From assembly GCF_028649455.1 (NCBI RefSeq), contig NZ_JAQSIO010000001.1, forward strand, positions 372,001-436,000: a stretch of 64,000 nt of DNA. The letters are read 5' to 3'. A program made the position numbers and the translations under genes. The notes under the pieces are model-generated. The model was not told the DNA's origin and searched no databases. It saw only the letters and a list, made by a program, of their open reading frames with translations. Positions within the stretch are counted from its first letter, which is position 1; the number at the start of each line of letters is the position of its first letter. Origin of the DNA: Curvibacter microcysteis (lineage in GTDB: Bacteria > Pseudomonadota > Gammaproteobacteria > Burkholderiales > Burkholderiaceae_C). Shown here piece after piece: positions 1 to 64,000 of this stretch.

Positions 1-1
1 A

Positions 2-1279
2 CACTCTTCCATCGGAATCCATGGCCTGCACGAGCATGAAGGCGCTCACCAGATCCGCCGCCTGCTGCTGTTGCGCCGCGCCAAGTGGGTGGCCCTGGCC
101 GCCCTGCTGGCCTTGGGGGCGGGTGCCGGCGCAGTGATGTTCGAGCGCGCCGCCCACGCGCGCGAACTCAGCGCCGCCACCCAGACCAACGCCAAGATCC
201 ACGTCTACGTGGTCTCGGCCCGCCCAGGCCGCGGTCAGCAGTCCTTGCAGCTGCCGGGCACGCTGCAGGGCTACATGGAGACGCCGCTGTACGCCCGCGT
301 CAGTGGCTATGTGCAACGCTGGCACAAAGACATTGGCGAGCGCGTGAAGAAGGGGGATTTGCTGGCCGAAATCGCCACCGGCGAGACCGAGCAGCAACTG
401 GCCGAGGCCCGCGCCAACCGCCAGCAAGCCCAGTCCAACCTGCAACTGGCGCGCACCAGCTTTGAACGCTGGCAAGGCCTGCGCCAGCGCGACGCGGTGT
501 CGCAACAAGAGCTGGACGAGCGCCAAAACACCTTGAAGCTGGTGCAGGCCAATGTGGCCGCCACCGAGGCCAATGTGCAGCGCCTGGAGCAGCTGCTGTC
601 CTATGGCCGCATCGTGGCGCCGTTCTCCGGTGTGATCACCAAGCGCAACATCGACGTCGGCAGCCTGGTCGACGCGGGCAACGGCGGCGCGCCCAAGCTG
701 CTGTTCACCCTGTCGCAGGTCGACCCGCTGCGCCTGTACGTGGCGGCCCCGCAAAGCGCGGCGCCGCGCATCAAGGTCGGCAGCGATGCCGTGGTCACCC
801 TGTCCGAGCTGCCGGGCCAGAGCTTCACCGGCAAGGTGGTGCGCACGGCTGGCGCCATCGACCCGGCCACCCGCACCTTGCAGGTTGAAATCAACCTGCC
901 CAACGCTGAAGGCAAGCTGCTGCCGGGCTCTTACGTGCAGGTGGCGCTGCAAACCGCCGCCGCCGACAAGCCCACGCTGACCGTGCCCAACAACGCCTTG
1001 CTGTTCCGCCCCGAAGGCACCCTGGTGGCCACAGTGACCGACGGCAAGGTGCACCTGCAAAAAGTGACGCTGGGCCGCGACCTGGGCGTGCGCATCGAGA
1101 TCCTGAACGGCCTCAAGCCCAGCGACAAACTGATCGTCAACCCGCCGGACTCGCTGGCCGAGGGCGATGCCGTGGAAGCCTCCGACCTGCCCGAGCCCAA
1201 GGCCCCCGAAGGCAAGGGCGGCGGCAGCGACAACAAGCCGGCTGGCGACAAGCCCACCCCGGCCCGGAGCGCATCGTGA
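2..1279 (+). CDS. RND efflux periplasmic adaptor (membrane fusion protein), 5'-partial
   Basis: Periplasmic adaptor of a tripartite RND efflux pump, linking an inner-membrane RND transporter (not in the window) to the outer-membrane channel encoded next. An N-terminal hydrophobic anchor is followed by a lipoyl half-motif (PLYARVSGYVQRW), a coiled-coil hairpin rich in Q, A and E, and a second lipoyl half (IVAPFSGVITKR), then beta-barrel and membrane-proximal domains. A TTG at 71 could serve as start, but the frame is open back to base 2 and reads HSSIGIHGLHEHEG before it, so the true start probably lies off the window and the gene is 5'-partial. The C-terminus is a low-complexity E/K/G/P-rich tail. 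The stop overlaps the next gene by 4 bp, implying translational coupling. Family assignment is firm; the substrate cannot be inferred. Confidence 0.9.
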   Translation, partial: HSSIGIHGLHEHEGAHQIRRLLLLRRAKWVALAALLALGAGAGAVMFERAAHARELSAATQTNAKIHVYVVSARPGRGQQSLQLPGTLQGYMETPLYARVSGYVQRWHKDIGERVKKGDLLAEIATGETEQQLAEARANRQQAQSNLQLARTSFERWQGLRQRDAVSQQELDERQNTLKLVQANVAATEANVQRLEQLLSYGRIVAPFSGVITKRNIDVGSLVDAGNGGAPKLLFTLSQVDPLRLYVAAPQSAAPRIKVGSDAVVTLSELPGQSFTGKVVRTAGAIDPATRTLQVEINLPNAEGKLLPGSYVQVALQTAAADKPTLTVPNNALLFRPEGTLVATVTDGKVHLQKVTLGRDLGVRIEILNGLKPSDKLIVNPPDSLAEGDAVEASDLPEPKAPEGKGGGSDNKPAGDKPTPARSAS

Positions 1280-2757
1280 GCGCGTCCAGCCCCACGCCAC
1301 TGCGCCGCCCGCTCTGGCTGGCGCTGAGCTTGAGCGGCCTGCTGCTGGCGGGCTGTTCGGCCGTGGGCCCCGACTACCAGCGCCCCGCCGTCACCACCCC
1401 GGCCCAATGGCAGACCGAGCCCGGCTGGCAAAGCGGCCAACCGCGCGACACCGAGCCCAAAGGCAGTTGGTGGACGCTGTACGGCGACAGCCAGCTCAAC
1501 GCCTTGATGGACCTCGCCCAGCGCCAGAACAACACCCTGGCCCTGGCCCAGTCGCGGCTGGAACAGGCACGCGCGCAAACCAGCTCGGCCCTGGGCGCGC
1601 TGCTGCCGCGCGTGGGCCTGCAAGGCGGCACCTCCCGCTACCAGACCTCGGCCAACCGGCCGGTGACCAGTTACACCAGCACCAACAGCTCGGTGCAGCA
1701 AAACGACTACAACCTGGCCTTGACGGTCAGCTACGAGGTGGACCTGTCGGGCCGCGTGCGGCGCCAGCTCGAAGGCGCGCGCGCCAGCGAGGCGCAATCG
1801 CAGTCCGACCTGGAGAACACCCGCCTGTTGCTGGGCGCCCAGTTGGCCAGCAGCTACCTGGCCCTGCGCGGCCTGGACGCCGAGATCGAGGTGCTGCAGC
1901 AAACCCTGCGCGCCCAGCGCAAGACGCTGGACTTCGTCAACGCGCGCCACGAGCTGGGCAGCGCTTCCGGCATTGACGTGGGCCAACAGCAAGGCCTGCT
2001 GTCGGGCACCGAAGCCCAGCTGCAGTCGCTCCAGGACACACGCGCCCGCTTCGAGCACGCGCTGGCCACGCTGACGGGCCAGCCCGCGCCCACCTTCCGC
2101 CTGAGCGCCAACAGCCAATTGCCTGTGCCACCCCAGGTGGCCTTGGGCCAGCCCGCCGACCTGCTGGAGCGCCGCCCCGACATCGCCAGCGCCGAGCGCG
2201 CCATGGCCGCCGCCAACGCCCAGATCGGCATTGCCAGCAGCGGCTACTACCCCAGCCTGACCCTGTCCAGCTTGTATGGCGACGACAGCGGCAGCCTGGC
2301 CAAGCTCTTCAGTGGCCCCAGCCTGCTGTGGTCGCTGGGCCTGAGTGCCACACAAACCCTGTTCGATGGCGGCCGCACCACCGCTGCGGTGAACGTGGCC
2401 AAGGCCAGCTACCAGCAAGCCAGTGCCAATTACCGCCAGGCCGTGCTGGTGGCCTTCCAGGAGGTGCAGGACGGGCTGAGCACCCAGGCCGCCTTGCGCC
2501 AGTCCTCGCGCGCCTTGCAGCAGGCCGTGGCCAGCGCTGAAAAAGTGCTGAGCCTGTCGCAGGCCCGCTACCAGGCGGGCGCCTCCAGCCTGCTGGAGGT
2601 GGTGCTGGCCCAGCAAACCCTGCTGGGCTACCAGCGCCAGGAGGTGCAAAACCGCAGCCAGCAGTTGCTGACCTCGGTGCAGCTGGTCAAGGCCTTGGGC
2701 GGCGGCTGGCAGGCCGAGCCCGGCACCGCCCTGGCGACCCAGACCCGCGCGCCCTGA
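1276..2757 (+). CDS. RND efflux outer-membrane lipoprotein (NodT/OprM family)
   Basis: Outer-membrane channel subunit of the tripartite pump whose adaptor is encoded just upstream. The GTG start overlaps the adaptor stop. A lipoprotein signal peptide ends in the lipobox LLLAGC (Cys near residue 26), followed by the family-typical VGPDYQRPAV. Two OEP repeats follow (about residues 60-250 and 270-470) with long helical stretches and the usual PADLLERRPDIASAERAM motif that opens the second repeat. The length of 493 aa is normal. About 137 bp without a gene follow, so this probably ends the operon. The inner-membrane RND pump gene is expected upstream, out of view. Confidence 0.92.
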   Translation: MSASSPTPLRRPLWLALSLSGLLLAGCSAVGPDYQRPAVTTPAQWQTEPGWQSGQPRDTEPKGSWWTLYGDSQLNALMDLAQRQNNTLALAQSRLEQARAQTSSALGALLPRVGLQGGTSRYQTSANRPVTSYTSTNSSVQQNDYNLALTVSYEVDLSGRVRRQLEGARASEAQSQSDLENTRLLLGAQLASSYLALRGLDAEIEVLQQTLRAQRKTLDFVNARHELGSASGIDVGQQQGLLSGTEAQLQSLQDTRARFEHALATLTGQPAPTFRLSANSQLPVPPQVALGQPADLLERRPDIASAERAMAAANAQIGIASSGYYPSLTLSSLYGDDSGSLAKLFSGPSLLWSLGLSATQTLFDGGRTTAAVNVAKASYQQASANYRQAVLVAFQEVQDGLSTQAALRQSSRALQQAVASAEKVLSLSQARYQAGASSLLEVVLAQQTLLGYQRQEVQNRSQQLLTSVQLVKALGGGWQAEPGTALATQTRAP

Positions 2758-2894
2758 AGCCCCAGGCGCCCTGATGCTGCGGCGGGGGCCCAGCGCCGGC
2801 CCTGGCCGGGGGAATCGCGCCGCCTGAACCCGCCAATCGACCGGCCGGGCACAATACCGCTCCTTCTGCTGAACCTCCCTTTCCCGTCCCCGCC

Positions 2895-3332
2895 ATGGCC
2901 CGCCTCCAATTTGAACTGCCCGACCACTACCTGTTCTCCACGGAGATGCAGATCTACATCAGCCATGTGAACCAGGGCGGCCACCTGGACAACGCCCAAC
3001 TGCTGACCTTGGTGTCTGAGGCGCGGGTGCGTTTTTTCCAGTGGCTGGGCTACCGCGAGGCGGGGGTGGAGGGCTTGTCCATCGTGGTGGGCGACATCGT
3101 GGCCCAGTACAAATCCGAGGGTTTTCATGGCGAAACCATGTGCGTGGCCATGCTGCCGCAGGACTTCAACCGCTACGGCTTCGACCTGGTGTTCTGCATG
3201 ACCGAAAAATGCAGTGGCCGCGAGGTGGCCCGCGGCAAGATCGGCGTGGTCTTTGTCGGCAAACAGGACAAAAAGGTCACCCCCGTGCCCGAGGCCTTCC
3301 GCGACCGCCTGGCCGCCGCCGCCGCGGCTTGA
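2895..3332 (+). CDS. Acyl-CoA thioesterase, hotdog fold (YbgC/FadM-like)
   Basis: A 145-aa single hotdog-domain protein of the 4-hydroxybenzoyl-CoA thioesterase type, expected to hydrolyse acyl-CoA thioesters in the cytoplasm. The motif HVNQGGHLDNAQLLTLVSEAR matches the helix-containing active-site segment of the family (its N-x-x-HLDN version of the usual D-x-x-GHVNN), followed by the strands GDIVAQYKSEGFHGE and EVARGKIGVVFV. The ATG at 2895 gives a compact N-terminus. It stands alone between the efflux operon and the arn operon, and nothing in the context points to a specific substrate. Confidence 0.75.
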   Translation: MARLQFELPDHYLFSTEMQIYISHVNQGGHLDNAQLLTLVSEARVRFFQWLGYREAGVEGLSIVVGDIVAQYKSEGFHGETMCVAMLPQDFNRYGFDLVFCMTEKCSGREVARGKIGVVFVGKQDKKVTPVPEAFRDRLAAAAAA

Positions 3333-3373
3333 GGCCGCCTCGAAACCCGCTCGGCCAGCTGGGGCGGCCCGAA

Positions 3374-3379
3374 TATAAT
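3374..3379 (+). promoter_or_regulatory. Candidate -10 element (TATAAT) for the arn operon
   Basis: A consensus TATAAT stands out in a GC-rich intergenic stretch, 121 bp before the arnT start. No good -35 is visible 16-18 bp upstream, which would fit activator-dependent transcription. No PmrA-type CTTAAT repeat was seen upstream. The assignment rests on the hexamer and its position only. Confidence 0.4.
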
Positions 3380-3387
3380 CAGCCGCC

Positions 3388-3463
3388 CCGCCAGCACGGA
3401 CGGGCCCTGGTCCGCCTGGCGGATGCGGTGGCCTGGCGCGCAGCGGCCCCGCCTTCTTTTTTT
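3388..3463 (+). terminator. Structured leader with a possible intrinsic attenuator before arnT
   Basis: The arn leader can form a long stem (CCGCCAG at 3388-3394 with CTGGCGG at 3416-3422, and inside it CGGAC at 3397-3401 with GTCCG at 3410-3414). The strand GGCGG at 3418-3422 could instead pair with CCGCC at 3449-3453, which is followed at once by a pyrimidine run ending in seven T (3457-3463). A second small stem GGCC/GGCC (3430-3433 and 3445-3448) lies within that alternative fold. Mutually exclusive hairpins, one with a U-tract, are what an attenuator looks like. In DNA this GC-rich such pairings also arise by chance. Confidence 0.3.
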
Positions 3464-3500
3464 CACCGAACGGGACCCCCCGCAGCGGACCAGACCCACC

Positions 3501-5171
3501 GTGAATCACACCTCCCCGGCGTCCCTGTTGAACCCCAGCGCATCGCGTCAACGCGGACGGCTCGCGCTGTGGCCGCTGCTGACCGGGCTGGCCTTTGTGG
3601 CCTTGTGGCTGTTCACCCTGGGCAGCCGTGCCCTGATCTCGCCCGACGAGGGTCGCTACGCCATGCTGTCGCTGGCCATGCTGCAAAGCGGCGACTGGAT
3701 CACCCCGCGCCTGAACGGCCTGCTCTATTTTGAAAAGCCCCCCTTGCAGTACTGGGGCGGGGCGCTGTCCATGGCGCTGCTGGGCGTCAGTGACTTCAGT
3801 GCCCGGCTCTGGCCGGGTCTGGCTGGCCTGTTGACCGTGGGCCTGCTGGGCCACACAGCGCACCGCCTGTGGGGGCCGCGCACCGGCGTGCTGGCCTTGC
3901 TGTGCGGCGCGGGCACGGCCTGGATCTTGATCAACAGCCACTTTCTGTCCCTGGACGCGGGTTTGTGCGCGGCGCTGACCCTGGCGCTGTGCGGCTTCTT
4001 GCTGGCCCAGCACGACCAGGCCCAAGGCCAGGCGCGCAGCGGCTGGATGCTGGCCGCCTGGGTCGGGCTGGCCGCTGCCGTGCTGAGCAAGGGCCTGGTC
4101 GGCCTGCTGATCCCGGGCGCCGTGCTGGTGCTGCACAGCCTGTGGCGGCTGGACTTTGCCATCTGGCGCGCCATGCGCTGGGTGGTGGGCCTGGCCTTGT
4201 TTGCCGTGCTCACCGTGCCCTGGTTCTGGGCCGTGTCGGCACGCAACCCCGACTTTGCCTGGTTCTTCTTTGTGCACGAGCACCTGCAGCGCTACCTGAG
4301 CCCTGTGCACAACCGCGAAGGCCCGCTGTGGTACTTCATCCCCTTTTTGCTGCTGGGCTTCATGCCCTGGACCGGCGCCTTGCCCTGGCTCATGCGGGTG
4401 CGGCGCAGCGACTTTGCCGAGGGCTTTTTGCTGGTCTGGGCGCTGTTTGTGATGCTGTTCTTCAGCGCCTCCAGCTCCAAGCTGCCGTCTTACATCCTGC
4501 CCATGTTCCCGGCCCTGGTGCTGCTGTTGGCGCGGCGCCTGGAGCAGGCCTCCTGCCGCGCCCTGAGCTGGCACCTGTTGGTGCCGGTGCTGGCCTGGTC
4601 CGGCGGCTTGGCGGTCTGGCTGCTGGCCGAGCAGTTGGTGGCCAAGGACAGCAGCCCCGCCATTGCGCGCGCCATGCTCAATGGCGTGGGCCTGGCCAGT
4701 GCCCTGTTCCTGCTGGCCAGCGCGGTCGCCTGGTGGCTGCTGCGCCGTCAGCGCAAAGAGGTGGCTGTGGCTGTGCTGGCCCTGGCCAACAGCGTGTGCG
4801 TGCTGATCGGGCTGCAGGCGCACAACGGCTATGGCCTGCAAAAAAGCAGTGCTGAACTGGTGCAGGCCATTCCCCAGGCCCTGGACCCGGCCGTGCCGGT
4901 GTTCTCGCTGCGCAGCTACGACCAAACCCTGCCGTTTTACCTGCGTCGCCCCGTCACCCTGGTGGAGTTTGTGGGCGAGTTCGAATTTGGCCAGGCGCGT
5001 GAGCCCGAGCGCTGGGTCCCCACGCTGGAGGCCTTTGTGCCGCGCTGGCAGGCCGCGCCCCAGGCCGTGGCCTACATGGAGCGGCCCACCCTGGCCGCGA
5101 TTCAAGCGCTGGGCCTGACGCCGCGCATCGTGTTCCAAGACGAGCGCCGCGTGGTGATCGCCAAACCCTGA
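3501..5171 (+). CDS. arnT: ArnT-like glycosyltransferase (GT-C, 4-amino-4-deoxy-L-arabinose transferase)
   Basis: Polytopic inner-membrane transferase expected to move L-Ara4N from undecaprenyl phosphate onto lipid A phosphates at the periplasmic face, giving cationic-peptide and polymyxin resistance. The PMT/GT39 motif SPDEGRYAMLSLAMLQSGDW carries the acidic catalytic residues in the first periplasmic loop, followed by LYFEKPPLQYW. About 11-13 hydrophobic segments follow, with a soluble C-terminal domain from about residue 450. I chose the GTG at 3501 (557 aa, MNHTSPAS...); the open frame extends upstream to 3423, but that would run through the leader hairpins. It heads the arn operon, with arnE-like only 16 bp downstream. 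Assignment as ArnT rather than a generic GT39 enzyme rests on the complete arn set behind it. Confidence 0.85.
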   Translation: MNHTSPASLLNPSASRQRGRLALWPLLTGLAFVALWLFTLGSRALISPDEGRYAMLSLAMLQSGDWITPRLNGLLYFEKPPLQYWGGALSMALLGVSDFSARLWPGLAGLLTVGLLGHTAHRLWGPRTGVLALLCGAGTAWILINSHFLSLDAGLCAALTLALCGFLLAQHDQAQGQARSGWMLAAWVGLAAAVLSKGLVGLLIPGAVLVLHSLWRLDFAIWRAMRWVVGLALFAVLTVPWFWAVSARNPDFAWFFFVHEHLQRYLSPVHNREGPLWYFIPFLLLGFMPWTGALPWLMRVRRSDFAEGFLLVWALFVMLFFSASSSKLPSYILPMFPALVLLLARRLEQASCRALSWHLLVPVLAWSGGLAVWLLAEQLVAKDSSPAIARAMLNGVGLASALFLLASAVAWWLLRRQRKEVAVAVLALANSVCVLIGLQAHNGYGLQKSSAELVQAIPQALDPAVPVFSLRSYDQTLPFYLRRPVTLVEFVGEFEFGQAREPERWVPTLEAFVPRWQAAPQAVAYMERPTLAAIQALGLTPRIVFQDERRVVIAKP

Positions 5172-5187
5172 GGCCCCGCCCCTTCTC

Positions 5188-5556
5188 ATGAAACTCACCG
5201 ACTTCCTGTTTGTCCTCGCCGGCGTGCTGCTCAATGCAGGCGCGCAGCTGCTGCTCAAATCGGGCGCCAACGCGGTCGGCCCCATCCAGGGCCTGGAAGG
5301 CCTGCGCGGCGTGGCCCTGACCCTGGCCTTCCACCCCGGCATCCTGGGCGGGCTGTTTTGCTATGTGCTGAGCGTGGTGCTGTGGATCGTGGCCCTGTCG
5401 CGGGTGGACGTCAGCATCGCCTACCCCATGCTGTCGATTGGCTATGTGGTCAATGCCTTGCTGGCCGCAGCCCTGCTGGGCGAGGCAATTTCCAACCAGC
5501 GCTGGGCCGGCATGGCCGTGATCCTGCTGGGCGTGGCTATCATCGCCCGCAGCTGA
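5188..5556 (+). CDS. ArnE/ArnF-like small multidrug-resistance-family flippase subunit
   Basis: A 122-aa EamA/SMR-type membrane protein with four hydrophobic helices, including the signature stretch VDVSIAYPMLSIGYVVNALL and a final AGMAVILLGVAIIARS. In enterobacteria ArnE and ArnF together flip undecaprenyl-phosphate-L-Ara4N across the inner membrane. Only one such gene is present here, so it would have to act as a homodimer or with a partner encoded elsewhere. It lies 16 bp after arnT and 60 bp before arnB, in the same orientation. Role as flippase is inferred from family and operon position. Confidence 0.8.
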   Translation: MKLTDFLFVLAGVLLNAGAQLLLKSGANAVGPIQGLEGLRGVALTLAFHPGILGGLFCYVLSVVLWIVALSRVDVSIAYPMLSIGYVVNALLAAALLGEAISNQRWAGMAVILLGVAIIARS

Positions 5557-5616
5557 GGCGCTTTATCCACCGCCTGCCCCGCCGCTTTGCCCCCTACTTT
5601 CCAACCGGACCGCACC

Positions 5617-6723
5617 GTGCAGCCTTTTCTGCCCTTCACCCGACCCTCGATTGACGAAGCCACCATCGAAGCCGTGGGCGCCGTGCTGCGCTCGGGCTGG
5701 CTCACCACGGGTCCGCGCTGCCAGGAGCTGGAAGCGGCCTTGTCGGCACGCTTCGGCGGCCGCCCGGTGCGCCTGGCCAGTTCGGCCACGGCCACGCTGG
5801 AGCTGGGCCTGCGCCTGGCCGGTGTCGGCCCGGGCGACGAGGTCATCACCACCCCGCTGACCTGGGTGGCCACCGGCAATGTGATCCTGCAAGTGGGTGC
5901 CACGCCGGTGCTGGTGGACATCGACCCCCTCACCCGCAACATCGACCTGGCCTTGCTCGAAGCCGCCATCACGCCGCGCACCAAGGCCTTGCTGCCCGTG
6001 GACTTGGCCGGCCTGCCGGTGGACCGGGTGCGCCTGTATGAGATCGCCCAGCGCCACCAGCTGCGCGTGATCGAAGACGCAGCCCAGTCCCTGGGCGCGA
6101 CCTGGGCCGGGCAGGAAATCGGCCTGGGCGGCGACCTGGTGTCCTTCAGCTTCCACGCCAACAAGAACATGACCACGGCCGAAGGCGGCTGCCTGGTGAT
6201 GAACAACGAGGACGAGGCCCGCCGCTTTGAGCGCCTGCGCCTGCAAGGCGTGGTGCGCTTCCCCGATGGCAGCGCCGACGTCGAAGAACTGGGCGGCAAG
6301 AGCAACCTCACCGACGTGGCCGCCGCCATCGGCCTGGGCCAGCTCAAGCAGCTCGACGGCTTCAACCAGCGCCGCATCGCACTGGCGCGGCGCTACTTTG
6401 AGCTGATCCCGCGCGACCTGGGCCTGGAACTGCCGCGGGCCGACTTCGACAACAGCAACTGGCACATGTTCCAGCCCCTGCTGCCGCGCGGGGTGGTGCG
6501 GGCTGACTTCATTGCCCGCATGCGCGAGCACGGCATCGGTGTGGGCGTGCACTACCCGGCCATGCACCTGTTCACCCTGTACCGCAAAATGGGCCATTTT
6601 GAAGGCCAGTTCCCGCACGCCGAGGACGTGGGCCAGCGCACCATCACGCTGCCCCTGTTCCCCGCCATGAACGACACTGATGTGGACCGTGTGTGCGCTG
6701 CGCTGCGCGCCGTCCTGTCCTGA
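5617..6723 (+). CDS. arnB: UDP-4-amino-4-deoxy-L-arabinose--oxoglutarate aminotransferase
   Basis: DegT/DnrJ/EryC1-family PLP enzyme that transaminates UDP-4-keto-pentose to UDP-L-Ara4N in the cytoplasm. Visible landmarks, counted from the GTG at 5617 (MQPFLPFTRP), are the substrate-entry segment SGWLTTGP, the cofactor loop VIEDAAQSLGA, and the PLP lysine K183 in SFHANKNMTTAEGG. The length of 368 aa is normal. A TTG at 5587 would add ten residues, and neither start has a strong Shine-Dalgarno. The order arnB-arnC matches enterobacterial arn operons. Confidence 0.9.
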   Translation: MQPFLPFTRPSIDEATIEAVGAVLRSGWLTTGPRCQELEAALSARFGGRPVRLASSATATLELGLRLAGVGPGDEVITTPLTWVATGNVILQVGATPVLVDIDPLTRNIDLALLEAAITPRTKALLPVDLAGLPVDRVRLYEIAQRHQLRVIEDAAQSLGATWAGQEIGLGGDLVSFSFHANKNMTTAEGGCLVMNNEDEARRFERLRLQGVVRFPDGSADVEELGGKSNLTDVAAAIGLGQLKQLDGFNQRRIALARRYFELIPRDLGLELPRADFDNSNWHMFQPLLPRGVVRADFIARMREHGIGVGVHYPAMHLFTLYRKMGHFEGQFPHAEDVGQRTITLPLFPAMNDTDVDRVCAALRAVLS

Positions 6724-6743
6724 ACCCCACCGGTCACCCGCCC

Positions 6744-7739
6744 TTGAACTCCGAGCTCCAACCCTCTTTGTCCCCCCTGGCCCCCTTGCCGGCGCACGAT
6801 CCCGCCGGCCCGGTGCTCAGCGTGGTGATCCCGGTCTACAACGAAGAAGACGGCCTGGCCGCCTTGTTCGACCGCCTCTACCCGGCGCTGGACGCCCTGG
6901 GCCTGCGCTACGAGGTCATCTTCATCAACGACGGCAGCCGCGACCGCTCGCCCGGCATCCTGGCCGAGCAGTTCAAGCGCCGCCCGGACGTGACCCGCGT
7001 GATCCTGTTCAACGGCAACTTCGGCCAGCACCGCGCCATCCTGGCGGGCTTTGCCCACTGCCGGGGCGAGCGCATCGTGACCCTGGACGCCGACCTGCAA
7101 AACCCGCCTGAAGACATCGCCACCCTGCTGGCCAAGATGGACGAGGGCCACGACTACGTGGGCTCGATCCGCCGCATGCGCCAGGACGCGGCCTGGCGGC
7201 GCTGGGCCAGCAAGGCCATGAACGGCCTGCGCGCCAAGCTGACCCGCATCAACATCACCGACCAGGGCTGCATGCTGCGCGCCTACAGCCGTGACATCGT
7301 CTCGCTGATCAACCAGTGCGGCGAGATGAACACCTTCATCCCGGCCCTGGCCTACCAGTTCGCGCGCAACCCCGCCGAGGTGGTGGTCGGCCACGAGGAG
7401 CGTTTTGCCGGCGAGTCCAAGTACTCGCTGTACAGCCTGATCCGGCTCAACTTTGACTTGGTGACCAGCTTTTCGGTCGTGCCCCTGCAGTGGTTCTCAC
7501 TGATGGGCATGGCGATTTCTGCCGGTGCCGGATTGCTGGTGTTACTACTACTGGGCCGTCGCTTGATCCTCGGACCCGAAGAAGGTGGCTTGTTCACCCT
7601 GTTTGCCATTGCCTTCTTCTTGATTGGCCTGGCACTGTTTGGCATCGGCCTGATCGGTGAGTACGTGGGCCGCATCTACAGCGAAGTGCGCCAACGCCCG
7701 CGCTATGTGATCAGCGCGGTGCTGGAGCAAAAAGAGTGA
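6744..7739 (+). CDS. arnC: Undecaprenyl-phosphate 4-deoxy-4-formamido-L-arabinose transferase
   Basis: GT2-family glycosyltransferase that attaches UDP-linked formamido-arabinose to undecaprenyl phosphate on the cytoplasmic membrane face. The N-terminal GT-A domain shows SVVIPVYNEEDGL, INDGSRDRSP and LDADLQNPPED (the DxD-like motif), and two C-terminal transmembrane helices follow (WFSLMGMAISAGAGLLVLLL and FAIAFFLIGLALFGIGLIGE). The start is uncertain: the TTG at 6744 gives MNSELQPS, while a GTG at 6693 would overlap the end of arnB by 31 bp. The stop overlaps the next gene by 4 bp. Confidence 0.88.
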   Translation: MNSELQPSLSPLAPLPAHDPAGPVLSVVIPVYNEEDGLAALFDRLYPALDALGLRYEVIFINDGSRDRSPGILAEQFKRRPDVTRVILFNGNFGQHRAILAGFAHCRGERIVTLDADLQNPPEDIATLLAKMDEGHDYVGSIRRMRQDAAWRRWASKAMNGLRAKLTRINITDQGCMLRAYSRDIVSLINQCGEMNTFIPALAYQFARNPAEVVVGHEERFAGESKYSLYSLIRLNFDLVTSFSVVPLQWFSLMGMAISAGAGLLVLLLLGRRLILGPEEGGLFTLFAIAFFLIGLALFGIGLIGEYVGRIYSEVRQRPRYVISAVLEQKE

Positions 7740-8728
7740 GCCCCACCGTGGCCGCCCCCGCCAGCCAGCGCCGCCCCAGCGCCATCGTGTTCGCGTACCA
7801 CAACGTGGGCGTGCGCCTGCTCAAGGTGCTGCTCGACGGCGGCGTCGACGTGAAGCTGGTGGTGACCCACAGCGACAACCCGAACGAGACCATCTGGTTT
7901 GCCAGCGTGGCCCAGCTCGCGGCCGAACACGGTCTGCCCTGCATCACCCCCGACAGCGCCGACGCGCCCGAACTGCTGGCCCAGGCGCAGCAGGCGGCGC
8001 CGGACTTTGTGTTCTCGTTCTACTACCGCTACATGCTGGGCCAGCCCCTGCTGGACCTGCCGCGCCACGGCGCCTTCAACCTGCATGGCTCGCTGCTGCC
8101 GCGCTACCGGGGCCGCGCCCCGGTGAACTGGGCCGTGGTGCATGGCCAGCGCGAGATCGGCGCCAGCCTGCATGTGATGAACGTCAAGCCCGACCACGGC
8201 GCGCTGATCGACCAGCAGGCCGTGCCCATCCTGAGCAACGACACGGCCCGCGAGGTGTTTGACAAGGTCACGCTGGCCGCCGAGCTGGTGCTGGCGCGCA
8301 GCCTGCCCGGCTTGCTGGACGGCAGCGCACCCCACCACCCGCAACAACACATCGCCGGCCAGTACTTTGGCCGCCGCACACCCGAAGACGGGCGCATTCC
8401 TGCGCACGCCAGCGCCTGGCAAATCCACAACCTGGTGCGCGGCGTGGCCCCGCCGGACTACCCCGGTGCCTTCTTTGAGGCCCAGGGCCGGCGCGTGCAA
8501 ATTGACCGCAGCTTCTGGGCGGGGCCACCGGGCCCGGCCGGCGCGGTGCCGCCGGCCACGCCGGGCGCGGGTCGCTTCCAACTGAGCGTGCAAGGCGCGG
8601 GCCTGGTGATCACCGGCGCCGACGGTCAACCCCTGCCGGTACGCGCCGCGCGCCTGGACGGCGAGCCGCTGGATGCGGCGCGCCTGCAACAGCTTTTTGG
8701 TCCCCAGCCCGTGCTGGTGGCCGACTGA
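7736..8728 (+). CDS. arnA: UDP-4-amino-4-deoxy-L-arabinose formyltransferase (stand-alone ArnA N-terminal domain)
   Basis: Formyl-tetrahydrofolate-dependent enzyme that N-formylates UDP-L-Ara4N. The catalytic Asn and His are visible as N115 and H117 in FNLHGSLLPRYRGRAP, and the Asp of the triad as D153 in KPDHGALIDQ. A C-terminal FMT subdomain follows (WQIHNLVRGVAPPDYPGAF). In E. coli this domain is fused to the decarboxylase; here it is a separate 330-aa protein starting with GTG in a 4-bp overlap with arnC, and the decarboxylase is the next gene after a 33-bp gap. Confidence 0.88.
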   Translation: MSPTVAAPASQRRPSAIVFAYHNVGVRLLKVLLDGGVDVKLVVTHSDNPNETIWFASVAQLAAEHGLPCITPDSADAPELLAQAQQAAPDFVFSFYYRYMLGQPLLDLPRHGAFNLHGSLLPRYRGRAPVNWAVVHGQREIGASLHVMNVKPDHGALIDQQAVPILSNDTAREVFDKVTLAAELVLARSLPGLLDGSAPHHPQQHIAGQYFGRRTPEDGRIPAHASAWQIHNLVRGVAPPDYPGAFFEAQGRRVQIDRSFWAGPPGPAGAVPPATPGAGRFQLSVQGAGLVITGADGQPLPVRAARLDGEPLDAARLQQLFGPQPVLVAD

Positions 8729-8761
8729 TTCAACCCCATTCAACAGATACAGGACCAAACC

Positions 8762-9805
8762 GTGAAAAACGTGCTCATCCTTGGCGTCAACGGCTTCATC
8801 GGCCACCACCTGACCCGCAGCATCATCGAGAACACCGACTGGCACATCTACGGCATGGACATGCACTCCGAGCGTGTGCAGCCCTGGATGGACCACCCGC
8901 GTTTCCACTTCTTTGAAGGTGACATCACCATCAACAAGGAGTGGATCGAATACCACGTGCGCAAGTGCGACGTGGTGCTGCCCCTGGTGGCCATCGCCAC
9001 CCCGGCCACCTATGTGAGCGACCCGCTGCGCGTGTTCGAACTCGACTTTGAAGCCAACCTCGAAATCGTGCGCCACTGCGTCAAGTACAAGAAGCGCATC
9101 GTGTTCCCGAGCACCAGCGAGGTCTACGGCATGTGCGAGGACGACGAGTTCGACCCCGAAGCCTCCAACCTGGTTTACGGCCCGATCAACAAGCCGCGCT
9201 GGATTTACGCCTGCTCCAAGCAGCTGCTGGACCGTGTGATCCACGCCTACGGCCAACAGCACGGCCTGGACTACACCCTGTTCCGCCCCTTCAACTGGAT
9301 CGGCCCGGGCCTGGACAACCTGCACACTGCCAAGGAAGGCTCCAGCCGCGTGATCACCCAGTTCCTGGGCCACATCGTGCGCGGCGAGCCGATCAAGCTG
9401 GTCGACGGCGGCGCGCAACGCCGCTGCTTCACCGACATTGACGACGGCATCCGCGCCCTGATGCTGATCCTGGCCAACGAAGGCGGCTGCGCCACGCGCC
9501 ACATCTACAACATCGGCAACCCCAGCAACGACCTGTCGGTGCGCGACCTGGTGACCGAAATGCTGGCCCTGGCCGCCCAGTACCCCGAGTACCGCGAGCA
9601 CGCGGCCAAGGTGCAAGTGGTCGAAACCACCTCCAAGGACTACTACGGCCAGGGCTACCAGGACGTGAGCCGCCGCGTGCCCAAGATCGCCAACACCCAG
9701 GAAGAACTGGGCTGGGCCCCGCAAGTGACCATGCAACAAGCGCTGAGCCGCCTGTTTGAGCACTACAAGGACCAGCTCGACAGCGCGCGCGGTCTGATCA
9801 ACTGA
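8762..9805 (+). CDS. UDP-glucuronate decarboxylase (stand-alone ArnA C-terminal domain)
   Basis: NAD-dependent short-chain dehydrogenase/epimerase-fold enzyme that oxidatively decarboxylates UDP-glucuronate to the UDP-4-keto-pentose used by ArnB. The Rossmann motif is GVNGFIGHH (residues 8-16), the catalytic region includes STSEVYG and YACSK, and the substrate loop GGAQRRCFTDIDDGI carries the arginines found in ArnA. It starts with GTG at 8762 after an AGGA-containing leader (ACAGGACC). The length of 347 aa matches the C-terminal half of E. coli ArnA, so the bifunctional enzyme is encoded here as two polypeptides. Confidence 0.9.
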   Translation: MKNVLILGVNGFIGHHLTRSIIENTDWHIYGMDMHSERVQPWMDHPRFHFFEGDITINKEWIEYHVRKCDVVLPLVAIATPATYVSDPLRVFELDFEANLEIVRHCVKYKKRIVFPSTSEVYGMCEDDEFDPEASNLVYGPINKPRWIYACSKQLLDRVIHAYGQQHGLDYTLFRPFNWIGPGLDNLHTAKEGSSRVITQFLGHIVRGEPIKLVDGGAQRRCFTDIDDGIRALMLILANEGGCATRHIYNIGNPSNDLSVRDLVTEMLALAAQYPEYREHAAKVQVVETTSKDYYGQGYQDVSRRVPKIANTQEELGWAPQVTMQQALSRLFEHYKDQLDSARGLIN

Positions 9806-9819
9806 GACCGGCCCCGCGC

Positions 9820-10728
9820 ATGAGCGTCATCGCCCTGAAGATCGATGTGGACACCTTTCGCGGCACCCGCGAAGGCGTGCCTGCCCTGGCGCGCCTGCTG
9901 GAGAAGCACGACGCCCCCGCCACCTTCTTGTTCAGCCTGGGGCCGGACCACACGGGCCGCGCGCTCAAGCGGGTGTTCCGCCCGGGCTTTTTTGGCAAGG
10001 TGGCGCGCACCTCGGTGGTCGAGCACTACGGGATCAAGACCCTGATGTACGGCGTGATGCTGCCGGGCCCCGACATCGGCCGGTGCGAAGCCGAGGGCCT
10101 GCGCGCCATCCGCCGCGCCGGCTTTGAAACCGGCGTGCACACCTGGGACCATGTCCGCTGGCAAGACGGTGTGGCCCAGGCCGACGAGGCCTGGACCCGG
10201 CGCGAGCTGCAACTCGCCACCGAGCGCTACGCCGAGGTCTTTGGCGAACGCCCCACGGTGCACGGCGCCGCAGGCTGGCAAATGAACGAAGCCGCCTACC
10301 GCCTGCAAGCCGAACTGGGCTACACCGTGGCCTCGGACGGGCGTGGTGAGCACCCCTACTGGCCTTGCAATGCCCAAGGCCAGGTGATCGGCCCGGTGCA
10401 GCTGCCCAGCACCTTGCCCACGCTGGACGAGCTGATCGGCCTGGACGGCTGGACCGTGGACAACGTGCACGAAGCCTTGCTGGCACGCACCCGCACCCTG
10501 GCGCCCTTGCATGTCTACACCTTGCACGCCGAACTCGAAGGCCAGAAGCTGGCCCCGGTGTTCGAGCGCCTGCTGCGCGGCTGGCGTGAACAAGGCTACC
10601 GCTTTGCCACCGTGGGCGACTGCGCCCGCCAGCTCGACCTGAGCGCGCTGCCGCGCTGCCCGGTGGCGCTGGGCACCATCCCTGGCCGCAGCGGCACGCT
10701 GGTGGTGCAGCAGCCGGCTTTCGCCTGA
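9820..10728 (+). CDS. arnD: 4-deoxy-4-formamido-L-arabinose-phosphoundecaprenol deformylase
   Basis: NodB-type polysaccharide deacetylase that removes the formyl group from undecaprenyl-phosphate-linked sugar, the step before flipping. The metal-binding motifs are visible as KIDVDTFRG near the N-terminus and GVHTWDHVRWQ in the middle, with ARTSVVEHYGIKTLMYGVML as in ArnD proteins. The ATG at 9820 follows the previous stop by 14 bp. It is the last gene of the arn operon; the following MFS gene appears to have its own promoter. Confidence 0.88.
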   Translation: MSVIALKIDVDTFRGTREGVPALARLLEKHDAPATFLFSLGPDHTGRALKRVFRPGFFGKVARTSVVEHYGIKTLMYGVMLPGPDIGRCEAEGLRAIRRAGFETGVHTWDHVRWQDGVAQADEAWTRRELQLATERYAEVFGERPTVHGAAGWQMNEAAYRLQAELGYTVASDGRGEHPYWPCNAQGQVIGPVQLPSTLPTLDELIGLDGWTVDNVHEALLARTRTLAPLHVYTLHAELEGQKLAPVFERLLRGWREQGYRFATVGDCARQLDLSALPRCPVALGTIPGRSGTLVVQQPAFA

Positions 10729-10807
10729 GGCACTGGCGGGGGCGCCCCGCGACGGCCCCGCCCTCCTCAAGCACCAGCGAGCGCCAGCAGGAATGGCGCG
10801 GCGCCGA

Positions 10808-10813
10808 TATAGT
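10808..10813 (+). promoter_or_regulatory. Candidate -10 element (TATAGT) directly before the MFS gene
   Basis: TATAGT sits 6 bp before the ATG at 10820. If used, transcription would begin at or very near the start codon, giving a leaderless or nearly leaderless mRNA, which fits the lack of a Shine-Dalgarno there. It also argues against the in-frame ATG at 10793, which would lie upstream of the promoter. Confidence 0.35.
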
Positions 10814-10819
10814 CGCGGC

Positions 10820-12208
10820 ATGCCCGCCGCCGCCGACCCACGCACCACGCCCCCTCTCCCCACAGAACCCGAACACCGGCTGGGCCCCCAAGGCGTGTTG
10901 GCCCTGATCGCCATCCTCATGGGCGTGGGCCTGGGCACGCTGGACACGGCCATAGCCAACACCGCCTTGCCGGCCATGGCCGCCGACCTGCGGGCGCCGC
11001 CTGCGGCTTCGATCTGGGTCATCAACGCCTACCAACTCGCCGTGGTGGCCACCCTGCTGCCATTTGCCGCCCTGGGCGACTGGGTGGGCCCGCGCCGGGT
11101 CTTCATCGGGGGCCTGGCCTTCTTCACCCTGGCCTCGCTGGCCTGCGCACTGGCCCACACCTTGCCGCAATTGGCGGCGGCCCGGGCGCTGCAAGGCATT
11201 GGCGCGGGCGCCATCATGAGCGTCAACATCGCGCTGATCCGCCTGCTCTACCCCGCCTCGCGCCTGGGCCGGGGCGTGGGCATGAACGCGCTGGTGGTGG
11301 GCGTGTTCTTTGCGGTCGGGCCCACCGTGGCTTCGCTGGTGTTGACTGTGGCCGACTGGCCCTGGCTGTTTGCCATCAACGTGCCCCTGGGTGTGCTGGC
11401 CCTGGGCTTTGGCTGGCGCACCTTGCCGCACAGCGCACGGCGTGGTCACGGCCTGGACCCGCTGACCGCCGTGCTGACGGCCATCACCTTTGCCAGCCTG
11501 ATCCTGGCCCTGGGCGCCGCCGCCCAACGCGAGCCCTGGGCCTGGGTGCTGAGCCCGGCGGCGGTGTGCTTGGTGGCGGGCGCACTGCTGCTGCGGCGCC
11601 AGGCCGACCACCCCGCGCCCATGCTGCCGGTGGACCTGCTGGCCCGCCCGCTGTTTGCCCTGTCCACCCTCACCGCCATGGCCTCGTTTGCGGCCCAGGG
11701 CCTGGCCTTCGTGTCGTTGCCGTTTTATTTTGAAGAGGTGCTGCACCGCAACCCGGTGGACACCGGCTTTTTGATGACCGCCTGGCCTGTGGTGGTGGCG
11801 GCGGCCGCGCCTTTGGCGGGTCGCCTGTCCGACCGCTACCCCCCGGGCTTGCTGGGCGGCATTGGCCTGAGCCTGCTGAGCCTGGGCCTGGCCACCATGG
11901 CCCTGCTGCCCGACAACCCCACAGCCTTTGACATCGTCTGGCGCCTGTGCCTCTGCGGCGCGGGCTTTGGTTTCTTCCAGTCGCCCAATCTGCGTGCCCT
12001 GATGTCCAGCGCCCCACCGGAACGCGCCAGTGGGGCCAGCGGCATGATCGCCCTGGCCCGCCTGACCGGCCAGACCCTGGGCGCCGCCGGCGTGGCCTTG
12101 TGTTTCAGCCTGGCGGGTGCCCACGGCGCCATCACCGCGCTGGCCCTGGGGGCGGTTTGCGCCGCGGTCGGCGCCACCGCCAGCACAGCCCGGCTGTGGG
12201 CGCGCTGA
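10820..12208 (+). CDS. MFS transporter, DHA2 (14-TM) type
   Basis: Major facilitator drug:proton antiporter of the EmrB/QacA type, 462 aa with about 14 hydrophobic segments. Diagnostic motifs are GTLDTAIANTALPAM in helix 1 (motif D1), LLPFAALGDWVGPRRVFIGG (motif A between helices 2 and 3), GIGAGAIMSVNIALIR (motif B region) and VGPTVASLVL (motif C-like). I used the ATG at 10820 (MPAAADP); an in-frame ATG at 10793 adds nine residues. It follows the arn operon in the same direction but probably has its own promoter. The substrate is unknown. Confidence 0.85.
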   Translation: MPAAADPRTTPPLPTEPEHRLGPQGVLALIAILMGVGLGTLDTAIANTALPAMAADLRAPPAASIWVINAYQLAVVATLLPFAALGDWVGPRRVFIGGLAFFTLASLACALAHTLPQLAAARALQGIGAGAIMSVNIALIRLLYPASRLGRGVGMNALVVGVFFAVGPTVASLVLTVADWPWLFAINVPLGVLALGFGWRTLPHSARRGHGLDPLTAVLTAITFASLILALGAAAQREPWAWVLSPAAVCLVAGALLLRRQADHPAPMLPVDLLARPLFALSTLTAMASFAAQGLAFVSLPFYFEEVLHRNPVDTGFLMTAWPVVVAAAAPLAGRLSDRYPPGLLGGIGLSLLSLGLATMALLPDNPTAFDIVWRLCLCGAGFGFFQSPNLRALMSSAPPERASGASGMIALARLTGQTLGAAGVALCFSLAGAHGAITALALGAVCAAVGATASTARLWAR

Positions 12209-12450
12209 GCGTCACCCCTCGCCGCCTTCGGTTCCGTCTCGCCCCCCGACCAAAAGCGCCTTGCCACGTCTGGCGCGCAGCTCACGACCTGTCACCGGGC
12301 TCACCCCCCAAGCGCCAACCGGCCCTTTGCGCGGTCACCGATCGCCACCGTGCGCGCCCAGCGCCAAGGCCACCACCCCTCGGGTTATCACCAATAGCCC
12401 AAAAACTAACTGGTTCGTACATTTGCAGCGCACCTGAGGAGACCCCATTC

Positions 12451-13056
12451 ATGCTGAACCGATTCATTGACCGGTACGTCCAATTCATCAACGCCCTCAT
12501 CGCCTTCGCCCTGGCGGTGATGGTCGTGCTCGTGTTCGGCAACGTCGTCATGCGCTACGGCTTCAACTCCGGCATCGCCGTCAGCGAGGAGCTGTCGCGC
12601 TGGCTCTTTGTCTGGATCACCTTCCTGGGCGCCGTCGCCGCCATCAAAGAAAACGCCCACCTCGGCAGCGACATGCTGGTCTCGCGCCTGCCCGTGCTCG
12701 GCAAAAAGATCTGCCTGGTCCTGGGCCAACTGCTCATGCTCTACATCACCTGGCTGTTCTTTGACGGCAGCCTGCAGCAAGCCAAGATCAACTGGGACGT
12801 CGAAGCCCCGGTCTCGGGCCTGTCGGTCGCCATCTTCTACGCCTCGGGCGTGGTGTTCTCGGTCTGCGCCGGCGTCTTGCTGCTGCTGCAAATGCTGCGC
12901 GCCCTGACCGGCCAGCTCAGCGACGCCGACCTCGTGATGGTCAAAGAGTCCGAGGAACAAGCCGAACTCGAGGCCCTGCAGGCCGAGCTGGCGCGCGAGA
13001 ACGCCCACAGCCACTCCCCGCTGGGCGACAAGCCGCTGCCCCACGCGGGCAAGTAA
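12451..13056 (+). CDS. TRAP transporter small membrane subunit (DctQ)
   Basis: Four-helix small integral subunit of a tripartite ATP-independent periplasmic transporter, 201 aa. The DctQ signature is clear: NVVMRYGFNSGIAVSEELSR followed by LFVWITFLGAVAAIKENAHLG. The C-terminus is an acidic, Glu/Ala-rich helical tail followed by a His-containing stretch. The ATG at 12451 is preceded by GAGGA at a good distance. It forms an operon with dctM (60 bp downstream) and dctP. The 242 bp upstream, with no gene, should hold the promoter. Confidence 0.93.
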   Translation: MLNRFIDRYVQFINALIAFALAVMVVLVFGNVVMRYGFNSGIAVSEELSRWLFVWITFLGAVAAIKENAHLGSDMLVSRLPVLGKKICLVLGQLLMLYITWLFFDGSLQQAKINWDVEAPVSGLSVAIFYASGVVFSVCAGVLLLLQMLRALTGQLSDADLVMVKESEEQAELEALQAELARENAHSHSPLGDKPLPHAGK

Positions 13057-13116
13057 GCCCGCCCCCGCACCCACCCCGACAACGACAACAACACCCAGAC
13101 CCCGGAGCGCTTTGCC

Positions 13117-14394
13117 ATGACGGTATTGATTTTTTTGGGCGGCCTCATCGGCGCCATGATGCTCGGCATCCCCATTGCCTACGCGCTGCTGGCCAGCGGC
13201 GTGGGCCTGATGTGGCACCTGGACCTGTTTGACGCGCAGATCCTGGCGCAGAACTTCATCAACGGCGCCGACAGCTTTCCGCTGCTGGCCGTGCCCTTCT
13301 TCATGCTCGCTGGCGAGATCATGAACGTGGGCGGCCTGTCCCAGCGCATCGTCAACTTCGCGCTGGCCCTGGTCGGCCACGTCAAGGGCGGGCTGGGCTA
13401 TGTGGTGATCCTGGCGGCCTGCCTGCTGTCGGCCCTGTCGGGCTCGGCGGTGGCCGATGCGGCCGCGCTCACCGCGCTGCTGCTGCCCATGATGGTCAAG
13501 GCCGGGCACAAGAAGGAAGTCTCGGGCGGCCTGATCGCCGCCTCGGGCGTGATCGGCCCCATCATCCCGCCGAGCATCGGCTTTGTGATCTTTGGCGTGA
13601 CCGCCAACGTGTCGATCAGCAAGCTGTTCATCGCTGGCATCTTCCCCGGCATCATGATCGCGGTGGGCCTGGCCTTCACCTGGTGGTGGGTGGGTCGCAA
13701 AGAGCAGCTGGCGCTGCCCCCGAAGAAGACCCGCGCCGAAGTCTGGAAGGCCGCGCGCGAGTCGGTGTGGGCCCTGATGCTGCCGGTGTTCATCCTGGTG
13801 GGGTTGCGCATGGGCGTGTTCACGCCCACCGAAGCGGCGGTGGTGGCGGCGGTGTACTCGCTGTTCGTGGCCAGCGTGATCTACCGCGAGCTGCCGCTCA
13901 AGGCCCTGTACCCGATCTTTGCGACCGCGGCCAAGACCACGGCGGTGGTGATGTTCCTGGTGGCGGCGGCCATGGTGTCGTCGTGGCTGATCACGGTGGC
14001 CAACCTGCCCGCGCAGATGGTGGAGCTGCTCAAGCCCTTCATGGACAACCAGACCCTGCTGCTGATCGCCATCATGGTGCTGGTGATGCTGGTGGGCACG
14101 GCGATGGACATGACGCCGACCATCCTGATCATGACGCCGGTGCTGATGCCGGTGATCAAGGCCGCGGGCATTGACCCGGTGTACTTCGGGGTGCTGTTCA
14201 TCATCAACAACTCGATCGGGCTGATCACGCCGCCGGTGGGCACGGTGCTCAACGTGGTGGCGGGTGTGGGGCGCATGAAGATGGACGAAGTCACGCGCGG
14301 CGTGCTGCCCTTCATGGCCGCGCAGTTCATCGTGATGTTCATCATGGTGGTGTTCCCGCAGACCGTGCTGGCACCGCTGCGCTGGTTCTACTGA
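13117..14394 (+). CDS. TRAP transporter large membrane subunit (DctM)
   Basis: Large transport subunit of the sodium-coupled TRAP system, 425 aa with about 12 hydrophobic segments. Family hallmarks are the opening FLGGLIGAMMLGIPIAYALL, PFFMLAGEIMNVGGLSQR, SALSGSAVADAAALTALLLP and GVIGPIIPPSIGFVIFG, and near the end GLITPPVGTVLNVV. It lies between dctQ and dctP. Substrate specificity comes from DctP and, by context, is probably shikimate, quinate or a related acid. Confidence 0.94.
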   Translation: MTVLIFLGGLIGAMMLGIPIAYALLASGVGLMWHLDLFDAQILAQNFINGADSFPLLAVPFFMLAGEIMNVGGLSQRIVNFALALVGHVKGGLGYVVILAACLLSALSGSAVADAAALTALLLPMMVKAGHKKEVSGGLIAASGVIGPIIPPSIGFVIFGVTANVSISKLFIAGIFPGIMIAVGLAFTWWWVGRKEQLALPPKKTRAEVWKAARESVWALMLPVFILVGLRMGVFTPTEAAVVAAVYSLFVASVIYRELPLKALYPIFATAAKTTAVVMFLVAAAMVSSWLITVANLPAQMVELLKPFMDNQTLLLIAIMVLVMLVGTAMDMTPTILIMTPVLMPVIKAAGIDPVYFGVLFIINNSIGLITPPVGTVLNVVAGVGRMKMDEVTRGVLPFMAAQFIVMFIMVVFPQTVLAPLRWFY

Positions 14395-14462
14395 CGCCCA
14401 CTTTTCCCCCTCACCTTCTGACCCTTCTTTTTGAAGCCTCTGACCCCTGACTGGAGACAAAC

Positions 14463-15470
14463 ATGAAACGATTTTTTCTGAAGACCCTGATCGCCGCCAT
14501 CGCCGTGGGCTCCATGGGCCTGGCCGCCGCCCAGGACATCAAGCCGCGCACCATCAAGTTCGCCACGCAAAACCCCAAGGGCCACCCGCTGGTGACTGGC
14601 GCGGAAAAATTTGCCGAGCTGGTCAGCGCTCGCTCGGGTGGCAAGCTGAAGGTGAATGTGTTCGCCGGCGGCGTGCTCGGCGGTGATGCCCAGAACATCT
14701 CGGCCCTGCAAGGCGGCACGCTGGAGATGATGGTCATGAACTCGGGCATCCTGGCCAATGTGCTGAAGGAATTCTCGGTCTTCGACTTCCCCTTCATGTT
14801 CGCCAACGCCCAGGAAGCCGACGCCGTGGTCGATGGCGCCTTCGGCAAGATGATGCACGACCGCCTGGACGCCAAGGGCATCCACGGCCTGGCCTACTGG
14901 GAACTGGGCTTCCGCAACATCACCAACGGCAAGCGACCGATCACCAAGGTCGAAGACATCGCTGGCCTGAAGCTGCGCGTGATCCCCAACGCCATCAACG
15001 TGGACTGGGTCACCGCCCTGGGGGCCAACCCCACGCCCATGGCCTTCCCTGAGGTCTATGGCGCGCTGGAAAACCGGGCCATCGACGGCCAGGAAAACCC
15101 CTTCACCGTGGTGGAAGCCAACAAGCTGTACGAAGTGCAGAAGTACCTGGCCGTGACCAACCACCAGTACAACCCCCAGTCGCTGATCATCAGCAAGAAG
15201 TTCTGGGACGGCCTGAGCGCGGATGAAAAGAAGATCATTGCCGACGCCGGCGTGGAAGCCGCCAAGTTCCAGCGCGGTGTGTCGCGTGAGCAGTCTGGCG
15301 CCGCCCTGGACAGCCTGAAGAAGCACGGCATGCAAGTGACCGAGTTCAACGCCGCGGAGCTGACCAAGTTCCGCGAGAAGCTCAAGCCCGTGATCGAGAA
15401 GCACGCCGCCATCGCCGGTGTGGACGTGGTCAACGCCCTGCAAGCCGAACTGGCCAAGCTGCGCAAGTAA
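14463..15470 (+). CDS. TRAP transporter substrate-binding protein (DctP)
   Basis: Periplasmic extracytoplasmic receptor, 335 aa, with a Sec signal peptide (MKRFFLKTLIAAIAVG..., cleavage likely after the AAA near residue 23). The conserved DctP region IAGLKLRVIPNAINVDW carries the carboxylate-binding arginine, followed by FPEVYGALENRAIDGQENP. The gene is preceded by GGAG (CTGGAGACAAACATG) at good spacing. Together with the dehydroquinase and shikimate dehydrogenase genes downstream, it suggests a cyclic hydroxy acid ligand; that is inference. Confidence 0.93.
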   Translation: MKRFFLKTLIAAIAVGSMGLAAAQDIKPRTIKFATQNPKGHPLVTGAEKFAELVSARSGGKLKVNVFAGGVLGGDAQNISALQGGTLEMMVMNSGILANVLKEFSVFDFPFMFANAQEADAVVDGAFGKMMHDRLDAKGIHGLAYWELGFRNITNGKRPITKVEDIAGLKLRVIPNAINVDWVTALGANPTPMAFPEVYGALENRAIDGQENPFTVVEANKLYEVQKYLAVTNHQYNPQSLIISKKFWDGLSADEKKIIADAGVEAAKFQRGVSREQSGAALDSLKKHGMQVTEFNAAELTKFREKLKPVIEKHAAIAGVDVVNALQAELAKLRK

Positions 15471-15483
15471 GCCCCAGCCACGC

Positions 15484-15515
15484 CACGGCCTGACTGCCCA
15501 TGCGGTCGGGCCGTG
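15484..15515 (+). terminator. Strong hairpin between dctP and the dehydroquinase gene
   Basis: An 11-bp stem (CACGGCCTGAC at 15484-15494 with GTCGGGCCGTG at 15505-15515, one T-G wobble) closes a 10-nt loop. The tail is TTCATTTC rather than a full U-tract, so it may act as a partial terminator or as an mRNA-stabilising structure that sets the ratio of transporter to enzyme expression. Confidence 0.5.
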
Positions 15516-15553
15516 TTCATTTCAAGCCCCTATTCCCACCCCACGGTCACCCC

Positions 15554-16006
15554 ATGCGCACGCTCAAAGTCCTCATGCTCCACGGCATCAACCACAACAT
15601 GTTCGGCAAACGGGACCCGGCCCAGTACGGCACCGTGACGCTGGCCGAGATCGACCAGCAACTGCAGGACCTGGGGCGCGAGTTGAACGCCGAGGTGACG
15701 TCCTTCCAGACCAATGCCGAAAGCGCCATGTGTGAGCGCATCCACGCTGCCTTCCAGGACGGCACAGACGCCGTGCTGATCAACGCGGGCGCCTGGACCC
15801 ACTACAGCTACGGCATCCGCGATGCGCTGGCCATCCTGACCGTGCCCGTGGTGGAGCTGCACATGTCCAACATCCATGCGCGCGAGGCCTTCCGCCACAC
15901 TTCGGTGTTCGCCGAGATCGTCAAGGGCCAGATCTGTGGCTTTGGCGTGGACAGCTACCTGCTGGGCCTGCGCGCCGGCGTGTCGGCTGCGCGCGCTGCG
16001 GCCTGA
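15554..16006 (+). CDS. aroQ: Type II 3-dehydroquinate dehydratase
   Basis: Dodecameric-type dehydroquinase that interconverts 3-dehydroquinate and 3-dehydroshikimate, 150 aa. Active-site landmarks are MLHGINHNMFGKRDPAQYG with the catalytic Tyr at its end, INAGAWTHYSYGIRDAL, and VELHMSNIHAREAFRHTS carrying the catalytic His and the substrate-binding region. The ATG at 15554 is chosen because it sits right before the conserved strand RTLKVLMLHG; a longer frame to 15500 would run into the upstream hairpin. The motif LHGINHNMFG departs from the biosynthetic L-N-G-P-N-L-N-x-L-G, hinting at a catabolic or divergent paralogue. It overlaps nothing and is followed 9 bp later by the dehydrogenase gene. 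Confidence 0.88.
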   Translation: MRTLKVLMLHGINHNMFGKRDPAQYGTVTLAEIDQQLQDLGRELNAEVTSFQTNAESAMCERIHAAFQDGTDAVLINAGAWTHYSYGIRDALAILTVPVVELHMSNIHAREAFRHTSVFAEIVKGQICGFGVDSYLLGLRAGVSAARAAA

Positions 16007-16015
16007 GGAGCGCCC

Positions 16016-16858
16016 ATGCAGATCACTGGCAACACCTCGCTGATTGCCCACATCGGCTACCCGACGCACTCGTTCCGGGCGCCGATGATCTACAACCCCT
16101 ACTTTGAAGTCGCCGGCATCGACGTGGTGGTGGTGCCCATGGCCAGCCAGGCCGAGCACTTTCCGGGCTTTTTGCGCTCGGTCTTTGGGCTCGACAACCT
16201 GTGCGGCGCGCTGATCACCATGCCCCACAAGGTGAGCACCGTGGCCTTGCTGGACCAGGCCTCGACCGCGGTGCAGATCGCGGGCTCCTGCAACGCCGTG
16301 CGCCGCGACGCGCAAGGCCGCCTGGTGGGTGACATGTTCGATGGTGAAGGCTTTGTGCGCGGCGTGCTGCGCAAAGGCGTGCTGCTGGCAAGCGCGCGCG
16401 CCCTGCTGGTGGGCTGCGGCGGCGCGGGCTCGGCCATTGCGGCCTCCTTGGCGGCCGCAGGCGTGGCCGAGCTGCACCTGTACGACAGCCGCGAGGTCTC
16501 GGCCCAGGCCCTGGCCCAGCGCTTGCGCCAGCACTACCCCGCGCTGCAGGTGGTGACCGGCGCCAATGACCCAGCCGGCTTTGACCTGGTGGTGAACGCC
16601 ACCCCCATGGGCATGAACGAGGGCGACCCCTTCCCCATGGACGTGTCGCGCCTGGAGCCCCACACCTTTGTCGGTGAGGTGGTCATGAAAAAAGAGATGA
16701 CCGCCTTCCTGAGCGCCGCGGCCGCACGGGGCTGCCGCTACCAGGTGGGCTCGGACATGTTGTTTGAGCAAATCCCGGCCTACCTGGAGTTCTTTGGCCT
16801 GCCCAGCACCACGGCCGAGCACTTGCGGGCCGTGGCCCGACTGCAGTACGCCAGCTGA
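16016..16858 (+). CDS. Shikimate/quinate 5-dehydrogenase family protein (AroE-like)
   Basis: NAD(P)-dependent dehydrogenase, 280 aa, expected to oxidise shikimate or quinate (or reduce dehydroshikimate). The substrate domain has GALITMPHKVS with the catalytic Lys, and GSCNAV in place of G-A-x-N-T-V. The nucleotide domain shows LLVGCGGAGSAIA and VVNATPMGM. Two departures from AroE are visible: the usual S-x-S-P-x-x-H-N near the N-terminus is THSFRAPMIYNPYF, and N-T-D-G-x-G is MFDGEGF. These mark a distinct SDH-like subfamily. A good GAGGAG precedes the ATG. Context with a TRAP transporter and dehydroquinase suggests a catabolic role. Confidence 0.82.
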   Translation: MQITGNTSLIAHIGYPTHSFRAPMIYNPYFEVAGIDVVVVPMASQAEHFPGFLRSVFGLDNLCGALITMPHKVSTVALLDQASTAVQIAGSCNAVRRDAQGRLVGDMFDGEGFVRGVLRKGVLLASARALLVGCGGAGSAIAASLAAAGVAELHLYDSREVSAQALAQRLRQHYPALQVVTGANDPAGFDLVVNATPMGMNEGDPFPMDVSRLEPHTFVGEVVMKKEMTAFLSAAAARGCRYQVGSDMLFEQIPAYLEFFGLPSTTAEHLRAVARLQYAS

Positions 16859-16888
16859 GGGGGTCTGCAGGCCAGACGCCCAGGGTCT

Positions 16889-17698
16889 TCAGGCCCAGCG
16901 GCGGCGCGCCCCGCGCAGCACCAGCCCAAAAGCCAGCATCAGCGAGGCCAGCACGGCCAGGCCCAACAACAGCTCTTTGCCCTCGGCCCACGCATCGACG
17001 GTGGGCGAGTACAGCTTGGCCAGGCCCAGGCCAGCCACCCCCCAGCTCAAGGCCACGATGGTCAGGCCCATCACGCGCGAGGCGCGGCGGGCCACTTGGT
17101 CGGCGCGCGCCATCAAGCGCGCCATCCACAGGCCATTGAGCCCATCCGTGACCAGCATGCCCAACAAGAACGCCAAAGCCAGGCTGGCCGCCGGCCAGGC
17201 CCCGCCCAGGCGCCCGCCAGCCAGTGCAAAAAAGGCCGCCTGGGACAAGGTGTCGAACGACAGGGCAAACAAAGCCCCCACCAGGGCCACCATGACCGGG
17301 TGCGAGACCTGCTGCAAGCCGCGCAGGCCCCAGGCCTTCAAGCCCAGCGGTCGCACCATTTGATCGGGCGCCGTGCGCCACAGCGCCCACAGATTGAGCC
17401 CCCCCAACAGCAGCAAGAAGCCAATCGACACCCAGGCGCCCAGCGCGTCCAGCCACTCAGGCACCTGGCCGTGCCCAGCCAGCACCGACAGACCCAGCGC
17501 TGTGGCCATGACCACCGCGCCGTGGCCGAGCGAAAAAAAGCTGCCGCAAAAAGCCGCCAAACGATGCTGCAGGCGGCTGTTGTGGCGCGTCAGGCCGTCA
17601 ATGGTGGCCAGGTGGTCGGCGTCCAGCCCATGTTTGAGCCCCAGCACAAAAGCGAGGGCCAGGAGCGTGGGCCAGTCGGAGGAGGTGGAGACGTCCAT
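16889..17698 (-). CDS. Nickel/cobalt permease of the NiCoT (HoxN/NixA) family
   Basis: Single-component nickel uptake permease of the inner membrane, 269 aa, about eight hydrophobic helices. The NiCoT signature is present as LGLKHGLDADHLATIDGLTR (the H-x4-D-H metal motif) in helix 2, with FFSLGHGAVV (helix 3) and FALSFDTLSQAAFFALAGG as further family signatures. The ATG at 17698 is reached 2 bp after a NikR-like palindrome, leaving no room for a Shine-Dalgarno, so the message may be leaderless. The nikR gene lies 89 bp upstream on the same strand. Nickel is favoured over cobalt because of nikR. Confidence 0.88.
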   Translation of the reverse strand: MDVSTSSDWPTLLALAFVLGLKHGLDADHLATIDGLTRHNSRLQHRLAAFCGSFFSLGHGAVVMATALGLSVLAGHGQVPEWLDALGAWVSIGFLLLLGGLNLWALWRTAPDQMVRPLGLKAWGLRGLQQVSHPVMVALVGALFALSFDTLSQAAFFALAGGRLGGAWPAASLALAFLLGMLVTDGLNGLWMARLMARADQVARRASRVMGLTIVALSWGVAGLGLAKLYSPTVDAWAEGKELLLGLAVLASLMLAFGLVLRGARRRWA

Positions 17699-17699
17699 G

Positions 17700-17726
17700 G
17701 TAAGAAATTTTTGGACATTCTCTTAC
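17700..17726. promoter_or_regulatory. NikR-type operator palindrome before the nickel permease
   Basis: A perfect inverted repeat GTAAGA (17700-17705) and TCTTAC (17721-17726) is separated by 15 bp of AT-rich sequence in an otherwise GC-rich region. E. coli NikR binds GTATGA-N16-TCATAC, so both half-site and spacing are close. It abuts the permease start and lies just downstream of nikR, as expected for repression of nickel uptake. Confidence 0.65.
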
Positions 17727-17787
17727 TAAATGGGCCGAGCGGCCATGCGCCATCCAGCGTATGCCGGGGACGGCGGCCTGGGGGGCC

Positions 17788-18252
17788 TCAGCGGCGGGGC
17801 CGCAGGTGCACATGGGCCCTCCCGCCCGGGCCATGCACATGGGGCTGGTCGGGCTCCAAGGCCACCACATTGACCTGGCCATGGCGCACGCCGCTCTCGG
17901 CCACGATGGCGTCGGCCAGGCGGCGCACCTCGGCGGTCGGCCCTTTGAGCAGCACCGATTCAATGCAGTGCTCGTGGTCCAGCTGGCTGCGCATGGAGGC
18001 CAGGGTCAGGTCGTGGCTGTGGTGCTGCAGAGTGGCCAGTCGATCGGCCAACTCGCGCTGCTGGTGCTTGTAGACATAGGACAGGTTGGCCACGCAATAG
18101 CCTGCGGGGGCTTCACGCTGACCGTCTTGTTCGATGGCGGCACGGATCAGGTCCCGCACCGCCTCGGATCGGTTGCGGTAGCCGCGCGCGGCAATCAAGT
18201 GGTCAAACTGGTGGGCCAGATCCTCGTCCAGCGAAATCGTGAAGCGGTCCAT
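17788..18252 (-). CDS. nikR: Nickel-responsive transcriptional regulator NikR
   Basis: Ribbon-helix-helix repressor of nickel uptake, 154 aa. The N-terminal RHH domain is MDRFTISLDEDLAHQFDHLI...RNRSEAVRDLI, followed by the ACT-like tetramerisation domain starting at YVYKHQQRELADRL. The high-affinity nickel ligands are visible in HHSHDLTLASMRSQLDHEHC: His, His, His and the Cys equivalent to E. coli H76, H87, H89 and C95. The C-terminus is His/Pro-rich. The ATG at 18252 is chosen by the conserved RHH start; the open frame upstream is spurious. It precedes the permease gene on the same strand and is divergent from the GDPD gene. Confidence 0.93.
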   Translation of the reverse strand: MDRFTISLDEDLAHQFDHLIAARGYRNRSEAVRDLIRAAIEQDGQREAPAGYCVANLSYVYKHQQRELADRLATLQHHSHDLTLASMRSQLDHEHCIESVLLKGPTAEVRRLADAIVAESGVRHGQVNVVALEPDQPHVHGPGGRAHVHLRPRR

Positions 18253-18360
18253 GCAATGTCCTTCCTGGGCTGGGAGTGTAGGGCGAGCCCGCGCATTCAC
18301 GCTGCCGTCACAGCAGCCCCCCAAACTCCACGCTTTACCGACGGGACGGAGACCCTTGAC

Positions 18361-19737
18361 ATGACATTCACACCCAAACGCCTGCCGGGCCTGAGCGGCC
18401 TGGCCCTGACCACCCTGGTGCTGGGCCTGAGCGCCTGCGGCGGCGGTGGCAGCAGCAACAGCAGTTGGCTCAAGACCCTGGACGGCAGCGTGCCGCTGGT
18501 CATCGGCCACCGGGGCCTGCCAGGCCTGTACCCCGAAGAGACCCAGCCGGCTTACGAAGCGGCCGCCACCGCTGGCGCCGACTCGCTGGAAGCCGATCTG
18601 CACATGAGCAAGGACTGCGTGCTGGTCGTCCGCCACAACCCCTGGCTGAGCGACAACACCAACATCAGCACGGTGGCCCTGACCAACCCCGTGGTGGCCG
18701 CGCGCAAGCGCACGGTGCCCGGCGTGCAGGTGCCGGTGAGCTATTCGCTGGCGCAGTACGGTGGCCCGGCCACCTACTTGAGCGACCTGACCAACCCCAA
18801 GGACCCGAAGTCGGTGCTGAAGTCCCTGGTGGTGGACGGCGAAGACCACACCGGCGATTGGTCCATCACCGACTTCACCGTGGCCGAACTCAAGCAGTGG
18901 CTGGGCGGCACCACCTACGATGCGCGCGACCAGCGCCCGAGCAACCTGAATGGCAAGTACCCGATCCTGACCTTCCAGGAACTGATCGACATCGCCAAGG
19001 TCCAGAGCGCCAAGACAGGCCGCGCCTTGAGCGTCTACCCGGAAACCAAGAACCCCTACTGGAACAACGCCCAAGCCATGGCCAATGGCTGCGGCACCGG
19101 CACCCACCCGTTTGAAGACGCCTTGGTCAAGCTGATCAAGGACAACAACCTCAACACCAAGACCTCCCCCATCTTGGTGCAGAGCTTTGACCCGGCCAGC
19201 CTGAAGTACATGCGCTCCATCGGCCTGGCCACTCGGGCGGTGCAGCTGGTGGACGGCAATGACATCAACTTCAAAACCGGCGAGATGATTTACCAGACCA
19301 ATGACGAATACAACTTCGTCGATGGCCGCCCCTACAGCTGGACCCTGGCGGGCGATGGTCGCTACTTCGGCACCATGCTGACGCCGGCAGGCCTGGCTGA
19401 GATCAAGACCTACGCCGACGGCATCGGCCCCTGGAAGCCCCAGGTCATGGCGCTGAAGGTGTCGCCCTTCCCCACCACCGCCGGCTACAGCGGCTCGATG
19501 GCGGACGTGAACTCGGTCACGCCCAACAGCGTGATCGCCGATGCCCATGCGGCCGGCCTGTTCGTGCACGTCTACACCTTCCGCAACGAGTCAAAGTACC
19601 TGGCCGGTTTCTACAAGGGCGACCCGGTGGCCGAGTACCTGACCTTCTACCGCGCGGGCGTGGACGGGGTGTTCAGCGACTTTGCCAACACCGCTTTTGC
19701 GGCACGCGCGAGCTACCTCAAAGAAGTGGGCTATTGA
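18361..19737 (+). CDS. Glycerophosphodiester phosphodiesterase, lipoprotein
   Basis: TIM-barrel GDPD that releases glycerol-3-phosphate and alcohol from glycerophosphodiesters, 458 aa. The lipobox LGLSACGGGG is near residue 24, so the enzyme is probably lipid-anchored. Catalytic motifs are VIGHRGLPGLYPEETQPAY (the HR pair), DSLEADLHMSKD (metal acidic residues) and VVRHNPWLS (general acid/base His); insertions make it longer than cytosolic UgpQ. The ATG at 18361 begins a clean signal peptide. It is divergent from nikR and stands alone. Confidence 0.9.
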   Translation: MTFTPKRLPGLSGLALTTLVLGLSACGGGGSSNSSWLKTLDGSVPLVIGHRGLPGLYPEETQPAYEAAATAGADSLEADLHMSKDCVLVVRHNPWLSDNTNISTVALTNPVVAARKRTVPGVQVPVSYSLAQYGGPATYLSDLTNPKDPKSVLKSLVVDGEDHTGDWSITDFTVAELKQWLGGTTYDARDQRPSNLNGKYPILTFQELIDIAKVQSAKTGRALSVYPETKNPYWNNAQAMANGCGTGTHPFEDALVKLIKDNNLNTKTSPILVQSFDPASLKYMRSIGLATRAVQLVDGNDINFKTGEMIYQTNDEYNFVDGRPYSWTLAGDGRYFGTMLTPAGLAEIKTYADGIGPWKPQVMALKVSPFPTTAGYSGSMADVNSVTPNSVIADAHAAGLFVHVYTFRNESKYLAGFYKGDPVAEYLTFYRAGVDGVFSDFANTAFAARASYLKEVGY

Positions 19738-19864
19738 CGCGGGTGGCCTGTGGTGCCCGCCAAGGCACTGCAGGCTGGCACGCGCTGTGCTAAAAACTGG
19801 GCACCTGGCCCCGGCCAGCGTTTGACCACCCGCCGCCCGCTTCGGGCTGGCCCAGGAGCCCCCC

Positions 19865-20506
19865 ATGAGCATGAACGCCGTTTTGTTTTTCCCTGTGGCC
19901 GTGGCCATTGCCTTGACCCCGGGGCCGAACAATTTTTGCGCCCTCAACAACGGCATCCGCCAAGGGGTGGGGGCGGCGCTGATCGGCACGCTGGGCCGGG
20001 TCAGCGCGTTTGCGGTGTTCCTGACCGTGTCGGCGGTGGGCCTGGGCGCCATGCTGCTGGCGTCTGAAACCGCGTTTTTGGCGGTCAAATGGGCGGGGGC
20101 GGCCTACCTGTTTTACCTCGGCTGGCGCGCCTGGCGCAGCCGTGAATTCAGTGGCCTGAGCCAGCTCGACAGCCCGGCCGGCACCGCCACGCCCTCGGCT
20201 CCGCCCAAACGGCGGGCCCTGGTGCTGCAAGAGTTCTTGCTGGGCATCACCAACCCCAAGGCCATCATTTTGTTCGCAGCGATTTTTCCGCAGTTCATCG
20301 ACCCAGCCCTGCCTGCCGCGCCGCAGTTTGCCGTGCTGGGCCCCACCTACCTGTGCGCTGAGTTTGTCGCCACGCTGGCCTACGCCCTGGGCGGGCTGCA
20401 GCTGCGCCGCCTCATCACCACGCAACGCGGTGTGGTGCGCCTGAACAAGGCCACGGGTGGCTTCTTCATGGGGGCGGCCGGCCTGCTGCTGGCGTCCAAC
20501 AAGTAA
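19865..20506 (+). CDS. LysE/RhtB family amino-acid exporter
   Basis: Inner-membrane exporter of the LysE/RhtB type, 213 aa with about six hydrophobic segments. The family signature near the N-terminus is AVAIALTPGPNNFCALNNGIRQG, followed by AAYLFYLGWRAWRS and FLLGITNPKAIILFAAIFPQ (the helix 4 motif). GGAG precedes the ATG. It is convergent with the following hydrolase gene and there is no partner regulator. The exported amino acid cannot be told from sequence. Confidence 0.88.
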   Translation: MSMNAVLFFPVAVAIALTPGPNNFCALNNGIRQGVGAALIGTLGRVSAFAVFLTVSAVGLGAMLLASETAFLAVKWAGAAYLFYLGWRAWRSREFSGLSQLDSPAGTATPSAPPKRRALVLQEFLLGITNPKAIILFAAIFPQFIDPALPAAPQFAVLGPTYLCAEFVATLAYALGGLQLRRLITTQRGVVRLNKATGGFFMGAAGLLLASNK

Positions 20507-20530
20507 GCGCCGCATTCATCGGGCGCACGC

Positions 20531-21430
20531 TCAGGGCGTGGGCGCGGTGAGCCACTGCGCGATCTGCTCGGCCGTCTCGCGCTCTTGGCCCACATAGCCA
20601 TGGTGGTGCCAGGGCTCGCAGGCCTCGCCGCGCGGCGCACTGCCCCCGTCCACCCACATCAATTTTTTGACGGCCGCCTGCGTCAGCGCCTCGAATGCGG
20701 CCGGCAAAGCCTGCGGCGGACACACCCCGCAAGCGTCTTGCCGGTGGTGCACCATCAGCACGGGCAGGCGCAGGCTCGCCAAATCCTGTGACGGCAGCGC
20801 GCCCGGCTTGGCGGTGTTCAGGATGCTGGAGGACAGCACGATGCCCGCGATCTCCCCTTGCGCTTGGCGCGCCAGAGCCACCGCCAGCACCGACACCGTG
20901 CCCCGGCTGGTGCCCACCAGCCACAAGGGAGCGGCACTGCGCGCCTGCACCCAGGCGATGACCTGCGCCACATCACGCGCATGGGCCGGCGCGATGCGGT
21001 CGGCATAGCCCAGATCGGCGCTGTCGCTGGGCCGCCCCAACACCGCCACATTCAAGCCCTGCGCCAGAAAATACGGCACCGAGCGCACCAGGAAATTGCC
21101 GCCGCTGGGCAGGCCCTGGCTGACGGTGCCAAAGCCGCCGCCGCCGCCCGGAAACAGCAACACCGTGGCGCGGGCCGAGTCGACCGCCTGCCAATACACC
21201 ACCGTGCTCACGCCCTCGCGGGTGGGCACCTGGAAGGCGGCACCCGGGGCCACTGGGGGCGCCGGGTGGGCCTGGGTTTGGGCGTGGCTTGGCAGCGCGC
21301 CTGCGCCCAGCAGGGCCAGCAGCACCCCGGCCCAGGCCCAGGCGCGCCAGCGCCATGCCGACCAGGGGGCAGCGCGGCGGGGTGCAGCGCGTTGGCGCGG
21401 GGGCGCAGCGCCCAAGACGTGTTTGTCCAT
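20531..21430 (-). CDS. Alpha/beta hydrolase, exported
   Basis: Predicted secreted alpha/beta hydrolase of 299 aa. The basic N-terminus is followed by a hydrophobic helix (AWAWAGVLLALLGAGALPSHAQTQ) that looks like a signal peptide with cleavage after SHA. The fold shows LLFPGGGGGFGT (oxyanion region), the nucleophile elbow LVGTSRGTVSV (G-x-S-x-G), the strand LPVLMVHHRQDACG with the acid, and a terminal WHHHGYVG bearing the catalytic His. The paired Cys residues (DACGVCPP, RGEACEP) may form disulfides. The ATG at 21430 is preceded by AAGG at good spacing. The substrate is unknown. Confidence 0.8.
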   Translation of the reverse strand: MDKHVLGAAPPRQRAAPRRAAPWSAWRWRAWAWAGVLLALLGAGALPSHAQTQAHPAPPVAPGAAFQVPTREGVSTVVYWQAVDSARATVLLFPGGGGGFGTVSQGLPSGGNFLVRSVPYFLAQGLNVAVLGRPSDSADLGYADRIAPAHARDVAQVIAWVQARSAAPLWLVGTSRGTVSVLAVALARQAQGEIAGIVLSSSILNTAKPGALPSQDLASLRLPVLMVHHRQDACGVCPPQALPAAFEALTQAAVKKLMWVDGGSAPRGEACEPWHHHGYVGQERETAEQIAQWLTAPTP

Positions 21431-21592
21431 GAAGTTACCTTTTTGCGGCATCCGTGCTGGCGGTTTGCACAAACCCTGCTGCTTTTTGCACGGGATGTCC
21501 CCTTCATTTTGACGCCCCCGACGCCCACACTGCCGGCTGGCCTGGCGCACGCCAAGCCACCTGCCACACCCCACCCTCCGCCCGGATTTGAC

Positions 21593-22576
21593 ATGCCCTC
21601 CCTGCCCCTCGTCCCCGTCGCCCTGCAGCCGCTGCCTGCACCCCGTCCCGCGGCCCGCTCCATCCAGGCCCCCAGCGCTGTGGTGATGGTGCGTCCGCAC
21701 CAATTCAGCCCCAACCCCGAAACCGCCGCCGACAACCACTTTCAGCGCCCCGCCGAGGGCAGCGACGCCCAACGCGTGGCCCAGGACGCCTACCGCGAGC
21801 TGAGCGTTGCCGCCGCAGCCTTGCAGGCGCAAGGTGTGCGCGTGCACCTGTTTGAAGACCGGGGCGAGCGCCACACGCCCGACTCAGTGTTCCCCAACAA
21901 CTGGTTCTCCACCCACCCCGGCGGCCATGTGGCGCTGTACCCGATGTACTCGCCCAGCCGCCGCCGCGAACGCCGCAGCGATGTGATCGAGATGCTCAAG
22001 ACCGAGTACCGCGTCCAGGACGTGATTGACTACACCGGGCTGGAGCCCGACGGCCTGTTCCTCGAAGGCACTGGCGCCATGGTGCTGGACCACCTGGCGC
22101 GGGTGGCCTACACCGCCCAGTCCAACCGGGCCCATGCCATCGCACTGGAGCGCTTTTGCACCCACTTCAACTACGAGCCCATGGTGTTCGGCACCGCCGA
22201 CGCCCAAGGCCAAGCGGTCTACCACACCAATGTGCTGATGTGCGTGGCCACCGACTTCGCCCTGGTCGGTCTGTCGCTGTTCTCCGACCCGGCGCGCGCC
22301 GCCCAGGTGCGGGCGCGGCTGGAAGAAAGCGGACGCGAACTGATCGAGCTGAGTGCGGATCAGATCGCCCAGTTTGCCGGCAACGCCTTGGAGTTGAGTG
22401 GGCGTGACGGCCGGGTCCTGGCCTTGTCGCAGCGGGCCCATGACAGCCTGACGCCTGAGCAACGCGGCCGCATCGAACGCAGCGCCCGCCTGCTGCCACT
22501 CAGCGTGCCGACACTGGAGTTGGCGGGAGGCTCGGTGCGCTGCATGCTGGCCGGCATCCACCTGGCGCCGCGCTGA
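21593..22576 (+). CDS. Arginine deiminase-related protein, CtlX type (citrulline hydrolase-like)
   Basis: Amidinotransferase-fold protein of 327 aa resembling CtlX, the citrulline utilisation hydrolase. Motifs are VVMVRPHQFSPNPETAADN near the N-terminus, FPNNWFSTHPGG, LEPDGLFLEGTGAMVLDH (acidic residues), VYHTNVLMCVATDFALV (catalytic His), and GGSVRCMLAGIHL with the nucleophilic Cys. The ATG at 21593 is chosen by fit to the family. The hydrolase gene upstream is divergent and the diguanylate cyclase gene downstream is convergent, so it is monocistronic. Reaction specificity (citrulline or another ureido/guanidino compound) is inferred. Confidence 0.8.
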   Translation: MPSLPLVPVALQPLPAPRPAARSIQAPSAVVMVRPHQFSPNPETAADNHFQRPAEGSDAQRVAQDAYRELSVAAAALQAQGVRVHLFEDRGERHTPDSVFPNNWFSTHPGGHVALYPMYSPSRRRERRSDVIEMLKTEYRVQDVIDYTGLEPDGLFLEGTGAMVLDHLARVAYTAQSNRAHAIALERFCTHFNYEPMVFGTADAQGQAVYHTNVLMCVATDFALVGLSLFSDPARAAQVRARLEESGRELIELSADQIAQFAGNALELSGRDGRVLALSQRAHDSLTPEQRGRIERSARLLPLSVPTLELAGGSVRCMLAGIHLAPR

Positions 22577-22594
22577 CGCCTGGGCGCGGCCCCC

Positions 22595-23677
22595 TCAGGC
22601 CGGCACCGCCAAGGGCAAAGCCAGCGTGACCCGGTTGCGCCCGGCGTGCTTGCTGTCGTACAGAGCCCGGTCCGCGCGCGAGATGCCGCTTTGCAAGGAC
22701 TCCTCAGGCCCCAGGCAGGCCACCCCCAGCGACAAGGACAGTGGCACCTCGGCGCCATCGATGGGGATTTGCGTGCCCACCACGGCCTGGCGAATGCGCT
22801 CGGCGGCCGCCTCGGCCTGCGCCTGGGTACAGCCCGGCATCAGCAGCAAGAATTCCTCACCGCCCCAGCGCGCCAGCAAGTCGCCACCGCGCGCGTGGGT
22901 CTGCAGGGTGCGTGCCACATGGATCAGCACGCGGTCGCCGGCCTCATGCCCGTGGCGGTCATTGAACTGCTTGAAGTGGTCCACATCACCCAAGAGCACG
23001 GCCACGGACTCACCCAGGGCCTGGCTGCGGGCCAAGGCCTCGCTGGCCTGAGACTGAAAGCCGGTGCGGTTGCGCAGCCCCGTCAGCGCGTCGGTCTGGG
23101 CCTGTTCCACCAAGCTGCGCTCGGCGGACAGGATGGCGCGGCGGTAAAAGGCCGCGATCGAGGCCGACATGGCAAACACCAGGCAGACATGGACCCAGAA
23201 CACTGTGCGCAGCTCAGCGCCAGGCAGCGGCGTCAGCGGCCCCCACTGGTCGCAGACCGCTTTCAAGCCCAGGTAATAGAGCAACAAACCCAGCACGATG
23301 GGCGCAGAAAAGCCGCGTGAATTGGCCACCACGATGGCGGGAATGAAGAGCAGCAGAAAGTAATGAAACCCGCTGTCCCAGCCAATCAGCAAGGAGCCGA
23401 TGGCGGCGTGGGCCATGACCTCGAACCAGATCAACAGCAGCGCCAGGGTGTTTTGCTTGCGCCCAATCAGCCCATAGGCGGCCGCATACAGGAGCACGCT
23501 GAGGACATTGATCCAGGCCAGGGTCGAAGCCCCCAGCCAGGCAAACAGAAAGATGTAGCCCACATCAATGGCGCCAGCGATCACCGTGACGCGCTGCACC
23601 ATGGCCCAGTAGGCCTTGCCGGCCAGGCTGGAGCCCCGGGGGCGAGGAGCCGAGTAATGCGGATCGGAAGCGGTCAT
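22595..23677 (-). CDS. Membrane diguanylate cyclase (GGDEF domain)
   Basis: Makes cyclic di-GMP from two GTP. The N-terminal half has about six hydrophobic helices (for example VIAGAIDVGYIFLFAWLG and NVLSVLLYAAAYGLIG), forming an integral-membrane sensor of the MASE type. The C-terminal GGDEF domain starts at AQTDALTGLRNRTGF and has the active-site loop LARWGGEEFLLLMPG with an intact GGEEF; no RxxD inhibitory site is obvious upstream of it. The start at 23677 (MTASDPHYS) lacks a clear Shine-Dalgarno, and longer in-frame starts exist up to 23767. It is convergent with the ctlX-like gene. Confidence 0.85.
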   Translation of the reverse strand: MTASDPHYSAPRPRGSSLAGKAYWAMVQRVTVIAGAIDVGYIFLFAWLGASTLAWINVLSVLLYAAAYGLIGRKQNTLALLLIWFEVMAHAAIGSLLIGWDSGFHYFLLLFIPAIVVANSRGFSAPIVLGLLLYYLGLKAVCDQWGPLTPLPGAELRTVFWVHVCLVFAMSASIAAFYRRAILSAERSLVEQAQTDALTGLRNRTGFQSQASEALARSQALGESVAVLLGDVDHFKQFNDRHGHEAGDRVLIHVARTLQTHARGGDLLARWGGEEFLLLMPGCTQAQAEAAAERIRQAVVGTQIPIDGAEVPLSLSLGVACLGPEESLQSGISRADRALYDSKHAGRNRVTLALPLAVPA

Positions 23678-23862
23678 GTCGCAGCTTGAAGGAGGCACAA
23701 CGGCTGTGCAAGCCGCGTGCCACCGAAGTGGTGTTGAGCGCATGTTAGCGCTCCCCTGCGACACCACCAGGCGTCCGCTGACGCCTGCGCGGCATGTCCT
23801 TCACTGGAGAAGGTGCCGCGCCCCGCCCGGAACGCGCGAAGCGCACCGGGCAGAGGCCTTCA

Positions 23863-24498
23863 TCACTTGACTTCGGTGACGAAGTTGGCGTGCGAGCGAC
23901 GCACCTTCTTGAGCTTGACCAACCAGTCCTTGTCTTCCTCACGGTAGCCCAGGGGCAGGATCAGCACGCTGCGCAGGCCGCGCGCGCGCAGGCCCAGGAT
24001 CTCGTCCAGGGCGGCGGGGTCAAAGCCTTCCATGGGGGTGGCATCCACTTCCACTTCGCCTGCCGCGATCAGCGCGGTGCCCAGGCCGATGTAGGCCTGA
24101 CGGGCAGCGTGCTGGTAGTTGGCTTCCGCTTCGCGGCCGGGGTACATCGCCAGCAGCTTGGCACGGTAGGCTTCCCAGCCTTCGTTCTTGAAGCCACGCT
24201 CATCGTTGGTGAGGTCGAACATCTGGTTGATGCGGTCGGCCGTGTAGTTGTCCCAGGCAGCAAACACCACCAGGTGCGAACCGTCGGTGATCTGGCCCTG
24301 GCCCCAGGCGATGGCCTTGATCTTTTCACGCACTTCGGGGTTGGTGACGACGATCAACTCATAGGGCTGCAGGCCGCTGGAGGTGGCGGTCAGGCGCACG
24401 GCTTCCAGGATGTGCTCGACTTTCTCTTGCGGCACGGCCTTGGCCGGGTTCATTTTTTTGGTGGCGTAGCGCCACTTGAGGATTTGGATCAGGTCCAT
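23863..24498 (-). CDS. NAD(P)H-dependent nitroreductase family oxidoreductase (NfsB-like)
   Basis: FMN-dependent homodimeric oxidoreductase of 211 aa. The N-terminal WRYATKKMNPAKAVP supplies the phosphate-binding R and K of the family (R-x-S/A-x-K/R), followed by RLTATSSGLQPYELIVV, and the C-terminus has LILPLGYREEDKDW and KVRRSHANFVTEV. This pattern fits the NfsB/DrgA-type oxygen-insensitive nitroreductases. The ATG at 24498 has a weak GGAA before it. The gene is in the same direction as the LysR gene located 195 bp upstream, which is more probably linked to argC. Confidence 0.85.
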   Translation of the reverse strand: MDLIQILKWRYATKKMNPAKAVPQEKVEHILEAVRLTATSSGLQPYELIVVTNPEVREKIKAIAWGQGQITDGSHLVVFAAWDNYTADRINQMFDLTNDERGFKNEGWEAYRAKLLAMYPGREAEANYQHAARQAYIGLGTALIAAGEVEVDATPMEGFDPAALDEILGLRARGLRSVLILPLGYREEDKDWLVKLKKVRRSHANFVTEVK

Positions 24499-24693
24499 GG
24501 GAATTCCAATAGAAGAAGGGAGTGGAGGCGGGGGCCTGGCCGCCGGCCAAGCCGGGGTTGGGCCACCCTGCCCAAAATGCGACCCGGCGTCTGTGCCGTG
24601 AGGCCCAGCGCCGAAGAACCCAGGCATTCTGGCACCGGCCGAGATTTTCTGCAGGCGACCTGGAAATCGCTTGGTTGCCAAGGCCCAGAGGCC

Positions 24694-25578
24694 TCAGGCC
24701 TGGCGCATCGGCCACAGAACGTTCAGCACCTGCTGGGTCGCGGCCTCCAGGCCCCGCGCACGGTGGGCAATGCCCAGCGGGCGCCACAGCGCCGGGCGCA
24801 GCGGCAGCATGCGGATGCGCGCATCGGGCGGCGGTGCGCTGGCCTCGTGGGGCAGCAAGGTGGCGCCGTAGCCGGCAGCCACCAGGCTCTTGATGGCGTC
24901 GTTGTAGTTGAGCTCGATGCGCGGCTGCGGCTGCTGGCCGGCCGCGGCAAACCACTCCTGGGTCAGGCGCGACAAGCGGGTGCCGGCATCGTTGAGGATC
25001 AGCGGGCGGGCCGCCAGCCAGGCCGGGCTCAGTCGCTGCGGTGTGGGCCAGGCCGCCGGCACAAAGGCCATGACCGGGTCGCGCCGCCAGGGCAGCACGG
25101 TCAGGCCCGGCACCGCCGCCTGCGGCAGGGCCACCAGGCCCAGGTCCAGCCGACCTTCACTCAGGCGAGACAAGGTGTCTTGCGAGGTCAGCACCGCCAC
25201 CTGGACATCGATGTCTGGGTGGTCGCGACCCAGTTGCTCCAGCGCCTGCGGCAGCAGGTGGGCGATGGCCCCCGTGGACGCGCCCAGGCGCACCCGCCCG
25301 GCCAGGCCCTGCACCTGGCGCTGCACCTCGTCCAGGGCCTGGTCGGCCTCGGCCAACAAACGGCGCGCCCGTTCGATCAACAAAGCCCCCACGCCCGAGG
25401 GCCGCACCTGGCCGCGCTGGCGCAGCAAGAGCGGTGCCCCCAAGCGGGCCTCCAGGTCGGCCACATGCAGGCTGACCGTGGGCGGGGCCAGGTGCAGTGC
25501 GCGCGCGGCCAGTGCGAAAGAGCCCAGGTCGGCAATGGTGACCAGGGTGCGCAGGCGGTCCAGGCTGAGTTCACGCAT
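24694..25578 (-). CDS. LysR family transcriptional regulator (divergent from argC)
   Basis: LysR regulator of 294 aa: winged HTH in about residues 4-63 (LSLDRLRTLVTIADLGSFALAARALHL...TVSLHVADLEARLG) and a PBP2-like effector domain from about residue 90. It is divergent from argC, with a perfect 8-bp palindrome in the shared control region, so it may regulate argC, itself or both. The inducer is unknown. The ATG at 25578 fits the family N-terminus. Confidence 0.88.
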   Translation of the reverse strand: MRELSLDRLRTLVTIADLGSFALAARALHLAPPTVSLHVADLEARLGAPLLLRQRGQVRPSGVGALLIERARRLLAEADQALDEVQRQVQGLAGRVRLGASTGAIAHLLPQALEQLGRDHPDIDVQVAVLTSQDTLSRLSEGRLDLGLVALPQAAVPGLTVLPWRRDPVMAFVPAAWPTPQRLSPAWLAARPLILNDAGTRLSRLTQEWFAAAGQQPQPRIELNYNDAIKSLVAAGYGATLLPHEASAPPPDARIRMLPLRPALWRPLGIAHRARGLEAATQQVLNVLWPMRQA

Positions 25579-25598
25579 GAAAGCCCCTCGGTTCTTGG

Positions 25599-25628
25599 AT
25601 CATGAAATCTGAATCTGATCTTCATGAT
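25599..25628. promoter_or_regulatory. LysR-type operator between the LysR gene and argC
   Basis: Perfect inverted repeat ATCATGAA (25599-25606) and TTCATGAT (25621-25628) with a 14-bp AT-rich spacer, 20 bp before the regulator start. A further half-site TCATGA occurs at about 25647, toward argC. This arrangement is typical of LysR recognition and activation sites. Confidence 0.6.
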
Positions 25629-25720
25629 ATTCAACTTTTCTTAATCTCATGACAGACGCAAGATCAGGGCTCCCAGGGTCCCGGCCCTGAACCACCCCAG
25701 CCTCCAGGAGAGCCCTGACC

Positions 25721-26662
25721 ATGACCGCCCCGCTTGTTTTCATCGATGGTGACCAAGGCACCACCGGCCTGCAAATCCACGCCCGCTTGGGCGCGCGCAG
25801 CGACCTGCGCCTGCTGAGCCTGCCCGCGGCCGAACGCAAAGACCCACAGCGCCGCGCCGAGGCCCTGAACCACTGCGACATCGCCATCCTGTGCCTGCCC
25901 GATGCGGCCGCGCGCGAGGCCGTGGCCGCACTGCGCAACCCGGCGGTGCGCGTGATCGACGCCAGCTCGGCCCACCGCACCGACCCGAACTGGGTGTACG
26001 GCCTGCCCGAACTGGGCGCGGCCCAAAGCCAGCGCATTGCCCAGGCCCAACGTGTCAGCAACCCGGGTTGCTACCCCACAGGGGCCATTGCCCTGCTGCA
26101 GCCCCTGGTGCAGGCCGGCCTGGTGCCTGCGGACTACCCCGTGGTGATCCACGCGGTGTCAGGCTACTCGGGCGGCGGGCGGGCAGCGGTGCAGGCGCAC
26201 GAGGCCCCTGCCGAAGGCCAGCCCCCGCCAGCCTTCCAGTTGTACGGTCTGCAACTCGCGCACAAGCACCCGCCGGAGATCCAACAGCACGCCGGCCTGC
26301 AACACCGGCCCTTGTTTGTGCCAGCCTACGGCCACTACCGCCAGGGCATTGTGTTGACCGTGCCACTGCACCTGCGCCTGCTGCCCCCGGAGGTGACGGC
26401 GGCGCAGTTGCACGCCGCTTTGCAAGCCCATTACGCCGCGGCCCGCCATGTCGAGCTGATGCCCCTGGCCGACAGCGCCCAAACAGCCACCCTGGACCCA
26501 CAGGCCCTCAACGACAGCAACCAGCTGCGCCTGGGCGTGTTCGAAAACGCAGCGCAGGGTCAGGTGCTGCTGAGCGCGGTGTTCGACAACCTTGGCAAGG
26601 GGGCCTCGGGCGCTGCGGTGCAGAATTTGGATTTGATGCTGGGGGCGAGCGCTGGGGCCTGA
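25721..26662 (+). CDS. argC: N-acetyl-gamma-glutamyl-phosphate reductase, type 2
   Basis: Catalyses NADPH-dependent reduction of N-acetylglutamyl phosphate in arginine biosynthesis, 313 aa (the shorter class 2 form). The nucleotide motif is [14 protein letters not shown], the active-site Cys is in [15 protein letters not shown], and the conserved [11 protein letters not shown] and AYGHYRQGI follow. The ATG at 25721 has a GGAG 12 bp upstream. It is monocistronic and divergent from a LysR gene, an unusual neighbour for argC. Confidence 0.92.
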
Positions 26663-26679
26663 AGCTCGCCGCGCGGACC

Positions 26680-27456
26680 TCACATGGCGGGTCGCCACAC
26701 CCCGCTGTCAGGGCACACCCGGACCGGGGTGCCGCCCAGCTGCAAAGCGGCCTCGGGCTGACCCGGGCCAGCAGGGTCGGGCTCCATCAGCACGCCCAGC
26801 CAGCGGCGCCACAGCGCGGGGTCAGGGCGCAGCTCCCAACTCATGAACACCTGGCCTGCCAAGGCCTCGGCCGACAGGGTGGCGGGCTCAAAACCCGCCG
26901 CATGGCGCGCCACCACGCCATGCGGCTGGGACGGGTCAAACAGCACGACCGCACCGCGCTGCACGGGCAGGCGCTGGCCGGTGGCCGGGAAGTGCAGGTC
27001 CAGGCCGGCGTCGTCGCTGAGGAAGAGGTTGCAAAACAGCGCTTCGCTGTATTGCTCGGCATCGTGGTGGTAGCGCGCGCCCAGGCAGACCATCAGGGTC
27101 GCGGTGCTGTCGGCCAGCAGCTCGCCCAGGCCCAAGCCGCTCAGCCACTGGGCGACTGCGGCTTGGCACTGGCGGTGCTCGACCCAGCGGCGGCGCATCT
27201 GCCCCCAGGGCAGGACCTCGACATCGCCCGGGGCCAGGGCCAGGTCGTGCTGCACGCTGCGCGCCCAGTCGGCCTGCAGCCAGGCCGGTGGCGCGGGCAG
27301 GTTCAAATGGGTGGCGTGCAGGCGAGCGCTGACGGGGCGGCGCCAGCGCTGCCCGTCCTGCTCGAAATGGGCACTGAGCAGCGGACCCGCACCCGATGCC
27401 TCGGCGCACGGGGTGCGGGGCTCAGGCTCGGGGGCGGTCAGCGGGGTGCACGGCAT
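26680..27456 (-). CDS. Putative 2-oxoglutarate/Fe(II) dioxygenase-like protein
   Basis: A 258-aa cytoplasmic protein. The C-terminal half shows a candidate Fe(II) facial triad, H130-x-D132 in ARYHHDAEQYSE and a distal H179 in FDPSQPHGVV, with core strands FCNLFLSDDAGLDLHFP between, as in 2OG dioxygenases. The N-terminal 80 residues are poorly conserved in appearance. It is convergent with argC (17 bp apart). Family assignment is from the motif layout only and is tentative. Confidence 0.5.
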   Translation of the reverse strand: MPCTPLTAPEPEPRTPCAEASGAGPLLSAHFEQDGQRWRRPVSARLHATHLNLPAPPAWLQADWARSVQHDLALAPGDVEVLPWGQMRRRWVEHRQCQAAVAQWLSGLGLGELLADSTATLMVCLGARYHHDAEQYSEALFCNLFLSDDAGLDLHFPATGQRLPVQRGAVVLFDPSQPHGVVARHAAGFEPATLSAEALAGQVFMSWELRPDPALWRRWLGVLMEPDPAGPGQPEAALQLGGTPVRVCPDSGVWRPAM

Positions 27457-27491
27457 GGGCGCCAGTGTAGTGAGGGCCGCGCGGCCCCCCC

Positions 27492-28481
27492 TCAGTCCAG
27501 CTTCACATTCGCCTTGACCACGATCTTGGCGTAACGCTCCTGCTCGCTTTTGAGGAACTGGCGCGCGGCCTCGGGCGTGCTGGGCTTGATGACATTGTCT
27601 TGCTTGGCCATGGCCGCCATGACCTCGAGGTCGTTGAAGGCCGCGACCACGGCTTCGTGCAGGCGTTTGACCTGGGCAGGAGGCAACTTGGCGGGCGCCA
27701 CCACGGCAAACCAGCCCATGACGTCCACCTCCGGGAAGCCCTGCTCAGCGAAGGTGGGCAAGTCGGGCAGCGAGGCGATGCGGCTCTTGCCCAGCACGCC
27801 GATGGCACGCAGGGCGCCGCTCTTGAGCTGGCCCTGCACCGAGGCCACCGAGGCCACGCCCATCTCCAGCTGGCCCGCCATGATGTCGGTGAGCATGGGC
27901 CCCATGCCTTTGTAGGGCACATGACGCACCTCCACCTCCATCGCGTCGATGACCATCTCACCGGCCAGGTGGATGATGGTGCCGTTGCCCGACGAGGCGT
28001 AGTTGTGCTCCTCTGGCTTGACCTTCAAGAAGGCCTGCAGCTCCTTGGCCGTTTTGGCGGGCACCAGCTTGGGGTTGACCACCAGCAAGAAGGGCGAGCC
28101 CCCCACCACGCTGATCGGGGTGAGGTCGTTCAGGCTGTCGTAGGGCAGCTTCTTGAACACGCTGGGGTTGACCGCGTGGTTGTTCGAGATGACGGCGATG
28201 GTGTTGCCGTCGGGCGCGGCCTTGACCAGGGCCGAGGTGCCGGTGATGCCGCCCGCGCCAGGCAGGTTCTCGATCACCACGGGCTGGTTGAGTGCCTTGC
28301 TCAGCGCGGTCTGGGCGGCGCGCACGATGGTGTCCACGCCCGAGCCGGGGCCCACGGGCAGGATCACCCGCATGGGTGGGTTGCCAGGGCTTTGCGCCCA
28401 GGCCGCCGGTACGCTGCCCAGGCCGGTGCAGAGCGCGGCCCCCAGGGCCAGTGCGGCGCGGCGTGTGAGTGGGAAGTTCAT
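27492..28481 (-). CDS. Bug/TctC-type tripartite tricarboxylate transporter receptor
   Basis: Periplasmic binding protein of the Bordetella uptake gene family, 329 aa, with a signal peptide ending AAWAQS. Family marks: MRVILPVGPGSGVDTIVRA, VVIENLPGAGGITG, VGGSPFLLVVNP and IIHLAGEMV. Its position after CoA-transferase and HMG-CoA-lyase-like genes suggests it binds a carboxylic acid fed into that pathway. No TctA or TctB membrane genes are nearby. Confidence 0.9.
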   Translation of the reverse strand: MNFPLTRRAALALGAALCTGLGSVPAAWAQSPGNPPMRVILPVGPGSGVDTIVRAAQTALSKALNQPVVIENLPGAGGITGTSALVKAAPDGNTIAVISNNHAVNPSVFKKLPYDSLNDLTPISVVGGSPFLLVVNPKLVPAKTAKELQAFLKVKPEEHNYASSGNGTIIHLAGEMVIDAMEVEVRHVPYKGMGPMLTDIMAGQLEMGVASVASVQGQLKSGALRAIGVLGKSRIASLPDLPTFAEQGFPEVDVMGWFAVVAPAKLPPAQVKRLHEAVVAAFNDLEVMAAMAKQDNVIKPSTPEAARQFLKSEQERYAKIVVKANVKLD

Positions 28482-28492
28482 GCTTGTCTCGC

Positions 28493-28508
28493 TTTTTTTT
28501 GGGGGGGG
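28493..28508. repeat. Homopolymer junction T8G8 upstream of a Bug receptor gene
   Basis: Eight T followed directly by eight G lie 12 bp upstream of the receptor start (reading C8A8 on the coding strand). Such runs are prone to slippage and sit where they could alter the leader or the ribosome binding site. Confidence 0.8.
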
Positions 28509-28536
28509 AAGAAACGCATCGCCATGCCAGGCCGAT

Positions 28537-29679
28537 TCAAGGGTTCAGGCGGGCCAGCACCTCCGCGGTGTGTTCGCCCACCCGGGGCAGCGGGTGGCGC
28601 ACCCCAGGCCGGCGCCCGCCCATCAACAGGGGCAGCAAGACCACCTGGGTGCTGCCACCGTCCTCGGTCTGCATGGGCACCAGGCCGCCGCTGGCGAGCA
28701 GGTGCTCATCATGGATCAGTTGGTCCGGCCGCACCACCTTGGCGTACGGCAAACCGGCGGCCTTGAGGCGGGCGCACAGGTCCTCGATCTCGCACTGGCG
28801 GGTGCTCTCGGCCAGGCGACGCAAGAGGTCAGGGCGCAGGGCCACGCGCTGGGCGTTGGTGGCCAGGGCTGGGTCGCGGGCCAGGTCGGGCCGGTTCAGC
28901 ACCTCGCACAGGGTGAGGAACTGCTTGTCGCTGACCGCGCCAATGAAGAGCTGCTCGCCGTGCGCCACGTCAAAGGTGTCGTACACGCTCCAGGCCGACA
29001 CCCGTGCCGGAAAGGGTGGCGGCACCTCCCCCGTCATCTGGAACTGCTGCATGTGCTGCGACGCCAGCAGACAGCAGTTTTCAAACAGGGCACTCTGGAT
29101 TTCCTGGCCCTGGCCGGTGCGGTCCCGCTCACGCAGCGCAGCCAGCACGCCAATGGCGCCGAACATGCCACCCATGATGTCGTTGACCGAGGTCCCTGCC
29201 CGCAGCGGGCGGCCCGGGGGACCGGTCATGTAGGTCAGGCCGGCCATGTTCTGCACCACCTCGTCCAGCGCCAGTCGGTCCTCGTAGGGGCCGGGCAAGA
29301 AGCCCTTGTGCGACACGTAGATCAGCTTGGGAAACTCAGCCTTCAAGGCCTCGGCGCCCAGGCCCAGCTTGTCCATCAGGCCGGGGCGGAAGTTCTCCAG
29401 CAGCACATCGCTTTGGCCGATCAGCGCCTTGGCGCTGGCCAGGCCCTCGGGGGTCTGGATGTCCAGCACCACGCTTTTCTTGTTGCGGTTGAAGCTGCGG
29501 AAGAAGCCAATGCCCAAGCCGGGCAGCTGGCGTGTCTTGTCACCGCCCGGGGGCTCGATCTTGATGACCTCGGCGCCCAGGTCGGCCAGGATCATGCCGC
29601 AGGTGGGGCCCATGACCATGTGGGTGAATTCGATGACGCGCACGCCTTGCAGCGGCAGTCCGGTGGCTTCTGTGTTCAT
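28537..29679 (-). CDS. CaiB/BaiF-type CoA transferase (class III)
   Basis: Family III CoA transferase, 380 aa, moving CoA between acyl-CoA and a free acid. Motifs are GVRVIEFTHMVMGPTCGMILADLGAEVIKIE (ADP-binding N-terminal region; positions about 10-40), RNKKSVVLDI, DVLLENFRPG, and the region AGTSVNDIMGG with the catalytic Asp. The ATG at 29679 (MNTEATG) was preferred over a start ten residues earlier. It lies between the HMG-CoA-lyase-like gene and the Bug gene in one apparent operon. Confidence 0.9.
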   Translation of the reverse strand: MNTEATGLPLQGVRVIEFTHMVMGPTCGMILADLGAEVIKIEPPGGDKTRQLPGLGIGFFRSFNRNKKSVVLDIQTPEGLASAKALIGQSDVLLENFRPGLMDKLGLGAEALKAEFPKLIYVSHKGFLPGPYEDRLALDEVVQNMAGLTYMTGPPGRPLRAGTSVNDIMGGMFGAIGVLAALRERDRTGQGQEIQSALFENCCLLASQHMQQFQMTGEVPPPFPARVSAWSVYDTFDVAHGEQLFIGAVSDKQFLTLCEVLNRPDLARDPALATNAQRVALRPDLLRRLAESTRQCEIEDLCARLKAAGLPYAKVVRPDQLIHDEHLLASGGLVPMQTEDGGSTQVVLLPLLMGGRRPGVRHPLPRVGEHTAEVLARLNP

Positions 29680-29714
29680 GCAGTTCTCAAGGTCAAAAAG
29701 GGGGGCCACAGGGC

Positions 29715-30665
29715 TCAGACCGCCCGAGCGGCGGCGGCTTGAAAGTGCTGGGGCAAGCCCGCGCGGTGCAGGGCACCATGGGTGGCCTCGCCCACCAGCC
29801 AGCCGGCCACGCGCTCGCGCAGGGCCAGCAGCTGAGGCAGCTCGATGCCGGTGTCCACGCCCGCAGCTTCCAGCATGAAGGCCAGGTCTTCGCTGGCCGT
29901 GTTGCCACTGGCGCCCGGCGCATGTGGGCAGCCGCCAATGCCGGCCAGTGAGGCATCAAAGCGATGCACCCCCAGCTGCAAGGCGGCGTGGACATTGGCC
30001 AGCGCCAGGCCCCGGGTGTCGTGAAAATGCCCGCACCAGAATCGGTCGCCCGCCAGCTTCAGCGCCTGCTCGAACAGGCGGCTGACCGAGCCCGGGTCGG
30101 CATAGCCCACCGTGTCGGCCAGGCTGACGCGGTCGGCCCCTGCGTCCAGCAGGGCCTGCATCAGGCGCAGCACCTCGGTGGTGGGGACCTCACCTTGCAA
30201 AGTGCAGCCAAAGGCGGTGCCTACGCCCCCCTCGATCAGGGTCTTGCGGCCCGAGGCGTCGCGCGCCGCGCGGATGCGGCCCAGCTCAGCCACCACCTCG
30301 TCGGGGGTCTTGCGCAGATTGGCCAGGCTGTGCGCGTGGCTGGCCGACAGGGGCAAGAGCATCAGGTCAGCGTCGCCTGCCAAGGCGGCTTCGGCACCGC
30401 GCAGATTGGGCACCAGCACCGAGGCGAACAGACCGGGCAAGGTCTTGGCGTGGGCCAGCAACTCGGCGGTATCGGCCAGCTGCGGCAGCAGCCGAGCCGG
30501 CACAAAAGAGCCCACCTCGATCTCACGCTGACCTGCGGCGTAGGCGGCGTTGATCCACTCAACTTTGCGCGCCGTGGGCAGCACCGTCTGGATGCTTTGC
30601 AGGCCGTCGCGCAGGCCAACCTCGCGGATCACCGCGCGGGGGGGAAGGGTTGTCGTCAAGCTCAT
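29715..30665 (-). CDS. Hydroxymethylglutaryl-CoA lyase family protein
   Basis: TIM-barrel aldolase of the HMGL-like family, 316 aa, cleaving a 3-hydroxy-3-methylacyl-CoA or a related substrate. Visible motifs are IREVGLRDGLQSI (metal and catalytic R-D), GHFHDTRGLALAN (metal-binding H-x-H region) and GIGGCPHAPGASGNTASED with the catalytic loop Cys. Together with the CoA transferase this forms an activation-then-cleavage pair for a branched or hydroxylated acid taken up through the Bug receptor. It is divergent from the LysR gene. Confidence 0.9.
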   Translation of the reverse strand: MSLTTTLPPRAVIREVGLRDGLQSIQTVLPTARKVEWINAAYAAGQREIEVGSFVPARLLPQLADTAELLAHAKTLPGLFASVLVPNLRGAEAALAGDADLMLLPLSASHAHSLANLRKTPDEVVAELGRIRAARDASGRKTLIEGGVGTAFGCTLQGEVPTTEVLRLMQALLDAGADRVSLADTVGYADPGSVSRLFEQALKLAGDRFWCGHFHDTRGLALANVHAALQLGVHRFDASLAGIGGCPHAPGASGNTASEDLAFMLEAAGVDTGIELPQLLALRERVAGWLVGEATHGALHRAGLPQHFQAAAARAV

Positions 30666-30755
30666 GTCTCCCAGTGGGGCCGGGGATGGCCCTGTTTGGC
30701 TATAGTTTGCTGAATTCCCAATCCAACTTCAAATTCAATATCGGAAGCCTCAAAG

Positions 30756-30768
30756 TTCCGATTCGGAA
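30756..30768. promoter_or_regulatory. LysR-type operator TTCCGA-T-TCGGAA
   Basis: Perfect 6+1+6 palindrome 7 bp upstream of the LysR start and within the divergent promoter region of the lyase operon. A related half-site TCGGAA occurs about 30 bp upstream, as expected for a recognition site plus an activation site. Confidence 0.6.
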
Positions 30769-30775
30769 TCAATAA

Positions 30776-31693
30776 ATGCGCGACCTGGACCTGAAATCCC
30801 TCAAGCTGCTGGTGAGCGTGTGCGAGTTGGGCAACATCAAGGCGGCCGCTGCCCAGGCGCTGATCGAGCCTTCGGCCATCAGCAAGCGCCTGTCGCAGCT
30901 GGAGGACGCCCTGGGCCTGCCCTTGCTGGTGAGAGGGCGCAAAGGCAGCGAGGCCACGCCGGCGGGCCAGGTGCTGCTGGAGCACGCGCGCTCGCTGCTG
31001 TTCACGCTGGACAAGATCGAGGCTGACATGGCGCGCTTCAAAAGCGGCATCCAGGGCCATGTGCGGGTGGTGGCCAGTGCCTCGGCGGTGGCGGAGTCGC
31101 TGTTGGACGACTTGGCGGGCTTCATGCGTGAGCCGCCACACCAAAACATCCAGGTCGACATCGAAGAGCGCTTTTCGCGCGACATCGTCAGCCTGGTGCG
31201 CGAAGGGGTGGCTTCACTGGGCGTGTGCTGGAGCCAGGTCGACCTGGGTGGGCTGGAAAGCCGCCCCTACCGGCGCGACGAACTGGCCTTGGCCGTGCCC
31301 GTGGGCCACCCACTGGCCGCGCACGAGGCGCTGTTCTTTGAGGACACGCTGGGCCATGAGCATGTGGGCTTGCCCTCTTCCACCGCGGTCTACACCCTGC
31401 TGCACCGGGCCGCCGCCCAGGTGGGGCAGACGCTGAGCTACCGTGCCGTGGTGTCCAACTTTGACGCGGCCTTCCGGGTGGTCAGCGCGGGCCTGGGGGT
31501 GAGCGTGGTGCCCAGCGAGATCAGCCGCCAACACAGCGCGGCCGGCCGCATCCAGACGGTGCGCCTGCTCAATGACTGGGCGCAGCGCGAGTTCTCCATC
31601 TGCTTTCGACGCCACCAGGACCTGAGCCCGGCGGCCCAGCGCCTGCTGGCCTACCTGGAGGCTCAGGCCGAGCAGGCCGCGTCAGGGCGCTGA
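30776..31693 (+). CDS. LysR family transcriptional regulator (divergent from the HMGL-CaiB-Bug operon)
   Basis: LysR regulator, 305 aa, with the HTH at about residues 3-62 (LDLKSLKLLVSVCELGNIKAAAAQAL...SAISKRLSQLE) and a PBP2 effector domain. It is the probable activator of the divergent lyase/CoA-transferase/receptor operon. The palindrome at 30756-30768 lies against its start codon, consistent with autorepression. Confidence 0.9.
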   Translation: MRDLDLKSLKLLVSVCELGNIKAAAAQALIEPSAISKRLSQLEDALGLPLLVRGRKGSEATPAGQVLLEHARSLLFTLDKIEADMARFKSGIQGHVRVVASASAVAESLLDDLAGFMREPPHQNIQVDIEERFSRDIVSLVREGVASLGVCWSQVDLGGLESRPYRRDELALAVPVGHPLAAHEALFFEDTLGHEHVGLPSSTAVYTLLHRAAAQVGQTLSYRAVVSNFDAAFRVVSAGLGVSVVPSEISRQHSAAGRIQTVRLLNDWAQREFSICFRRHQDLSPAAQRLLAYLEAQAEQAASGR

Positions 31694-31733
31694 GCGACAC
31701 GGCCGGGGCACCCCGGAGCGCCCCAGTCAGGCC

Positions 31734-32732
31734 TCACTCCAGGACGACCTTGGCGGACTTGACCAGGTCGGCAAACTTGTCGGTCTCGGATTTGATCTGG
31801 CGCGCCATCTCTTCGGGCCTGTTGCCCACGGGCTGGGCGCCGATCTCCTCCATGCGCTTGACGAACTCAGGCGACTGGATGACTTTGACCATCTCGGTGT
31901 TGAGCCGCACCACGATGTCCCTGGGCGTGGCGACCGGCGCCAGCACGCCGAACCAGGTGCCGATGTTGAAGCCTTTGAGCCCCGCCTCCTCCAGCGTGGG
32001 CACCTCGGGCAGGGCTGGCGAGCGCGTGCTGGTGGTGACCGCCAAGGCGCGCAGCTTGTTGCTGCGGATGTGCTGCAGCACCGGGGTGATGGTGTCAAAG
32101 GACAGCAGGATCTGCCCGCCCAGCAAGTCGGTGGCCATGGGACCGCTGCCCTTGTAGGGAATGTGGGTCAGCACCACCCCGGTCTGGGCCTGGAACTGGG
32201 CACCGATCAGGTGCTGGGCCGTGCCATTGCCGTTGGACCCAAAGGTGGCCTTGTCGGGCTGGGCCTTGAGCAGGGTCACCAGCTCCGCCACGTTGTTGGC
32301 GGGGGTGCTCGCTTGCACCACCAGCACATTCGGCACCACGGCCACGGTGGTGATGGGGGCCAAGTCTCTTTGGAAGTCGTAAGGCAGCTTTTTGTAGACG
32401 CTGCTGGCAATCGTGTGGTGCACCGCGCCCATCAGCAAGGTGTAGCCATCGGGCTTGGCCTTGGCCACCGCGTCGGCGCCGATGGTGGCGCCAGCGCCGG
32501 GGCGGTTGTCCACGATCACCGACTGGCCCAGGTTCTTGGACAAGGCACTGCCCAGGGCGCGGGCCAGCACGTCGGTGGTGCCCCCGGGGGGAAAGGGCAC
32601 CACCAGGGTCACGGGCTTGGCCGGCCAGGACTGGGCGCTGGCGGCCTGGGCCAGGCCCGCCAGGGCCAGGCCGGCACTGCGCAGCCCAAGGCGCTGCCAG
32701 CGGGCGGTGAAGCGATCCAACAAGAAGGTCAT
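31734..32732 (-). CDS. Bug/TctC-type solute receptor
   Basis: Periplasmic binding protein of 332 aa. The signal peptide ends LAQAASAQSW. The family core shows VTLVVPFPPGGTTDVLARAL, VIVDNRPGAGATIGA, GAVHHTIASSVYKKLPYD and THIPYKGSGPMATDLLGGQ. It lies 121 bp downstream of the tartrate/D-malate dehydrogenase gene on the same strand, suggesting uptake of that substrate. The ATG at 32732 follows GGAGACCCCC. Confidence 0.9.
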   Translation of the reverse strand: MTFLLDRFTARWQRLGLRSAGLALAGLAQAASAQSWPAKPVTLVVPFPPGGTTDVLARALGSALSKNLGQSVIVDNRPGAGATIGADAVAKAKPDGYTLLMGAVHHTIASSVYKKLPYDFQRDLAPITTVAVVPNVLVVQASTPANNVAELVTLLKAQPDKATFGSNGNGTAQHLIGAQFQAQTGVVLTHIPYKGSGPMATDLLGGQILLSFDTITPVLQHIRSNKLRALAVTTSTRSPALPEVPTLEEAGLKGFNIGTWFGVLAPVATPRDIVVRLNTEMVKVIQSPEFVKRMEEIGAQPVGNRPEEMARQIKSETDKFADLVKSAKVVLE

Positions 32733-32853
32733 GGGGGTCTCCGATTTCTGATGCAAGCAAGGCGGCACCTCACACGCCGCCCCCTTCGGATGGGTGGGCT
32801 GACGGGTGGGGGCGGGTCCGGTCCGAGGACCGGTCTGAGCGCAGAGGCGGGCT

Positions 32854-33927
32854 TCAGCCGCCAGCGGCGAGCTGGGCGCAGACCGCCTGTGTGACCTCAG
32901 CGGTCTTGGCCTGACCGCCCAGGTCGCGGGTGTGCAGGGCGGGGTTGGCGGTGACATGCTCGATGGCGGCCATCAGGCGCTGGGCTGCGTCGAACTCGCC
33001 CAGGTGCTCCAGCAGCATGACCACCGACCAGAAGGTGCCCACCGGGTTGGCCAGGCCCTGGCCCATGATGTCGAAGGCCGAGCCGTGGATGGGCTCGAAC
33101 ATGCTGGGGTAGCGGCGCTCGGGGTCGATGTTGCCGGTGGGCGCAATGCCCAGGCTGCCGGCCAGCGCGGCGGCCAGGTCGCTCAGGATGTCGGCGTGCA
33201 GGTTGGTGGCGACCAGGGTGTCCAGCGTGGCTGGGCGGTTGACCATGCGCGCGGTGCAGGCGTCGACGATCTCCTTGTCCCACTTCACGTCCGGGAACTC
33301 GGTGGCCACCTGGGCGGCGATCTCGTCCCACATCACCATGGCGTGGCGCTGCGCGTTGCTCTTGGTGACCACGGTCAGCAGTTTGCGCGGGCGGGACTGG
33401 GCCAGCTTGAAGGCGAAGCGCATGATGCGCTCCACGCCGACGCGGGTCATCATGGTGACGTCGGTGGCGGCTTCGATCGGGTGGCCCTGGTGCACGCGAC
33501 CGCCCACGCCCGAGTACTCGCCCTCGGAGTTCTCGCGCACGATGACCCAGTTCAGGTCCTCGGCGCGGCAGCGCTTGAGCGGCGCATCGATGCCGGGCAG
33601 GATGCGGGTCGGGCGCACATTGGCGTACTGGTCAAAGCCCTGGCAGATCTTCAGGCGCAGGCCCCACAGCGTGATGTGGTCGGGGATTTGCGGGTCGCCG
33701 GCGGAGCCGAACAGGATCGCGTCTTTGCCGCGCAGCGCCTCCAGGCCATCGGCCGGCATCATCACGCCGTGCTGGCGGTAGTAGTCCCCACCCCAATCAA
33801 AGTTCTCGAACTCAAAACGGAAGCGGTCGCTGCCCGAGGCCAAGGCTTGCAGCACGTCCTGGCCGGCGGGGATGACTTCTTTGCCGATGCCGTCCCCGGG
33901 GATGGTGGCAATGGAATAGGTTTTCAT
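32854..33927 (-). CDS. Tartrate/D-malate dehydrogenase (isocitrate-isopropylmalate dehydrogenase family)
   Basis: NAD-dependent beta-decarboxylating dehydrogenase, 357 aa, of the TtuC/DmlA group. Landmarks are YSIATIPGDGIGKEV, the substrate arginines in NVRPTRILPG and VIVRENSEGEYSGVGG, the catalytic region KSNAQRHAMVMW, and the metal aspartates in NLHADILSDLAAAL. The divergent LysR gene recalls the dmlR/dmlA arrangement of E. coli, in which DmlA oxidises D-malate. Tartrate, D-malate and 3-isopropylmalate cannot be told apart by eye; leucine biosynthesis is unlikely given the isolated location. Confidence 0.85.
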   Translation of the reverse strand: MKTYSIATIPGDGIGKEVIPAGQDVLQALASGSDRFRFEFENFDWGGDYYRQHGVMMPADGLEALRGKDAILFGSAGDPQIPDHITLWGLRLKICQGFDQYANVRPTRILPGIDAPLKRCRAEDLNWVIVRENSEGEYSGVGGRVHQGHPIEAATDVTMMTRVGVERIMRFAFKLAQSRPRKLLTVVTKSNAQRHAMVMWDEIAAQVATEFPDVKWDKEIVDACTARMVNRPATLDTLVATNLHADILSDLAAALAGSLGIAPTGNIDPERRYPSMFEPIHGSAFDIMGQGLANPVGTFWSVVMLLEHLGEFDAAQRLMAAIEHVTANPALHTRDLGGQAKTAEVTQAVCAQLAAGG

Positions 33928-34007
33928 GGGGGTGCGTCTCCGTCTGGTTTTCAGTGCCGCGACTGTAGAAAGACCCAGCCCGCTGCGCGCGCCGCTATAG
34001 TGAAAGC

Positions 34008-34030
34008 ATTGTTCACCTGAGTTCAACAAT
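34008..34030. promoter_or_regulatory. LysR-type operator ATTGTT-N11-AACAAT
   Basis: Perfect 6-bp inverted repeat with an 11-bp spacer, ending 5 bp before the LysR start. This is the textbook T-N11-A layout. A TATAGT lies just upstream at 33996-34001 as a possible -10 for the regulator gene. Confidence 0.6.
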
Positions 34031-34035
34031 CACGC

Positions 34036-34953
34036 ATGGCAGACGCTATTCAACCCGCTGACCTGGGCTTCTTCTCGGCCCTGGCCAGCGCGGGCAGCCT
34101 GAGCGCGGCCGCCCGCGAACTGGGCATCACCACCCCGGCGGTCAGCAAGCACCTGGCCTTGATGGAGGCCCGGGTCGGGGTCTTGCTGGTCAACCGAACC
34201 ACGCGCCGCATGAGCTTGACGCCCGAAGGCGAGCTGTACCTGGCGCACGCGCGCCGCATTCTGGGCGACATCCAGGACATGGAAGACTTGCTGGGTGTGT
34301 CCAAGTCCACCCCGCAAGGCCTGCTGCGCGTGAACGCCACGCTGGGCTTTGGCCGCAGCCACATCGCGCCCCTGATCTCACGCTTTGCGCGCCAATACCC
34401 GCAGGTGGAGGTGCAGCTGCAGCTGTCGGTCAACCCGCCGCCGCTGACCGAGGACACCTTTGATGTCTGCATCCGCTTTGGTGCGCCGCCGGACGCCCGC
34501 GTGATCGCGCGCCGCATCGCCCCCAACCGGCGCCTGCTGTGCGCGTCGCCGGCCTACCTGCAGCAGCACGGCACACCCAAGGTGCCCCACGACCTGACCC
34601 AGCACCAGTGCATCGGCATCCGGCAAGGTGACGAGGCCTATGGGCTGTGGCGCCTGGGCACCGGCCGGGGCGCCAAGCTGCAGACGGAAGCCATCAAGAC
34701 GCGCGGCAACCTCAGCACCAACGACGGTGAGATCGCGGTCAACTGGGCGCTGGACGGGCACGGCATCCTGCTGCGCGCCGAGTGGGACATCCAGCGCTAC
34801 CTGGACAGTGGCCGCCTGGTCGAGGTGCTGCCCGGCTACAGCACCCCGGACGCCGACATCCACGCGGTCTACCCGCAACGCCACCAGTCTGCGGCCCGGG
34901 TGCGGTCTTTTGTGGACTTTGTCGCCCAGGCCTTTCAGCCACAGCGGGGCTGA
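34036..34953 (+). CDS. LysR family transcriptional regulator (DmlR-like context)
   Basis: LysR regulator, 305 aa. HTH at about residues 8-65 (LGFFSALASAGSLSAAARELGITTPAVSKHLALME), followed by the wing VNRTTRRMSLTPEGELYL; this subgroup often regulates simple organic-acid catabolism. It is divergent from the tartrate/D-malate dehydrogenase gene across a T-N11-A operator. Confidence 0.9.
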   Translation: MADAIQPADLGFFSALASAGSLSAAARELGITTPAVSKHLALMEARVGVLLVNRTTRRMSLTPEGELYLAHARRILGDIQDMEDLLGVSKSTPQGLLRVNATLGFGRSHIAPLISRFARQYPQVEVQLQLSVNPPPLTEDTFDVCIRFGAPPDARVIARRIAPNRRLLCASPAYLQQHGTPKVPHDLTQHQCIGIRQGDEAYGLWRLGTGRGAKLQTEAIKTRGNLSTNDGEIAVNWALDGHGILLRAEWDIQRYLDSGRLVEVLPGYSTPDADIHAVYPQRHQSAARVRSFVDFVAQAFQPQRG

Positions 34954-34978
34954 TCAACAGGCGGCCGCGACCCGTCCC

Positions 34979-36211
34979 TCAAGGCCGAGGCGATGGGGCC
35001 GACAGCCTGCCCCGCCCGAACAGGCGCACCGCCAGGGCCGCTGCCGCAGCCAACGTGCTCAAAGCCACCACGCCCGTCCAGCCCCACTGCGCCAACATCG
35101 CACTGCCCAAGGCAGAGCCGACGGACATGCCAATGAACATGGCGGTCAACAGCAGTGCATTGAGGCGGCTGCGGGCCGCCGGCTCCAGGCTGTAGACCAG
35201 GGTCTGGTGGGCGACCAGCGCGGCCTGCACACCAAAATCAAACCCCACCGTGCACAGCGCCAGCCAAGGCAAGCGCGCGGCCAGGGGCCAATGGGGCTCC
35301 AAGGCCAGGGCAGCAAAGCTCAACACGGCCACCGCACTGCCCCAGCGGGTGACCCAGGCGGCGCCCCGCCGGTCAGCCCAGCGTCCTGCCAAGGGCGCTG
35401 CCAAGGCCCCCGCAGCACCCGCCAGACCAAAGGCCCCGGCCAAGGCACTGCCCATCTGGTAGCGCTGGTACAGCATCAGCGCCAGCGTGGACCAAAACGC
35501 ACTGAAGGCCACCGACAGCAAGCCCTGCGCCCAGGCCGCGCGGCGCAACTCGGCGTGGCGCCGCCACAAACCCACCATCGAGCCCAGCAGCGCCCCGTAG
35601 CCCAGCGACGTGGTGGGGGCAAAGCGCGGCAGGCCGCGCCAGCAGGCCCAGCCAATGACGGCCACCGCCAACGCCGCCATCCCATACACGGCGCGCCAGC
35701 CAAACTGCTGCGCCAGCACGCCACTGACCACGCGGGACAACAGGATGCCGAGCAACAGGCCCGTCATCACCGTGCCCACGGTGCGGCCCCGTTGGGTGGC
35801 CGAGGCCAAGGTGGCCGCCGCCGGGACGATGTCCTGGGCCATCGTGGCCGCCACGCCGACGGTCAGGCTGGCCACCATCAACAGCCCCAAGCCTGGCGCC
35901 AGCGCGCAGCCCAGCAAGGCCAGCACCAGCAGGGCCGCCTTGAGCACGATGAGACTGCGCCGGTCATGGCGGTCGCCCAAGGGGGCGAGCAAGACAATGC
36001 CGAGCGCATAACCCAGCTGGGTCAGGGTGGGCACAGCCCCCACTTGCGCGGCGCTGGCATGCAGACTCTCGCCCAGTGGCCCCAACAACGGTTGGCTGTA
36101 GTAAATCGAAGCCACGGCCAGGCCCGCCCCGGCCGCCAGCAACAGCACCAAGGAAGACGGCAAGGGCGCGGGATCGGCCTGCGGCGAGGCCAGGCAAGCA
36201 GGGTTGGACAT
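34979..36211 (-). CDS. MFS transporter, 12-TM
   Basis: Major facilitator of 410 aa with 12 hydrophobic segments. Motif A appears as LAPLGDRHDRRSLIVLKAAL between helices 2 and 3, and the N-terminal SIYYSQPLLGPLGE is typical of a subgroup of proteobacterial efflux permeases. It is divergent from the LysR gene at 36318, which may control it. The substrate is unknown. Confidence 0.86.
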   Translation of the reverse strand: MSNPACLASPQADPAPLPSSLVLLLAAGAGLAVASIYYSQPLLGPLGESLHASAAQVGAVPTLTQLGYALGIVLLAPLGDRHDRRSLIVLKAALLVLALLGCALAPGLGLLMVASLTVGVAATMAQDIVPAAATLASATQRGRTVGTVMTGLLLGILLSRVVSGVLAQQFGWRAVYGMAALAVAVIGWACWRGLPRFAPTTSLGYGALLGSMVGLWRRHAELRRAAWAQGLLSVAFSAFWSTLALMLYQRYQMGSALAGAFGLAGAAGALAAPLAGRWADRRGAAWVTRWGSAVAVLSFAALALEPHWPLAARLPWLALCTVGFDFGVQAALVAHQTLVYSLEPAARSRLNALLLTAMFIGMSVGSALGSAMLAQWGWTGVVALSTLAAAAALAVRLFGRGRLSAPSPRP

Positions 36212-36317
36212 GGGGAGTTCCTGTTGGATGAAGGGTGTTGAACCAGGCTGGCATTCTCCTTTTGCATAGCCGACCTTGGTAGTAGCTCTATTGGAAGAAT
36301 GGCTATACGCTCTACGA

Positions 36318-37286
36318 ATGAAGAAAACCCCTCAAAGCACCGATCGCCTGGAACTGTTGCAGACCTGGGTGCGCATCGTCGAGGCCGGCAGCCTGTCGGC
36401 TGCAGCCCAGCAACTGGGGACCACGCAGCCCACGGTCAGCCGGCGTCTGCAGCTGCTGGAACGCCAGCTGGGCCTGCGCCTGCTGCAGCGCTCGACCCAC
36501 GCCATGAAAGTGACTGAAGACGGCCAGCGCTGCTACGAACACGCCAAGGCCCTGCTGGAACGCTGGCACGCGATCGAGGCCGATTTACATGGGGTGCAAG
36601 ACGCGCCGCGCGGCCTGCTGCGCGTGTTGGCCCCCACGGTGTTTGGCCAGCAGCAGCTGATGCCGCCCCTGGTCGAATATCTGCAGCGTTACCCCGAGGT
36701 GTCGGTGGAATGGCGCCTGCAAGACCGCCTGCCTGACTTCGTCAGCGAGGGCATCGACTGCGCGGTGCGCATCGGCCCCGTGCAGGACCCAGGCGTGGTG
36801 GCCATCCGCCTGGCCGAGTTGCCGCGCATCGTGGTGGCTGCGCCTGGCCTCTGGGGCGACGGCCCATTGCCGCAAACACCGCAGGCGCTGGCACGCCTGC
36901 CCTGGCTGGCGCTGAGCACCTTCTACCGTGACGAAGTGACGCTCCACCACAGCGAGCGCGGCGAGGTACAGCGCTTTGCGATCCAGCCCCGGCTGTCCAC
37001 CGACCACCTGCACGCGCTGTGCAATGCGGCGCTGGCCGGTCTGGGCGTGGGCATTGCGTCGACCTGGGCCGTGGCCGAGGCGCTGGACCAGGGGCGGCTG
37101 GTGCAACTGGCGCCAGCGTGGACGGCACCACCCTTGCCGATTTCGCTGGTGCACCCGCCAGGGCAGTTCCAGCCCGCCCGCTTGCGGGCCTTCATTGCGC
37201 TGATGCGCGAGCACCTGCCCCAGATCCCAGGCGTGCAGGCCCCCAGCCGGCCCCTGGACAGACCGGGCTCCGGCGCAGGAGGCTGA
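36318..37286 (+). CDS. LysR family transcriptional regulator
   Basis: LysR regulator, 322 aa from the ATG at 36318 (MKKTPQST); the longer frame from 36276 would overlap the promoter region. HTH at about residues 12-68 (WVRIVEAGSLSAAAQQLGTTQPTVSRRLQLLE), wing LQRSTHAMKVTEDGQRCY. It is divergent from an MFS gene; ATAGCC at 36266-36271 and GGCTAT at 36301-36306 form an inverted repeat in the shared control region. The C-terminal tail beyond residue 300 is low-complexity. Confidence 0.88.
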   Translation: MKKTPQSTDRLELLQTWVRIVEAGSLSAAAQQLGTTQPTVSRRLQLLERQLGLRLLQRSTHAMKVTEDGQRCYEHAKALLERWHAIEADLHGVQDAPRGLLRVLAPTVFGQQQLMPPLVEYLQRYPEVSVEWRLQDRLPDFVSEGIDCAVRIGPVQDPGVVAIRLAELPRIVVAAPGLWGDGPLPQTPQALARLPWLALSTFYRDEVTLHHSERGEVQRFAIQPRLSTDHLHALCNAALAGLGVGIASTWAVAEALDQGRLVQLAPAWTAPPLPISLVHPPGQFQPARLRAFIALMREHLPQIPGVQAPSRPLDRPGSGAGG

Positions 37287-37310
37287 GCGCAGTCGCCCAG
37301 GGCGGACAGC

Positions 37311-38294
37311 TCAGGCGTTCACGTCCACCACCACGCGGCCGCGCACCGTGCCTTGCAGCAGTTGGTGCGCGGTCTCGATGGCCTGGCCCAGGCCGATGTC
37401 GTGGCTGAGCAAACCCAGCTTGTCGAGCTTCAGGTCCGAAGCCAGGCGCTGCCAGGCGACCAGGCGCTCTTCGCGCGGGCACATCACGCTGTCGATGCCC
37501 ACCAGGGTCACGCCGCGCAGGATGAAGGGCGCGACCGTGGCGGGCAGGTCCATGCCCCCCGCCAGGCCACAGGCGGTGACCACGCCGCGGTAGCGCGTGC
37601 TGGCGCACACATTGGCCAGCACCTGGCTGCCCACCACGTCCACCGCGCCGGCCCAGCGCTCCTTGGCCAGGGGCTTGCCGGGTGCGCTGAACAGCGCGCG
37701 GTCCAGCACCTCGACGGCACCGAGTTGCTGCAGGTAGTCGGCGTCACCGGGCCGCCCGGTCACGGCGACCACGCGGTAGCCCAGTTGCGCCAGCAAGGCG
37801 ACGGCCACACTGCCCACGCCACCGGCGGCACCGGTGACCACGATCTCGCCGTGTTCGGGGCGCACGCCCTGGCGCTCCAGCGCCAACACGCACAACATGG
37901 CGGTGTAGCCCGCCGTGCCAATGGCCATGGCCTGCGGCGGGGTGAAGGCTTGGGGCAGCGGCACCAGCCAGTGGCCGTTGAGCCGCGCCTTCTGGGCCAG
38001 GCCGCCCCAGTGGGATTCCCCCACGCCCCAACCATTGAGGATCACCCAGTCGCCAGCCTGGTAGTCGGGGTGGCTGCTGCTTTCCACCTCGCCCACCAGG
38101 TCGATGCCGGGCACCATGGGGAATTTGCGCACCACGGGCGAGCGGCCGGTGATGGCCAGGCCGTCCTTGTAGTTGAGGGTGGAGTGGCTGACGCGCACGG
38201 TCACATCACCGGAAGGGAGTTGGCTCTCGTCCAGGTTCTTGAGCTCGGCCCATTGGCGCTCGTTGTCCTTGTCGATCACGATGGCTTGGAACAT
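37311..38294 (-). CDS. acuI: YhdH/AcuI-type medium-chain quinone oxidoreductase (acrylyl-CoA reductase)
   Basis: Zinc-free MDR enzyme of 327 aa, NADPH-dependent, reducing acrylyl-CoA to propionyl-CoA in the AcuI branch. Motifs are [44 protein letters not shown] and the Rossmann [20 protein letters not shown]. The neighbouring TetR gene upstream on the same strand resembles AcuR, giving an acuR-acuI pair. Such a pair usually detoxifies acrylate or acrylyl-CoA made from 3-hydroxypropionate or DMSP. Confidence 0.85.
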
Positions 38295-38327
38295 GGGGGT
38301 CCTTTCGGGGTGGCGGTTGGAGGCGGG

Positions 38328-38981
38328 TTAAAGCGGTTCAGGGCGGGGCAAGGCGGCAAAGAATTGCGTCGCAAACAGGCTGAGTGGGGCGGCGCTGCGT
38401 TCCAGCTTGGCGCGCAGCACGGCGCCTTCCCAGCCAATCCAGAAGAAGGCTGCCAGCGCCGCCACGTCAGCCAACGCGGCCAGTTCGCCCGCCTGCTGCG
38501 CGGCGCGCAGGTTGGCGGCCAGGCGCGCCTGCCAATCCTCGAAGGTGGCCAGCAAACGGGCGCGGAAGGCATCGGGCAAGGCGTTCATCTCCTGGCCCAG
38601 GTTGCCGATCAGGCAGCCCCGGCGGAAGTCGTACTGCGCCATGCCGTTTTGCGCGTCTTCGACAAAGGCCTGCAGGCGCTGCAAAGGCGGGCGGTCTGGC
38701 TGGCTGAAATGGCGCTCCAGCTTGCGCGCAAAGTAGTCGGCGTAGTGGTCAATCAGGGCCAGGCCGTAGGCCTCTTTGCTGTCGAAGTAGTGGTAGAACG
38801 AACCCTTGGGCACGCGGGCGCGGCTCAGCAACTCGTCCAGCCCCGCGGCGACAAAGCCCTTCTCGGTCAACACCTCCAAACCATGGCGCAGCAGGGCCTC
38901 GCGCACGTCGAGCTGGTCCTCGCGGACTTTGGGTGGGCGGCCCCGGGGGCGTGGGGGCTGGTCAGGGGTCGGGGTGGTCAT
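38328..38981 (-). CDS. acuR: TetR family regulator, AcuR-like
   Basis: TetR repressor of 217 aa. The N-terminal basic stretch PRPRGRPPKV is followed by the HTH (about residues 25-70; GFVAAGLDELLSRARVPKGSFYHYFDSKEAYG) and a ligand domain with FRRGCLIGNLGQEM, a pattern found in AcuR and related proteins. It lies 33 bp upstream of acuI in the same direction. A 16-bp palindrome 22 bp upstream of its start is the likely operator. AcuR in Rhodobacter responds to acrylate; transfer of that function here is inference. Confidence 0.78.
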   Translation of the reverse strand: MTTPTPDQPPRPRGRPPKVREDQLDVREALLRHGLEVLTEKGFVAAGLDELLSRARVPKGSFYHYFDSKEAYGLALIDHYADYFARKLERHFSQPDRPPLQRLQAFVEDAQNGMAQYDFRRGCLIGNLGQEMNALPDAFRARLLATFEDWQARLAANLRAAQQAGELAALADVAALAAFFWIGWEGAVLRAKLERSAAPLSLFATQFFAALPRPEPL

Positions 38982-39002
38982 GGTCGATTATTAAACCAAT
39001 CG

Positions 39003-39018
39003 TCTTGTAAATACAAGA
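39003..39018. promoter_or_regulatory. TetR/AcuR operator palindrome
   Basis: Perfect palindrome TCTTGTA-AA-TACAAGA 22 bp upstream of the tetR-like start, in an AT-rich patch of a GC-rich region. Position and symmetry fit autoregulation of the acuR-acuI unit. Confidence 0.6.
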
Positions 39019-39187
39019 AGGGCCTTCCCTCAGCGCCTGCGGCCCCCCCCTGCCAGGGGGGTTCTGTCCCGTGCACGGGCGGCACCGTGGGCTTGCGTGC
39101 CGCCTCGCACAGACCCCTCCGGGTGAGCCGCGCAGCATGGTTGGCGAGGCCATTTCGCCTCGTCCTTGCGACCCAGGAGTTGCCACC

Positions 39188-40225
39188 ATGCGTGCCCTTG
39201 TCTACCACGGCCCCGGCCTCAAAGCCCTCGAAGAACGTCCCCAACCGCAGCTGACTCAAACCGGCGATGCGCTCGTGCGGGTGACCCGCACCACGCTGTG
39301 CGGCACCGACCTGCACATCCTCCAAGGCGACGTCGCCACCTGCCTGCCCGGCACCATCCTGGGCCATGAAGGCGTGGGTGTGGTGGAGTCGGTGGGCAGC
39401 GGGGTCAGCCGTTTTCACAAAGGGGATCGGGTGCTGATCTCCTGCATCAGCGCCTGCGGCCGCTGCCCGGCCTGCCGGCGCGGCATGTATTCGCACTGCG
39501 CCACCGGCGGCTGGATTCTGGGCAACACCATCGATGGCACGCAGGCCGACTGGGTGCGCATTCCGCATGCGGACACCAGCCTGTACCCCATCCCCGAAGG
39601 GTCGGACGAAGACGCGCTGGTGATGCTCAGCGACATCTTGCCCACGGGCTTTGAATGCGGCGTGCTCAACGGCCGGGTGCAGCCGGGCAGCAGCGTGGCG
39701 ATCGTGGGCGCGGGGCCCATTGGCCTGGCCACTTTGTTGACGGCGCAGCTGTATTCGCCCGCGCAAATCATCCTGATCGACTTGGACGAGCACCGCTTGG
39801 CCATCGGCAAGCGATTTGGCGCCACCCACACCGTCCACAGCGGCGCGGGCGATGCAGCAGCCCAAGTCCTGGCCCTGACCAACGGGCAGGGGGTGGACAC
39901 GGCCATCGAGGCCGTGGGCATCGCGGCCACCTTTGAGCTGTGCCAGAACATCGTGGCGGCGGGCGGCTTCATTGCCAACATTGGCGTGCACGGCCACCCG
40001 GTGGAACTGCACCTGGAGCGGCTGTGGTCGCAGAACCTGACCATCACCACCCGCCTGGTGGACACCGTCAGCACGCCCCTGCTGCTCAAGACCGTGCTGA
40101 GCGGGCGCATCGACGCCACCCAACTGATCACCCACCACTTCAAGCTGGACCAGATCCTGGAGGCCTACGACACCTTTGCCCGCGCCGCCGACACGAAGGC
40201 CTTGAAGGTCATCGTGACGACCTGA
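39188..40225 (+). CDS. Zinc-dependent alcohol dehydrogenase (MDR family)
   Basis: NAD(P)-dependent alcohol dehydrogenase, 345 aa. The catalytic zinc site is visible as TLCGTDLHILQG and GTILGHEGVGVVESVG, the structural zinc site as four Cys in SCISACGRCPACRRGMYSHC, and the Rossmann motif as VAIVGAGPIGLATLL. The ATG at 39188 follows a CAGGAG Shine-Dalgarno. It is convergent with the next LysR gene and divergent from acuR. The substrate is not known; the sequence resembles enzymes for secondary or short-chain alcohols. Confidence 0.9.
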   Translation: MRALVYHGPGLKALEERPQPQLTQTGDALVRVTRTTLCGTDLHILQGDVATCLPGTILGHEGVGVVESVGSGVSRFHKGDRVLISCISACGRCPACRRGMYSHCATGGWILGNTIDGTQADWVRIPHADTSLYPIPEGSDEDALVMLSDILPTGFECGVLNGRVQPGSSVAIVGAGPIGLATLLTAQLYSPAQIILIDLDEHRLAIGKRFGATHTVHSGAGDAAAQVLALTNGQGVDTAIEAVGIAATFELCQNIVAAGGFIANIGVHGHPVELHLERLWSQNLTITTRLVDTVSTPLLLKTVLSGRIDATQLITHHFKLDQILEAYDTFARAADTKALKVIVTT

Positions 40226-40230
40226 GGGAC

Positions 40231-41175
40231 TCAGCGCGGCGCGCCAGGGCCGCCCCCGTCCTGGCGGTCCCACCAGGCTGGCTCGCCAATCGACTCCCGC
40301 AGTTGCTGGATGAACAGCTCGCTGCGCCGCGAACGCCCGCGCCCCAAACCACGCACGGCAAAAATGCCAGGCAAGCCCTCTTGGGGCGGGTCGCTGAGCT
40401 CCTGCGGAAACAGGGCCACCAAACGCCCGTCGCGCAGGTGGTCACTGACCACCCAGGTGGCGATGTGCACCACGCCCAAGCCCGCCAAGGCCCCTTGCAG
40501 CATGCCGTCCTTGTCATCGGTGCGAAAGCGCCCCTGCACACGCAGCGGCTGCTGCCGGTTGACGCCCGAATAGCGCCAGACAAAAGACGGCGCCGGCGGT
40601 GTGGCCACGCTGATGCACTCATGCTGCAACAGGTCCAGTGGCGATGGCGGCATCCCGGCCCGCGCCAAATAGGCCGGGCTGGCACAGGTGACCAGGCGCA
40701 CCGGCGCCAAGCGCACCGCATTGAACTCGCTGTCGACTTGCAAGCCAATGCGGATGGCCACATCCACGGCCTGCTCCGTCAGGTCCATCACCTGGTCGCT
40801 CAGGTGCAGGTCCACCTCCACCCCTGGGTGGCGCTGCATGAAATCGGCCACCGCGGGCACCACATGGCGGCGACCGAACGCGGTGGGGGCGGTGACCGTG
40901 ATTTGCCCTTGCAGGGCATCGTCGATTTGCAGCAGGGCCTGCTTGGCTTCGGCGATCTCGCTCAGAATGGCGCGGGCGCGCGGCACGAATTGCTCGCCGG
41001 CGTCGGTCAGGGCCACCCGGCGGGAACTGCGGCGAAACAGGCTGGAGCCCAACTCGGTCTCCAGCGCGTCGATCTTGCGGGTCACCGAAGACACGGCCAC
41101 GTCCTGCTCGCGGGCCACCTCCGAAAAGTGCCCGGCCCGGGCCACGGCCAAAAAAGTTTTGAGTGCGTCGATCAT
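40231..41175 (-). CDS. LysR family transcriptional regulator
   Basis: LysR regulator, 314 aa from the ATG at 41175 (MIDALKTFL). HTH at about residues 3-60 (FLAVARAGHFSEVAREQDVAVSSVTRKIDALE), wing FRRSSRRVALTDAGEQFV, then the effector domain. It is divergent from the MBL-fold hydrolase gene with a good palindrome between, so that gene is its probable target. The extended C-terminus is rich in Gly, Asp and Arg. Confidence 0.9.
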   Translation of the reverse strand: MIDALKTFLAVARAGHFSEVAREQDVAVSSVTRKIDALETELGSSLFRRSSRRVALTDAGEQFVPRARAILSEIAEAKQALLQIDDALQGQITVTAPTAFGRRHVVPAVADFMQRHPGVEVDLHLSDQVMDLTEQAVDVAIRIGLQVDSEFNAVRLAPVRLVTCASPAYLARAGMPPSPLDLLQHECISVATPPAPSFVWRYSGVNRQQPLRVQGRFRTDDKDGMLQGALAGLGVVHIATWVVSDHLRDGRLVALFPQELSDPPQEGLPGIFAVRGLGRGRSRRSELFIQQLRESIGEPAWWDRQDGGGPGAPR

Positions 41176-41216
41176 GAAGAAAACCTGCTCAAGACCCACC
41201 GGAGCGGGCGGCCGAA

Positions 41217-41235
41217 CTTTGCACAAGATGCAAAG
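41217..41235. promoter_or_regulatory. LysR-type operator CTTTGCA-N5-TGCAAAG
   Basis: Perfect 7-bp inverted repeat with a 5-bp spacer between the divergent LysR and MBL-hydrolase genes. A second TTTGCAAA-like stretch at 41268-41275 may be an activation half-site. Confidence 0.6.
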
Positions 41236-41345
41236 ATTGATTGCGTTACACCCTATTGTTCCTTTATTTGCAAAAGACAACAATGGGCCTGCTTCCAATC
41301 AACCCGGCCACGCCGCCTGACGTGGCCCCTTCCCAAGGCGACAAC

Positions 41346-42359
41346 ATGAACCACCTTTCCGCTTCCACCCCACCGCGCCGTTCGCGCCTGGCCCTGGCCA
41401 CCTTGCAAAGCCTGGGCTTGTCCCTGGCCCTGACCCTGGGCGGCGCCGCCCTGCCCCTGGGCTCGGCCCAGGCGGCGGCCAGCCAACAAAAAGTACAGGC
41501 CCCAGGCTGGTACCGCCTGATGGTGGGCGCGGCCGAAGTCACCGCCCTGAGCGACGGCACGGTGGACCTGCCGGTGGACCAGCTGCTGCACGCGCCCAAA
41601 GGCAAAGTGAGCAGCGGCCTCAAGAAGCATTACCTGGCCGCCCCGCTGGAGACCTCGGTCAACGGCTTTCTGATCAACACCGGCAGCCGACTGATCCTGG
41701 TCGACGCCGGTGCAGGCAGCTTGTTCGGCCCGACCCTGGGCCGCCTCGCGGCCCAGATCGTGGCCGCCGGCTACCAGCCCGAGCAGGTGGACGACATCGT
41801 CATCACCCACATGCACCCCGACCACGTTGGCGGACTGGTGGCCGATGGCAAACGGGTGTTCCCGAACGCCACCGTGCACGCCGACCAGGCGGACAAGGAC
41901 TTCTGGCTGTCCAAGGCCCATCTGGACGCGGCACCCGCCGCCAACAAGGGCTTCTTCCAAGGCGCCATGGCGTCGCTCAACCCGTATGACGAGGCCGGCA
42001 AACTGAAGACCTTCAGTGGCAATGGCGAGGTCCTGCCGGGTCTGCGCACCCACGCGACCCACGGCCACACGCCGGGCCACAACGTCTATGTGCTGGAGAG
42101 CGAGGGCAAGCGCCTGGTGCTGATCGGTGACCTGATCCACGTGGCCTCGGTGCAGCTGGAGTCGCCCGAGGTGACGATCGGCTTTGACAGCGATGCCGGC
42201 CAAGCCCGCAAGGAACGCCTGCGCCTGTTCAAGCAACTGGCCAGCGACGGCAGCCTGGTGGCGGTGTCCCACTTCCCCTTCCCCGGCGTGGGCCGACTGC
42301 GCGCCAGCGGCAAGGGCTTTGCCTGGGTGCCGCTGAACTACAGCAGCCAGGTGAAGTGA
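41346..42359 (+). CDS. MBL-fold metallo-hydrolase, exported
   Basis: Metallo-beta-lactamase-fold hydrolase, 337 aa, with a signal peptide (LGLSLALTLGGAALPLGSAQAAAS). The metal site is intact: THMHPDHVGGL (H-x-H-x-D-H), HATHGHTPGHN (His) and LIGDLIHVASV (Asp), then SHFPFPGVG (final His). This is the QuiP/AttM-like pattern of hydrolases for lactones or esters. The ATG at 41346 begins the signal peptide; upstream ATGs in frame would give no clear signal. The divergent LysR probably controls it. Confidence 0.85.
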   Translation: MNHLSASTPPRRSRLALATLQSLGLSLALTLGGAALPLGSAQAAASQQKVQAPGWYRLMVGAAEVTALSDGTVDLPVDQLLHAPKGKVSSGLKKHYLAAPLETSVNGFLINTGSRLILVDAGAGSLFGPTLGRLAAQIVAAGYQPEQVDDIVITHMHPDHVGGLVADGKRVFPNATVHADQADKDFWLSKAHLDAAPAANKGFFQGAMASLNPYDEAGKLKTFSGNGEVLPGLRTHATHGHTPGHNVYVLESEGKRLVLIGDLIHVASVQLESPEVTIGFDSDAGQARKERLRLFKQLASDGSLVAVSHFPFPGVGRLRASGKGFAWVPLNYSSQVK

Positions 42360-42458
42360 GGGCCTGATCCGGCCTGAGCTCAGCGGGGCCTCAGCCCCGC
42401 GCCCCAAGGGCTCTGCTGGTAGCGCTACGGGCGTCGACAAAGCCCTGTCAGGCCTCGC

Positions 42459-42653
42459 TCAGCCGGGGCTGGCTTCTCCATACAGCTTGCCCGCGCCAGC
42501 CCAGTCCGAGGCCTTCACGTCTTCAAAGATCACATAGATGTAATTGGGGTCGGTGCCGGTGTGCTGCACGATGCTCTGGGTGATCTCGGCGGCCACGGCG
42601 GCTTTTTGGGTGGGGCCTTTTCCTTCGAACCAACTGACACGAACGACGGGCAT
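42459..42653 (-). CDS. 4-oxalocrotonate tautomerase family protein
   Basis: A 64-aa tautomerase with the catalytic Pro right after the initiator Met (MPVVRVSWFEGKG). The family core QKAAVAAEITQSIVQHTGTDPNYIYVIFEDVKASDW is complete. GGAG-like sequence (AAGGAG) precedes the ATG. It is divergent from a LysR gene. Typical members isomerise 2-hydroxymuconate or are involved in degradation of aromatic or halogenated acids; the substrate here is open. Confidence 0.88.
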   Translation of the reverse strand: MPVVRVSWFEGKGPTQKAAVAAEITQSIVQHTGTDPNYIYVIFEDVKASDWAGAGKLYGEASPG

Positions 42654-42794
42654 GGGGATAACTCCTTCAAGGCTTGTGGTGAGGTAGAGGAAGCCGGTCT
42701 GAGCCGCCCTCCCCCAGTGGTTCCGTCATCGTAGGGTGGAATACAGAGACCATAATCAACCTGATTTCCTTACAAAGTATCCCCCCAGGAACCA

Positions 42795-43703
42795 ATGGAC
42801 GAGCAGGACCCTTTTTCAGGCATTGCCGTGTTTGTGGCCGCGGCGCGTGCAGGCACCTTCACCAAAGCCGGCGACCAGCTGGGCTTGACCAAATCAGCGG
42901 TGGGCAAGGCCATCACCCGCCTGGAGACCCGACTGGGCTTCAAGCTCTTCCACCGCACCACGCGCCTGACCCGTTTGACCTCCGATGGCGAGGCCTACCT
43001 GGCGGCCTGCCTGTCTGCGCTGGACGAGGTGACGGCCGCGCAGACCGCCCTGTCGTCCAGCAACCAGGTTCTCAGCGGGCTGCTGCACATCGACATGCCT
43101 GTGGCGTTTGGGCGGCGCGTGCTGCTGCCCGCGCTGATGGATATCGTGCGGCCGCACCCGGGCATCAGCTTGACCTTGAGCTTCACCGACGCCACCAGCG
43201 ACCTGCTGCGCGAGGACGTGGACCTGGCCATCCGCTTTGGTCGCTTGGCCGACAGCAGCCACTTGGTGGCGCGCCGCCTGGCGCAGCAAAGGCGGGTCAT
43301 TTGCGCGTCCCCAGCCTACCTGAGGCGCTACGGCACGCCGGCCACCTTGGCCGACCTGTCCGAGCACCGCTGCATCGTCGGCACCTCCCATGGCCCCCCC
43401 TTGAGCTGGTCCGTGCGCGTGGGGGACCAGCCTGGTCTGTACACACCGCATGCCACCCACCAGCTCAGCGACGGTGAAGCCCTGGTCGATGCCGCCGTCG
43501 CGGGCCTGGGCCTGCTGCAGTTGCCCGTGTCGATGGTGCGCGAGCGAATCGCAGCCGGCGAGCTGCAGGAAGTGTTGTCCGAGGTGGCCGGCCCCGACGT
43601 GGAGATCCACGCGGTCTGGCCCCACCGCGGGCCCTTGAGTCCGCGGCTGCGCTATGTGGTGGATCAGTTGCTGGCGGTGGCAGCGACAGGGCGGTTTGAT
43701 TGA
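42795..43703 (+). CDS. LysR family transcriptional regulator
   Basis: LysR regulator, 302 aa. HTH at about residues 7-64 (GIAVFVAAARAGTFTKAGDQLGLTKSAVGKAITRLE), wing FHRTTRLTRLTSDGEAYL. It is divergent from the tautomerase gene, its likely target, and precedes a Bug-receptor gene on the same strand with a 123-bp gap. Confidence 0.9.
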   Translation: MDEQDPFSGIAVFVAAARAGTFTKAGDQLGLTKSAVGKAITRLETRLGFKLFHRTTRLTRLTSDGEAYLAACLSALDEVTAAQTALSSSNQVLSGLLHIDMPVAFGRRVLLPALMDIVRPHPGISLTLSFTDATSDLLREDVDLAIRFGRLADSSHLVARRLAQQRRVICASPAYLRRYGTPATLADLSEHRCIVGTSHGPPLSWSVRVGDQPGLYTPHATHQLSDGEALVDAAVAGLGLLQLPVSMVRERIAAGELQEVLSEVAGPDVEIHAVWPHRGPLSPRLRYVVDQLLAVAATGRFD

Positions 43704-43826
43704 GAGAACGGCTGTTGGCGGCACCGCCGCGCTGGCCGCGACCTCTCTAAAATGGGCCCGGGCTCAGCCATGCCGCTTGAGCACTCACTTGCAACAGAGA
43801 CAAGCCCGCCGCGTGGGACCCACACA

Positions 43827-44834
43827 ATGATTCGGAACACAGTGCCCCTGTTCGGCCTGCTCCTGGTGCTGCTGGGCAGCACAGGGCTGGCGCAAGAGCT
43901 GCCTGGGCGCGACCCAGCCCTGCTGGAAGCCGATTGCGTCATTCCCGCCAAAGCCGGCGGTGGTTTTGCACTGACCTGCGCCCTGGCGCGGGACGCGCTG
44001 CAAGCCGTGCGACCCACCCGCCCCGCCTTGAACCAACGGTTTTTACCCGGCGGTATTGGTGCCGTGGCGTTCGACCGGGTTGCCAAAGGTGAGTTGGGGG
44101 GCGCATCGACCTTGGTGGCCTTCTCCAGCGGGTCCTTGCTCAACATGGCGCAAGGCCGCTTCGGGCCCCACCCACCGTCGGCCATGAAGCCCATTGCGGT
44201 GCTGGGCACGGACTACGGCGTGATTGCCGTGGCCAAGGACTCGCCGTACAAGCAGCTGTCCGATTTGATCCTGGCCTTGAAGCAGCCTTCTTCGCGGCTT
44301 GTGTTTGGCGCTGGCGGCACCATCGGCAGCCAGGACTGGGTCAAAGCGGCGCTGTTGGTCCGCGCGGCCGGGGGCGATCACCGCGCGCTTCGGTTTGTCT
44401 CTTTCGAGGGCGGTGGAGACGCGCTGAGTGCGTTGCAGGGGCGGCACATTGACGTGTTCCCCGGTGATGCCGCCGAGGCCTTGAAGGCGATCAAGGCGGG
44501 TGTCTCCTTGCGCTTTTTGGCGGTGCTGTCGGCACAGCGACTGGGCGGGGCACTGGAGGGCGTGCCAACCGCGCGCGAACAAGGGGTGGATGTCGTCTGG
44601 CCCACGGTTCGAGGGGTCTATGTCAGTGCCAACACGCCGGACGCGGTCTCCGAAGCCTGGTCCAAGGCTTTTCGGGAAGCCATGGAGGCCCCGGGCTATG
44701 GGCGGCTGCTCAGCCAGTCCGGCCTGTACCCGCACGCCATGACCGGCTCGGTGCTCAAGACCTACACGGAGCAGCAACTGGGCCAGTACGGCGCCCTGGC
44801 GGCTGAGCTTGGCTTGAGGCGCTGGGCGCCGTAG
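43827..44834 (+). CDS. Bug/TctC-like tripartite tricarboxylate receptor
   Basis: Periplasmic binding protein of 335 aa starting at MIRNTVPLFGLLLVLL, with the signal peptide ending GLAQEL. It is more divergent than the other three Bug proteins in the window but keeps IPAKAGGGFALTC, LPGGIGAVAF, VLGTDYGVIAVAKDSPYK and FVSFEGGGDALSALQGRHIDV. An internal cysteine pair (C41 and C53 region) could form a disulfide. It is convergent with the TctDE-type kinase gene, so it may be part of that regulon. No TctA/B genes are present. Confidence 0.85.
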   Translation: MIRNTVPLFGLLLVLLGSTGLAQELPGRDPALLEADCVIPAKAGGGFALTCALARDALQAVRPTRPALNQRFLPGGIGAVAFDRVAKGELGGASTLVAFSSGSLLNMAQGRFGPHPPSAMKPIAVLGTDYGVIAVAKDSPYKQLSDLILALKQPSSRLVFGAGGTIGSQDWVKAALLVRAAGGDHRALRFVSFEGGGDALSALQGRHIDVFPGDAAEALKAIKAGVSLRFLAVLSAQRLGGALEGVPTAREQGVDVVWPTVRGVYVSANTPDAVSEAWSKAFREAMEAPGYGRLLSQSGLYPHAMTGSVLKTYTEQQLGQYGALAAELGLRRWAP

Positions 44835-44844
44835 GACGGCTGCG

Positions 44845-46338
44845 TCATGTGGACGGGCCCTGCTCACCGCGGTTGGCGAGCTGGCGCGGCGCGCTGGGCT
44901 GGGGCCAGGACACGATGGCGTGCAGACCGCGGCCGGACTCGGTCGCCACCAGGTGCAGTTGGCCGCCGTGGCGCTCGGCGATGGAGCGCACGATGGCCAG
45001 CCCCAGACCAAACCCGCCCTTGGCGGCGTTCGCACCACGACGGAAGCGCTGGCCCAGGGTGTGGCGCTCCTCGTCACTCAGTCCCGGGCCGTCATCCACC
45101 ACGTTCAAGCGCCAGCCTCGGTCATCTCCCGTCGCGTAGACCGTGACGCTGCATTCGGGCCGGTTGTAAGCAATGGCGTTGCTGACGAGGTTGCTCAAGG
45201 CCTCGCGCAGCAAGGTGCGGTCCCCCCAGGCGAAGGCCCCGGGCAAGGGCGTTCTGATGCCCAGGTCGATGCGCTTGGCGCGGGCCTGCGGCAGCCAGCT
45301 CAAGGCCACCTCGCGCAAAAGCGGCTCCAGGTCAAACGCGGACATCGACACGGCCACCGAGTCACTGCGCCCCAGCGCCAGGAGTTGTTGCGAGCTGCGC
45401 GAGGCGCGGCCAATTTCTTCGCCCAGGGCGTCGAGGGCGCTGCGGATCTTGTGCGGATCCGGCTCGCGCTTGGCGTAGTCGACCTGCATTTGAAGGGTGG
45501 TCAGGTGGGTGCGCAGCTGATGCGAGGCATCGTCCAGAAACTGGCGCTGCTGGGCCATCAAGTCCTGGATGCGGGCCATGTGGTGGTTGACGGCCCCCAC
45601 CAGCGGGCTGATTTCGGCCGGTAGGCGCTGGTTGTCGATGTGGGTCAGGTCCTCTGGGGCGCGCGCCTCCACCTCCCGGGCCAGGCGCGCCAAGGGCGAC
45701 AAGGCGACGCGCAAGACCAGTGCAGCCCCGAGCATCAGAAAGACCAACACAATGGCATCGCGAATGGCGGCGCTGCGCACAAAACGCTGCGTGAAGGCTT
45801 GCCGTGAGCGCGTGCTCTCGCCCACCTGAATCATGACGCTGCGGCCCTGAGCCCCGTGTGGCGTGCGTTCCAGAGCACGCTCATACGCGACCAGTCGAAC
45901 GGATTCGCCAAAGTACGTCGCGTCATAGAACACCGGCAGGCCGGCCGGCGGTGGGCTGGGGGGCGCGGGCAGATCCGCACTGCCCAGTTCGACCAGGGCG
46001 TCTGAGGTGGCAACCCTGAAAAACACCTGACCACTGGCCGTGAGTTCAAAGAACTCGAACAGCGTGTAGGGCAGCTCGACCGACAGCCCACCAGAGGCCG
46101 TGGAGATGTTGGCATCGATGGACTTGAGCGCGCCCAACAACGAACGGTCATAGGCCGCATTGGCCGACTCGAGCGCTTCTTGCCGCGTCATCCACAACTC
46201 GATGGCGGTGACCAGCAGCAAGATGGGCAACATGCACAGCAGCATGCGCAGCCACAGGCTGGTGCGCCGAAGGCGGTCACGCAGGCGGGAGGTCAACGGC
46301 AGCAACTCAGTCCGGCTCCAGCAGATAACCCAGTCCAC
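44845..46338 (-). CDS. Sensor histidine kinase, TctE-like
   Basis: Two-component sensor kinase of 497 aa. The N-terminal membrane helix (WLRMLLCMLPILLLVTAIEL) and second helix (DAIVLVFLMLGAALVLRVAL) flank a periplasmic sensor of about 140 residues; then a HAMP-like linker, the H-box FLDDASHQLRTHLTTLQ with the phosphorylated His, an N-box LSNLVSNAIAYNRPE, and G-boxes VVDDGPGLSDEE and GGFGLGLAIV. The start overlaps the response-regulator gene by 32 bp, so a slightly later start is possible. It resembles TctE, which senses tricarboxylates. Confidence 0.9.
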   Translation of the reverse strand: MDWVICWSRTELLPLTSRLRDRLRRTSLWLRMLLCMLPILLLVTAIELWMTRQEALESANAAYDRSLLGALKSIDANISTASGGLSVELPYTLFEFFELTASGQVFFRVATSDALVELGSADLPAPPSPPPAGLPVFYDATYFGESVRLVAYERALERTPHGAQGRSVMIQVGESTRSRQAFTQRFVRSAAIRDAIVLVFLMLGAALVLRVALSPLARLAREVEARAPEDLTHIDNQRLPAEISPLVGAVNHHMARIQDLMAQQRQFLDDASHQLRTHLTTLQMQVDYAKREPDPHKIRSALDALGEEIGRASRSSQQLLALGRSDSVAVSMSAFDLEPLLREVALSWLPQARAKRIDLGIRTPLPGAFAWGDRTLLREALSNLVSNAIAYNRPECSVTVYATGDDRGWRLNVVDDGPGLSDEERHTLGQRFRRGANAAKGGFGLGLAIVRSIAERHGGQLHLVATESGRGLHAIVSWPQPSAPRQLANRGEQGPST

Positions 46339-46972
46339 GCAAGGTCACCACCCGGACGCCACTGCCGTCCAGGCGCTTGCGCAGTCGGTACACGAGCACC
46401 TCGACCACTTCGGGGTGCACATCTTCATCGTCAGAGAACACCCGATCGATGATTTGTTGTTTGGACAGGGGCTCGCCACTGCGTTGGATGAGGGCGCGAA
46501 GAACGCCGATCTCCCGCGGCGAGAGCGGCAGCGACTCCCCGTGCAGGTTGAATTGCCGGCGCGTGCCGTCGTAGACCAAGGGGCCGCAGCTCAGGCGTGG
46601 TTGCTCCACCCCCCGGGCGCGCCTGACGAGGGCGTGCAAGCGGGCCTCCAGCTCGGCCAATTCGAAGGGCTTGGCCAAAAAGTCATCGGCGCCCGCGTTG
46701 AGGACGCCCACCCGCTCGGACAATGAGTCACGCGCGGTCAGGATGAGGGCGGGCAAGCGCTGGTCGCGCTCACGCAAGCGTTGCAGCACGCGGTGACCGT
46801 CCATGCCGGGCAGGCCCAAATCCAGGACCAAGGCGTCGTGGTCGCGCTGCTGAAGCGCCTGGTCGGCCAGACGGCCATCGTCGACCCACTCGACCTGGAT
46901 CCCGGCGTGCTCCAAAGCCTTGCAGAGCCAGGTGCCCAGGTGGTGTTCGTCCTCAGCCAACAGGATGCGCAT
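46307..46972 (-). CDS. Response regulator, OmpR family, TctD-like
   Basis: 221-aa DNA-binding response regulator. The receiver domain (1-118) has the acidic pocket LLAEDEHHL, the phospho-acceptor Asp in ALVLDLGLPGMDG, T/K switch residues in LTARDSLSERV and DDFLAKPFELAEL; the C-terminal winged helix contains LSPREIGVLRALIQRSGEPLSKQQI and VYRLRKRLDG. It is encoded just upstream of the kinase in an overlapping operon. The Bug gene at 47000-48010, immediately upstream on the same strand, is probably in the same transcription unit and a target. Confidence 0.92.
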   Translation of the reverse strand: MRILLAEDEHHLGTWLCKALEHAGIQVEWVDDGRLADQALQQRDHDALVLDLGLPGMDGHRVLQRLRERDQRLPALILTARDSLSERVGVLNAGADDFLAKPFELAELEARLHALVRRARGVEQPRLSCGPLVYDGTRRQFNLHGESLPLSPREIGVLRALIQRSGEPLSKQQIIDRVFSDDEDVHPEVVEVLVYRLRKRLDGSGVRVVTLRGLGYLLEPD

Positions 46973-46999
46973 GCCGCCGATGCTAATCGAAGCGCGGCG

Positions 47000-48010
47000 T
47001 CAGTCAGGCTTGATGCTGGCGCGGGCAATCACCTTCTGCCAACGCGCTTGTTCTGCGGCAATGAACTGGCTGAACTGCTCCGGCGTGCCACCCAGCACTT
47101 CGGCCGCATCGGCGTTCAGTCGCTCCAGGGATTCGGGCGACTTCACGGCCTTCATGGTGTGCTCGGACAGCTTGGCGACGTTCGGTGCCGCGAGGTTGGC
47201 TGGCGCCAACATGCCATACCACTGGGTCATTTCAAAGCCCGGGAAGCCCTGTTCGGCCACGGTCGGGACATCGGGCAATTGAGTCAGCCGCTTGGTCGAG
47301 CCGGTAGCAATGCAACGCAACTTGCCGGCCTTGATGAAAGGCAGGACCGCCGCCGCCCCCACGGCGGAACCCTCAAGCCGCCCCGCCAGCAGGTCGGTCA
47401 TCATGGGGCCGGTGCCCCGGTAGGGGACGTGCAGGATGAACAGGTCCGCTGTCATCTTGAGGTACTCAAACGCCAGATGCCCGGCGCTGCCGTTGCCAGC
47501 CGAGCCGTAGCTGAGTCGGCCAGGCTTGGATTTCACGTACGCCAAGAACTCCTTGAGGTTCTTCGCCGGAACGCTGGGATGGACCACGTACAGGCTCGGC
47601 ACCTTGGCCAGCAGGCTGATGGGCTTGAAGTCTTTGTTGGGGTCGTAGGGCAGCTTGGGGAAGATGTAGGGGTTGACCGCCAAGGTGCCGATGTGCCCGA
47701 GGATCAGCGTGTGCTGGTCCTCGGCACGGGCCACCTCTTGCATGGCGATGTTGCCGGCCGCGCCGGGCTTGTTGTCGACAAACACGCTTTGGCCCAAGGT
47801 CTTGGTCAACTCGGCAGCGGTCGAACGGGCCACGATCTCGGAACTGCCGCCGGGTGCGAACGGCACCACAAAGCGAATGCTCTTGTTGGGCCAGGTGCTT
47901 TGGGCCCGCACCAGGCTGGGCGCCAAGGCCCCCGCCGTGAGCAGACCACCCGCGGTCAAAAGCAGGCGGCGGCGGTCAGCAGAGGGGCTTGGCAGGTCAA
48001 GTGATGTCAT
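47000..48010 (-). CDS. Bug/TctC-type tripartite tricarboxylate receptor
   Basis: Periplasmic receptor of 336 aa with a Tat-like or long Sec signal (SADRRRLLLTAGGLLTAGALAPSLVRAQ). Family core: IRFVVPFAPGGSSEIVARST, VFVDNKPGAAGNIAM, GHIGTLAVNPYIFPKLPYD and LHVPYRGTGPMMTDLLAGR. The ATG at 48010 has GGAG 8 bp upstream; the frame also offers a TTG at 48022, but that would overlap the Shine-Dalgarno. It is followed 27 bp later by the tctD-like gene, the classical Tct regulation layout without the TctA/TctB transport genes. Confidence 0.9.
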   Translation of the reverse strand: MTSLDLPSPSADRRRLLLTAGGLLTAGALAPSLVRAQSTWPNKSIRFVVPFAPGGSSEIVARSTAAELTKTLGQSVFVDNKPGAAGNIAMQEVARAEDQHTLILGHIGTLAVNPYIFPKLPYDPNKDFKPISLLAKVPSLYVVHPSVPAKNLKEFLAYVKSKPGRLSYGSAGNGSAGHLAFEYLKMTADLFILHVPYRGTGPMMTDLLAGRLEGSAVGAAAVLPFIKAGKLRCIATGSTKRLTQLPDVPTVAEQGFPGFEMTQWYGMLAPANLAAPNVAKLSEHTMKAVKSPESLERLNADAAEVLGGTPEQFSQFIAAEQARWQKVIARASIKPD

Positions 48011-48086
48011 CGATGTCTCCAATCAGTTCGAAGTTTGGGCGACATCTTGGACCCATGCCCCTGTCAGGAAGCTGTCAATCGCCTTT

Positions 48087-49256
48087 TTACTCCGGCAGAA
48101 CCTCAAAGACGATGAACTGATTGGCCTGGGTGGTGGCGGTGAAGTTGTTGTCCGCCGCCAGCACAATCGTGCGGTGGCCATTGGGCAGCGTCTTGCCCCA
48201 GGTGATGGCCTCGATGTTGTCGAGCTTGACCCCCTGGTAGGTGATGGGCATCTCCAGCAGGAGCTTGCGCGTCATGGGCGTGTAGGTGGCTCCGCCAGCG
48301 AGGCTGGCGATGCTGCTCACATTGGTGGTGCTGTCGGTGATCTCGGTCAGCACCAGGCGGATGGTGTTGCCGATGCCCGAAGCGAAGGCCCGCTCCACCG
48401 CGATGAATTTCTTCTTGCCGATGGCCAGGAAATCCGACAAGCCATTGTCGGGACCGAAAGGCGCACCCGCCGGGGCATCCACCGGAATCTTCGGCAGTTG
48501 GTAGGCGTACTGGGCCTTGGAAGCCCCTGTGGCCGGGTCCAGGGCGGTGACGCGCACCACGCTGCCCGCCTGCACAGTGGTGATGGGGCCGTCCTGGATC
48601 AAGGCGTCCTCGTTGGCCACGAACACCGTGCCATCCGTGGCCACGGTCAGGGCCTCGAAAAGCTTGTTGCTGCGCCCGCCCGTGGTGGTGTTGTCCACGT
48701 AGTTGTAGATCGCCGGCACCTTGAACTCGCGCACGAACTGGCCTGCAGGGGTCATCTCCCGCACGAAGGGCTGGAACAGGGTCGCCGCCGTCGTGCCCCA
48801 GTTGCCCTCGGACGACCAATACAGGTTGCCATTGGGCGCGAGGCGGATCGCCTCGGGGTCCACGGTGCGCGCCGTGGCGGGGAAGGCGGAACCGTCCTCG
48901 CGCTGCATGAAAGTCTGGCGGTTGATCTTGACTGTGACAGGGCCTGTCGCGGTGTAGTCAATGCTCAGGTTGTAGAAGCGCGGCGTGCCACGCTCGCCGC
49001 CCCGGTCGTCCGAGATGGCCCAATAGCTGCCGTCCGTGGCTTGGTCCATGCCGGAGATGCCGCCAAACTCCACCCCCTCGAACACCGTGCCGGTGGGGAG
49101 GGAGGCGGTGCCGATCAATTTGAGGGATGCGACGGGAGACTCGGTCAGGTCACTGCCATTCCCGCCGCCGCCGCAAGCGGCCACGGCGAGGGCCAGGGCG
49201 GTGAGGACTGAAACGACGGCCCAGCGGGGCCCAAAGGCATGGCGTGCAAATCCCAT
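48087..49256 (-). CDS. Esterase-like activity of phytase family protein, lipoprotein
   Basis: Beta-propeller-type secreted protein of 389 aa. Signal peptide with lipobox ALAVAACGGGG near residue 28. The domain shows GISGMDQATDGSYWAISDDRG at the start, VDPEAIRLAPNGNLYWSSEGN, FEALTVATDGTVFVANEDAL and NIEAITWGKTLPNGHRTIVLAADNNF at the end, matching the 'phytase-like' esterase domain found in many proteobacterial exported proteins. The ATG at 49256 begins the signal peptide. It stands alone; function is not defined for the family. Confidence 0.85.
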   Translation of the reverse strand: MGFARHAFGPRWAVVSVLTALALAVAACGGGGNGSDLTESPVASLKLIGTASLPTGTVFEGVEFGGISGMDQATDGSYWAISDDRGGERGTPRFYNLSIDYTATGPVTVKINRQTFMQREDGSAFPATARTVDPEAIRLAPNGNLYWSSEGNWGTTAATLFQPFVREMTPAGQFVREFKVPAIYNYVDNTTTGGRSNKLFEALTVATDGTVFVANEDALIQDGPITTVQAGSVVRVTALDPATGASKAQYAYQLPKIPVDAPAGAPFGPDNGLSDFLAIGKKKFIAVERAFASGIGNTIRLVLTEITDSTTNVSSIASLAGGATYTPMTRKLLLEMPITYQGVKLDNIEAITWGKTLPNGHRTIVLAADNNFTATTQANQFIVFEVLPE

Positions 49257-49417
49257 GGTGTGTGTCTTTCTGCGGGGATGAAGAAAGCACGGGAGTATGG
49301 GCAGCGAGTGCGTCAAAAGCATGACATCCAGGGATGCACAGGGCACCGGTGGCGGCCAGGGAATGGCGCTGGCGCCGCCTGGTTGCGCCGGTGGAGCCAA
49401 GCAGGGAAGGCTGGGCC

Positions 49418-50149
49418 TCAACGCACCAGGGGCCTGATCGTTGTGAACCCACCGTCCACCGCGAGGATCTGCCCCGTCATGCGGGACGCGCCGTCACCCA
49501 ACAAGAAGGCCATGACCTCTGCCACTTGCTCCGCGGACTGGATGCCGCCCAAGGGGTACTGCCGTGCAGCCCCCTCGCGCATGGCCGCCATCTTGAACAT
49601 GTTGGCTGTCATGGGCGTTTCGGTCATGCCCGGCGCCACAGCGTTGATGCGCAATCCCTGCGCCGCGTAGGTGGCCGCAGCACTGCGCACCAGGGCCTCT
49701 ACCCCGCCCTTCGCGGCGGCGATGGCTTCGTGGTTGGCCACGCCGACCCGAGCCACCACTGAACTGGCCAGCACGGCAGCGCCGGGGCTGCTTTGGCGCG
49801 CCCCAATCCACGCTTGAAGCATGTACACCGCACTGTCGAGGTTGACGCGCATCACCTCTCGGTAGGCCTCCGCGCGGGTGCGGTGCAAGGGCGCAATCAA
49901 GGTACTGCCGACGCAATGCGCCAACCAAGAGGGCACCTCACCCAGCGCCTGCTGGCAAGCGGACATGACCTGCTCCGCCCCCTCCGGTGTGGTGGTGTCA
50001 GCGGCTATCCGCAGATCGGCCGGCACCTCGTCGAGGCGGTTCAGGTTGCGTCCAACCGCCACGACGCGAACACGCTGTGCGTGAAGTTGATGCGCCAGTG
50101 CGCGGCCAATGCCGCCGGTGGCGCCAGTGATGAGTGCGATGGTGGTCAT
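49418..50149 (-). CDS. SDR-family oxidoreductase with altered active site
   Basis: Short-chain dehydrogenase fold, 243 aa, with the cofactor motif LITGATGGIGRAL and the conserved VNAVAPGMTETPM and AVDGGFT. In the active-site segment, where Y-x-x-x-K is expected, the sequence reads NHEAIAAAKGGVEAL: the Lys is present but the Tyr position is Ile, with Ser-Ser in ASSVVARVG. This NHEAIAAAK form recurs in a defined SDR subgroup. It may be a reductase using a different acid or a non-catalytic relative. It is the last gene of the group on the minus strand below the DCC/UbiG/Coq7 genes (75-bp gap). Confidence 0.8.
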   Translation of the reverse strand: MTTIALITGATGGIGRALAHQLHAQRVRVVAVGRNLNRLDEVPADLRIAADTTTPEGAEQVMSACQQALGEVPSWLAHCVGSTLIAPLHRTRAEAYREVMRVNLDSAVYMLQAWIGARQSSPGAAVLASSVVARVGVANHEAIAAAKGGVEALVRSAAATYAAQGLRINAVAPGMTETPMTANMFKMAAMREGAARQYPLGGIQSAEQVAEVMAFLLGDGASRMTGQILAVDGGFTTIRPLVR

Positions 50150-50224
50150 GAGGTGTTCAACAGGCTGAAAAATGGCTGGGTGGGTCTGGAGGGGGCGATG
50201 AAGCCCAAGGCTGGGCAGGACAAG

Positions 50225-50638
50225 TCAATCCAGGCGCGCGGCCCAGCGTTGCAGCCTGGGCCTGACGCGCAGGAAGAGCCGGTAGCTGCGCTCCATCACC
50301 CAGACGGCCCCGGGCACACGGCCCAACAAGGCCAACCACCGCCAGCCTGGCAGATGACGCCACAGCGCCAGGAAGGCTTGCGCGCCGCTGAGAAGCACGC
50401 CATCGCGGTCTTGCACATGAAAGCGCGCCAACAAGTGGTCTCGCGTGGCGCCCGGGGGCACGGGCACAGCCGCATCGCTGATGTCGGCGTAGCACACGGT
50501 CGCCCCCGGCGCCAGTGCATCCAGGCGACGGTAGACGCCGATTTCGCGCCGGCAAAGTGGGCAAGCACCGTCGTACAGCACGGTCAAGGCCGGCTTGTCA
50601 GGACGGCCCTGGGAGGTGGGTGTGGCGGGAGGTGTCAT
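50225..50638 (-). CDS. DCC family (DUF393) thiol-disulfide oxidoreductase-like protein
   Basis: A 137-aa protein with the D-x-x-C-x-x-C motif YDGACPLCRREIGVY near residues 18-32 and the following DAAVPVPPGATRDHLLARFHVQ and LPGWRWLALLGRVPG, as in the DCC/YuxK family. Members are predicted redox proteins of unclear function. The ATG at 50638 is chosen because the long N-terminal extension has no similarity and overlaps the next gene. It lies 13 bp downstream of the UbiG-like gene. Confidence 0.85.
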   Translation of the reverse strand: MTPPATPTSQGRPDKPALTVLYDGACPLCRREIGVYRRLDALAPGATVCYADISDAAVPVPPGATRDHLLARFHVQDRDGVLLSGAQAFLALWRHLPGWRWLALLGRVPGAVWVMERSYRLFLRVRPRLQRWAARLD

Positions 50639-50651
50639 GGCATGTGCGCTT

Positions 50652-51392
50652 TCAATGCTTGCGGCGAGGTAGCTCAGCGTGGGCGTAGGTGGCGATGTAG
50701 TTGACCCGGGTGTCTGTGCACCAGGTGGCACGGTGAACCCAGGGCAGGTAGCGCATCCCGCGCCGCTCCAGTGGCAGCAGCCCTTGTGTCGCCAGGGTGG
50801 CATCGAGTTCGTCAGGGCGAACAAACTGGGACCACTGGTGCGTGCCACGGGGAAGCACCCTGAGCAGGTACTCCGCGCCCACGATCGCGAAGAGAAAGCT
50901 CTTCCAGGTTCGATCGATCGTTGACACCATCAGCATGCCGCCCGGCGCCACATGGCCCGCGGCAGCGGCCAGGAAGGCCGGAACGTCCTTGACATGCTCG
51001 ACCACTTCCAGGGCCAGCACCACATCAAAACGCTCCTCCTGGTTCAGCGCATCTGTCATTTCGCCCAAGCGATAGTCAAGCCGAATGCCCTGCTCCGCTG
51101 CATGCAAGCGGGCCGCACTCACGTTGCCGGGTGAAGCGTCCACGCCCACCACCCGAGCCCCCATGCGGGCCAAGGGTTCGGCGATCAAACCGCCGCCGCA
51201 GCCGATGTCCAGCACGCGCAGCCCGGACACGGCGCGCGAGGGCTCACGCCGCCAGTGCGCCCCCATCTGCGCGACGACATAGCCCAGCCGCAAGGCATTG
51301 ACGACGTGCAAGGGGCGCATCGGCCCCTGCTGATGCCACCAAGTGGCACTGAGGCGGTCGAAGCGTTCGATTTCGCTCGGGATGACGGTCAT
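50652..51392 (-). CDS. UbiG-like SAM-dependent O-methyltransferase
   Basis: Class I methyltransferase of 246 aa with UbiG features: EIERFDRLSATWWHQQGPMRPLH at the N-terminus, motif I VLDIGCGGGLIAEPLARMG, VVGVDASPGNVSAARLHA, and the membrane-associating LFAIVGAEYLLRVLPRGTHQW. UbiG methylates 2-octaprenyl-6-hydroxyphenol and demethylubiquinol. A housekeeping ubiG would be expected elsewhere, so this may be a paralogue with another quinone-like substrate. The Coq7-like gene lies 11 bp upstream. Confidence 0.85.
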   Translation of the reverse strand: MTVIPSEIERFDRLSATWWHQQGPMRPLHVVNALRLGYVVAQMGAHWRREPSRAVSGLRVLDIGCGGGLIAEPLARMGARVVGVDASPGNVSAARLHAAEQGIRLDYRLGEMTDALNQEERFDVVLALEVVEHVKDVPAFLAAAAGHVAPGGMLMVSTIDRTWKSFLFAIVGAEYLLRVLPRGTHQWSQFVRPDELDATLATQGLLPLERRGMRYLPWVHRATWCTDTRVNYIATYAHAELPRRKH

Positions 51393-51403
51393 GGGGTGGT
51401 CTC

Positions 51404-51928
51404 TCAAAGATGGCGACTCAAGGCCACCGCCGCATGCGATCCAGCCCCCACCAAGGTGCACCAGGCACGCAAGGCCCGGCCGGGCTGCCACTGCGCTTGT
51501 GCCGCGGCCGCTTCATCTCGGTGAGCGCACTCGTCGGCCTGACATGCCAAAAGTGTTTGGCGAAGCTCCGATAGCGCGGGCTGTGCAGACAAGCGTCGAA
51601 TCTGGTCTTCGTAGTGACGGTCAACAAAAGTCTCAACCGCCTCGACGGTGGCATACACCGCCTTGGAGCCCCACAGACCAGGCACGGCTCCCGTGACAAA
51701 TCCAGCCAAGCGCCACAAGGACAACAGGCGGCTGCGCTGCTGGGGCGGTAGCCACGCCTCGATGTCGTGCAGGTGCTGGCGTTCTGTGACGAGATGACGC
51801 TCGGCGAACAATCGCAGCGCAGGGTCGCGTGCCGTGGCCAGCACCCCCTGGTAGATGGCGATGGCGCCAGTTTCCCCCGCGTGGTCCGTCCTCAAATCTG
51901 CGGCCGTGTGGGCTGGCATGTCAGGCAT
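51404..51928 (-). CDS. Coq7-like demethoxyubiquinone hydroxylase (di-iron)
   Basis: Di-iron hydroxylase family protein of about 174 aa. The ligand motifs are visible as RTDHAGETGAIAIYQGVL (first Glu), ERHLVTERQHL (E-x-x-H), VETFVDRHYEDQ and ADECAHRDEAA (E-x-x-H). In ubiquinone synthesis Coq7 adds the last hydroxyl. Starts at 51928 (MPDMPAH), 52009 or 52075 are all possible; I take the shortest because the conserved domain begins just after it. It is the promoter-proximal gene, divergent from the MerR regulator. Confidence 0.82.
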   Translation of the reverse strand: MPDMPAHTAADLRTDHAGETGAIAIYQGVLATARDPALRLFAERHLVTERQHLHDIEAWLPPQQRSRLLSLWRLAGFVTGAVPGLWGSKAVYATVEAVETFVDRHYEDQIRRLSAQPALSELRQTLLACQADECAHRDEAAAAQAQWQPGRALRAWCTLVGAGSHAAVALSRHL

Positions 51929-52146
51929 GGTGTCCGCCCGGGCGCGGCTCCGTGAGGCGCTCACACTTGGGCGCTCAGCAGGCGGGTGTCTGGGCGTTGC
52001 GTTGGGCATGCCCGTCAAAGAATGGAGTTGCATTGGGTTGGCATTGAATCGGTATTTTAATTTTTCACCGATCAAAAAGGGCCTGAAAATCGCTTGATTG
52101 AGGCCAAACCCGTCATAATTCGACTCAATACAAACTCAAAAGACCC

Positions 52147-53214
52147 ATGATGACGCGCCACAACCCGGAAGGGGCACCCACACCGCAGGTCAGCCCCCAA
52201 ACGCCCACGTTCCGCAGTGGGGCGGTGGCACGTGCAGCAGGCATGCCGGTGGCCACGCTGCGCATTTGGGAGCAGCGCTACCGGGCGGTGCAACCCGGAG
52301 CAGCGACCTCGGGGCACCGGCTCTACACGGCGGCAGACGTTGAGCGCGTCATCTTGCTGCGGCGGCTGACCGAGCAGGGCCATGCGATCAGCCTGCTGGC
52401 CCCCCTGGACTTGCCGCAATTGCGCGCGATTGAACGCGCCCATCCCGAGGCCACACTGAATGACTTCACCCAGGCCAGTTCCCCAAGCCAGGCGCTGAAG
52501 CTGGTTGTCGTCGGCCCCGCGCTGGCGAACCGACTCAAACGTTTGATCGACCGCCAGCGTGGGCGCCTGTCGGTGCGTTGGGTGGGGGTGTTTGACTCAC
52601 TCGCCGATGCGGCATTGGCGGCGTCCAGCGCCTCCGAACTTGGCGTCGACCTGCTGCTTTGGCAATCAGCGGGATTGCAGCCGGATGCCGGTCATCAACT
52701 GCGCCTGGCGCAGGAGGCCTGGCAGGCCAGCGCGACGGCTGTGGTGTACCGCTACTCCAGCGCAGCCGGACGCGCCGCCTTGAGCAGCACGGGCGTCGCC
52801 CTGCTACAAGAGTCCGCAGATGAGGGACTTCTCAGCGAATGGTTCATGGGCCTGGGGAGAAAAGCCATGGCGCCAACCCGTCAGAGCCGCGAGGTGTTCG
52901 ATCCAAAGCAGCTCAGTACCCAAGGTGTCGCCGAGCCAGAGGCCTCGGCCCCCCGTTTCACCGACGAGGCCTTGAGCGAGTTCGCCGCCCTTTCTTCCAC
53001 TGTGGCCTGCGAGTGCCCGAGCCACCTGGCCCAGTTGCTCCTGCAAATTTCCAGCTTTGAAACTTACAGCGGCGACTGCGCCAACCGGAGTGTGGCCGAC
53101 GCTCAACTGCACGCGTATTTGCAGCAAGTCGCGGGGGCCGCGCGCAAACTCTTTGAAACGGCGCTGGAGAAAGTAGCCCAGGCTGAGGGCCTGCCCCTGC
53201 CTGTGAAGCCTTGA
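52147..53214 (+). CDS. MerR family transcriptional regulator with a C-terminal sensor-like domain
   Basis: 355-aa regulator. The N-terminal MerR winged helix covers about residues 20-90 (FRSGAVARAAGMPVATLRIWEQRYRAVQP...LYTAADVERVILLRRLTEQGHAI). A long middle domain resembles the B12-binding fold region of MlrA/CarH-like regulators, but no D-x-H-x-x-G cobalamin motif is visible. The C-terminal part ACECPSHLAQLLLQISSFETYS is a recurring module in Burkholderiales MerR proteins. It is divergent from coq7-ubiG-DCC-SDR and probably controls them; the signal (light, redox or other) is not known. Confidence 0.82.
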   Translation: MMTRHNPEGAPTPQVSPQTPTFRSGAVARAAGMPVATLRIWEQRYRAVQPGAATSGHRLYTAADVERVILLRRLTEQGHAISLLAPLDLPQLRAIERAHPEATLNDFTQASSPSQALKLVVVGPALANRLKRLIDRQRGRLSVRWVGVFDSLADAALAASSASELGVDLLLWQSAGLQPDAGHQLRLAQEAWQASATAVVYRYSSAAGRAALSSTGVALLQESADEGLLSEWFMGLGRKAMAPTRQSREVFDPKQLSTQGVAEPEASAPRFTDEALSEFAALSSTVACECPSHLAQLLLQISSFETYSGDCANRSVADAQLHAYLQQVAGAARKLFETALEKVAQAEGLPLPVKP

Positions 53215-53257
53215 GCCGCCCCAAGCGCCGGCGGCTGAAATGCGGCCCGGGGCCGGT

Positions 53258-54145
53258 TCAAGCCAGGTAGCGTTTGAACCAAGCCATCGTCCGACCCCAA
53301 GCGAGCTTGGCTGCTGCCTCGTCGTAGCGGGGCGTGGAGTCGTTGTGAAAGCCGTGGTTGGTGCCGGGGTAAACATGGGCTTCGTAGGTTTTCCCAGCCC
53401 CCTTGAGGGCCGCCTCGTAAGCTGGCCAAGTGCCATTCACGCCAGGGTCGGTTTCAGCGAAGTGCAGCAACAGCGGCGCCTTGATGCGTGGAACATCCTC
53501 CGGCTTCGCCTGGCGACCATAGAACGGAACCGCTGCAGCCAGGTTGGGGTAGGCCACCGCCGAGGCGTTGGACACCCCGCCGCCGTAGCAAAAGCCCGTG
53601 ATGCCGATTTTTCCGGTGCTCAGCTCGCTGGCCCCCAGGAAGTCGATGGCGGCAAAAAAATCATTCATGAGTTTCTGAGGGTCCACCTGCTGCTGCAGGC
53701 GCCGGCCGTCGTCGTCGTTGCCTGGGTAGCCGCCAACTGAACTCAGGCCGTCGGGGGCCAGCGCCACAAAGCCAGCCTTGGCGACGCGGCGCGTCACATC
53801 CTCAATGTAAGGATTCAGCCCCCGGTTCTCATGCACGACCACGACGCCTGGCACCCGCCCTGTCACCTTGGCTGGCCGAACCAGGTAGCCCCGCACCTGG
53901 TCGTGCCCATGGGGGGAGGGGTAACGGATGTATTGGGCGTGAATGTCTGGGTCGGTGAACGCGATCTGCTGGGCCTGTGCGTAGTTCGGGCTGAGCGAGG
54001 TCAACAGAGACGCAGCCGTCGCGCCACCAACGGCGAACTTCGCAGCACGATCGAGAAAGTCACGTCGGCTCAGGCGTCCATGCACGTAGCCGTCGTAAAG
54101 CTCGAGCAGCGCTGGGTGGAAATCTTTGGCGGTCAGTCGGTTCAT
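53258..54145 (-). CDS. Dienelactone hydrolase family protein, Tat-exported
   Basis: Alpha/beta hydrolase of 295 aa. The N-terminus carries a twin-arginine motif (LSRRDFLDRAAKFAVGG) followed by a hydrophobic stretch ending YAQAQQ, so the enzyme is predicted to be exported folded. The catalytic triad has the Cys of GITGFCYGGGVSN, the Asp in ETDPGVNG and the His in GTNHGFHNDS, as in dienelactone hydrolases. The ATG at 54145 is preceded by GGAG. Convergent with the MerR gene. Confidence 0.9.
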   Translation of the reverse strand: MNRLTAKDFHPALLELYDGYVHGRLSRRDFLDRAAKFAVGGATAASLLTSLSPNYAQAQQIAFTDPDIHAQYIRYPSPHGHDQVRGYLVRPAKVTGRVPGVVVVHENRGLNPYIEDVTRRVAKAGFVALAPDGLSSVGGYPGNDDDGRRLQQQVDPQKLMNDFFAAIDFLGASELSTGKIGITGFCYGGGVSNASAVAYPNLAAAVPFYGRQAKPEDVPRIKAPLLLHFAETDPGVNGTWPAYEAALKGAGKTYEAHVYPGTNHGFHNDSTPRYDEAAAKLAWGRTMAWFKRYLA

Positions 54146-54286
54146 GTCGGGCTCCCGTTGAACGTCAATTTTCCACCCACAGAACGGCTCGTGCCCTCGC
54201 CTGGGAAATACCCCTGCATCCGAAAGGATGGGCGTCAGCCGCCTGTGAACGGCGGCCCGCTGGAGCGCCAGTGGAAGGTCAGAAGC

Positions 54287-54616
54287 TCACAAGGTGATCT
54301 CCAATGAGGCGATCAGGCCGCGTTCGAGCCGAAAGTCGTACTGGAGATCGACCGGACTGCCGGGGAAGTTCCCCGTCACTCGGCTGGTGACGCGTTGGCG
54401 CCCGTCCTCCTGCACCCAGGCAAAGGGCTCACTCGTGTAGGTGTATCGGCTGGCTGCTTCAAGCTTCCACGACCTGATGGCGTCAAGGCCGACGTGGGAT
54501 CGCCCCTCGTCCTTCACGACGGCTTGTGCGGTGAAGCATCGGACGACAGCCTCGGGGCTCTGTTGGTCGGCGACGAAATAGGCGGCAATGGGCTCGGGAA
54601 GGATCAGGGCGGTCAT
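54287..54616 (-). CDS. SnoaL-like/NTF2-fold protein
   Basis: A 109-aa cone-shaped alpha+beta protein of the NTF2/SnoaL superfamily (YFVADQQSPEAVVRCFTAQAVVKDEGRSH...DFRLERGLIASLEITL), the fold used by polyketide cyclases, ketosteroid isomerases and many binding proteins. GGAG lies before the ATG at 54616. It is divergent from the following LysR gene, its probable regulator. Catalytic role cannot be inferred. Confidence 0.8.
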   Translation of the reverse strand: MTALILPEPIAAYFVADQQSPEAVVRCFTAQAVVKDEGRSHVGLDAIRSWKLEAASRYTYTSEPFAWVQEDGRQRVTSRVTGNFPGSPVDLQYDFRLERGLIASLEITL

Positions 54617-54716
54617 GGTGAAGAACTCCGTGGTGATGAAGAGGTCAGGATGCCGCCGCCAGAGAAATAAGTGAATCACCTAGAATTTGAATGTTCTATG
54701 TAGAAACGAATACAGA

Positions 54717-55646
54717 ATGCGCGGGTCCGAGTTTGCTGAACTGAAGGCCTTTGCGGCCGTGGTTGAGCGCGCCAGCTTTTCGCGTGCCGCGGCGCATTTG
54801 GGCCTGTCGCCCTCGGCACTGAGCCAGACCATCCGTCAGCTCGAAGCCCGACTCGGCGCCAGGCTGTTGAACCGCACCACGCGCAGCTTGGCCCCCACGG
54901 CCGCTGGCGATCAGTTGTTCCGCCGCATCGCCCCCTTGTTCCGAGAGATGGCCGATGCGGTTGCCGAGGCCAGTGCGACGGCGGGTCAGACACGCGGCAC
55001 GCTGCGCATCAACACCTTGGGCATGGCGGCACGGCAGCTCATTGCGCCCCGGCTGGGCCGATTCCATCGCGCCCATCCCGACGTGGTGCTGGACATCGTG
55101 GTGGATGACCAACTGAGCGACATCGTTGCGGGTCGCTTCGATGCCGGCATCCGCGTGGGCGGGCGGCTGGAGAAGGACATGATCGCCTTGCGCCTCACGC
55201 CGGACGTGAACATGGCCGTGGTGGCGTCACCAGGCTACCTGGCGCATCGCGGTGTGCCGCGTTCGCCGGCTGACCTGCACACCCACGCCTGCATCAACTG
55301 GCGCCTGCAGGTGGACGGCAGGGCCTATCGCTGGGAGTTCGAGAAGAAGGGCCAGCGCCTCGAGATCGATGCGGAAGGGCCTTTGGTCACCAACCACTCG
55401 GACGTCGGTATCGAAGCCGCACTTCAGGGGCTGGGCCTGGCCTACGCCTTTGACCGCGAACGCGTCGATGAGCACCTGGCTCAGGGGCGGCTGGTGCAGG
55501 TCCTGGCCGATTGGTCGATCACACGGCCCGGGCTGTTTCTTTATTACCCGAACCGGCGTCACATGCCACCCGCGCTGAGCGCACTGATCGACTGCCTGTT
55601 GGATCGTGATTTGTCAGCGCCGGAGTCGGGTGCAACGCCGAGCTGA
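54717..55646 (+). CDS. LysR family transcriptional regulator
   Basis: LysR regulator, 309 aa from the ATG at 54717. HTH at about residues 6-63 (ELKAFAAVVERASFSRAAAHLGLSPSALSQTIRQLE), wing LNRTTRSLAPTAAGDQLF. It is divergent from the SnoaL-like gene. This is the last typical GC-rich backbone gene before the mobile island. Confidence 0.9.
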   Translation: MRGSEFAELKAFAAVVERASFSRAAAHLGLSPSALSQTIRQLEARLGARLLNRTTRSLAPTAAGDQLFRRIAPLFREMADAVAEASATAGQTRGTLRINTLGMAARQLIAPRLGRFHRAHPDVVLDIVVDDQLSDIVAGRFDAGIRVGGRLEKDMIALRLTPDVNMAVVASPGYLAHRGVPRSPADLHTHACINWRLQVDGRAYRWEFEKKGQRLEIDAEGPLVTNHSDVGIEAALQGLGLAYAFDRERVDEHLAQGRLVQVLADWSITRPGLFLYYPNRRHMPPALSALIDCLLDRDLSAPESGATPS

Positions 55647-55693
55647 CGCCAGCGACAGGCCATGCAGGTGGCAAACGCCTGCCCCGCCCTGCC

Positions 55694-55822
55694 TCAGGCC
55701 ATCAGGTCGTCCACCACCACAGTTCGGTCACAGCCTGCCAAGGTGGCGCCGCAGTCGCAGGCGAAGCGGGCCGCAGATGCGGAACGACAGTTGACCCTAG
55801 AAAAACTACTGCCGCAAGCCAT
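55694..55822 (-). pseudogene. Possible 3' remnant of a chromosomal gene at the island junction
   Basis: On the minus strand a GC3-rich reading frame ends at 55694 (...RFACDCGATLAGCDRTVVVDDLMA, stop) and runs open up to the composition break near 55790, with a possible ATG at 55822 inside the island. Codon usage in the first 30 codons matches the backbone, but the frame upstream becomes AT-rich. This looks like the C-terminal tail of a gene whose front is cut off by the island. No family was recognised; it could equally be a chance frame. Confidence 0.35.
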
Positions 55823-55920
55823 TGATTAATCTAAAGTTTTCTCAAATTTCGCCATTGGTGTTTGGAGGGTCACGCCACTCTACTTTCGTTTGCTAGGTCT
55901 TTGCGTCACTCTAGATTCGT
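55792..55920. repeat. Repeated transposase-binding-site-like motifs at the left end of the island
   Basis: Related motifs recur in direct orientation: TGACCCTAGA (from 55792), CACTCTACTTTCGT (55876-55889) and CACTCTAGATTCGT (55907-55920). The latter two share 12 of 14 positions and are 31 bp apart. A weaker copy, TAATCTAAAG, lies near 55827. Direct repeats of about 20 bp at the ends are typical of TnsB/TniA binding arrays. The exact tip of the element cannot be fixed without its other end. Confidence 0.45.
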
Positions 55921-55922
55921 AA

Positions 55923-56225
55923 ATGTTGAAAAGGTAAAGTTAAGCCATCGCAATGCCCGTTACAGGCTGGGAGCAGCCGGTCAACCGCTCGCTGTGAAAT
56001 GATCGCAGTGACGTGAAGCAGACGCTCCGGAAGTCAATTTGGGACATCCCACTGTGCCGCATCATCGGCGATACCGCGGCGGCAGTAGACGCGCGCCAGC
56101 CCTTGGACCCAGCCGTCCTCTCTCGCGCCACGTCAGCCGCGCGTTGACGACGAACACCAGTCCGCTGCTGCATGCGTGCCTCTTCGGATGTTCCCCGCGT
56201 CGCTGGTGGAGTGGAGCTGTGCCCA
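55923..56225. other. Non-coding stretch between the element end and the first cargo gene
   Basis: No convincing gene was found here. A frame on the minus strand (55940-56371) is open but overlaps the next gene and has no recognisable domain. Its stop lies in GCTTAAC, an R''-like heptamer, which may mark a decayed cassette end. The sequence is moderately GC-rich, unlike the AT-rich motif array on its left. Confidence 0.4.
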
Positions 56226-57008
56226 TCACTCCCGATCTGGCCGATATGCACCGGAGATCCTGGACATGACCGTGTCGAAGTCGAATCGGTCATGAACGAG
56301 GGGTTCAAAGCGTCCCGCAGTGCCGTCGTATTTGAATTGAGCGCAACGACAGGTGTCTTCCCTTTCGCCACAGTCTTCGCATTCGGGATTGCAGGCCATG
56401 ATCATCTGATCGATTGCGTCAGCAGGATCGCTGGAAAACATCAGCTCGTCGGCGACTGACCAGCTGTCTTCCACACCGCGGCCGCGCGCGAATTCCAGCA
56501 CATCCTCTGCTGACTCGTGATCGAGCCCAGAGAGCGCAGCATATGCCGGGCGCAATACGACGCGTGCATAGTCAAATCGAAAGCCTTCGAGTATGCACAG
56601 CACCAGTCCGTCCTCTTCCACCAGACTGCGGAAGGTGAGCTGGCCATACCGCTGTCTCAGGTCGTCGTAACGCACAGGATCGAGTTCGATGTGCTTCAAC
56701 GAGTTGTTGATGGCGTCGATCAACTCGAACTTACGATTCCCGATACGTGCTCCCGCAACGCTGAAGATTTCGTCGAAGGTTTTGACGAGCTTCGCCCGGC
56801 CGCCAGCGATACCATCTGCTATTCGAATCGCCAAGACGTAGTCGATAGCATGTGCGAGGAATAGGTTGGCACCGAATACTTGATGGAGACGAGCGCTGCC
56901 GCCTGCCAGGTCCGAGCGCAGCGCGGCGAAGGCGGGATCGACAACAAGTTGCATGTACTGGCTGAAGTCCCTGCACGCCCTCTCGATCATTGGGTGAAGC
57001 GTACTCAT
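56226..57008 (-). CDS. Hypothetical protein with a Cys cluster, island cargo
   Basis: A 260-aa soluble protein of no recognised family. The N-terminal two thirds are helical (IERACRDFSQYMQLVVDPAF, LIDAINNSLKHIELDPVRYD), recalling HEPN-like all-helical domains but without a clear R-x4-6-H. Near the C-terminus a dense cluster MACNPECEDCGEREDTCRC has five Cys that may bind zinc. The ATG at 57008 is used; a TTG at 57017 is possible. It lies 30 bp downstream of the next gene on the same strand, so the two probably form an operon and may act together. Confidence 0.7.
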   Translation of the reverse strand: MSTLHPMIERACRDFSQYMQLVVDPAFAALRSDLAGGSARLHQVFGANLFLAHAIDYVLAIRIADGIAGGRAKLVKTFDEIFSVAGARIGNRKFELIDAINNSLKHIELDPVRYDDLRQRYGQLTFRSLVEEDGLVLCILEGFRFDYARVVLRPAYAALSGLDHESAEDVLEFARGRGVEDSWSVADELMFSSDPADAIDQMIMACNPECEDCGEREDTCRCAQFKYDGTAGRFEPLVHDRFDFDTVMSRISGAYRPDRE

Positions 57009-57038
57009 ATCACGCAAGGTCTTCGTGAGAGCAGTGGA

Positions 57039-57650
57039 TCAGATCTGCCCCGCCGCGTGGAGTGCGTCATAAATGTTCTTGCCGATGCTCGTAACGGAGT
57101 CGATGGCTGGGAGCGACGCGAGAAGTGCAGTCATGATCGACTTTTTCGGCTTCCCTGAGTCGATCTGGTCCTCGATAGCATCGACAATCTCCAGCGCGGC
57201 ATTCTTCTCGTCTGGTTTCAAAGCGGCCTTCTGGATCTCCGCACGAAGATTCTGGAGATGGTTGAAAACCGAGGTGTTGACTGTCACGACGTTCGTCGAG
57301 TTATCAACGGATTGGTTGTTGAACCTAGCGGCGTGACCGTTCATGTTCACCGTCAGATGCTGAATTGCACGCTGTGCTTCGGGCAGACCAAGCTTGCGAA
57401 CTTTCATCTGGTATGAGGCGGGGATTCCTCCGAATTTCTCGTGGAAGCCGGGGTCCACAACGAGGAACGTTTCTTCCGCACCATTTGACATACGCCTGCG
57501 CACAAGGTCCTCGGGCTCAATGAGAAGTCCATCGGGCACGCCGACAATGTATATCCCTCTTGCCTGCACGCTGGCTTTGATGCCCTGCCTGACTTCTCCG
57601 CTCTTCTTGATTAGGTCGACCGTGTCGGTCATCATGGAGTTGAACGCCAT
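57039..57650 (-). CDS. Hypothetical protein, first gene of a two-gene cargo operon
   Basis: A 203-aa protein of no certain family. A central segment (RMSNGAEETFLVVDPGFHEKF) is followed by YQMKVRKLGLPEAQRAIQHL, then VNMNGHAARFNNQSVDNSTN, a pattern (N-x-R-x-N-x-x-S-x-D-x-S-x-N) that I associate with small proteins of mobile and defence islands, and a helical C-terminus (VFNHLQNLRAEIQKAALKPD). GGGAG 8 bp before the ATG at 57650 fixes the start. A defence or regulatory role with the downstream gene is possible, but it is inference. Confidence 0.72.
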   Translation of the reverse strand: MAFNSMMTDTVDLIKKSGEVRQGIKASVQARGIYIVGVPDGLLIEPEDLVRRRMSNGAEETFLVVDPGFHEKFGGIPASYQMKVRKLGLPEAQRAIQHLTVNMNGHAARFNNQSVDNSTNVVTVNTSVFNHLQNLRAEIQKAALKPDEKNAALEIVDAIEDQIDSGKPKKSIMTALLASLPAIDSVTSIGKNIYDALHAAGQI

Positions 57651-58163
57651 CTTTTCTCCCTCTTTAGCGAAGTTTAAGTTTGAGTGTCGCATTTGATCGT
57701 CCGCAGCGGACCCTTTTGGTGCTATGGGGCAGCTGTAACTACGACGGAAGCAGGCCTACGTTGAAGGGAAGGCTGGCGTGCTGGGCTCGATTTGAACGGC
57801 AGCCCCATCTCCGACTAGGAGAATGAAATCTGGAATGACCGCAACGGTTCGAGTTGAGCGCGTCGCGCCGGCCAGGACCGGGCACAGATCGGACTGTATC
57901 ACCCCCTCGGATCTGTGGACGACTGCAGTTCGTCGCTTTCGTTATTGACCATGGCGGCACCTCCCTCGGCGTACTGAAGGTCAGCTTGATGACGACCACG
58001 CGCGTACGTGCGCGGACAGTGGCCGGCTCCTTACGCTGCAAAGCCGCCTCCCACTGCTCGACGAAGGCCTGAGGCAAGGAGCAGTCGTTAGTTGATGAGT
58101 ATCGCAACGCCTGCGCCCAGCCTGACTCAGCCATGACGGCAACAGAATGACAGCACTCTTTAC
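57651..58163. other. Gap of about 500 bp with no convincing gene, possibly decayed cassettes
   Basis: No recognisable protein was found. A minus-strand frame from 58134 to 57739 begins 30 bp after the attC-like site at 58164-58221, the right place for a cassette gene, but its sequence is Arg/Pro/Ser-rich and looks non-coding. Structural features are an inverted repeat GAGCAGT/ACTGCTC at about 58054-58085, GTCCGC-A-GCGGAC at about 57693-57705 followed by CCCTTTT on the plus strand, and a GTTGAGC heptamer at 57853. Confidence 0.4.
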
Positions 58164-58221
58164 TCGTAACGTGGATTCACTGGCTCGGCAAGGGCGAGTC
58201 CGGTGCAAGACAGGGTTAGGC
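58164..58221 (-). repeat. attC-like site (59-base element) closing a gene cassette
   Basis: Read on the minus strand, a 58-bp segment starts with a perfect R''-type heptamer GCCTAAC (58215-58221) and ends with GTTACGA (58164-58170), a degenerate R'. Between them is an imperfect stem, CACCGGACTCG against CGAGCCAGTG, with unpaired bases as in folded attC sites. The TAA stop of the upstream membrane-protein gene lies inside GCCTAAC, a hallmark of integron cassettes. Length fits the classical 57-60 bp. Confidence 0.55.
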
Positions 58222-58623
58222 AGCATTGCGTTTGGGAAGGAAAATGCCGAGGCCGACTATGACGAGCGCGAGTACAAACACGCCCACCAAGCCTATGGCA
58301 CCGACGCTGCCTGCTTTGACGAATTCGGCCAAGCCCTTCGAGAGTTGTTGCTCACGAACCAAAATTGCCCAAACTACAACTGTTGGCGCGAACGGCAACA
58401 CTGCTCCGAAAACTCGCACTGCGATTCGCTGATTGAGTAACAAGATTCCGCCGCCAATGGTGCATAGCCAGGTAGTAAGTGCGTAGATCGCCCTCTCAAT
58501 GAAAGTCGGGAACAACTCATCCTTTGTCAGGCCCACGAAAAAGACGGCAAGCAAACCAAGGGCCGGCAGCAACCATTCGTAATGGTTGCTCTCTTCCTTT
58601 CTCCACCACCTTTTGCAAGACAA
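58216..58623 (-). CDS. Small membrane protein in a gene cassette (second frame)
   Basis: A 135-aa hydrophobic protein with about four membrane helices (YEWLLPALGLLAVFFVG, LTTWLCTIGGGILLL, FGAVLPFAPTVVVWAI, AIGLVGVFVLALVIVGLGIF). No family recognised. Its start overlaps the end of the preceding ORF by 107 bp in another frame, so either the two overlap strongly or a frameshift has split one gene. The stop codon lies in the attC-like heptamer GCCTAAC. Cassette genes for small membrane proteins are common. Confidence 0.55.
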   Translation of the reverse strand: MSCKRWWRKEESNHYEWLLPALGLLAVFFVGLTKDELFPTFIERAIYALTTWLCTIGGGILLLNQRIAVRVFGAVLPFAPTVVVWAILVREQQLSKGLAEFVKAGSVGAIGLVGVFVLALVIVGLGIFLPKRNAA

Positions 58624-58882
58624 TATAAGTTACCCCGGCGTCTACAGCGGCCATGCTACCTGCCGCTGCTGGCGCGAGCCAAGGGGCCACTACGCCAGCA
58701 GTGGCAAAGCCAGTAGTAGCTGTGGCCACAGCAATTCCCCCTGCAGCGCCTATTGCCTTGATTAATACGGCAACTCCATCAAAGATCGGTGCAATGAGTT
58801 GCGCAGCGCCCCACAGAACGGCGGCTATCGCTACGCCAAGTGCTGCGATGACTAACGGGTTGGATGTGTCCGGCGTACGCAT
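58517..58882 (-). CDS. Small hydrophobic protein in a gene cassette (first frame)
   Basis: A 121-aa protein whose first 90 residues are strongly hydrophobic and Ala/Gly-rich (VIAALGVAIAAVLWGAAQLI, GGIAVATATTGFATAGVVAP). The ATG at 58882 follows an AGGAGG Shine-Dalgarno and lies about 20 bp after the attC-like site at 58902-58958, the normal spacing in cassettes. The last 30 residues differ in character and run over the start of the next ORF, so the natural end may be earlier if a frameshift is involved. Confidence 0.55.
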   Translation of the reverse strand: MRTPDTSNPLVIAALGVAIAAVLWGAAQLIAPIFDGVAVLIKAIGAAGGIAVATATTGFATAGVVAPWLAPAAAGSMAAVDAGVTYIVLQKVVEKGREQPLRMVAAGPWFACRLFRGPDKG

Positions 58883-58901
58883 GTGGCCTCCTGTTGATGT
58901 T

Positions 58902-58958
58902 GCCTAATGTTGAAGCCAAGCGGAGCCGAAGGCATCTGATGTGTGTGACGTGTTAAAC
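58902..58958 (-). repeat. attC-like site, 57 bp, between two cassettes
   Basis: On the minus strand it begins with GTTTAAC (58952-58958, matching RYYYAAC) and ends with ATTAGGC (58902-58908, one base off GTTRRRY), 57 bp in all, with CTTGGCTTCAAC just before the end as seen in many chromosomal-integron attC sites. The TAA stop of the CPCC pseudogene lies inside GTTTAAC. The differences between the two ends are transitions. Confidence 0.5.
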
Positions 58959-59221
58959 CGTATTTGGCATCTCCTCGGGCAATGGTGGTCGAAAATGAGG
59001 AAGGTTATGCCTACGAGAAGTGCTAAACGCTCGATAGTTGGCTTTCTAGATTGCAAGGCTCAAACGCTCATGTGGTCCGCCGAGCACTTCATCTGCGTTA
59101 TCGTCAACCTACCCGTCGTCTTCCCAGAAGCATACAGCGTAGATTTCATAGGCGCCGCGTTCGCATAGCGTCTTGAAGCCGCTGTAAGGGCCGCGTAAAG
59201 GAAGACCAAAATTGGAGTCAT
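58953..59221 (-). pseudogene. Decayed CPCC family (cysteine-rich) gene in a cassette
   Basis: The minus-strand frame reads GFKTLCERGAYEIYAVCFWEDDG, stop, VDDNADEVLGGPHERLSLAI, stop, KANYRAFSTSRRH...PPLPEEMPNTV, stop. This matches the small CPCC-family proteins (usually W-E-D-D-G-Q-D-D and S-L-x-x-A-R-x-N-Y-R). Two TAG codons (59109-59111 and 59046-59048) replace what look like CAG Gln codons. The CPCC motif itself is changed to GPYS (each Cys codon one base away), and E-I-C is now EIY. A start in frame is not visible; the ATG at 59221 is one frame off, implying a small indel. The function is lost, or amber readthrough would be needed. Confidence 0.65.
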
Positions 59222-59224
59222 GCG

Positions 59225-59330
59225 GTTTAACGAAAAATCAAAGTGCGAAATTGAGGCACGCTGTCGGCCACAGGAATATGCAGTTGCAAGACCACTATCG
59301 CTGCACACCCGACACCGAAAGGCATTAGAT
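59225..59330 (-). repeat. Weak attC-like site upstream of the CPCC remnant
   Basis: On the minus strand GTTAAAC (59225-59231) fits the R' consensus GTTRRRY, and ATCTAAT (59324-59330) is one transition from RYYYAAC, 106 bp apart. Inside is an inverted repeat TGTCGG (59262-59267)/CCGACA (59309-59314). The long form is within the attC size range but the match is weaker than at the other two sites. Confidence 0.3.
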
Positions 59331-59392
59331 TCAATTTACTTATATGAAAATGTTTAATTTTGAGCGGCACCTTTGCTGCACCACAGCCCAAT

Positions 59393-60406
59393 TCAGAACA
59401 AAACCAGTTGAGCCAACGACGATTGTTTTGATGACTTGACAAACCCAGAAGTCCCAAAAGCTCCGAGCAGTGATTGGGCGATGCTAAGGTCAGCGGGAGA
59501 AGCAGGAGTCAATGCACCAGCCTCGCTCAGGAGGTCTATCAGAACGGACGGACTGGATGTCATAAAGAACCTCTCTTGTTGGGTAAGCTTTACCCCCACT
59601 GCCATACTCATGGATATGGTTTGCTGAGCCTTTGGCATCGCAGCTCTCAATCGGCGCTCGGGCACAGTATCGGACTCATACCCCGCAGCCGTAGCGAAAG
59701 CAAAAAGCGCTCTGTGAAGCCCGTCCATGCTGAGATCCGCCATGAACTGCCGCAGGAGGTCAAATCCAAATGCAGCCGGAAACCTCCACGGAGAAGCACC
59801 GCTGGAAATGCGATTTTGATCATCCATCCTATGGTCTATGAGCTGCGCGATGAACAACTCGCCATCTGTAGGGGAAGAGCGAAAGTCAAGCGACGTCCAT
59901 GGATGACCGCAGTCACACAAACAGAGCGCTGGTCGCGTCCATTTCAACGGCGCGGAACAGGCCGGGCACCTGTCGATCAACAAGCGATGGTGCCGGGCAC
60001 ACGCAACGCAAAGCGTGAAATCCCATGCTGCTCGGCAATATCCAAACTCGTTCACGCAGTCTGGACATACACGAGGGTAGGAGCGATTGAGGAAATAGCT
60101 TCGGCCCAGGTTGTGGCCCATGTAGGTTAAGCCCTCCACGCGCCGTCCACCCTGGGTTGACTCTAGTGCATAAGACAATCGCTGCACACTAGCTCCAAAC
60201 CACTGAGCAAGCTGAGGAGCGTCTTGGGCGCAAAGCGTCTGGAAGCGCGAACAACCCAGCATTTTCTTGACGCGTGCAATCCCACCTAAGCCGTTGCTGG
60301 CGGCCATCCTAAGCACGTAGCCTTGCCCTGACTCCCCCGGCCAAATGTCGTCCTGGATGGGGAGCGAATACTGATCGCAATCGAATTGCAACTGCAGGAT
60401 GCTCAT
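59393..60406 (-). CDS. tniQ: TniQ family transposition protein (second TniQ)
   Basis: A 337-aa TniQ/TnsD-family target-selection protein. N-terminal IWPGESGQGYVLRMA is the usual P-x-x-G-E-S start. The zinc-ribbon region is rich: VCPDC (C114, C117), LCVACARHH (C133, C136), RCPAC (C147, C150) and LCLCDCG, a typical TniQ array. It overlaps the preceding tniQ gene by 4 bp (ATGA), so the two are translated together. Having a second TniQ suggests two targeting modes or a heteromeric complex. Confidence 0.88.
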   Translation of the reverse strand: MSILQLQFDCDQYSLPIQDDIWPGESGQGYVLRMAASNGLGGIARVKKMLGCSRFQTLCAQDAPQLAQWFGASVQRLSYALESTQGGRRVEGLTYMGHNLGRSYFLNRSYPRVCPDCVNEFGYCRAAWDFTLCVACARHHRLLIDRCPACSAPLKWTRPALCLCDCGHPWTSLDFRSSPTDGELFIAQLIDHRMDDQNRISSGASPWRFPAAFGFDLLRQFMADLSMDGLHRALFAFATAAGYESDTVPERRLRAAMPKAQQTISMSMAVGVKLTQQERFFMTSSPSVLIDLLSEAGALTPASPADLSIAQSLLGAFGTSGFVKSSKQSSLAQLVLF

Positions 60407-61368
60407 GGTGCGTCCCCACCTCCTGGTCCCCGCATCTCGCGTAACTCACCGCGAATAGTCCACAAGGCGTCTGCAACAGCGAGGCGCCGAAAAGGATTGA
60501 CCCTCCATTGCCAAGGAGGCCGGAACTTTTCCGACTTCTCGATATTGGGTATCACCCCTTCCCGAAAGCAGCTACCGTCCAACACCCACAATTTTTCTTG
60601 CTTAAGCAGCTCGTGGCGGCGTCTAACATTGACCTCAAATCGTGCTGCTGCAAGTCGACTACGATCTCTGACCACATAGACATATTTCGCAGCCAATCGC
60701 TCGGCATCGCCAATACTCAAAGGCCGACCGCTCATCCACCATGGAGCAAAAATTGATCTCAACTTACGCTGTGGTTCTTTGTAGTAATACCGACCTTGCA
60801 CCCCTGACACCGATAAACTCATACCGCACTCAGCGCACTCGGATAGATGCAAGGCAGGACTCTTCGTCAATATTGCCCGGTGCACAAAAATCGGTTCGCC
60901 GCACGCGATGCATCCTTCACTCAGCGGCTCTTGATGCTCCCAACACTCACGTACGCCCCGTAAGCGCCAATACCATCGCAAATGGGGAATTTTATCTTCT
61001 GCGAAGCAAATAGGACACCATCTATATGCAGGCTTATTATTGAACATTCTGAGCAGATCGGATGAATTTTGGGTCTGAGACAGAGCTCCCAAAATCGTCA
61101 TATCGCTATGATTGAGAATCAGCCCAGGAATTTCCACCAATTCTTCAAGACGCTGAAAAGAATACAACCGCTGAGGTCGATCCCAGTCGCCTTTGTAAGG
61201 CGAATGATCCAGCACTCGCTTAAATATACCAACCGAGTACTGGTGATCACCACATACTCGCTGAATCCACGACGCACAACTCTCACCCGCCAAAGGCTGC
61301 TTTGCGGCCCAAAGACGTGATATGGTCATGGAATCAATGGCTCTGGTGTTGTAACTGCTGCTCATCAT
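60403..61368 (-). CDS. tniQ: TniQ family transposition protein (first TniQ)
   Basis: A 321-aa TniQ/TnsD-family protein. KQPLAGESCASWIQRVCGDH gives the family N-terminus; zinc ligands follow in RWCPICFAED (C118, C121), ECWEHQ (C142, H145), GCIACG (C153, C156) and ECAECG (C178, C181). It differs strongly from the second TniQ, so this is not a recent duplication. The start overlaps the tniB stop by 4 bp. In Tn7-like and Tn5053-like elements TniQ/TnsD guides TniB/TnsC to the target. Confidence 0.88.
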   Translation of the reverse strand: MMSSSYNTRAIDSMTISRLWAAKQPLAGESCASWIQRVCGDHQYSVGIFKRVLDHSPYKGDWDRPQRLYSFQRLEELVEIPGLILNHSDMTILGALSQTQNSSDLLRMFNNKPAYRWCPICFAEDKIPHLRWYWRLRGVRECWEHQEPLSEGCIACGEPIFVHRAILTKSPALHLSECAECGMSLSVSGVQGRYYYKEPQRKLRSIFAPWWMSGRPLSIGDAERLAAKYVYVVRDRSRLAAARFEVNVRRRHELLKQEKLWVLDGSCFREGVIPNIEKSEKFRPPWQWRVNPFRRLAVADALWTIRGELREMRGPGGGDAP

Positions 61369-62252
61369 CGGCTGCGTTGGAAAGGGTCATTGGCCGAAGA
61401 AACATCCCCTTTTACATCCCGCAACCCTTTTGACAGAGACTCTAAAGTAACGATCTTTTGAGGTTGGGTCGCCGCATGCATACAGGCGTACATCAACAGA
61501 CGCTTTAGTGTACGCATGTTCCCCCCAGTGGCCACATGAAGCGCCCGGCATGCGGAGGTGTTCACGATTCCGAGATCTACCGCTTGAACAGCGTGGGAAA
61601 AGGCCGCTAATAACTGACGCCATTGCTCATCCAAATCAAACGGATGAATGACGTAGGCGGCCGAAGCACGACTCACGAACTGAGGATTGATCAAAGCCAA
61701 CCGTTCTAAAGCCCTCGTTCCTGCTCCGATTACTGGGAGATTGAACATGTCCATTCGTACCTTTAACCAGTCCGTAGCAGCCCTGGCCGTAATGTCTTTG
61801 TGCCCTTCGCAAACATGCTGCATTTCATCGATCAGGAGGGCTGCAGCACGGCGGCGCTGCAAACCGATACTGACCATGTGATTCAATGCTACCAGCGTCG
61901 GACGCGAAGGCAATGCGGGGTAGCCCAAAGCAAGGGTCATTGCTGAGGCAATCCCGCGTTGATCTACGGCGTCGTCCAAAGCAATCTGTAGACAATTGCC
62001 CTCAAGCTGAGCTGCCTTGGAGAACTCACGATCGATCAAATCAAGCAGCAAGGTTTTTCCCATGCCAGGCTCCGAGAGGATCAATATGCCGCTTGGGGTG
62101 CGCAGTGTGCGCATGGTGTGAATCAAGTCACGGCAGGCATCGCGAATTCGTCTAAAGACCTGGTGATCCACTACAACGTTCAAAATCTGCTCGCCGACCT
62201 TGAGAACCTCAGGCGATCGATGCCCTGAATAACTGTTCAATTCTTTATTCAT
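61365..62252 (-). CDS. tniB: AAA+ ATPase transposition regulator (TniB/TnsC)
   Basis: A 295-aa AAA+ ATPase. Walker A is SEPGMGKT (residues 60-67), Walker B AALLIDEMQHV (137-147), then the sensor region VIGAGTRAL. It assembles on target DNA, links TniQ to the transposase and controls target immunity. It starts 3 bp after the transposase stop and overlaps tniQ. The size matches TniB (about 300 aa) better than the longer Tn7 TnsC. Confidence 0.9.
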   Translation of the reverse strand: MNKELNSYSGHRSPEVLKVGEQILNVVVDHQVFRRIRDACRDLIHTMRTLRTPSGILILSEPGMGKTLLLDLIDREFSKAAQLEGNCLQIALDDAVDQRGIASAMTLALGYPALPSRPTLVALNHMVSIGLQRRRAAALLIDEMQHVCEGHKDITARAATDWLKVRMDMFNLPVIGAGTRALERLALINPQFVSRASAAYVIHPFDLDEQWRQLLAAFSHAVQAVDLGIVNTSACRALHVATGGNMRTLKRLLMYACMHAATQPQKIVTLESLSKGLRDVKGDVSSANDPFQRSR

Positions 62253-62255
62253 GGA

Positions 62256-64000
62256 TCAATCCTCTAAAGAAAACGCTGGAAATGGCATCACTTTTGGAAG
62301 TGCTTGTTGCATTGCAGGGCTGACGAGCATCAAGGGCTCCTGTGAAGGTGGAACAAGCGGGCTCGATGGGGTCATCGGGACAGAGGTCAGTCCCTGCATT
62401 CGGATGAGCTTGGCATCCTTGCGAACCCTGAGCCCGCGACTTGCGGCCTGCTCCCATTTGTCTCGAAGACTCCAGATAGCCTTCTCCATCTCCTCGTATG
62501 CATTGGCACGGGTGAGACGCTTTTTGGCTTCTTCACGTACGATTTCAAGCTGGACCAACGACAGGCCACAGCCATCGTTGAACAAGGGGCGCTGCAACGG
62601 TACGTTCAACCAAGACTTAGCCCTGGGCAAATGGACAAAAACACTACTGAGATCGTCCGGATTGAAACGGATCTCGGTCCGAAAATTCTCGTGCTTCATC
62701 CGACGGTAGTCTTGCAACTCCTCGGAGTTGAAGCGGAGGTACTTGAAAAACACACCATCACCATCCACAGTTCGATGGGCATTCAGTCCACACAGGAGGT
62801 CAAGCCCCGACAGCTGCGTCGGGAACATTGCTGGAGGACTCGACTGCCGCCCCTCTTCCCACAGATCCCAGGATCTGCAAAGCGTGGTGGCATTGATGCT
62901 CAAGGGGTGAGTTTGAGATGCCCACTCAATGAGGCACGTGCACAAATCATCAAAGATGATGGCCGACGTCTTTGACGGGTCAGGAGCAACTGCATTGCGG
63001 ATGACGGTATGCACGCGACCATGACTTGGCAGTACACGATTCGACTCCTTGATCGCGCGCTCAATAGCAGGCTTGAACCACGGCTGCCGGACCGGATTGA
63101 ACAGCATGTCACATCGCAGTTCCCAGCCGATTCGCTTGAACTGGGCCGAATGAAACTCCAATCCGTTGTCCACCACAATCAGTTCGGGTACGCCCATCGC
63201 AGTCCAACGCAATGGATGCTCATCAAGCGCTTCCACAAGTTCCTCCTTAGGAAGAATTGAGAACTTGAGGGCTCTGGCCACGGTAGCAGCTGATGGGCCA
63301 TAAAAGCTTACGTACAGTCCAAGCAAGTAGCCTGAATACCGATCTATCAGGAGTGTGATCCAGGGTCTTCCCAGAGGGACACCAGTTCTCGGATCAATGA
63401 CCCACACATCCAGCAAGGTATGGTCGACCTCTACCCGCTCCATGATGCGTGTGCTCATATCTCCGTGTAGGCTGTAGCGCCAGTTGTTCTTGGCGTAGCC
63501 CATACCAACGCGTTTGCAATCGCGGATATATGGGGGTATCTCTGCAACCCGTCGATCCACCGTTCGCTCCGAAGGAGCTTTCAGGTCCACTCCATGCTGG
63601 CGGTTGTGCTGCGCGATGGTCCTTTTGATTTCTCCATGCACCTCTCTGACGGAAGGCCCACGAAGTGACAAGTAGCTCTTCGACAAGATCTGGTTGACGA
63701 TCTCATCAACTGTCGCTGAAATGCGCTTTGGCCGAACGACGAATGCGCGTCTATCAGCGAGTGCGTATGCATTGCGATCAGCACGAAGATAGGTGTGCAG
63801 CCAAAGCTCAACCGTGGAGCCAGACGGGCATTTGTGGGTAGAAATCGGCCGCTCCCCGCACCTCACGGCATCAATATGCCTGCTCCAGACCTGGTTTGCG
63901 ACAGTCGCACACTGTTCCCTCGAGTAGGTCCGGCAGGGCTGATTAAGCACCGCTTGCACGAACTCCATACGAAAATCGATGAGCGCCAGCTGCTTTGGAC
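62256..64000 (-). CDS. tniA: DDE transposase (TniA/TnsB family), 5'-partial
   Basis: Retroviral-integrase-type transposase. Counted from an internal Met at 63968, the catalytic triad is D182 (RVEVDHTLLDVWVID), D267 (LIVVDNGLEFHS) and E303 (QPWFKPAIERAIKESN). An N-terminal HTH-like region and a C-terminal domain with a Pro/Ser-rich tail surround the rve core. The frame stays open to base 64000 (PKQLALIDFR before that Met), so the true start is outside the window. It heads the tniA-tniB-tniQ-tniQ operon. Confidence 0.9.
   Translation of the reverse strand, partial: PKQLALIDFRMEFVQAVLNQPCRTYSREQCATVANQVWSRHIDAVRCGERPISTHKCPSGSTVELWLHTYLRADRNAYALADRRAFVVRPKRISATVDEIVNQILSKSYLSLRGPSVREVHGEIKRTIAQHNRQHGVDLKAPSERTVDRRVAEIPPYIRDCKRVGMGYAKNNWRYSLHGDMSTRIMERVEVDHTLLDVWVIDPRTGVPLGRPWITLLIDRYSGYLLGLYVSFYGPSAATVARALKFSILPKEELVEALDEHPLRWTAMGVPELIVVDNGLEFHSAQFKRIGWELRCDMLFNPVRQPWFKPAIERAIKESNRVLPSHGRVHTVIRNAVAPDPSKTSAIIFDDLCTCLIEWASQTHPLSINATTLCRSWDLWEEGRQSSPPAMFPTQLSGLDLLCGLNAHRTVDGDGVFFKYLRFNSEELQDYRRMKHENFRTEIRFNPDDLSSVFVHLPRAKSWLNVPLQRPLFNDGCGLSLVQLEIVREEAKKRLTRANAYEEMEKAIWSLRDKWEQAASRGLRVRKDAKLIRMQGLTSVPMTPSSPLVPPSQEPLMLVSPAMQQALPKVMPFPAFSLED

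Follow-up and report, generated by a model that had tools for sequence, protein, structure and literature searches.

How gene cassettes of the integron type come to lie inside a transposon that has no recognisable integron integrase is the question raised by this locus. The window, by which we mean the whole 64-kb stretch that was analysed, corresponds to C1:372001-436000; the genome measures 4.82 Mb, is divided among 21 contigs and is 99.99% complete. An earlier note on this DNA had described two segments of 57-58 bp on the minus strand, each bounded by R″ and R′ heptamers, and both are present, at 58164-58221 and 58902-58958. We conclude that they very probably mark two integron cassettes, now decayed, in a Tn7-like transposon. 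How the cassettes arrived there is less certain, and we favor, with modest confidence, an account in which an integrase acting in trans placed both at a secondary G|TT site, after which they decayed.

Results

The transposon and its cargo

The features that define the transposon within the window are the following.

55778..64000 (strand not assigned): in-window part of the Tn7-like transposon, which runs on to C1:456326 and spans 28,549 bp; delimited by matching inverted ends, GCAGA on both sides and a repeated end motif
62256..63968 (minus strand): tnsB/tniA-type transposase, the part from the first in-window ATG (whole ORF L006:8256-10235, 659 aa); PF09299 above cut-off, PF00665 below cut-off
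61365..62252 (minus strand): tnsC/tniB-type ATPase; PF05621
60403..61368 (minus strand): first tniQ-type gene; PF06527
59393..60406 (minus strand): second tniQ-type gene; PF06527, with 69% identity in Paracidovorax anthurii

The element is classed as Tn7-like by its TnsB-, TnsC- and TniQ-type genes, for which PF09299, PF05621 and PF06527 all score above their cut-offs, together with inverted ends and a 5-bp target duplication, GCAGA, outside both of them. The left end, TGCGGAACGACAGT at 55778, and the right end, which reads TGCGGAACGCCACT in inverted orientation at C1:456326, agree as inverted repeats in 12 of 14 bases, and the right-end motif CGCCACTTTAGTTTCGT recurs at the left end in two copies, with two and three mismatches. 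A short alignment of candidate ends had missed these ends; a longer search brought up the end motif among weak matches, and the ends were then checked. Beyond the window lies a TnsA-like gene that matches NF033179 with an E value of 3.3e-14 at a score under the family cut-off, and we take the gene order, TnsA with two TniQ genes, to recall Tn6022. The transposon is flanked by a LysR-type gene and groES/groEL; these three were identified by visual inspection of their sequences. Its joined target, or empty site, was not found in the eight other genomes of the genus, and the genome itself contains the two halves of it. None of these eight genomes holds the cassette region, and two genomes of the genus that share the LysR-type gene region have no further match to contig C1 in the stretches compared. 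Loci L060 and L061 contain related transposons, one from Paracidovorax anthurii, with 75% DNA identity over 59461-65249, and one from Comamonas testosteroni. The left part of the transposon has no match among phages, and an Rfam search of 55.6-64.0 kb returned nothing at E≤1.

The cargo beyond the window includes DISARM genes, which serve in defence against phages, at L006:13131-18908 and L092:2621-10931 (both minus strand; C1:439.1-455.9 kb), where PADLOC models recognise DrmA, DrmB, DrmC, DrmMI, DrmD and a DrmMII-type methylase. The best PADLOC match of the DrmMI gene is a type IIG model, and that of the DrmD gene is a model labelled DrmA. PADLOC also places a PDC-S39 gene in the same cargo region, at L092:750-2624. 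Inside the window, 57039-57692 (minus strand) encodes a 217-aa protein that matches the candidate defence family PDC-M14B (E 8.3e-9), and its 263-aa neighbor at 56226-57017 has no PADLOC match.

One genuine and one decayed attC

The two segments bounded by heptamers are as follows.

58164..58221 (minus strand): attC site 1, with R″ GCCTAAC at 58221-58215, a hairpin, and R′ GTTACGA at 58170-58164; from covariance and fold
58902..58958 (minus strand): site 2, a decayed attC, with R″ GTTTAAC at 58958-58952 and R′ ATTAGGC at 58908-58902; from position and complementarity

The reference set comprised 20 stretches, each next to an integron integrase from the order to which this genome belongs. Covariance model R1 was built on the bottom strand from 25 attC sites in 14 of these stretches, the sites of the window being excluded; the bottom-strand alignment replaced a top-strand version because wobble pairs are visible on the bottom strand. 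Over 23 loci the model gave 168 matches at E≤1, of which 161, scoring 21 to 67 bits, were taken as array sites; of the remaining seven, one is site 1 of the window itself and six score below 16 bits. Loci from L040 on were also scanned for strict heptamers and folds.

Site 1 is a genuine attC. Its model match (58166-58221, 24.8 bits, E 8.9e-5) is the best in the window, where the next reaches 11.5 bits, and also the best genome-wide (E 0.007; next 16.5 bits) with 150 of 9,245 first-look candidates scored; 24.8 bits falls at the low end of the range of the 161 array sites. The match lies on the plus strand, which is the bottom strand and the strand expected for genes on the minus strand, and this bottom strand folds into an attC-like hairpin of -22.9 kcal/mol with flanks and -21.5 kcal/mol without. 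The internal stem that had been proposed for both segments holds for site 1 and fails for site 2, where the fold is poor and not attC-like (-10.6 to -11.5 kcal/mol). Both R″ boxes agree with the earlier description and site 1 keeps the inverted R″/R′ arrangement, but R′ departs from GTTRRRY at two positions in site 1 and at one in site 2, where the first base, at the end of the second cassette, is A where G is expected. Such departures have precedent: R′ shows no mismatch to the consensus in 100 of the 161 array sites, one in 50 and two or more in 11 (two in 6, three or more in 5). Boxes with at least two mismatches make up 5/19 of the last sites of arrays versus 6/142 of the others, where the last site is the last in the stretch fetched and some boxes with three or six mismatches seem to reflect alignment offsets.

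The relation of the sites to the reading frames is largely as had been claimed. At both, the TAA stop of the upstream gene falls inside R″ (58218-58216 in site 1, 58955-58953 in site 2). A further frame soon after R′ was found past site 2, with an ATG (58882) 19 nt on; past site 1 an ATG stands at 58134, 29 nt from R′, and its 131-aa ORF was not counted as a gene since it has no Pfam match. Covariance support, which the earlier note sought at three sites, is confined to site 1. Site 2 gave no match at E≤10 in the window and scored 8.7 bits (E 0.19) when 3.7 kb were searched exhaustively with filters off, and a third attC was not found in 55.8-59.5 kb, the next match there being one of 33 bp at 57754-57786 with 8.3 bits.

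Pairing of the cassette ends

The cassettes lie inside the transposon, between the second tniQ gene and the left end, and were delimited as follows.

58170..58907 (minus strand): cassette 1, 738 bp, TTAGGC (58907) through the G (58170) of site 1 R′; its own 5′ end pairs with its own R″ at 12/12 positions
58908..59230 (minus strand): cassette 2, 323 bp, TTAAAC (59230) through A (58908); own-end pairing at 12/12 positions, and the limits of a Paraburkholderia match
59225..59231 (minus strand): 5′ core of cassette 2, G|TTAAAC; from the end-pairing analysis

In its free form a cassette is circular, its 5′ end completing the R′ box of its own attC, and the 5′ end of a cassette should therefore pair with its own R″. 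Cassette 1 pairs in this way at all 12 positions, with 10 Watson-Crick and 2 wobble pairs on the bottom strand, whereas its R″ region pairs with the R′ that now adjoins it at only 6/12. For cassette 2 the corresponding values are 12/12, with 11 Watson-Crick pairs and 1 wobble, and 9/12. The 5′ TTAGGC of cassette 1 itself thus restores complementarity to the R″ of site 1, and the TTACGA part of the site 1 R′ reads as non-cassette sequence. As a control, complete own-end pairing was counted in 61 real cassettes, taken from those 10 of the 19 arrays that have minus-strand matches, and was present in 28 of them, compared with 16/3,150 cross-array pairs and 25/510 pairings between different cassettes within one array. 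An unbroken run of at least 12 pairs, wobbles included, occurs in 73/142 neighboring site pairs of the 19 arrays. Within the 64-kb window, two minus-strand places, one of them the cassette itself, and three plus-strand places attain the pairing score of cassette 1, and one minus-strand place (cassette 2 itself) and one plus-strand place attain that of cassette 2; for each cassette, one plus-strand place is the R″ region itself, by construction. Because the score is reached elsewhere in the window, the evidence consists in pairing at the start and the stop of a gene and not in pairing alone. Joining the ends in silico produced an 11-pair outer stem and a fold of -35.6 kcal/mol for cassette 1, and for cassette 2 an outer stem with a weak interior (-20.6 kcal/mol). 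With a sequence profile, native site 1 scored 12.0 bits and its joined form 16.7, native site 2 scored 1.4 bits, and the joined form of site 2 was not reported. In both units, then, the 5′ core pairs with its own R″ and an ORF ends in R″, as in a gene cassette.

These agreements bear on the possibility that the heptamers are ordinary sequence and that there are no cassettes here. The heptamers are short and the R′ of site 1 has its two mismatches, but the covariance score, the strand, the stops inside both R″ boxes and the end pairing of both units all agree, and chance is a scarcely credible explanation.

The cassette genes and their relatives

Each cassette contains one recognisable gene.

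58216..58882 (minus strand): cassette 1 gene in two frames (58882-58517 and 58623-58216), encoding a hydrophobic protein, membrane-type by eye; from the match to an ORF in L075
58953..59221 (minus strand): decayed Cys_rich_CPCC gene of cassette 2; PF14206, 25.8 bits (cut-off 24.5), E 9.1e-6, over a 27-aa piece

The two frames of the cassette 1 gene match a single intact 218-aa ORF of another genome, G714 (L075:7801-8457), at 63% and 57% identity; the frame split may be an assembly error. The gene has no Pfam family above cut-off. In G714, GTTAGGT stands 21 nt before the ATG of the homologue and no attC match was found in the 16 kb searched, and the gene thus occurs elsewhere with a cassette-type 5′ end. 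Searching with the cassette 1 gene gave matches in 22/349 genomes; all beyond its own genome and G714 were weak, with E values of 2.7e-4 or worse, and for that reason were not counted as homologues. An order-wide search with the intact homologue matched 2/399 genomes; one hit was the present genome and the other, a weak one, lay in a frame of 1,009 aa. The cassette 1 gene had no match in plasmids or viral contigs. In cassette 2, the Cys_rich_CPCC gene contains two in-frame stops, has lost the CPCC motif and is out of frame near its start relative to a Paraburkholderia relative. The DNA of this cassette is 78% identical to two Paraburkholderia plasmids of 2.3-2.5 Mb over 58954-59227, a match whose limits are the R″ box on one side and the 5′ core on the other. 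At the plasmid loci no attC match exceeds 12.9 bits in 12 kb, and the cassette 2 DNA has no match among phages. As read from their sequences, both cassette genes appear to be broken.

The limits of the Paraburkholderia match help to judge a narrower alternative, in which the cassette at site 1 is real and the supposed cassette 2 is a decayed CPCC gene framed by chance heptamers. Consistent with that alternative, site 2 has no normal covariance match and folds poorly. However, cassette 2 pairs completely precisely at the start and stop of its gene, in the manner of so few of the cross-array pairs, and the related DNA stops at both core sites. We therefore regard a single cassette as improbable; site 2 fails as a recognisable attC yet ends a cassette.

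Homologues of either cassette were found neither in the 20 integron stretches nor in the two transposon loci, so the homologous cassettes that the earlier note sought in integrons elsewhere did not materialize. Homologues in arrays would support a gene cassette but do not strictly define one. The outcome falls short of a full refutation of the cassette reading because of the G714 homologue, with its GTTAGGT just upstream of the ATG. The central claim, of integron-type cassettes all in minus orientation inside the transposon, is upheld by the covariance match at site 1 and by the end pairing of both units. What had been called a cluster of cassettes does consist of cassettes, but it is not a working cluster; it is a two-cassette fossil with one recognisable attC and broken genes.

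The integrase search

As had also been claimed, no recognisable integron integrase is present in the transposon or the genome. None of the eight genome matches to TIGR02249 at E≤1 exceeds the cut-off of 265 bits, so that the intI gene by which an integron is defined was not found. The best, at 80 bits, is an ORF on contig C11 that matches in two separate stretches and that we judge to be a probable XerD-type protein. PF00589 matches the genome ten times, with nine of the matches above cut-off. Fourteen control genomes likewise match TIGR02249 below its cut-off, which is reached in 144/399 genomes of the order. With five IntI proteins as queries, tblastn across the 85 kb surrounding the cassettes revealed no convincing intI remnant; its best match (E 0.019) covers 49 aa at 66.3-66.4 kb, within the transposon but away from the cassettes.

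Discussion

The junctions of the two cassettes with the transposon suggest how they may have been acquired. The sequence to the left of cassette 2 is ...TTTTTCG and that to the right of cassette 1 is TTACGAG..., which together give G|TTACGA. In the account that we favor, an integrase supplied in trans, whether in the present host or a previous one, would have inserted the cassettes at G|TTACGA, a point just downstream of the second tniQ gene that would have served as a secondary site and not as an attI. The target would have comprised the G of the core at 59225..59231 and the TTACGA at 58169-58164. Insertion at G|TT is expected to place the 5′ core of a cassette at the left junction and an R′ of non-cassette sequence at the right junction, as seen. 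An empty cassette target was not found, the flanks aligning with L060 and L061 no better than shuffles do, and we thus infer the secondary-site step from the junctions. After insertion, the cassettes would have moved solely as passengers of the transposon while their genes and attC site 2 decayed. PMC4618277 also lists GWTMW or GNT as a consensus.

The main competitor to this account is that a complete integron once resided in the transposon and that intI and attI, beside tniQ, were deleted, leaving two cassettes. This has precedent: PMC8649781 describes intact or partial integrons in 10% of Tn7-like transposons, and it has been proposed that CALIN represent degraded integrons (PMC9024848). 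On the other hand, the neighborhood of the cassettes yielded no convincing trace of intI, a mere 161 bp separates the second tniQ gene from the core of cassette 2, the first core site, and the two related transposons, L060 and L061, have no attC match above 13.2 bits. We consider a lost integron a real possibility but a lesser one, and favor secondary-site insertion over it. A more specific proposal, that a Tn7-like defence transposon without an integrase of its own acquired cassettes by direct uptake on two occasions, with a secondary G|TT site in its tail as the target, is plausible, though we hold it only tentatively.

The closest parallel to such an insertion is the aadB cassette in RSF1010, which Recchia and Hall reportedly described in 1995 at a secondary site for the integrase. 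In both cases the 3′ side of the cassette is G|TT followed by non-cassette sequence, away from attI. Here, unlike in RSF1010, there are two cassettes, they are decayed and lie inside a transposon, and the target is a reconstructed one.

The locus also resembles CALIN in that its cassettes share a single orientation and attC is present while the integrase gene is absent. Such arrays without an integrase are common: one survey (PMC9024848) counted 2,961 CALIN against 2,760 complete integrons, with IntegronFinder 2.0 requiring two attC sites by default. The present remnant differs from what is described there in having one detectable attC, found with our own model and not that of IntegronFinder, which is short of the default two, and in having broken genes. 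With its one detectable attC, it would probably go unreported in a CALIN survey. Like the Tn7-like transposons with integron cargo described in PMC8649781, the element combines TnsB-, TnsC- and TniQ-type genes with cassettes as cargo; unlike them, it has no integrase that we could find, its cassettes lie beside tniQ and its cargo includes DISARM. The word DISARM is absent from the main text of that paper on Tn7-like transposons.

The biology is of a known kind, and the locus is a real but ordinary genomic remnant. Site 1 retains a folded bottom strand and the GTT/AAC core and, judging from these, may be a weak substrate if an integrase were supplied. The locus provides one well-delimited case of cassettes outside an integron, travelling in another mobile element. 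Pairing of a cassette's own ends recognises cassette remnants even after the attC has decayed, and as a test it could find cassettes that attC models miss. If direct uptake is true, cassettes would spread beyond integrons as passengers of defence transposons.
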